Part shown: positions 1 through 22,955 of the stretch, piece by piece
Position numbering within the stretch: the first letter of the stretch is position 1
Layout of the letters: each line of letters begins with the position of its first letter
IMG/VR virus record: IMGVR_UViG_3300021957_004119
Coordinates: 1-22,955 of that record
DNA: 22,955 nucleotides
Origin: a virus
Strand: one strand, 5' to 3'
Translations under genes and position numbers: made by a program
Notes under the pieces: generated by a model
Database searches by the model: none
Told to the model about the DNA's origin: nothing
The model's input: the letters and a program-made list of their open reading frames with translations, nothing else

Positions 1-401
1 TGGCTTTGAATGGTATTCGTATGATCTCAGTAGAACTTGAAGCAACAGCATTATCTGCTGGTGCCAACACAGTTGCTACTCTTCCTGCACAAACAGTTAT
101 TTTGGCTGCTGGTGTTGAAGTCACAGAAGCACTCGCAGGTGCAAGTGCTTTGACTTTTGACATTGGTACAGGTCTTGACGATGACGAGTTTGTTGCAGCT
201 TATGCAATGGCTGGTAAGGCTGTAGGTGCAGTAGCACCTTCAACACCAGGTGTTGCTTATCTAACAGCAGAAGACACACTGGACCTCACTGTTGATACCC
301 TCACAGGTACAGCAACGGCAGGTAAACTACGTGTGTGGGCAATGACTGCTGACGTTGACGGTAAAGGTGCTGATGAAGTATCTCGTGATTACCTTGCGTA
401 A
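1..401 (+). CDS. Small beta-rich virion protein (decoration-like), 5' end cut by one base
   Basis: The window opens with TGGCTTTGAATGG, so the natural start is very probably an ATG whose A lies one base before the window (protein MALNGIRM...). A TTG start at position 6 is possible but less likely. About 133 residues, rich in Ala, Thr, Gly and Val, with alternating hydrophobic stretches that suggest beta strands and no Cys. There is no signal peptide or membrane segment. It lies just upstream of adaptor- and nozzle-like genes, where head genes usually sit, so a capsid decoration or other minor structural role is plausible. I do not recognise the family by motif; the role is inferred from position and composition. 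A terminator-like hairpin follows it, which would suit a highly expressed head gene ending here. Confidence 0.5.
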   Translation, partial: ALNGIRMISVELEATALSAGANTVATLPAQTVILAAGVEVTEALAGASALTFDIGTGLDDDEFVAAYAMAGKAVGAVAPSTPGVAYLTAEDTLDLTVDTLTGTATAGKLRVWAMTADVDGKGADEVSRDYLA

Positions 402-415
402 TTAAAAGAACCTTG

Positions 416-458
416 GGGGCTGGGAAACTGGCCCCTTTAGGCTATCTAAAGGATTTTT
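416..458 (+). terminator. Overlapping hairpins with T-run after the first gene; second arm holds the next gene's SD
   Basis: Two competing stems are visible. One pairs GGGGC (416-420) with GCCCC (431-435). The other pairs CCTTTAG (434-440) with CTAAAGG (446-452) around a 5-base loop and is followed by ATTTTT (453-458), as in an intrinsic terminator. The stems share bases 434-435, so they exclude each other. The right arm of the second stem (AAAGG) is also the best Shine-Dalgarno for the gene starting at 462. A partial terminator or attenuator is plausible; the stems are short and activity is not proven. Confidence 0.45.
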
Positions 459-461
459 GCA

Positions 462-1193
462 ATGGCTACCTATGTTACACTGGTAAATCAACTACTACGT
501 AGATTGAATGAAGTTACCTTAGATACTGAAGGTGATGGTTTCGATACAGTACGTAACGTACAGGCATTGGCTAAAGATGCTGTTAATAATTCTATCAGAA
601 ATATTCTACAAACAGGGCAAGAGTGGCCTTTTCTTAAAACCACCTATGTCCAAACACTAGCTGTAGGTACGAGACAATATGATTTCCCTGCAGACTTTGC
701 CAGTGTAGACTGGGACACTTTTTATATAAAAAAACTAGGATCTTCAAACAATACTCCTAGTTTTTTGCCTACAATTTCTTTTGAGGAATACACTCAAAGA
801 TATCGTGGATTAGATGATCAAGCAGATGTAGGTTCAGGCATATCTGTACCACAACGTATCTATCAAACGTATGGAAGTAAATTTGGTGTGACTCCTGTCC
901 CAAATGCAGCATACGAAATAGAGTATGTATACTGGTCATTTCCTGCGGATCTATCCCTGTATGATGATACTTGTGTAATTCCAGACAGATTTAGTCACGT
1001 AGTTATTGACGGGGCTATGATGTACTTGATGAGATTTAGATCTAACGATCAAAGTGCTGCTGTTCACCAGCAAAATTTTGACAGTGGTATCCGTTCTATG
1101 AGACGCATACTTATGGATGATCCACTAGATATTAGATCTACAGTGGTTCAAAGAAATCAGTCTTTTAGTAATACAATTAGTAGTATTGTTTAA
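462..1193 (+). CDS. Head-tail adaptor-like protein (tail tube A / gp4-type role)
   Basis: 243 residues. The N-terminus (MATYVTLVNQLLRRLNEV) followed by a helical segment and a later NILQTGQEWPFLKTTY stretch resembles podovirus adaptor proteins, which sit under the portal and join the capsid to the tail. Those proteins typically begin with a helix around an LVN..L..LGE motif and carry a W-P-F element. The length of about 200-250 residues and the position before a nozzle-like gene both fit. It starts with ATG after AAAGGA at 448-453, eight bases away. Its stop shares one base with the next start (TAATG), so the two are translationally coupled. Family-level resemblance was judged by eye, so the role is moderately certain. 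Confidence 0.55.
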   Translation: MATYVTLVNQLLRRLNEVTLDTEGDGFDTVRNVQALAKDAVNNSIRNILQTGQEWPFLKTTYVQTLAVGTRQYDFPADFASVDWDTFYIKKLGSSNNTPSFLPTISFEEYTQRYRGLDDQADVGSGISVPQRIYQTYGSKFGVTPVPNAAYEIEYVYWSFPADLSLYDDTCVIPDRFSHVVIDGAMMYLMRFRSNDQSAAVHQQNFDSGIRSMRRILMDDPLDIRSTVVQRNQSFSNTISSIV

Positions 1194-2734
1194 TGCCCGA
1201 TAATTTAGGATCCATGAAAGTTTTTGCCGAGGGTGGCCTTAACACCAACAGAGATGTTTTATCTCAAGGTGAAAGAAGTCCAGGCTCTGCTATAAACCTT
1301 ATTAACTATGAGCCTGCTATTACTGGTGGGTACAGACGCATTAGTGGGTATAGTAATGATTACGGCACTGTGCCAGGGACAGCTAAAGTTCTTGGTGTTG
1401 CAGTATCTGACGGTATTAACGATGGTGTCTTAGCAGCTAGAAAACCTAGCTCAGGTAATAACTACCTGCATTACTGGGATAATTCTGCCGAAAATTGGGT
1501 GGCAGTGACTACTTCTGGATCTCCTACAATGACTGGGGTAAAAAAAGTAAGGTTTACCAAGTACAACTGGTCAGGTGAAAAGGTTCTATTAACAGATGGT
1601 GTAAATCCCGCAGCTACGTATGATGGGACAACTTACACGCAGGTTACACATGCTCAAGCCCCTACAACCCCTGCACACTCTGCAGTGTTTAAAAGACATG
1701 TGTTTTTTGCAGGTAATAGTTCAGACCCCTATAACCTTTATTTCAGTGCCCCTTTAGATGAAACTAACTTTAATCCTGATGATGGTGCAGGAGTTATCAA
1801 CATAGGTTTTCCTATTGTAGCTATCAAACCATTTAGGGATCAACTCTATATATTTGGTACCACTAATATTAGAAGGCTTGTAGGTAATAATATATCTGAC
1901 TGGTCAGTGCAGAATGTTACAGATGACTTAGGTTGTCTAGCTACAGACAGTGTTGTAGAGCTTGCAGGTGATTTACTCTTTCTGTCTCAAGATGGTCTAA
2001 GACCCATTTCAGGTACAAATAAGATTGGTGATGTTAATCTTGAGTCTATGACCAAAAACATTCAGTCTATTTTTACTAATATTGTTTTTGACATTGACCT
2101 CGATGGACTCTCCACCGTCATTATCAGGCAAAAATCTCAAATACGTTTTTTCTTTGCTTCGGCAGATTCACAGGGTATTATTGGGGGTTTTAGGGAAAAT
2201 CAACAGGGAGGTCTTAACTTTGAGTTTGGACAGTTACTGGGGATTGAACCTACTTGTGCTGATAGTGGTTATCTTGGGCAGTATGAATTTGTAATTCATG
2301 GTGAGTCTGATGGTAAAGTATATAGACAAGAGCAAGGCAATAGCTTTGGTGGAACTGATATTTTTAGTACGTTTCAAACACCTTATTATTATATGGAAGA
2401 TCCAGAACAAAGAAAGATATTTTATGACGTATCAACTTATTTAAGATCAGAGGGGGATACAGAAATTATTCTTTCTGTTGGTTTTGACTATGGAGATAAC
2501 AACACTCCTATTAGTACAAACTACAATCTAACTACCGAAAAAGCAGCAGCTTTTTATAATGAAGCTATCTATGATAGCACAGCTATTTTTGATGGTAATC
2601 CATCTCCTGTTAGAAAAACAAATATAAGTGGGTCGGGTAAGTCCGTTTCCTTCACTTATGTTACTAATGGGCAAACAGCATCACACAGCATCCAAGGAAT
2701 GGTCGTCACATATGGCGTGGGGGATAGAAGGTAA
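1193..2734 (+). CDS. Tail nozzle / tail stabilisation-like protein (gp10/gp12-type role)
   Basis: 513 residues. The N-terminus has an NLINYEPAITGGYRRISGY stretch, typical of podovirus tail nozzle and needle-adjacent proteins in which an early strand carries a G-x-RR-x-G pattern. The middle is beta-rich with recurring aromatic and Asp-Gly turns and a segment near residues 225-275 (DDLGCLATDSVVELAGDLLF, then LSQDGLRPISG). This is reminiscent of propeller blades in P22 gp10 and T7 gp12-type proteins. It overlaps the adaptor stop by one base and is followed at once by the long fibre (TAA then ATG). Acting as the distal tail tube or nozzle to which fibres attach is inferred from family resemblance and order. 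Arg codons are mostly AGA/AGG. Confidence 0.5.
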   Translation: MPDNLGSMKVFAEGGLNTNRDVLSQGERSPGSAINLINYEPAITGGYRRISGYSNDYGTVPGTAKVLGVAVSDGINDGVLAARKPSSGNNYLHYWDNSAENWVAVTTSGSPTMTGVKKVRFTKYNWSGEKVLLTDGVNPAATYDGTTYTQVTHAQAPTTPAHSAVFKRHVFFAGNSSDPYNLYFSAPLDETNFNPDDGAGVINIGFPIVAIKPFRDQLYIFGTTNIRRLVGNNISDWSVQNVTDDLGCLATDSVVELAGDLLFLSQDGLRPISGTNKIGDVNLESMTKNIQSIFTNIVFDIDLDGLSTVIIRQKSQIRFFFASADSQGIIGGFRENQQGGLNFEFGQLLGIEPTCADSGYLGQYEFVIHGESDGKVYRQEQGNSFGGTDIFSTFQTPYYYMEDPEQRKIFYDVSTYLRSEGDTEIILSVGFDYGDNNTPISTNYNLTTEKAAAFYNEAIYDSTAIFDGNPSPVRKTNISGSGKSVSFTYVTNGQTASHSIQGMVVTYGVGDRR

Positions 2735-5311
2735 ATGGCAGGTTATACAAGGCAGAGTGTTGCCGATATTGTTGCAAATGCAATTATCAAAGCTGCACCA
2801 GTAAACGCAGAATACAATGCTATTCGTGATGCTTTTAACGCAAGCACGGGCCACAAGCATGATGGAACCTCCGCAGAGGGGGCTTATGTACCTCTTATTG
2901 CAGATTTAGATGCTAAGAATAAAGTAGTAATAGATACAACTAACAATCGTGTAAGTTTCTATAATGAAGTTTCTTCTGTTGCTGTAGAGCAGATTAGACT
3001 AGAAGATGGTATTCTAAAACCTGTAACAGATAACGATATAGACCTTGGTGCTTCAGGGGCAGAGTTTAAAGATCTGTACATTAATGGTTTTGGCTATATT
3101 GACTCCGTAGTTATCACAGGTGGTACTATTGACGCAACTGCGATAGGAGGAACTACCCCTGCTGCTGCTGCTTTTACCACTATGGATGCTTCGGGTAACG
3201 CAACTGTTGGGGGTACGTTTGGGGTAACAGGTAATTCCACAGTAGGTGGTACTTTTGCTGTAACTGGTACAACTGCACTGACGGGCACTGCAACTATTAC
3301 ATCGGCAGATATTAACTCTGGTGCAATAGACAATACTACCATTGGCAACAGTACTCCCCTTACAATTACAGGGACTACTATTACAGGTACGTCACTTGTT
3401 GGACCTCTTACTGGCGATGTTACTGGTGATGTCACTGGCAATGTAACTGGAGATCTCACTGGAAACGTAACGGGTAATGTAGCAGGTAACTTAGATGGCA
3501 TTGTTGGTTCTTCTACTCCTGCTGCTGGTACTTTTACAACTGTATCAACATCTGGACAAGCAACCTTGGCGACTGCTGATATTAACGGCGGTAGCATTGA
3601 CAATACTATTATTGGAGCAGCAACTGCTGCAGCTATAACAGGTACTACCATTACTGGTACGAGTCTTGTGGGTCCAGTAACAGGGGATGTGACAGGCAAT
3701 CTTGCAGGTAATGTAACTGGAAATGTAACAGGTGACCTGACGGGTAACGTAACTGCTGCGTCTGGTTCGTCTACATTTAATAATGTTGTAATTGATGGCA
3801 CACTGAATATGAATGCTGGTACTACAGCTACTATTCAGAACCTTACTGCACCAGTAAATGATCTTGACGCAGCTACGAAAAAGTACGTGGACGATGAAGT
3901 AGCTGGTCTTGTAGACTCTGCCCCTGGTACATTAGACACACTGAACGAACTGGCTGCAGCATTAGGAGATGACTCAGACTTTGCCAACACAATCACAACT
4001 AGCATAGCAACCAAGTTACCACTAGCAGGTGGTACAATGACTGGTGCTATTGCTATGGGTACATCTAAGATTACAGGTCTAGGTGATCCAACTGCGGCAC
4101 AAGACGCAGCAAGTAAAAACTACACTGATACTACATTCTTAGGTCTGTCTGGTGGCACCATGACAGGTGCTATCGACATGGGTAGCCAAAAGATTACTAC
4201 TACCTACACACCTACAGACAATGCCGACCTTACTACTAAGACGTATGTAGATGGTGTATTAGGGTCAGCTACTGCTGCAGCTGCAAGTGCCTCAGCTGCT
4301 GCTACATCTGAGACAAATGCTGCAACGTCAGCAACTAATGCTGCCACTAGTGAGACAAATGCAGCTACCTCAGAAACCAATGCTGCTGCATCATACGACA
4401 GCTTTGATGATAGATATTTAGGTGCTAAGGCTTCGGCCCCTACAGTGGATAATGACGGAGATGCACTAATACCTGGTGCTCTTTATTTCAACACTACTAC
4501 TGACATTATGAATGTTAGAACGAGTGGTGGATCTTGGACTTCTGCAGGTTCTTCTGTCAATGGCACATCTGCCAGAAATACTTACATTGCTACGTCAGGT
4601 CAAACTGTTTTTGCTTCTACGTATGACTCTGGGTTTGTAGATGTGTACCTCAATGGTCTAAAATTATTGTCCACTACAGACTTTACAGCTACGACAGGAA
4701 CTAGTGTTGTTCTTACAACGGGAGCCACGGCAGGTGATATCGTTGATATTGTAGCTTACGGTACTTTTAATCTGGCTAATCATTTAACAGAAACACAGTC
4801 TGATGCTAAATACCTATTAGAATCAAACAATCTGTCGGATCTAGTAGATGCCTCAACAGCAAGAACAAATCTTGGTGTAGCCATTGGCTCTAATGTACAA
4901 GCCTATGATGCAGGTTTAACATCCATTGCAGGCCTTAGTACTGCAGCAGATAAGATGATATACACTACTGGGTCTGACAATTATGCTACTGCAGACCTAA
5001 GTTCTTTTGGACGAACACTAATTGATGATGCAGATGCCTCTGCTTCCAGAACAACATTAGGGGTTGTTATTGGCACAGATATACAGGCTTTTAATTCTAA
5101 TTTAACAGGCGTTAATCAAGGTTTAGCTACGACAGACAGTCCTACTTTTGCTACAGCAAATATTACAACTGCAGACTTTGGTAACTGGACAATCACTGAA
5201 AGCAGTGGCTCTTTGTACTTTGCTACTGGCGGTACAAATAAGATGAAGCTAGATGCTTCTGGTAATTTGACTGTTGTAGGGAACGTAAATGCTAATGCTA
5301 CTATTACATAG
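2735..5311 (+). CDS. Long modular tail fibre
   Basis: 858 residues. Modules in order: a likely virion-attachment N-terminus (1-60) with HKHDGT at about 40-45; a strand-rich segment with NDIDLGASGAEFKDLYINGF (99-118); a Thr/Gly/Val-rich beta-helical repeat region (about 120-345) with two ~90-residue units and TG(D/N)V tetrapeptides; two GGTMTGAI(A/D)MG units (about 432 and 473) with KKYVD/KTYVD motifs; an Ala/Thr/Ser/Asn repeat rod (510-552); a DDRYLGAKASAPTVDNDGDAL module (from 558); a DVYLNGLKL module (about 635-680); and a Leu/Ser-rich distal part. It ends with a KMKLDASGNLTVVGNV stretch, which in related fibres usually runs into an S74 chaperone domain; here the stop follows. It starts directly after the previous stop with AGAAGG as Shine-Dalgarno. 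Receptor contact by the distal part is inference. Confidence 0.8.
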   Translation: MAGYTRQSVADIVANAIIKAAPVNAEYNAIRDAFNASTGHKHDGTSAEGAYVPLIADLDAKNKVVIDTTNNRVSFYNEVSSVAVEQIRLEDGILKPVTDNDIDLGASGAEFKDLYINGFGYIDSVVITGGTIDATAIGGTTPAAAAFTTMDASGNATVGGTFGVTGNSTVGGTFAVTGTTALTGTATITSADINSGAIDNTTIGNSTPLTITGTTITGTSLVGPLTGDVTGDVTGNVTGDLTGNVTGNVAGNLDGIVGSSTPAAGTFTTVSTSGQATLATADINGGSIDNTIIGAATAAAITGTTITGTSLVGPVTGDVTGNLAGNVTGNVTGDLTGNVTAASGSSTFNNVVIDGTLNMNAGTTATIQNLTAPVNDLDAATKKYVDDEVAGLVDSAPGTLDTLNELAAALGDDSDFANTITTSIATKLPLAGGTMTGAIAMGTSKITGLGDPTAAQDAASKNYTDTTFLGLSGGTMTGAIDMGSQKITTTYTPTDNADLTTKTYVDGVLGSATAAAASASAAATSETNAATSATNAATSETNAATSETNAAASYDSFDDRYLGAKASAPTVDNDGDALIPGALYFNTTTDIMNVRTSGGSWTSAGSSVNGTSARNTYIATSGQTVFASTYDSGFVDVYLNGLKLLSTTDFTATTGTSVVLTTGATAGDIVDIVAYGTFNLANHLTETQSDAKYLLESNNLSDLVDASTARTNLGVAIGSNVQAYDAGLTSIAGLSTAADKMIYTTGSDNYATADLSSFGRTLIDDADASASRTTLGVVIGTDIQAFNSNLTGVNQGLATTDSPTFATANITTADFGNWTITESSGSLYFATGGTNKMKLDASGNLTVVGNVNANATIT
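3290..3767 (+). repeat. ~90-residue internal duplication in the fibre with TG(D/N)V tandem units
   Basis: Two coding units, residues about 186-275 and from 276 on, align at a 90-residue (270-base) offset. Each begins with (T/A)ADIN(S/G)G(A/S)IDNT and continues through ITGTTITGTSLVGP. Each ends in a run of four-residue TGDV/TGNV/TGDL units, which at the DNA level is a degenerate 12-base tandem repeat. This suggests a beta-solenoid shaft whose length can change by unequal recombination. Confidence 0.75.
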
Positions 5312-5319
5312 GGTGTGAT

Positions 5320-5538
5320 ATGGGACTGCAAATAAACGATACTAATGTAATTGATGATAATAAGAACATTGTGTCTGGGACACCTTCTGTCCAAGGTACA
5401 ATAGTAAAAGCTACTGTGTCTTATATTGCCCCTACTGGGACAACTGCACAAAGACCATCATCACCTTCCACAGGTATGTTATTCTTTGACACTGATGAAG
5501 GTAAGCTTGTCGCCTACAATGGCACTGAATGGGTATAA
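5320..5538 (+). CDS. Short stand-alone fibre module (first short/long pair, short member)
   Basis: 72 residues: an INDTNVIDDNKN start, a linker, then GTTAQRPSSPSTGMLFFDTD and a final LVAYNGTEWV, where the protein stops. The same two blocks form the N-termini of the genes at 5542, 7922 and 8154, so this is a free copy of a module the long proteins carry as their first ~70 residues. RPSSPxTGxLFFDTD blocks followed by a Trp are common in marine phage tail proteins, as far as I recall. There is no Cys, signal peptide or membrane segment. It sits eight bases after the fibre stop. A role as cap, adaptor or assembly partner of the long paralogue is inference. Confidence 0.65.
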   Translation: MGLQINDTNVIDDNKNIVSGTPSVQGTIVKATVSYIAPTGTTAQRPSSPSTGMLFFDTDEGKLVAYNGTEWV

Positions 5539-5541
5539 AGT

Positions 5542-7053
5542 ATGTCTTATAAAATAAACGATACAGTTGTTGTTGATGACTCAAGAAACGTTTGTGCTTG
5601 TTGTGTGACCTCCTGTTGCTTTACGGCCAGTGACCAAATGATTATTCCCTCTGGTAACACAGCAGGTAGACCGACAGGGGCTACTGGCTCCCTGTATTTT
5701 GACACTGACGAAGCTGCTCTTGTTGCTTATGATGGTACTGAGTGGGCTACTCAAGGTGGGGCTGGGATGCCAACTTGTAACCTTGCGGGTGCTCCCACTA
5801 CCTACACGTTTGCTGGTAACCTAAAAGACTTAAATTCTTATGAACCAATTATGCCGTATAACACAGCTTTATCGGATGCACAGGCAAGGTGTTGTAACGC
5901 AAGGATGTGTATGTCAGTTATACCAAGAGCAACTGGAATGCTGCAAACTCTAGTATGTTCGGATGATGCTTTTAGTTGTTGTTTTAGTTGTTTTAATGAA
6001 ACAACATACTTATCTCCAGACAGGTCTTTTGTTTCAATAGGAGGTAAGGGCGGTGCCACGGGTGGTTCAGCCTCCTATGGATTTAGCTCAGAAGATAATG
6101 CTTGGTACTACTCCCTTACGTGTAGTGGAGTAAGCCAATCTTTAATGTCTAAAATTGGCAATAAAATAATCGTAGCCCATCTCTGCTGCTGCCATTTTGC
6201 TATTTACGACCCAACTACTGGTTGTAGGTGTTTTTGTGGAACTCTTTCTACGTCACATAAAATTAAGGGGATTTACGAAGCTGCTTCAGGAAACTTAGGG
6301 CTAGTTACAGACTACAGTAATAGAACAGTTTTTACTGACATAAGTCTTACGGACTGTACCACCATATGTGGTAGGATGGGTGGAGACTATTTAAACCAAA
6401 CTGACTTTAACCTGAGACACGTAGCTCAAACTACTGACAAAGTTGCAGTGGGGTATCGTTTAAATTGTGGGGTTGGGGCATGCTGTGACCGTGCGGTTGT
6501 TTTAGATAAGACTACTGGTTGTATCTACCACTACTGTCCACCTACAATATGTGGGTGTTCACAAGGCAATCTGCAAACTCAAGTACTTACTATTAACGAT
6601 AACATCTACCTTAAAACGTATGTTGAGGGATATCAAACTCAGTGTGCAGGCACTGTCTTGACTAGAGTTTGCGATAACTTCTGTTTGTGCGGTGGTGTTG
6701 TAATTCAGGGTAGGTGTTGTGCTTGGTGGGGTCCAGATAATGAGAAGGTGTGGCCCAGATTTAATGCTGAAACTGTGTCTTTCCCGTTTCACCATAAGTG
6801 TTATATTCAAGGGACGTATCAAGCACTTGCTACCGTAGACTTGTATGAGTCAGGAAGCACCTCAAACACTTTTAAAGGTTCTGATCAAACGGGTTCTCCT
6901 GCTGGGTACTGTATCTACTTTAGTAAACACACTACTTCTTGCCCATCTTTCTGTACGGGAGTTGGGCTTAATGCGGGAAATATTGTTTGCTCTGGTGTAA
7001 GTGGGGGATGCCTTGCATACTGTATCCGTGTCCATAAGTTTATATGCTGTTAA
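5542..7053 (+). CDS. Cysteine-rich tail fibre/spike-like protein (first pair, long member)
   Basis: 503 residues. The first ~70 match the shared module: KINDTVVVDDSRN, then PSGNTAGRPTG, FDTDE and a GTEWA end. Cys begins directly after DSRN (VCACCVTSCC) and continues to the last residues (FICC). I count about 44 Cys (near 9%), many in CC or CxC groups, including HLCCCHF and GCRCFCG. The body has blade-like repeats of a strand, a D-x-x-TTG turn and another strand (IYDPTTGCRCFCG near 6205; VLDKTTGCIYHYC near 6505). These hint at a propeller or solenoid, but I do not recognise a named family. The frame is intact and Cys codons are spread over its length, so this is not a frameshift artefact. The role is inferred from the shared N-terminus and the position among fibres. 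Disulfide stabilisation or metal binding are both possible. Confidence 0.7.
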   Translation: MSYKINDTVVVDDSRNVCACCVTSCCFTASDQMIIPSGNTAGRPTGATGSLYFDTDEAALVAYDGTEWATQGGAGMPTCNLAGAPTTYTFAGNLKDLNSYEPIMPYNTALSDAQARCCNARMCMSVIPRATGMLQTLVCSDDAFSCCFSCFNETTYLSPDRSFVSIGGKGGATGGSASYGFSSEDNAWYYSLTCSGVSQSLMSKIGNKIIVAHLCCCHFAIYDPTTGCRCFCGTLSTSHKIKGIYEAASGNLGLVTDYSNRTVFTDISLTDCTTICGRMGGDYLNQTDFNLRHVAQTTDKVAVGYRLNCGVGACCDRAVVLDKTTGCIYHYCPPTICGCSQGNLQTQVLTINDNIYLKTYVEGYQTQCAGTVLTRVCDNFCLCGGVVIQGRCCAWWGPDNEKVWPRFNAETVSFPFHHKCYIQGTYQALATVDLYESGSTSNTFKGSDQTGSPAGYCIYFSKHTTSCPSFCTGVGLNAGNIVCSGVSGGCLAYCIRVHKFICC

Positions 7054-7077
7054 ACAAGTTTTAAAAGGGATTAAAAA

Positions 7078-7920
7078 ATGAGCAAGGCAAGAGATTTAGC
7101 AGATTTAATTTCTACAGGGGGTACTCTGTCAGATCTCACTTCTAGTGCAACAGAGTTAAATGCTTTAGATGGAATTACCTCTGACGTAAACGAACTAAAT
7201 ATTCTAGATGGGGTTACATCTACTACTGCAGAATTAAATATTCTAGCTGGTGTTACCTCCAGTTCTGCAGAGTTAAACTTTGTAGACGGTGTTACATCTA
7301 GTGTACAAACCCAAATAGATACAAAAGCTCCATTAGCAAACCCCACATTTACAGGAACTGTCAATGGTGCTGCACTGGTTTTAACTGGAAATCTTACGGT
7401 TTCAGGAACTACAACAACTGTAAACTCAAATACCGTAGAGATTGGAGACTCGATTATAACTCTAAACTCTGACGAAGATGGTACACCTACTCAGAATGGT
7501 GGTATTGAGGTTGAAAGAGGTACTACCGACAACGTAAGATTTATCTGGGATGAAACTAATGATCAATGGTCTGCTGAGTCTTTTAATGGTTCGGCTTGGG
7601 TAGCAGCAAACTTTAAAGCAGCTACTGCAACTGTTACTGACCTTGATACAACCTCTGATCAAAACTTAAAACAAGATATTTATAATATTGAGAATCCCGT
7701 TGAGAAGGTAAAACAGATAAGTGGTGTGCATTTTACCTGGATTGAAACGGGAAAAGATTCTGCAGGTGTCATAGCTCAAGAAGTTGAGGCTGTTATGCCT
7801 GAGTTAGTTACTGACAAAGACGAAGGATATAAAGCTGTAAATTACATGGGTATCATTGGCCTATTAGTAGAAACAGTAAAAGAGTTAGAAAATAGAATAC
7901 AGCAGTTAGAAGATAGTTAA
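7078..7920 (+). CDS. Tail fibre with C-terminal S74 intramolecular chaperone
   Basis: 280 residues. The N-terminus carries four 13-residue ELNxLDGVT-type repeats (about 22-76), then a beta-rich segment with LTGNLTVSGTTTTVNSNTVE and a short W-rich turn. From about 190 to the end is an S74 (intramolecular chaperone auto-processing) domain: SDQNLKQDI, GVHFTWIE, AGVIAQEVEAVMPELV, AVNYMGIIGLLVETVKELE and a terminal helix. S74 domains trimerise, help the fibre fold and are then released by self-cleavage just before the conserved Ser. Ser193 and Lys198 are present in the expected S-D-x-x-L-K context, so cleavage looks possible and would leave a mature part of about 192 residues. The Shine-Dalgarno is AAAAGGGA. 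It separates the two short/long gene pairs. Confidence 0.85.
   Translation: MSKARDLADLISTGGTLSDLTSSATELNALDGITSDVNELNILDGVTSTTAELNILAGVTSSSAELNFVDGVTSSVQTQIDTKAPLANPTFTGTVNGAALVLTGNLTVSGTTTTVNSNTVEIGDSIITLNSDEDGTPTQNGGIEVERGTTDNVRFIWDETNDQWSAESFNGSAWVAANFKAATATVTDLDTTSDQNLKQDIYNIENPVEKVKQISGVHFTWIETGKDSAGVIAQEVEAVMPELVTDKDEGYKAVNYMGIIGLLVETVKELENRIQQLEDS
7153..7308 (+). repeat. Four 13-residue ELNxLDGVT repeats
   Basis: ELN occurs at residues 26, 39, 52 and 65 of the S74 fibre. Each is followed by a hydrophobic pair, D/A-G and (V/I)TS, giving an exact 13-residue (39-base) period. Such repeats are frequent in marine phage fibres and probably form a trimeric helical or beta shaft. Confidence 0.8.
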
Positions 7921-7921
7921 G

Positions 7922-8140
7922 ATGGCAGTAAAAATTAACGGCACTACAGTACTTAACGACTCCAGGAATTTTACGAGTGATACTGTATCAATACAGGGCA
8001 CAAATCTTGTCGCCACTCAAAAATTTAAAGTTGCTTCTGGCACTACAGCCCAACGTCCTAGTAGTCCTGGTACTGGGGATCTATTTTTTGACACGGACGA
8101 AGGAACACTCATTTCCTTTAATGGAACTGATTGGGCATAA
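7922..8140 (+). CDS. Short stand-alone fibre module (second short/long pair, short member)
   Basis: 72 residues, the same length as the gene at 5320 and built the same way: KINGTTVLNDSRN, then a SGTTAQRPSSPGTG block, LFFDTDEG and a final FNGTDWA with the stop just after it. It lacks Cys. It begins two bases after the stop of the S74 fibre. It is closer in layout to 5320 than to its long neighbour at 8154: both short copies have a (S/T)xQGTxxxAT linker that the Cys-rich copies replace. This supports duplication of a whole two-gene cassette. Its function is unknown; an attachment or assembly partner role is inferred. Confidence 0.65.
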   Translation: MAVKINGTTVLNDSRNFTSDTVSIQGTNLVATQKFKVASGTTAQRPSSPGTGDLFFDTDEGTLISFNGTDWA

Positions 8141-8153
8141 AGAGGAATAAGTA

Positions 8154-10283
8154 ATGGCAGTAAAAGTTAATGGTACCACAGTAATTGATGACAGCCGAAA
8201 TGTTTGTGCAGTTTCTGTCTGTGCCTGTTGTATAGAAAGTTCCTCAACAGTCACTATTCCTTCGGGAAACACAGCAAGTAGGCCTACGGGGGGTACTGGT
8301 CAAGTCTTCTTTGACACAGACGAAGGGTCACTCATAGCACATGACGGTTCAGATTGGGCTGCTGTGGGTGGTGGAACTACTATTAACATGAATGAGTATA
8401 GTACTGGTAGTATGACAGGCGTAGCAGGGGCAGTTACCAGTAATACGCCAGAATGTACACAAGCTCATTATGAGGTTGGTTACAACAACTCTACTGCTCT
8501 TTTCTTTCATAGCAAGTGCGGATGTTGCAACCATGTTGTAAGCAATGGCTCACCAGGAAATGGTGGTTTTAGGGTTAAAAATGGTTTAACAGGAGATGTT
8601 GCAACCTTTTCAGGCGGCTGCGGCACATCGTCTGCCCAATATTGTTGTGGGCAGATAATGATGAATGATGTAGTATTGAGGCCATGTGGTATAGAAGACA
8701 CAGATCCAAGAGCCACAATACCTATACTTACAACCCACGGTTGTGCGACTTTTGCTTCCTTTCTAGAAACCAATGGTAGCCTAACAATTAGATGTACAGG
8801 TAATGGTCCTTCGATGAGTCCATCTACCCTTGGGAATGTCACTAACTTCCCTAAAACAGCTATTTTTAGGCAGTATGGGGTGTTTAAAAATCAATGCAAC
8901 TGCGGTATTGAATCCTATGGTGATTCTTGTTGTGGGGTCACTATTACTCTTAATTTAACTAAACGAACTTGCTATCAAAATGCAGGTTGCATATTTTTAG
9001 ACGCCACCTTTGGCTATAAACCTTGTTACTTTTATTCGACAGAAACGTGTGCAGATGCCGCCTCTTCACCTGTTAGATTTCAGAGGATGTGTGGGGGTAA
9101 CATATGCTGTGGTAGTAACCAGAATGCTGTGGTTATTGACTGGTCCACTAAAACTTTTTGGACAGTTACAGGCAATGGTGTGGGTGCCTGTTGTAATTAC
9201 TGTAGAAATATAATGCAATGGTGCATTTGTGATAAAGGATACCCTAACTGCCAGTCTTGTTGGTGTATGGCGACCACCCCCATGTGTCGTCTTTTTACAT
9301 GCTGTATGCACTGTGTTATTCAGAGTGGTGCCGCAGGAAGCTGCTGTACTTATGGCAGAGGTGTTCTTCATGGTGGAAAGTTGATAATCCCTCAAAACGA
9401 TCCTAGAACTACCTGTGGGACTATACACGTTTTTCCTACAACAGCAGGATCTGTTTGCGGTGTCAAGTTGGGTAGGTGTGGGTTGTATGTAGGACTAAGC
9501 CCTGGCCTTCCAATGGGGTTACACCACGATAAAGACGGGAATCTAAGAGGGTTCTTTGCGTGGTCACCTACCAGTGTGAGAAGTAATACTTTTGGCTGCA
9601 ATAACTGCAGTGTACAGGGTGTTACTGAGTTTATGTGGGCACCAGGGTGTGATATATCCACACAGGTAGCTACTAACATGGTTGAGTATCACGCAACCCG
9701 CAACTGTAGCTTGCCTGGACATAATTTATGGCCGATACAGTGTACTTGCACTTGCCCATCAACGTCATTTTGGGGAACAGCTGATTGGCTTAGGTGTAGT
9801 AATAATTTAGTAGGCTATAATAACCTAACGGGTAAAAGAAGCATTACAGGTTTTTCGTTCAGATGTGGAGCTTCTACCCTAACGAATATGTTAACTTCTT
9901 TTGTAACAGACGAACCTGCTATTGATTTTGCAAGTGGAAGTGTTTGTTGCTTTATGACGCAGAAAACTGCAGAAGCTTTAAACCACCTTGTACTTACAGG
10001 TCGAGGGTCTTGTATTGCTGCAAGGCAGTGTATTGACAATGTATTCCCTACAAACGGTTACAGCTTTTCTTTTCACTATTGTTGTGGTGGTTGTGTAAAA
10101 GTCTGTACAGCTAATGCTATGGGTAACTCAAGTTGTGGTGGTTTAGCTTTATGCCCTAACTTTTGTAGTCAGTATGATGGGCCTAGTGTAAACAGAAACT
10201 GTTTATCAAATAGTGACTTTTTATGTCTAGACAACAAAATGAATGTACCACCTGCAGTTTGGCCTATGTGCACCTCGCCATAA
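8154..10283 (+). CDS. Cysteine-rich tail fibre/spike-like protein (second pair, long member)
   Basis: 709 residues. The N-terminus is the shared module (KVNGTTVIDDSRN, PSGNTASRPTGGTG, FFDTDEG, a GSDWA end), again with Cys starting right after DSRN (VCAVSVCACC). I count about 65 Cys (near 9%). The densest part is around residues 345-400: ACCNYCRNIMQWCICDKG, then QSCWCM, TCCMHC and SCC. The body differs from the protein at 5542 and is about 200 residues longer, but shares strand/turn patterns such as AVVIDWSTKTFW. There are no membrane segments or signal peptide. The Shine-Dalgarno is AGAGGAA. It is the last gene before the sugar-modification island. The fibre or spike role rests on the shared N-terminus and position. 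Why it carries so much Cys is unknown; disulfide lattice, metal binding or modified Cys are all open. Confidence 0.7.
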   Translation: MAVKVNGTTVIDDSRNVCAVSVCACCIESSSTVTIPSGNTASRPTGGTGQVFFDTDEGSLIAHDGSDWAAVGGGTTINMNEYSTGSMTGVAGAVTSNTPECTQAHYEVGYNNSTALFFHSKCGCCNHVVSNGSPGNGGFRVKNGLTGDVATFSGGCGTSSAQYCCGQIMMNDVVLRPCGIEDTDPRATIPILTTHGCATFASFLETNGSLTIRCTGNGPSMSPSTLGNVTNFPKTAIFRQYGVFKNQCNCGIESYGDSCCGVTITLNLTKRTCYQNAGCIFLDATFGYKPCYFYSTETCADAASSPVRFQRMCGGNICCGSNQNAVVIDWSTKTFWTVTGNGVGACCNYCRNIMQWCICDKGYPNCQSCWCMATTPMCRLFTCCMHCVIQSGAAGSCCTYGRGVLHGGKLIIPQNDPRTTCGTIHVFPTTAGSVCGVKLGRCGLYVGLSPGLPMGLHHDKDGNLRGFFAWSPTSVRSNTFGCNNCSVQGVTEFMWAPGCDISTQVATNMVEYHATRNCSLPGHNLWPIQCTCTCPSTSFWGTADWLRCSNNLVGYNNLTGKRSITGFSFRCGASTLTNMLTSFVTDEPAIDFASGSVCCFMTQKTAEALNHLVLTGRGSCIAARQCIDNVFPTNGYSFSFHYCCGGCVKVCTANAMGNSSCGGLALCPNFCSQYDGPSVNRNCLSNSDFLCLDNKMNVPPAVWPMCTSP

Positions 10284-10293
10284 AAATAAGGGC

Positions 10294-10322
10294 TTGTGTT
10301 AAAGATTAGTAAGTTATATAAT
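10294..10322 (+). promoter_or_regulatory. Sigma70-like promoter candidate before the glycosyltransferase gene
   Basis: A perfect TATAAT (10317-10322) lies 17 bases after TTGTGT (10294-10299), which keeps the TTG of the -35 box. It falls in the largest gap of the window (10284-10373) and would start transcription near 10329, reading into 10374. The -35 match is only partial, so this is a candidate. Confidence 0.45.
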
Positions 10323-10328
10323 AACCAC

Positions 10329-10346
10329 CAAAGCCGTAAGGTTTTG
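10329..10346 (+). other. Small hairpin with GTAA (GNRA-type) loop in the leader
   Basis: CAAAGCC (10329-10335) pairs with GGTTTTG (10340-10346), with one G-T wobble, around a GTAA loop: 7 base pairs. It begins where the candidate promoter would start transcripts, so it could be a 5'-end stabilising hairpin. It could instead be a weak terminator for the upstream fibre transcript. Only the pairing is seen. Confidence 0.35.
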
Positions 10347-10373
10347 TAAAGATAATAATAAGAAAGAATATGT

Positions 10374-11300
10374 ATGAAAACTGTCTTTATGATTGACGGT
10401 GGTGCTGGAAGAGCTATTGCAGCAATTCCTGCTCTCATCAAGTACAGTAAGAGTAATCCTGACTTTAGGGTTATAGTTCATGGTTGGGATACTTTGTACT
10501 GGGGTATTCCTGAGCTTCATGACAAGGTGTTTAACCCAGACCAGAAGGGTGCCTTTGAGCAATTTTTTATGGGTGCTGATAGAGTTCTTTCCCCAGAACC
10601 TTACAGAGTACCTGGGTACTACAGACAAGAAAAGTCTTTAGCTGAAGCCTTTGACTACTTGATTAATGAAACAGACGATCATTCTGATCTTAGTTTACCA
10701 GTTATTAAAACAAATAAGAACGAAGAGTTACAAGCAGCTAATTTTATACGAGAAACAAAGCAGCAGCAACAGAAGCAAAAAACGATTATTATACAGCCTT
10801 TTGGAAGGTCAATGGAGAAACCTCAAGAGGGCGTTCTGTTAGATCAGTCTTCTCGTTCTATTAATCCTGATACATATATCAAGTTGGTTAAGAAGTTATC
10901 TACGAAGTACAACCTAGTGTTGTTCGCAGAGAAAAACTTCTGGATGGAAGAAGATACCTATACAATGAAGCCCGAGGCTGACCTTCGTATGTGGTCTGCT
11001 TTCATTGACGCAGCTGATTACTTCATTGGTTGTGATTCTGTTGGTCAACACATGGCTCGTGCCATGAATAAGCCTGGTACAGTTATTGTTGGTTCTACCT
11101 TTGCTGTCAATACCTCCTATCCTGACTACTTTAATATCATTGAAAGGGATGTTCAGAAGAAGTACTCACCTATCCGTATATCAGGTCTTGAGTCTCACTT
11201 GGCAGATAGAGCTAATGAAGCTACTGTTGAGTTCACGGATGAAGAGATCAATAAGATCTACGAGTCTATCGTAAAAGACATTGAAAAGAAGGTGAAGTAA
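10374..11300 (+). CDS. GT9-like (heptosyltransferase-type) glycosyltransferase
   Basis: 308 residues with a GT-B-like layout. The N-terminal domain opens with a strand and glycine-rich turn (FMIDGGAGRAIAAIPALIKY), as in ADP-heptose:LPS heptosyltransferases, which start with a similar G-x-G and P-A-L helix. The C-terminal half starts with TIIIQPFGRS (137-146), then a helix and LVLFAEKNF. It ends with ADYFIGCDSVGQHMARAM (215-232) and a TVIVGST strand (236-242), matching the GT9 donor-binding pattern (I/V-x-x-DS-G-x-x-H-x-A). It is probably cytosolic. A Gln/Lys-rich stretch (129-136) links the halves. The next gene starts immediately after its stop, so the two are one operon. An ADP-heptose donor is inferred from the family and the heptose genes downstream; the acceptor is unknown. 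Confidence 0.65.
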   Translation: MKTVFMIDGGAGRAIAAIPALIKYSKSNPDFRVIVHGWDTLYWGIPELHDKVFNPDQKGAFEQFFMGADRVLSPEPYRVPGYYRQEKSLAEAFDYLINETDDHSDLSLPVIKTNKNEELQAANFIRETKQQQQKQKTIIIQPFGRSMEKPQEGVLLDQSSRSINPDTYIKLVKKLSTKYNLVLFAEKNFWMEEDTYTMKPEADLRMWSAFIDAADYFIGCDSVGQHMARAMNKPGTVIVGSTFAVNTSYPDYFNIIERDVQKKYSPIRISGLESHLADRANEATVEFTDEEINKIYESIVKDIEKKVK

Positions 11301-13016
11301 ATGAATATTCTAGGTATTAATCCAGGTCATAACGGTGCAGCTGCACTCTTGATTGACGGTGAGCTTGAGTTCTACATTGAAGAGGAACGTCTGTCCCGTA
11401 GTAAATACGATGGCAACCCTCTTATGGGTATCCTTGAAGGTTTGAAGTTCGGTATTGATGTCCTTGTCCTTGGTGGGACTAGCCCTCAGTTTCCTCAGCT
11501 TCCTTGGACAGGGGAAGACCCTTATAGTGCTCTGGTTCGCAAGCATAACCCAAATGTTAAGGTCATTAACGTAGGTCACATCCACCATATTGGTCATGCT
11601 GCCTCAGCATTTTATAACTCAGGGTTTGAAGATGCTGCTGCTGTTATTGTAGACGGATCTGGTACACGTCAAGAGATACAGGTAGACGAAGAGGGCAATA
11701 AGAACCCTGGCTTTGAGACTGAAACAATCTTTAACTGTGACTACGAAGAGGGTATCAAGCCTGTCTTTCAATCCTTCGGTGGTAACCCTGACACCCAACG
11801 TGTTGTAGGTGATAACATTGAGATGGACTCAGCTATTACTCTGGTTAAAGCTTATGAGGCTGTGTCTGAGTACCTTGGTTTTGGTTTCATTGAAGCTGGT
11901 AAGACAATGGGTCTTGCACCGTATGGTAAAGACGATAATCTTATTCCTTCTCTCTTCTATGGTGGTCGTGGTAACAAGAACGTATTCGTTCCTAACTACC
12001 CTGCTGGTGCTCACATTGACCACACACGTCACCCTTATCTGACACTCAAGGAAGATCCCCGTGCTTGGCACAGTAACTACACTAAGGTGACGGATGCTGC
12101 TAAAAATCTAGCATGGGCTGTGCAGGATGAAACTCAACGTCTTGTTGGTGACCTGATTGAGAAGGCTGTAAAACTAACAGGCAAAAAACAAATTGTTATT
12201 TCTGGTGGCTATGGTCTCAACTGTGTGGCTAATTACTATTACAAGAAACGTTTTCCTGACTTGGAAATATACGTTGATCCTATCTCTCATGATGGTGGTA
12301 CTGCACTGGGTCTAGCTCAACTGGTCCACTATGCAGAGACTAAGGACAAGACTATCCGTCCACTCAAGACCCTGTACCTTGGGCCTGAACGTAAGGGGTC
12401 ATACGACTTCGGTGACATTGAGACTACAGACGTAACACCTGCTGACATTGCTAAGATGATTTCTGAGAAGAACATTGTGGCTATGGTTCAGGGTAGGTCT
12501 GAGGCTGGTCCTCGTGCTCTAGGTAACCGTTCGATCCTGTACGATCCCACTGATCCTAAAGGTAAGGACACAGTGAACAAGGTAAAAGGACGTGAGTGGT
12601 TCAGACCATTTGCAGGGTCCATGATGCAGGAGCACTTTGCGGAGTGGTTTGAAACCTACGGAATGGAAGAGTCACCGTCCATGATGTATGCAATGGATTT
12701 CAAGCTAGAGAAGCATGGTGAGTGCCCAGCAATCACACACGTAGATGGTACTTGTCGTATTCAGACTGTTACTAAAGAACAGAATGAAGTGTATCACACT
12801 CTTATTGATGAGTTCCGTAAAATTACAGGTGTACCTATCTTGTTCAATACTAGCTTTAACTTGGCTGGTGAACCTCTGGTAGAAACACTTGATGATGCAA
12901 TGAGAACTATTAAGAACTCTGACATCAACTACCTGTACCTACCAGAGCTAGGCAAGCTGGTACACTACCCCTACAATGACTCTATTGTAGAAGACTTGGA
13001 GGAGGCTGCTGCTTAA
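11301..13016 (+). CDS. NodU/TobZ-family O-carbamoyltransferase
   Basis: 571 residues, full length for the family. The enzymes transfer a carbamoyl group from carbamoyl phosphate, via carbamoyl-adenylate, to a hydroxyl of a sugar or antibiotic. The Kae1-like domain starts with ILGINPGHNGAAALL and EEERLSRSK. Metal ligands are visible as His95 and His99 (HHIGH) and Asp118 (VDGSG), with Asp331 in SHDGGTALG; the H-x3-H and 19-residue gap to Asp match what I recall of TobZ. The C-terminal part has QGRSEAGPRALGNRSIL (397-413), VKGREWFRPFAGS and FNTSFNLAGEPLVET. All key motifs look intact. Arg codons are nearly all CGT, unlike the AGA/AGG-rich virion genes, which suggests separate origin or high expression. 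The stop overlaps that of the convergent phosphatase gene by 4 bases. The substrate is unknown; a sugar attached by the GT9 neighbour is likely. Confidence 0.88.
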   Translation: MNILGINPGHNGAAALLIDGELEFYIEEERLSRSKYDGNPLMGILEGLKFGIDVLVLGGTSPQFPQLPWTGEDPYSALVRKHNPNVKVINVGHIHHIGHAASAFYNSGFEDAAAVIVDGSGTRQEIQVDEEGNKNPGFETETIFNCDYEEGIKPVFQSFGGNPDTQRVVGDNIEMDSAITLVKAYEAVSEYLGFGFIEAGKTMGLAPYGKDDNLIPSLFYGGRGNKNVFVPNYPAGAHIDHTRHPYLTLKEDPRAWHSNYTKVTDAAKNLAWAVQDETQRLVGDLIEKAVKLTGKKQIVISGGYGLNCVANYYYKKRFPDLEIYVDPISHDGGTALGLAQLVHYAETKDKTIRPLKTLYLGPERKGSYDFGDIETTDVTPADIAKMISEKNIVAMVQGRSEAGPRALGNRSILYDPTDPKGKDTVNKVKGREWFRPFAGSMMQEHFAEWFETYGMEESPSMMYAMDFKLEKHGECPAITHVDGTCRIQTVTKEQNEVYHTLIDEFRKITGVPILFNTSFNLAGEPLVETLDDAMRTIKNSDINYLYLPELGKLVHYPYNDSIVEDLEEAAA

Positions 13017-13660
13017 GGCAGCTTATCAACAAATTGGAGGAGATTGTCGAAAACTTTCGTCTTCTTTCTTAACTTCTCTTTAGAGAACTTCTTCAACTCT
13101 CCTTCAGTAGCCATCCCGTGACCAGTACGTACTAGGATCGGGGTGGCACCAATCTTAGCAGCAGCTTTGAGGTCGGACATCTTGTCTCCTACGTAGAAAC
13201 CACCCTGTTTGAAACGGGCCTTTCCCTCAAAGATTTCTTTCTCTGCTCTGTGAAACATACCTAGGTTAGGTTTGGCGTAGTAGTCTTCTTTTAATGATGT
13301 TTCAGAATAGAAAAGACCATCAATAGTGTAAATACCTGCATTGCCAAAGATTTCAAACATACGTTGATGTACAGCTTCTACCTGCTCATGTGTTTGTAAT
13401 TTCTTTTTAATACCTCCCTGATTAGTGAGGATAACTACTTTGTAACCTTTTATACGGAGCTTACGGATAGCTGCTAGAGATTTAGGATAAACTTCAAAGT
13501 CATCAGGATCTGTGATGTAGTGCCCCTTGTCTATATTTATAACACCATCACGATCTAGCCCCACAATAGACTTGGGGAAAACTGTAGGCCAATCTGGGGG
13601 TAACTCTTGTTGAGATTGTGGGCTTGGTTCTTGTTCAATAATGTGTTTAAATCTGGACAT
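13013..13660 (-). CDS. gmhB: HAD phosphatase, GmhB-like (heptose bisphosphate phosphatase candidate)
   Basis: 215 residues, the only minus-strand gene. HAD motifs: GLDRDGVIN (Asp36 nucleophile, Asp38 acid/base), VILTNQGGI (Thr79), YAKPNLGMF (Lys130) and FYVGDKMSDLKAAAKIGA (Asp159, Asp163). The C-terminus continues as TPILVRTGHG. This order and spacing fit the HAD-IIIA group of GmhB (D,D-heptose 1,7-bisphosphate 7-phosphatase) and histidinol phosphatases. It has about 30 extra N-terminal residues, and the C-x-H...C-x-C zinc loop usual in GmhB is absent (no Cys between motifs II and III). The substrate is therefore inferred mainly from the adjoining heptose genes; a polynucleotide or other sugar phosphatase is possible. 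Start chosen for a strong AAGGAGA at 13671-13665. It overlaps the carbamoyltransferase stop by 4 bases and diverges from 13690 across 29 bases. Confidence 0.7.
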   Translation of the reverse strand: MSRFKHIIEQEPSPQSQQELPPDWPTVFPKSIVGLDRDGVINIDKGHYITDPDDFEVYPKSLAAIRKLRIKGYKVVILTNQGGIKKKLQTHEQVEAVHQRMFEIFGNAGIYTIDGLFYSETSLKEDYYAKPNLGMFHRAEKEIFEGKARFKQGGFYVGDKMSDLKAAAKIGATPILVRTGHGMATEGELKKFSKEKLRKKTKVFDNLLQFVDKLP

Positions 13661-13664
13661 AAGA

Positions 13665-13671
13665 TCTCCTT
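13665..13671 (-). promoter_or_regulatory. Strong Shine-Dalgarno of the minus-strand phosphatase gene
   Basis: AAGGAGA on the minus strand, five bases before the ATG at 13660 when counted from AGGAG. It is one of the best ribosome sites in the window and supports this being a real, translated gene and this start. Confidence 0.7.
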
Positions 13672-13689
13672 TTTAACAGGATAATACAC

Positions 13690-14100
13690 ATGAAAAAAGT
13701 ATTTGTCAATGGAGCCTTTGATGTACTACACTCTGGACACCTTGATCTTATTGATTTTGCAGGTATGTTAGGGGGTCAACTACTTGTAGCTATTGACACA
13801 GATGACAAAATAAGGTATAACAAGGGGGCAGATAGACCTTTTAACAATCTGAAAAATCGGAAGCATCTGATGTCAATGTTAAAGCCTGTTACTAATGTTG
13901 TGCCATTTAACTCTGATGAGGAGTTAGCCGATATTATTAAAAGGTATGAACCTGACGTTATGGTAAAAGGTTCTGATTGGAGGGGGAAGAAGATTGTTGG
14001 GGAGGAATACTGTAAGGAAATAGTATTCTTTGAGAGGACCAATGATGAATCAACAACAAAAACCCTCCAAGATTTTGTTGATAGGAGACGGATGTTATGA
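13690..14100 (+). CDS. hldC: ADP-heptose synthase nucleotidyltransferase domain protein (HldC / HldE C-terminal type)
   Basis: 136 residues, a complete cytidylyltransferase-fold protein. The nucleotide-binding motif is FVNGAFDVLHSGHLDLI, with His14 and His17 in the H-x-G-H signature. Then come IDTDDKIRYNKGADRPFNNL and an R-x-H-L-M-S-M-L helix, PDVMVKGSDWRGKKIVG, and near the end ERTNDESTTKTL, whose STT matches the HldE C-terminal domain. It would adenylylate D-glycero-D-manno-heptose 1-phosphate to ADP-heptose. Glycerol-3-phosphate cytidylyltransferase is the main alternative, but the VKGSDW and STT motifs and the kinase and epimerase neighbours favour heptose. Shine-Dalgarno AGGA lies about ten bases upstream. 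The last 56 bases are shared with the kinase gene in another frame. Confidence 0.8.
   Translation: MKKVFVNGAFDVLHSGHLDLIDFAGMLGGQLLVAIDTDDKIRYNKGADRPFNNLKNRKHLMSMLKPVTNVVPFNSDEELADIIKRYEPDVMVKGSDWRGKKIVGEEYCKEIVFFERTNDESTTKTLQDFVDRRRML
14031..14038 (+). promoter_or_regulatory. Shine-Dalgarno setting the kinase start inside the upstream gene
   Basis: TGAGAGGA lies six bases before the ATG at 14045 and three before the ATG at 14042. A TTG at 14030 would precede this site. The spacing favours 14045 (protein MNQQQKPSK...), or less likely 14042. Confidence 0.55.
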
Positions 14101-14800
14101 CGAGTATTGTTACGGCATTGTAAACAGGCTAAACCCAGAAGCACCAGTACCAGTATTAGACTGGGATACTACTGCTAGTAAACTAGGCATGGCTGGCAAT
14201 GTATTAAAAAATCTAGTCTCTTTGGGAGTAGACTGTCACTACGACATTTTGTACAAGGAAACAAAAAGAAGGTATATTGATTCAAAGACAGGCCAACAAA
14301 TTGTTAGAGTTGATATCCCACTCTTAAAAGAGGTGCATGATGAACATCGACTGCACAAGTTTAATGATTACGATGCTGTCGTCATTTCTGACTATAATAA
14401 AGGTTATGTTAGTACCTTTGCAATACAAAGCATACTAGAAAGTTATGACGGTCCTGTATTTATTGATACAAAAAAACAAGATCTAAAGTTACTTGGTAAG
14501 GCTTTTGTAAAAATAAATCAGTACGAATATGAAAATAGAATATCTGATGCAGAAAATATGATTGTTACGTTTGGATCAGAGAAAGTTGTATACAAAGATA
14601 GACTATACTTACCACCAAAAGTAGATGCACATGATGTTTGTGGAGCAGGAGATACTTTTTTAGCAGCTCTGGTGTATGACTACTTACAAACAGACAACAT
14701 AGAAAAAGCTATTGAGTTTGCTATGAAGGCTGCTGCGGTAACTGTCCAACATGTCGGTGTCTATGCACCCCGTATCGGGGAGATACGTAATGCGGCTTGA
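14045..14800 (+). CDS. hldA: Heptose 7-phosphate kinase (HldA / HldE N-terminal, PfkB fold)
   Basis: 251 residues from ATG 14045. It phosphorylates C1 of D-glycero-D-manno-heptose 7-phosphate in the HldE kinase family. Visible motifs: ILLIGDGCYDEYCYG, then VNRLNPEAPVPVLDWD (family R-x-(S/N)-PEAPVPV), a glycine/Asn turn GMAGNVLKNLVSLG, KRRYIDSKTGQQIVRVD, VVISDYNKGYV, and the PfkB signature DVCGAGDTFLAAL with the catalytic Asp in GAGD. It ends with VGVYAPRIGEI. Usual HldE kinase domains are about 320 residues, so this is a shortened form, mostly in the middle. The gene follows the nucleotidyltransferase, the reverse of domain order in fused bacterial HldE. It overlaps that gene by 56 bases and the cupin by 11. 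Arg codons are mostly AGA/AGG. Confidence 0.8.
   Translation: MNQQQKPSKILLIGDGCYDEYCYGIVNRLNPEAPVPVLDWDTTASKLGMAGNVLKNLVSLGVDCHYDILYKETKRRYIDSKTGQQIVRVDIPLLKEVHDEHRLHKFNDYDAVVISDYNKGYVSTFAIQSILESYDGPVFIDTKKQDLKLLGKAFVKINQYEYENRISDAENMIVTFGSEKVVYKDRLYLPPKVDAHDVCGAGDTFLAALVYDYLQTDNIEKAIEFAMKAAAVTVQHVGVYAPRIGEIRNAA
14777..14783 (+). promoter_or_regulatory. Shine-Dalgarno selecting the cupin start at 14790
   Basis: GGGGAGA lies six bases before the ATG at 14790, inside the end of the kinase gene. Upstream in-frame ATGs at 14751 and 14763 have no comparable site and would add residues not expected in the cupin fold. Confidence 0.6.
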
Positions 14801-15146
14801 TGGACATGTTAAAAAGGGTTGGGGTTCAGAACTGATATGGGCAACCAACGACAAGTATTGTGGTAAGTTTTTACATTTTAACGAGGGTGCTAAATTTTCT
14901 ATGCACTTTCACAAAGAGAAAGATGAAACTTGGTATGTCCTTAAGGGAAAATTTAAAGTTATCTATATTGATACAAAAGATGCAAGAACTTATGAAAAAA
15001 CTCTTACAGCTGGTGATACGTGGCGTAACGAGCCTTTGGTCCCGCATCAAATCATTTGTGAAACGGAAGGGACAGTAATTGAAGTATCTACTCCTGACTC
15101 GGTAGAAGATAACTATCGTGTAGGTCGGGGGGACAGTCAGGGATGA
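14790..15146 (+). CDS. Single-domain cupin, possible phosphosugar isomerase
   Basis: 118 residues from ATG 14790. The N-terminus (HVKKGWGSELIWATNDKYCG) and the core resemble the cupin domain of type II mannose-6-phosphate isomerases. Metal ligands appear intact: His39, His41 and Glu46 in FSMHFHKEKDETWYVLKG, and His86 in VPHQI. A VIEVSTPDS...EDNYR tail also fits that group. It lies within the heptose operon, overlapping the kinase by 11 bases and the epimerase by 4 (ATGA). Metal-dependent cupins include aldose-ketose phosphosugar isomerases. No GmhA homologue is in the window, so it could supply the missing sedoheptulose 7-phosphate isomerase step. Alternatives are a sugar-nucleotide ketoisomerase/epimerase or a non-catalytic cupin. 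The fold is fairly sure; the role is inference. Confidence 0.7.
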   Translation: MRLDGHVKKGWGSELIWATNDKYCGKFLHFNEGAKFSMHFHKEKDETWYVLKGKFKVIYIDTKDARTYEKTLTAGDTWRNEPLVPHQIICETEGTVIEVSTPDSVEDNYRVGRGDSQG

Positions 15147-15913
15147 AGATACTAGTTACTGGTAGTAGTGGGTTTATTGGCAAAAACATGGTCAATGCCC
15201 TTTCTGAACAGCACGAAGTTACTAAAAACGAATGGGGGATGTCCTTTCCCAAAGTAGAAGGGTTAGATTGGGTAGTACATTTGGGGGCTATCAGCTCTAC
15301 TACTGAAACAAATATCAGTCGTATATACAGACAAAATGTAGAGTTTTCTATTAGACTGTATGAAGAGTGTATTAAGCACAACGTGGGATTTCAGTTTGCG
15401 TCTAGTGCCTCGGTGTATGGGCTGAAGTCAGAGTTTAAAGAAACATCCCCCCTTGCTCCTCAAAACCACTATGCCCGTAGCAAGGCACTGTTTGAAAAAT
15501 ACATAGAGCTTCGTAATGCTGATATTACTACGCAAGTCTTTAGGTACTTTAATGTATATGGGCCACATGAAGGTCATAAGGGTAATCAGGCAAGCCCACA
15601 TAGTAAGTTTATGTATCAGGCTAAGACAGATGGTAAGATAAAACTATTTAAAGGTTCAGACAAATTTTTTAGGGATTTTATCCCTGTGAGCAAGATTGTG
15701 GCAAACCATAAAAAGTTTTTTGGCATAAAAGAGTCTGGCATTTGGAACTTTGGGTTGGGAATAGCCCGTAGTTTTAAAGATGTTGCAACAGAAGTGTCGT
15801 TAAGAACTGGTGCAGAAATAGAGTATATTGACTTTCCAGACAATTTAAAAGGTAATTATCAAGATTTTACTGAGGCAGATACAGCAAAGCTTGAAGAGAC
15901 TCTAGTATTATAA
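15143..15913 (+). CDS. hldD: ADP-L-glycero-D-manno-heptose 6-epimerase
   Basis: 256 residues of the extended SDR family. It converts ADP-D-glycero- to ADP-L-glycero-D-manno-heptose using bound NADP. Motifs: Rossmann KILVTGSSGFIGKNMV (2-17), VVHLGAISSTTETN (44-57), FASSASVYG (85-93), the catalytic pair Tyr110-x3-Lys114 in YARSK, and FRYFNVYGPHEGHKG (133-147) whose Lys146 matches the second catalytic Lys of HldD. These are followed by LFKGSDKFFRDFIPV and FPDNLKGNYQDFTEADTAKL. The HSSTTE-like, HKG and YQ-x-FT-x-AD motifs are HldD-specific, so the call is strong. It is about 50 residues shorter than E. coli HldD, mainly at the C-terminus and in the early nucleotide-binding part. The start overlaps the cupin stop (ATGA). 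Confidence 0.88.
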   Translation: MKILVTGSSGFIGKNMVNALSEQHEVTKNEWGMSFPKVEGLDWVVHLGAISSTTETNISRIYRQNVEFSIRLYEECIKHNVGFQFASSASVYGLKSEFKETSPLAPQNHYARSKALFEKYIELRNADITTQVFRYFNVYGPHEGHKGNQASPHSKFMYQAKTDGKIKLFKGSDKFFRDFIPVSKIVANHKKFFGIKESGIWNFGLGIARSFKDVATEVSLRTGAEIEYIDFPDNLKGNYQDFTEADTAKLEETLVL

Positions 15914-15927
15914 GGTAACAGATAAAC

Positions 15928-18900
15928 ATGGCACTAATCGTAGAAAAAGAAAATCCACCAGCAGGTACTAACTATAAAGTTGGTGATAATGCAGAGCTTG
16001 ATGCAGCAATTCAGGCTGGTAAAGCTGGTGGTATTACTGTAGGAGCTGATGGTTACTACATTAAAGAAGATGGTGGTCGTATTGAGTCTGCGGGTGGTAC
16101 AACTAAACTTGTTGACCTTTCAGGGGCTACTGCTGAAGATATGGCTAATATTGCCAAACTTGCGGAGGCTCATTTCCTTGCGCAAACGACAGGTGTGTCC
16201 GTTGCTGTACTAGATGCTGCAAAGAAAGCAGTTGGTCTTGACCCCTCTGATCTTACACAGAATTCACTTTACTACAAAATACTTGACGAGGCTGGTTATA
16301 ACTCAGGTGACCCAAGTAAATCTTTTGACAAGAATGGGTACTCTGGGGCAGATCCTGCTGTAAATATTTTACGAGATCGTCTTTCACAGAAACCTACAGA
16401 CGATGAATTAGAAGCTGCAGGTCTAGATCCTTCAGAGTATACTGTAGTTAATAATAACGCAGCTAACGCATTCTACGTAGAGCAGGAACTAGCCAAGCAA
16501 GGTTTAAGCTACTCATCTACAAATGCTGTTAGAGCCTCTACCAGAGGATATTTAGGTCGTGATAACGATACAATGCAGCAAGTCAGAGACTCTCAAGATG
16601 CTCTTATGCTTAAGACAAAAGGTGAAGGTAACTTTAGAACGTCAGACAAAGAATTAGACATGCTTGAGTGGGATCTTGTTAAGAATAAACAAGAGGGAAC
16701 AGGGGTAGATACAGACGGGTATACAGTAGGGCAGGGTGGGAATACTGTCGGCAGTGATGCTTCAGGTACACCTATTGGAGGTCAAATTACTGGTGGATTT
16801 ACAGCAGATCCAAACACATTAAACATTCCAAGTTCAGCAGTAACACCTACTTTAAGACCCTCTGCACTTACTGGTGGGGGTAACTACACAGTGCCTGCCC
16901 AAACTTTTGACTCTAATTTAAAAGCCCAGGAAACAGCCTTTAAAGCTAGGGAATCTGAACAGGCTAAAATGTATCAGCCACAAACTATGCAAGAAAAACA
17001 AGATGTAGGTGAGAGTGTATCCTCTTACGCCATTTCACAAAAATTGTATCGTAACCCAAATACAGGCCAGCAAATCTTTGTTGCATTTCAGGGGGATAAG
17101 CCATTACAGCCAATTCCAGCTGGATTCTATGAGCTAAATCAGTCTTCTAGTACTTTTCAAAGCCCTTCAGACGTATTTAACCCTATAACTGCTGGTGGCA
17201 ATACGTTTACTGGTGCAAACACTGGTGGGGTAATTCAAGGTTATTCTGGTGAAGAAGGGTCAGTAGTTACTCCTAATCCGAGTCCCATTGACGTTAATCA
17301 AATCTACGGGGATGTAAGTTTTACTGACCCTGTAACTGGCCAGGTAATTACACAAACTCCTGGAGAATATTTCCAATCTTTAGCTAACAAACAAGCACAA
17401 GCTACGTTTAACCCTGCCACTTCTGTCGCCATGCCTGGTGTATCCACCATGACAGAGCTAGGTTATGAGTATGATACAGATGGTACAATAAAGACAGACC
17501 CTACTACTGGAGCACCTGTTACAAAAGAGTTGATGCCAGGAACTGTCTTAGAGTCTACAGCAGGTCAGGCACAAGCTACAGCCCCCATTGTAACTGGAGA
17601 TCAGATTGCACAGGTAGGGGATATAACTCAGGCTAGAGGTCCAGGATCTTTTGACCCTCAAGCAATGCTAAAAGCTTCTGGTAATTTAGAAAGTGGGAGT
17701 CCGTTTAGGTGGGAACCTTCAAAGAATAAATACGTTCTTTATAGCCCAGATGATCAAACAAAAATATTTTCTGAGCTTACCCCTGACGAGTTTGCAAGAG
17801 CTTTCAATCTTAATATGGCAGACTACGGTAGTGCTATTCCTGGAGCAGCTCAGGCAGGTTTAACTACCGCAGCACCTGGAGTAGCCCAACAACTTCAAGG
17901 TGATACAAGCACTGACTATCAAGGTATGGCCGATGCTGTGGCAGGAGCTAACTGGGATGTTACGACTGGTACATTTAATATGAATGGCCAGACTTTTACC
18001 CCTGATCAGTTTATTGCGGCTAATAACCTAAGTGTTGGTGATTATCTAACTACTACTGGTGGGTTAGAAGCTGTTACATCTACTGGTCCCACTAAGACCA
18101 TAGATGCTGCTCAACAAACAACTACATCTCTCGCAGGCCTTACTTCACAAACTAGTGATTCTATTGACGTATCTAATGCCCCTATTAGGGGCACGACTAC
18201 TATGGATGGTGTAAGTGAACTTATCACTGGCACTGGGGTAGATCAAGCTAAGGTTTTGACGGCTTTTGGTGAAGGTGAACTTAAAGCTGCGTCTGTGCAA
18301 GATGAGCTATCGGGATTGATGGCTCAGTTTGACGATGGTAATACACCTGCTTGGGCTGCAGGGTCTATGAGAGCTGCAATGGCTACCCTAGCTCAACGTG
18401 GTCTCGGTGCTTCGTCTATGGCCGGTCAAGCAATTATTCAAGCTGCTATGGAAGCTGCACTACCTATTGCTCAGATTGATGCAGGTAACAAGCAGCAAAT
18501 GGCTCTCTTTAAAGGAGAGCAAAGAGCTAAGTTCTTACAGATAGAATTTGATCAAGCCTTCCAAGTTAAGGTCATGAATGCTGCAAAAGTTTCTGAAATA
18601 GCTAACATGAACTTTACTGCTGATCAGCAGATTGCTTTGGAAAATTCTAAAGCTGCAAACACTATGCAATTGCAAAATTTAAGTAACAAACAAGCTTTAG
18701 TTATGGCAGAGGCTGCTGCATTATCTCAGCTTGACTTGGCTAATCTTTCTAACCTACAGCAAGCTCAAGTACAAAATGCCCAGAATTTCTTACAGATTGA
18801 CATGGCTAACCTTAGCAATAAACAATCTACAGCCTTATTTAAATCTCAACAAGTTACTAATGCAATGCTGAGTGATGCAGCTCAGGCTAATGCCACTGCA

Positions 18901-19452
18901 CAGTTTAATGCTACCTCAGAAAATCAAACTAATCAATTCTTCTCAAACCTTTCAGCACAAGTTTCGCAGTTTAATGCAGCACAACAAAATGCTATTAATC
19001 AGTTTAATGCTGAAGAAGCTAATGCATTGCTTGAGTTTAACTCTGCACTGCAAAACCAACGTGAGATGTTTAATGCTCAGAACTACCTAGCAGTAGCTCA
19101 GGCTAATGCTCAGTGGAGACAGAACATCAACACTTCAAACACAGAAGCACAGAACATTGCTAACTTAACTTATGCTAAAGAAGTAAATGGACTCACTCAA
19201 AAATCTCTAGATGACTATTGGCAAAAAGAACGTGACATCATGTCATATGCTTTTGCTCAATCTGAAGGTGCTGCTGATAGAGCACTCAAGATCCTTCTTG
19301 GTGAACAAAGCTTAACATCAATTAGAGATCAGCTAGAGTTTAAAGAAGAAGAAAGTAAAGCTAAGTTCTGGTCAGATCTGTTGTTCGGTGATCAAGGCTT
19401 TAGTGACGTCTTTAAAATGGCATCAAGTACAACAACAACAGGAGGAGCTTGA
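15928..19452 (+). CDS. Large virion/ejection-type protein with long hendecad helix
   Basis: 1174 residues, family not recognised. Residues 1-300 are mixed and rich in Gly, Asp and Ala. Residues 300-800 are low-complexity Thr/Gly/Gln/Pro segments with short strand-like parts, including two VTGDQI/VTGQVI blocks and an FRWEPSKNKYVLYSPDDQTK segment. From about 805 it becomes helical: an ATLAQRGLGASSMAGQAIIQ stretch leads into at least 22 unbroken 11-residue repeats (836-1077) rich in Asn, Gln and Ala, then a charged helix to the end. No Cys, membrane segment or signal peptide is seen. Long Ala/Gln/Asn helices beside a transglycosylase gene recall podovirus internal or ejection proteins that cross the periplasm with the genome. 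This is inference from composition and context. Shine-Dalgarno AAGG lies 12 bases before ATG. Confidence 0.6.
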   Translation: MALIVEKENPPAGTNYKVGDNAELDAAIQAGKAGGITVGADGYYIKEDGGRIESAGGTTKLVDLSGATAEDMANIAKLAEAHFLAQTTGVSVAVLDAAKKAVGLDPSDLTQNSLYYKILDEAGYNSGDPSKSFDKNGYSGADPAVNILRDRLSQKPTDDELEAAGLDPSEYTVVNNNAANAFYVEQELAKQGLSYSSTNAVRASTRGYLGRDNDTMQQVRDSQDALMLKTKGEGNFRTSDKELDMLEWDLVKNKQEGTGVDTDGYTVGQGGNTVGSDASGTPIGGQITGGFTADPNTLNIPSSAVTPTLRPSALTGGGNYTVPAQTFDSNLKAQETAFKARESEQAKMYQPQTMQEKQDVGESVSSYAISQKLYRNPNTGQQIFVAFQGDKPLQPIPAGFYELNQSSSTFQSPSDVFNPITAGGNTFTGANTGGVIQGYSGEEGSVVTPNPSPIDVNQIYGDVSFTDPVTGQVITQTPGEYFQSLANKQAQATFNPATSVAMPGVSTMTELGYEYDTDGTIKTDPTTGAPVTKELMPGTVLESTAGQAQATAPIVTGDQIAQVGDITQARGPGSFDPQAMLKASGNLESGSPFRWEPSKNKYVLYSPDDQTKIFSELTPDEFARAFNLNMADYGSAIPGAAQAGLTTAAPGVAQQLQGDTSTDYQGMADAVAGANWDVTTGTFNMNGQTFTPDQFIAANNLSVGDYLTTTGGLEAVTSTGPTKTIDAAQQTTTSLAGLTSQTSDSIDVSNAPIRGTTTMDGVSELITGTGVDQAKVLTAFGEGELKAASVQDELSGLMAQFDDGNTPAWAAGSMRAAMATLAQRGLGASSMAGQAIIQAAMEAALPIAQIDAGNKQQMALFKGEQRAKFLQIEFDQAFQVKVMNAAKVSEIANMNFTADQQIALENSKAANTMQLQNLSNKQALVMAEAAALSQLDLANLSNLQQAQVQNAQNFLQIDMANLSNKQSTALFKSQQVTNAMLSDAAQANATAQFNATSENQTNQFFSNLSAQVSQFNAAQQNAINQFNAEEANALLEFNSALQNQREMFNAQNYLAVAQANAQWRQNINTSNTEAQNIANLTYAKEVNGLTQKSLDDYWQKERDIMSYAFAQSEGAADRALKILLGEQSLTSIRDQLEFKEEESKAKFWSDLLFGDQGFSDVFKMASSTTTTGGA
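18433..19158 (+). repeat. 22 consecutive 11-residue (hendecad) coding repeats
   Basis: From residue 836 the protein divides without gaps into 11-residue units such as IAQIDAGNKQQ, FLQIEFDQAFQ, LDLANLSNLQQ, IDMANLSNKQS, VSQFNAAQQNA and INQFNAEEANA. Hydrophobic residues recur at positions 1 and 3/4, and Asn or Ala at 5, 8 and 11. An unbroken 11-residue period indicates a straight or slightly right-handed amphipathic helix or coiled coil rather than a classical heptad coil. Confidence 0.8.
19441..19447 (+). promoter_or_regulatory. Shine-Dalgarno deciding the start of the transglycosylase-like gene
   Basis: GGAGGAG, seven bases before the ATG at 19455, within the last codons of the 1174-residue gene. 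A TTG at 19449 is in frame but only one base from this site, so 19455 is preferred. Confidence 0.65.
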
Positions 19453-19454
19453 TC

Positions 19455-20324
19455 ATGGCTGCTAATGTACCTTACCTCAAATATCTTCAAAATCTACGAG
19501 AGTCTCCTAACAAGTACTCAGCTTCTAAAGCAGCTCCTGCGAAGGGGATTGTTAGTAAGCCTATGAAGGCAGACCTAGAGGTTTATGAGGATGACCCTCT
19601 TGAAAGGCAGAGGGATCTTATTCAAAAAATTAAGATGGATGATGATACAAAGTATGGTATGATGGAGGAGATGAATACCTCTAGGGCACTTACCACTGAG
19701 GATGGCACTCCTGTAACCCTTGAAGAAGCTCTTGAGTCAGAGGCAGCTGAAGCTGAGAAGGTAAGTCCACCTTCAGGAGGATTAATGTCTCCTGGTGAAG
19801 TAGAGACAGCTCCTGAAGTAGATTCTACACCTCCAGGTTCTTACACAGGTGATGCAGAACTTGGAGCCTACTCCAACACCATTGCTATCTTGCAAGATGA
19901 CACTGAGTTTATGACTCAGTTAAATAGTATGACTGAGAAGTACCCAGGACTTACAGAACGTGAGATCTTTATGGTTGCTGCCAAAGAAAGTAGTGTGGGA
20001 ACTAACATGGGTTCTGCAGGTAATATGTTTCAGATCTTAGGTACACCAGCCAAAGAAGCTGGAATTGACTTGAAGAAACTAAATAAATCTGATAACATGA
20101 CAGACCATCTAAAAGCATTGGAGATGTATCTAGATCGTTGGGGCTACGATGGTAGTGCACCACTAGGACTTCTTGTTGCTGCACCTGGTTATAGAGATGC
20201 TGCACCCGATACTGTCGTTTATAAAAAAGGTAGTAAGCAACTTGCAAAAAATCCAAAGTGGGCAGGAGCAGATGGTAATGCCACAGTGGCAAGTATTACA
20301 GCATTTTATAGGGGCCAAGAATAA
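19455..20324 (+). CDS. Lytic transglycosylase-like virion protein
   Basis: 289 residues from ATG 19455. The first ~130 are charged and disordered-looking, with Pro-rich stretches. The last ~150 resemble a lysozyme-like SLT domain: an N-terminal helix, LTEREIFMVAAKESSVGTNM with Glu178 as the candidate catalytic acid, then GSAGNMFQILGTP as the typical GS-x-G-x-(F/M)-Q loop. A helix with a YLDRWGYDG turn follows, and a final GNATVASITAFYRG helix. Such domains cut peptidoglycan strands during DNA entry when they are part of the virion. No signal peptide or holin neighbour is seen, which favours a virion role over host lysis. The next gene shares one base (TAATG). The assignment is by motif resemblance; the active-site pattern is partial. 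Confidence 0.55.
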   Translation: MAANVPYLKYLQNLRESPNKYSASKAAPAKGIVSKPMKADLEVYEDDPLERQRDLIQKIKMDDDTKYGMMEEMNTSRALTTEDGTPVTLEEALESEAAEAEKVSPPSGGLMSPGEVETAPEVDSTPPGSYTGDAELGAYSNTIAILQDDTEFMTQLNSMTEKYPGLTEREIFMVAAKESSVGTNMGSAGNMFQILGTPAKEAGIDLKKLNKSDNMTDHLKALEMYLDRWGYDGSAPLGLLVAAPGYRDAAPDTVVYKKGSKQLAKNPKWAGADGNATVASITAFYRGQE

Positions 20325-20908
20325 TGATTTTTGATAGAGTGCAACCAGGGTTCTCCCTAACTCAAGAGCCAAAAGGTGCTCCTTTTGAGAATCCACCAGA
20401 CATTACAGACCCCGAAGAAGCAGCAATGTATCACCTAGATAGGATGAACAATGCAGATGCTTTTGAAGATATTAGTTATTTTCTAGAGGAAGGTATTGAT
20501 ATTCCCACCTTGGTCCAAGGCATACTTCGCAATGCTGTGTTCCAAGGTGTACATAGTATTGATGTAAGTCTTATTGTTGCCCCCACACTACACGAATTTA
20601 TCAAAGATATTGGAGATATAACTGGGGTAGACTACGATGAAGGTATTAGTAATGACAGGGATAGAGCTGTTATTCGTTACCAACGTAACGTAGCTCGTGC
20701 AGAAAAAATGCTTGAAAAACTTGGTGTAAGTGCTGAGAATACTATGTCTGGTGAAGAGACAAAAGAAGACGATGGCATGAAGGATCAGATGGAAGCTATG
20801 ATAGTAGCTGACACAGAGGAGAAACCTATGGAAGAGGTTACTCCAGAAGAGACTGCAGAGGCACCGATGGAAGAGCTAAAAGGTTTAATGGCTAGGAGTG
20901 CAGGATAA
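20324..20908 (+). CDS. Uncharacterised acidic protein in the virion cluster
   Basis: 194 residues, no family recognised. The N-terminal ~135 look folded, with helices such as EEAAMYHLDRMNNADAFEDI and TLVQGILRNAVFQGVHSIDV, and a strand-like VSLIVAPTLHEFIKDIGDI. The last ~60 residues are very acidic and disordered-looking, with repeated EE and Met-Glu patterns (EEKPMEEV, EAPMEEL). No Cys, membrane segment or signal peptide. It overlaps both neighbours by one base through TAATG junctions, so it is co-translated with the transglycosylase-like and the 496-residue genes. The acidic tail could mimic DNA or serve as a scaffold or chaperone-type tail; that is speculation. Confidence 0.6.
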   Translation: MIFDRVQPGFSLTQEPKGAPFENPPDITDPEEAAMYHLDRMNNADAFEDISYFLEEGIDIPTLVQGILRNAVFQGVHSIDVSLIVAPTLHEFIKDIGDITGVDYDEGISNDRDRAVIRYQRNVARAEKMLEKLGVSAENTMSGEETKEDDGMKDQMEAMIVADTEEKPMEEVTPEETAEAPMEELKGLMARSAG

Positions 20909-22398
20909 TGGCATTAGGATTTTACTCGGGGCTAGTAGCTCGTGAAGACAGAATCAGAACAAGGAAGGAACTCTTAGCAGATAGAAAAGCTGCTAATGAG
21001 CAATGGAATGCACGTTTTAAACTGCAGAATGAAGAAGCTAATAAGACTTGGTTGGAACGTAATACTATTACTAACCAACAGGCTATAACTGCTGCTGAAA
21101 CAGCTGCTGCAGGTGCTGCTGCTGTTAGGGAAGAGAGCCGTGCATTTGAACTTGATGTGTTAGCATTGAAGAGAGCTTACGAGCTAGACGATCAGGCTGC
21201 AGCTCAACAGTGGTGGAAAGATCAACAAGTTATTCTTAATAAACAAGCCGAACAAAAAGCAATTAATGCAGAGGGTCGTTTACAGGCTTGGGATCAGACA
21301 AAGTTTGAACGGGATAGGAAAGCAAGACAAGAAGATCTAAGATCGGAGATCGGACTTAGAACTTCTGCTGCAAACAGTCAATTTGACTATCAGTATGGTG
21401 TTAAGACAGAAGCATCTAAAGCTGCTGCTATTGCTGCTCATGCAAATGAAATGCAAAAGCTTCTTCTTGAAAGAGTTATGGATGGTAAAGTTGTCGGTGC
21501 AGACTTCTCTGCCGCAGTCGGCGGTACTAATGATCCTATGGCTAAGATTGCACAATACTCAGCAGGTATTACTGCCCTGGGTGTAGAGAAAGATAACCCT
21601 GCTCTTGCTAAACTTGCAGGTTTAAACAACCCAGCTGTTATGAAGTCTGTGTTCGAGACACTTCAAAAGTACCATACAAAGATTGTAGAATCTGGTCGTA
21701 CAGATGTTAATGCCCTGGATATGTTTAGAAGTGGGGCTAATGATTTTTTAAGTGATATCGAAATTACAAGTCCAGATCCAGCTCAGGCAGACAAAGCAAT
21801 AGCAAACATGGAATCTGTTCTTGGTAAACCTTTGGACGATCTTACTAAGTCTATTATCAGAAGCAGTGTTGGCACAACAGGATCTGCTTTGGCAGTAACT
21901 GAGCCTACTGTTGTTGAGCCTTTAGATACATCTAAACTGGGTGACTGGACAAAAATTATAACTCAGAATGCAGTTGCAAGAGGTAGGAGTGAGCAAAATA
22001 TTATTTCTAATGCTAAATCAAAAGTGAATGAAATGTCTAAAACAGGCACTCCTGATGAGCAAGCAATAGCAAGAGAATTGATGGACTGGCTGGGCAATAG
22101 GAGTCTTGCTGTTACAGAGGCTTTAGACAGTGCTAGAGGTGATAACCCAGATTACTTTGGGATAACCTCTCTATACGGAAACAATGTTATTGGCGAGGCA
22201 ATAAAGGCAGAGCCTAAGTTGAGAACTGCGGTTCTACCCGATTACCTAAAAGAGGCTAAAGATGCAGAGCCTCTAGTAGTTCCTAACGTTTCTGTGCTTA
22301 AATATCTTATTGAATACAAAATTATCAAAGTAGGTGATGTTGTAACTTACACTAGAAATGATGGAAAAACTGTTACAGGTCCATACAAAGGAAAATAA
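20908..22398 (+). CDS. Helix-rich putative internal virion protein
   Basis: 496 residues, family not recognised. The N-terminal ~190 residues are charged helices rich in Ala, Gln, Arg and Glu, with Trp at intervals (NEQWNARFKLQNEEANKTW, then AQQWWKDQQ, LQAWDQTKFERDRKARQEDL), suggesting a long coiled coil. From about 190 the protein looks globular and mostly helical with no catalytic motif I can name. The C-terminus ends in an SH3-like strand pattern (IIKVGDVVTYTRNDGKTVTG, then PYKGK). No Cys and no membrane segment. It starts one base inside the previous stop (TAATG). Position and helix content suggest an ejection-complex component; not proven. Confidence 0.6.
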   Translation: MALGFYSGLVAREDRIRTRKELLADRKAANEQWNARFKLQNEEANKTWLERNTITNQQAITAAETAAAGAAAVREESRAFELDVLALKRAYELDDQAAAQQWWKDQQVILNKQAEQKAINAEGRLQAWDQTKFERDRKARQEDLRSEIGLRTSAANSQFDYQYGVKTEASKAAAIAAHANEMQKLLLERVMDGKVVGADFSAAVGGTNDPMAKIAQYSAGITALGVEKDNPALAKLAGLNNPAVMKSVFETLQKYHTKIVESGRTDVNALDMFRSGANDFLSDIEITSPDPAQADKAIANMESVLGKPLDDLTKSIIRSSVGTTGSALAVTEPTVVEPLDTSKLGDWTKIITQNAVARGRSEQNIISNAKSKVNEMSKTGTPDEQAIARELMDWLGNRSLAVTEALDSARGDNPDYFGITSLYGNNVIGEAIKAEPKLRTAVLPDYLKEAKDAEPLVVPNVSVLKYLIEYKIIKVGDVVTYTRNDGKTVTGPYKGK

Positions 22399-22399
22399 T

Positions 22400-22955
22400 A
22401 TGGCAGATGGATTTACTCTAGCTGATCTAGAGGAAGATGTTGTCGTACCTGATGTAGAGCCTACCATAACTACTCTGGAAACAACAACAGAGCCTACATC
22501 AGAGGTGCCTGAACTTACACCAGAAGTACCTGTAGAAGACGTATCTATCTCAGAACAAACTGTAGAGGAACCTGTGGACAACGGGTTTACTCTTGGTGAT
22601 TTGTACCCTCAAACAGGTGTATCTGAGACACCCGTACAACAGACACAAGATTTAAGCTCTCCATTTACACTGAGAGATCTTCAAACTCCCTTTAGTTTTA
22701 ACCTAGAGGCAGAAGATCGTTTTTTAAACGTGTACGATATCTTTGAGAAGTACGACAATAAACCTCTAACTAAAGAAGACATAATTGGAGACCCAGATCT
22801 TATGGAGGTTGTATACCAATCTCTAGAGGCAAGATTTCCTGAATCAAAAACCTTTGGTAAAGTTACTAAAAGTGTTGCAGGTGTGATGGGGGGTGCTACT
22901 GGCGGTTCTGCTCTAATGAACCGTAACTACAGGGCGATGGAACCAGAAAAAGCAT
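22400..22955 (+). CDS. N-terminal part of a further virion protein, cut by window end
   Basis: Open from ATG 22400, one base after the previous stop, to the last base of the window with no stop: 185 complete codons seen. The first ~95 residues are disordered-looking, rich in Glu, Pro, Thr and Val, and contain three copies of an FTLxDL motif: GFTLADLEED, NGFTLGDLYP and PFTLRDLQTP. A helical part follows (DRFLNVYDIFEKYDNKPLTK, then DPDLMEVVYQSLEARFP). A Gly/Ala-rich stretch (VAGVMGGATGGSALM) at the end could start a membrane-active helix. The layout suggests a large internal or ejection protein continuing downstream. The family is not recognised. Confidence 0.65.
   Translation, partial: MADGFTLADLEEDVVVPDVEPTITTLETTTEPTSEVPELTPEVPVEDVSISEQTVEEPVDNGFTLGDLYPQTGVSETPVQQTQDLSSPFTLRDLQTPFSFNLEAEDRFLNVYDIFEKYDNKPLTKEDIIGDPDLMEVVYQSLEARFPESKTFGKVTKSVAGVMGGATGGSALMNRNYRAMEPEKA

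Follow-up and report, generated by a model that had tools for sequence, protein, structure and literature searches.

Cysteine-rich fibre proteins linked to a GT9-type heptosyltransferase in phages and an archaeal genome: possible scaffolds for S-linked heptose

Main finding

Here we analysed an entire IMG/VR record of 22,955 bases (hereafter the window) together with related loci of phages and archaeal genomes. The window, from a marine phage, encodes two fibre/adhesin proteins with roughly one cysteine (Cys) per eleven residues, and downstream of them lies a cassette of heptose genes that begins with a GT9-type glycosyltransferase. The same linkage of Cys-rich protein and GT9 spans roseophage-like podoviruses, T4-like cyanophages (P-SSM2, S-SSM7, S-CAM1) and one archaeal genome, and we regard a functional tie of the Cys-rich adhesins to this GT9 as close to certain. 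We propose, with a probability of roughly 0.58, that the Cys of proteins 1 and 2 are acceptors for S-linked heptose or carbamoyl-heptose supplied by the neighbouring cassette. It also seems slightly better than an even bet that these genes represent an undescribed modification system of marine and freshwater phages and an archaeal genome, in which adhesins of about 10% Cys provide a densely packed scaffold to carry S-linked (carbamoyl-)heptose, and in which the writer is a distinct clade of GT9 with Arg where LPS heptosyltransferases have Asp.

Table 1. Position and predicted nature of the features of the window
Feature	Position	Strand	Remarks
Long tail fibre, S74-type	2735..5311	+	0 Cys in window
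N-terminal adaptor copy	5320..5538	+	72 aa, Cys-free; directly 5' of protein 1
Cys-rich fibre/adhesin protein 1	5542..7053	+	503 aa, 44 Cys (8.7%); residues 1-74 are the shared N-terminal adaptor, the remainder, a Cys-rich body, contains DxTTG motifs that look blade-like
Tail fibre with C-terminal Peptidase_S74 chaperone domain	7078..7920	+	0 Cys
N-terminal adaptor copy	7922..8140	+	72 aa, Cys-free; directly 5' of protein 2; order kept in locus L113
Cys-rich fibre/adhesin protein 2	8154..10283	+	709 aa, 65 Cys (9.2%); N-terminal adaptor as in protein 1, body different
GT9-type heptosyltransferase (phrog_8954)	10374..11300	+	Proposed Cys S-heptosyltransferase; Arg13 invariant; D221-S-x-G-Q-H donor motif
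NodU/Nol-like carbamoyltransferase	11301..13016	+	Proposed heptose carbamoylation
GmhB-like heptose bisphosphate phosphatase	13013..13660	-	
HldE domain II-like heptose-1-phosphate adenylyltransferase	13690..14100	+	
HldE domain I-like (PfkB) heptose-7-phosphate kinase	14030..14800	+	
Cupin-fold enzyme, WbuC/mannose-phosphate-isomerase-like	14751..15146	+	PHROG family label 'cysteine dioxygenase'
HldD-like ADP-glyceromanno-heptose 6-epimerase	15143..15913	+	

Cysteine-rich proteins of the window

The tail genes of the window at 462-2734 have 66-69% DNA identity to those of the roseophages CRP-1, CRP-2, CRP-9 and CRP-13, and neither a Cys-rich protein nor a heptose cassette was found in the examined part of these four genomes. 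The high Cys content of protein 1 had been noticed in an earlier sequence-only reading, which included neither the second Cys-rich protein nor the adjacent heptosyltransferase cassette, the main clue. The observation itself is borne out, as only 20.2 Cys would be expected from the base composition of the gene (P = 1.6e-6), and protein 2 likewise has an excess of Cys over its composition (P = 2.9e-10). Chance or AT-rich composition was thus rejected as the source of the Cys richness, with P values of 1e-6 to 1e-10. A Cys habit of the whole phage was also rejected, because Cys is scarce in the other virion proteins of phages with such genes; the remaining long virion-type genes of the window encode mostly 0-2 Cys. 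The Cys of protein 1 start straight after the DSRN motif (VCACCVTSCC) and run to the very end of the protein (...ICC), just as had been described.

Proteins 1 and 2 have about 74 N-terminal residues in common, at 58% identity, and are otherwise not alike in anything of note. In most relatives a 71-aa ORF is present at the place matching that of the adaptor-only ORFs. By synteny, protein 1 is encoded among the tail-fibre genes of a roseophage of CRP type, and its N-terminus has weak matches to the virion structural families phrog_6005 and phrog_20787, so that the proposed role as a tail-fibre or receptor-binding protein fits what its sequence and setting suggest. The D-x-TTG repeats, which had been read as blades, are present. 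The AlphaFold2 model of protein 1 (10-row alignment) has a mean pLDDT of 39.9 and no usable fold, and only the part from residue ~200 to 270, modelled as strands, rises to 59-73; because the model is this poor despite the motifs, a blade architecture is only plausible.

The body of protein 1 gave no close relative by tblastn against phages or by a pattern scan of IMG/VR, and the same kinds of search gave none for the body of protein 2, which groups with bodies of L052, L102, L104, L113 and L150 in the clustering of Cys-rich bodies. Searches with the bodies by phmmer and iterated hmmsearch added little past the shared N-terminus, and Pfam held no match for the Cys-rich proteins of the window. 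Since no close relatives of the bodies were found in this way, the family was reached through its neighbour genes.

Linkage of the cysteine-rich proteins to GT9

Loci were picked by the conserved tail protein at 1193-2734, a choice which is blind to Cys. A Cys-rich ORF was present in 10 of 10 such loci with the cassette and in 0 of 11 that cover the whole region and lack the cassette (Fisher P = 2.8e-6), but several of these loci are one phage in different assemblies, and the independent cases are therefore fewer. When GT9 was used as the anchor, a Cys-rich ORF was found in 69 of 78 IMG/VR loci, mostly directly upstream. When the anchor was the glycine-rich type of Cys-rich protein, GT9 was found in 72 of 80 IMG/VR loci, and the other eight are contigs that are cut off. 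The Cys-rich proteins beside GT9 vary in length from about 235 to 1460 aa.

All eight named or single-cell phages with this GT9 (P-SSM2, S-SSM7, S-CAM1, S-CAM3, Sf-FS3 and AG-345 viruses) carry one to three adjoining Cys-rich genes of 7.6-11.6% Cys, and the cyanophage proteins among them are glycine-rich, adhesin-like and match Gly_rich_2 (PF21722). The complete genome of P-SSM2 has 169 non-overlapping ORFs of at least 150 aa, of which only PSSM2_304 and PSSM2_306 exceed 4.0% Cys (10.1% each, with a median of 1.1%), and both adjoin GT9. The other glycine-rich fibres of the GT9-positive phages have at most 2% Cys. P-RSM4 carries the carbamoyltransferase, has no match to GT9 and has no Cys-rich protein in the stretch examined, and the carbamoyltransferase was therefore dropped as the linked factor.

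The unit is also present in Candidatus Woesearchaeota MAG JAHFPP010000006.1 (L220 6040-11317), where a glycine-rich protein of 593 aa with 52 Cys (8.8%) lies directly upstream of GT9, the carbamoyltransferase and GmhB. Ordinary archaeal genes (Cbf5/TruB-like, enolase, L16/L10e and MCM) flank this unit, and ORFs of this one genome with the same N-terminus that lie away from GT9 have 0-1.4% Cys. A 6.5 kb contig of a Euryarchaeota MAG, PBPH01000067.1 (L221 697-1530, 3779-6522), encodes a 277-aa glycine-rich protein with 26 Cys together with a cyanophage-type GT9 and the carbamoyltransferase; this contig is binned as archaeal and may be viral.

Among the nine GT9 loci without a Cys-rich ORF, the contigs of L157 and L192 end near GT9, as do those of L206 and L218. 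The other exceptions are loci of freshwater type, and one of them, L213, has a YadA-like ORF with 55 Cys. This ORF (L213 2-4303) encodes a repeat fibre of 1,433 residues whose Cys are at variable repeat positions, on a freshwater contig with GT9 and carbamoyltransferase. In the freshwater loci L206/L207 and L216-L218, which have GT9 and carbamoyltransferase, and L214, which has GT9 alone, no Cys-rich ORF was found in the stretch examined; they are either real exceptions or cases of a different acceptor. Most of these six loci have carbamoyltransferase and sulfotransferase-like genes.

Pattern of the cysteines

More than 120 distinct Cys-rich phage fibre/adhesin proteins (about 6-13% Cys) were found, and they have many kinds of body that are unrelated to one another (beta-blade-like, glycine-rich or YadA-like). 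The 121 proteins that were compared have a mean of 10.5% Cys, which is equal to their Gly, with Ser and Thr together at about 16%. By relatedness of their bodies they sort into 18 clusters, with 36 singletons left over, so that Cys richness is not the property of one fold.

Conservation was measured in C-masked alignments, in which Cys is hidden from the aligner. The positions of Cys, on whose conservation the earlier idea of paired residues depended, turned out to be moderately conserved. At 30-40% identity the value for Cys is 0.38, which Gly (0.52), Trp (0.44) and Pro (0.40) exceed, with most residues at 0.12-0.38, and at 50-65% identity Cys is the most conserved residue, at 0.83. Sites of Cys exchange with E, Q, N, R, K, T and S and avoid W, V and L. 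In the long tail fibre, when Cys-rich and Cys-poor orthologues of 2735-5311 are compared, Cys stands in place of Q 3.4 times, of M 2.1 times and of N 2.0 times as often as expected. The spacing of Cys is nearly flat, with adjacent Cys-Cys enriched 1.38-fold and spacing 3 (CxxC) 1.14-fold, and the number of Cys is odd in 51 of the 115 proteins counted.

Because these Cys are loosely placed, exchange with hydrophilic residues and are often odd in number, they have the character of exposed sites that are dispensable one by one, and not that of fixed disulfides or of metal sites. Some of them may be structural, since Cys is somewhat better conserved than the average residue. The ladders of disulfides or the bound metal that the sequence-only reading had put forward fit poorly with the moderate conservation, the frequent odd counts, the hydrophilic exchanges and a spacing that is not that of metal sites, and these suggestions are judged unlikely.

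The orthologues of the long fibre have 13-58 Cys in most cassette loci (L017, L036, L052, L057, L092, L107 and others), and in L021 and L029, as in the window, they have 0 Cys despite the cassette.

GT9 enzyme and heptose cassette

The AlphaFold2 model of the window GT9, made from 57 sequences, has a pLDDT of 95.2. The fold search with it gave 3tov (Z 23.6), WaaF (21.2), TibC (20.8, rmsd 2.8 over 262 residues) and WaaC (19.3), with the next fold at 12.2, and the first 11 matches (Z 18-24) are all GT9/heptosyltransferases or chloroplast NDH-supercomplex relatives. On this model the enzyme is predicted to have the GT-B heptosyltransferase fold. Its scores against the family HMMs are under the curated cut-offs (PF01075, 17 bits against 22; TIGR02201, 24.6 against 170), and a sequence search of PDB gave nothing useful.

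The E. coli enzymes WaaC, WaaF, WaaQ and WaaU have Gly12-Asp13 in the acceptor-side loop, whereas 149 of 149 phage-type enzymes have Gly12-Arg13, in a register taken from an ungapped N-terminal reading from the start to Pro19, since hhalign aligned the C-terminal half only. The donor motif DSxGQH (D221) is kept. The change of Asp13 to Arg may reflect a changed acceptor chemistry, and Arg13 would suit a thiol acceptor because a thiol needs no carboxylate base.

The remaining genes are predicted to encode most of the ADP-heptose pathway. The best matches of the HldE kinase, the adenylyltransferase, GmhB and HldD have E-values of 3e-34, 3e-28, 1e-36 and 5e-64, all below curated cut-offs, and GmhA was not found in the window by the family profile search. 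The cupin at 14751-15146, a usual member of the cassette, matches phrog_7851 'cysteine dioxygenase' at 5.2e-40; in NCBIfam and Pfam it lies near oxalate-decarboxylase, WbuC and mannose-phosphate-isomerase cupins, all of them weak matches. Other genes are interleaved with the heptose cassette in two phages: S-SSM7 (L135 21175-31435) has a tryptophan halogenase and one more carbamoyltransferase there, and Sf-FS3 (L138 21096-28520) has several 2OG-Fe(II) prolyl-hydroxylase-like enzymes.

Proposed mechanism and known systems

In the proposed mechanism, the phage HldE-like kinase and adenylyltransferase, the GmhB-like phosphatase and the HldD-like epimerase would build ADP-heptose. Before lysis, while the fibre is still in the reducing cytoplasm of the host, the phage GT9 would move the heptose onto its thiols, and the NodU-like carbamoyltransferase would decorate the sugar. 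The outcome would be a dense hydrophilic shell of S-glycan on the host-facing protein, which may help, for example, in receptor binding, in resistance to proteases or in keeping the thiols from oxidation and clumping. What the data show is the richness in Cys and its return in many unrelated proteins, a linkage to the GT9 cassette that is nearly obligate, the heptosyltransferase fold, the pathway genes, the loose and hydrophilic nature of the Cys positions and the invariant Arg at the place of Asp13. Within this scheme we infer the Cys sulphur as acceptor, the carbamoylation of heptose, the order of the steps and the benefit of the coat.

The closest known parallel is the heptosylation of adhesins by TibC and AAH. 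The protein heptosyltransferase TibC hyperglycosylates Ser residues of autotransporter adhesins; its catalytic residue is Asp110, and it has a beta-barrel at the N-terminus as well as an iron finger of four Cys (PMC4358343). The phage enzyme is like TibC/AAH in its GT9 fold and its adhesin partner, and TibC/AAH use the ADP-heptose which the phage cassette would supply. It differs in having 308 aa, in beginning at the catalytic domain (residue 1 of the model corresponds to TibC residue 97), in having one Cys and Arg13 and in its Cys-rich neighbours; both the four-Cys iron finger and the N-terminal beta-barrel of the TibC type are absent. By analogy the phage system would work like that of TibC/AAH, yet it falls outside that group.

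With the LPS heptosyltransferases WaaC, WaaF and WaaQ the phage enzyme shares the fold and the C-terminal donor motif D-[ST]-x-x-x-H, but overall identity is only about 12-15%, Asp13 is replaced by Arg, and the phage gene is tied to Cys-rich proteins. SunS-type enzymes are GT-A (GT2) and not GT9, and to our knowledge the use of ADP-heptose by them has not been reported. The glycocin S-glycosyltransferases (SunS, ThgS; e.g. PMC6405829) put sugar on the sulphur of Cys, which in the phage is the proposed bond only, and they act on one or a few sites of small secreted peptides, in contrast to a GT-B enzyme with neighbours of much greater length. Gly_rich_2 (PF21722) is known from phage tail adhesin tips, and the cyanophage Cys-rich proteins that have this domain differ in their 5-12% Cys from the Cys-poor glycine-rich fibres of the same phages.

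The 'LPS gene clusters' of T4-like cyanophages (P-SSM2, S-SM2, S-SSM7; PMC3037559) share their genes for nucleotidyltransferase, kinase and epimerase with the cassette (T4-GC 304, 305, 307, 308). The comparison of cyanophages in 2010 did not decide whether the heptose genes are LPS genes with a function or 'stuffer DNA' (PMC3037559), whereas here they are tied to adjacent Cys-rich adhesins. No paper tying heptose genes to Cys-rich proteins was found in the open-access literature, although earlier reports elsewhere are possible, and the open-access literature found on Cys-rich phage proteins is unrelated. Sugar-coated Cys in phage fibres would be a protein modification for which the open-access literature holds no description that we could find.

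Alternative explanations

The linkage may be explained in other ways. The cassette could glycosylate the fibres on Ser, Thr or Asn by O- or N-links, with the Cys serving separately as oxidative cross-links or as a scaffold that glycosylated adhesins need. TibC, which is among the closest folds, modifies Ser and not Thr (PMC4358343), and the bodies do offer Ser and Thr in quantity; we consider this unlikely, as it does not account for Cys, instead of Ser, reaching about 10% in unrelated proteins beside GT9, for the hydrophilic and often odd-numbered Cys or for the change of Asp to Arg. Disulfide ladders, in which pairing of the Cys once they are released into oxic seawater would harden the fibre, the nearby heptose genes being a separate module for the host surface, would agree with the enriched Cys-Cys pairs, the moderate conservation of Cys and the exposure of tail fibres to an oxidising medium. 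They are harder still to credit when Cys is less conserved than Gly, Trp and Pro at 30-40% identity and is substituted by hydrophilic residues, when odd counts are this frequent and when no disulfide-forming enzyme is recognised among the cassette genes; the linkage with the heptosyltransferase would also be a coincidence, repeated in podoviruses, myoviruses and an archaeal genome. Clustered Cys could instead bind metal or Fe-S and give a metal-loaded fibre. Protein 1 has CCC and CxC groups and one related protein has a sub-threshold match to Fer4_2 (E 0.076), but CxxC is barely enriched and the positions of Cys are loosely conserved, and we give this reading the lowest weight of all.

There are two further explanations. 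The cassette may remodel the LPS of the host, for example against superinfection, as was proposed for P-SSM2, and may adjoin the Cys-rich adhesins since both concern the host surface. The WaaF/WaaC-like fold of GT9 speaks for this, and the cyanophage LPS clusters were so interpreted in PMC2984593, their functionality being left unsettled by the 2010 comparison (PMC3037559). On the other side, it gives no reason for the enrichment of Cys, and the unit stands beside a Cys-rich protein in the Woesearchaeota genome also. LPS is generally absent from archaea, and we judge this account to be a shade less credible than disulfide ladders. Less credible again is another modification of Cys by the cassette, for example if the cupin oxidised the Cys and the sugar enzymes had their targets elsewhere. 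The PHROG match to 'cysteine dioxygenase' and the regular presence of the cupin in the cassette favour it, but NCBIfam and Pfam place the cupin, weakly, near the sugar-type and oxalate-decarboxylase cupins, and the archaeal unit consists of Cys-rich protein, GT9, carbamoyltransferase and GmhB, with no cupin matched in the stretch examined. S-linked heptose on the Cys of the adhesins is the reading that we prefer.

Significance

The analysis has turned an odd composition into a testable system. If the preferred reading is true, neither S-heptosylation nor a hyper-S-glycosylated structural protein would have a precedent. The system also offers a reason for the presence of heptose and carbamoyltransferase genes in cyanophages like P-SSM2. 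Even with the bond elsewhere, Cys-dense adhesins that are tied to one enzyme across unrelated folds and viruses need explaining. With the sugar on sulphur, protein glycosylation would gain a new class, and stable S-glycoproteins could be made with an enzyme of a new kind. The surface that these phages present to the host would then be sugar rather than protein, and the view of phage-host recognition in the ocean would therefore be altered.
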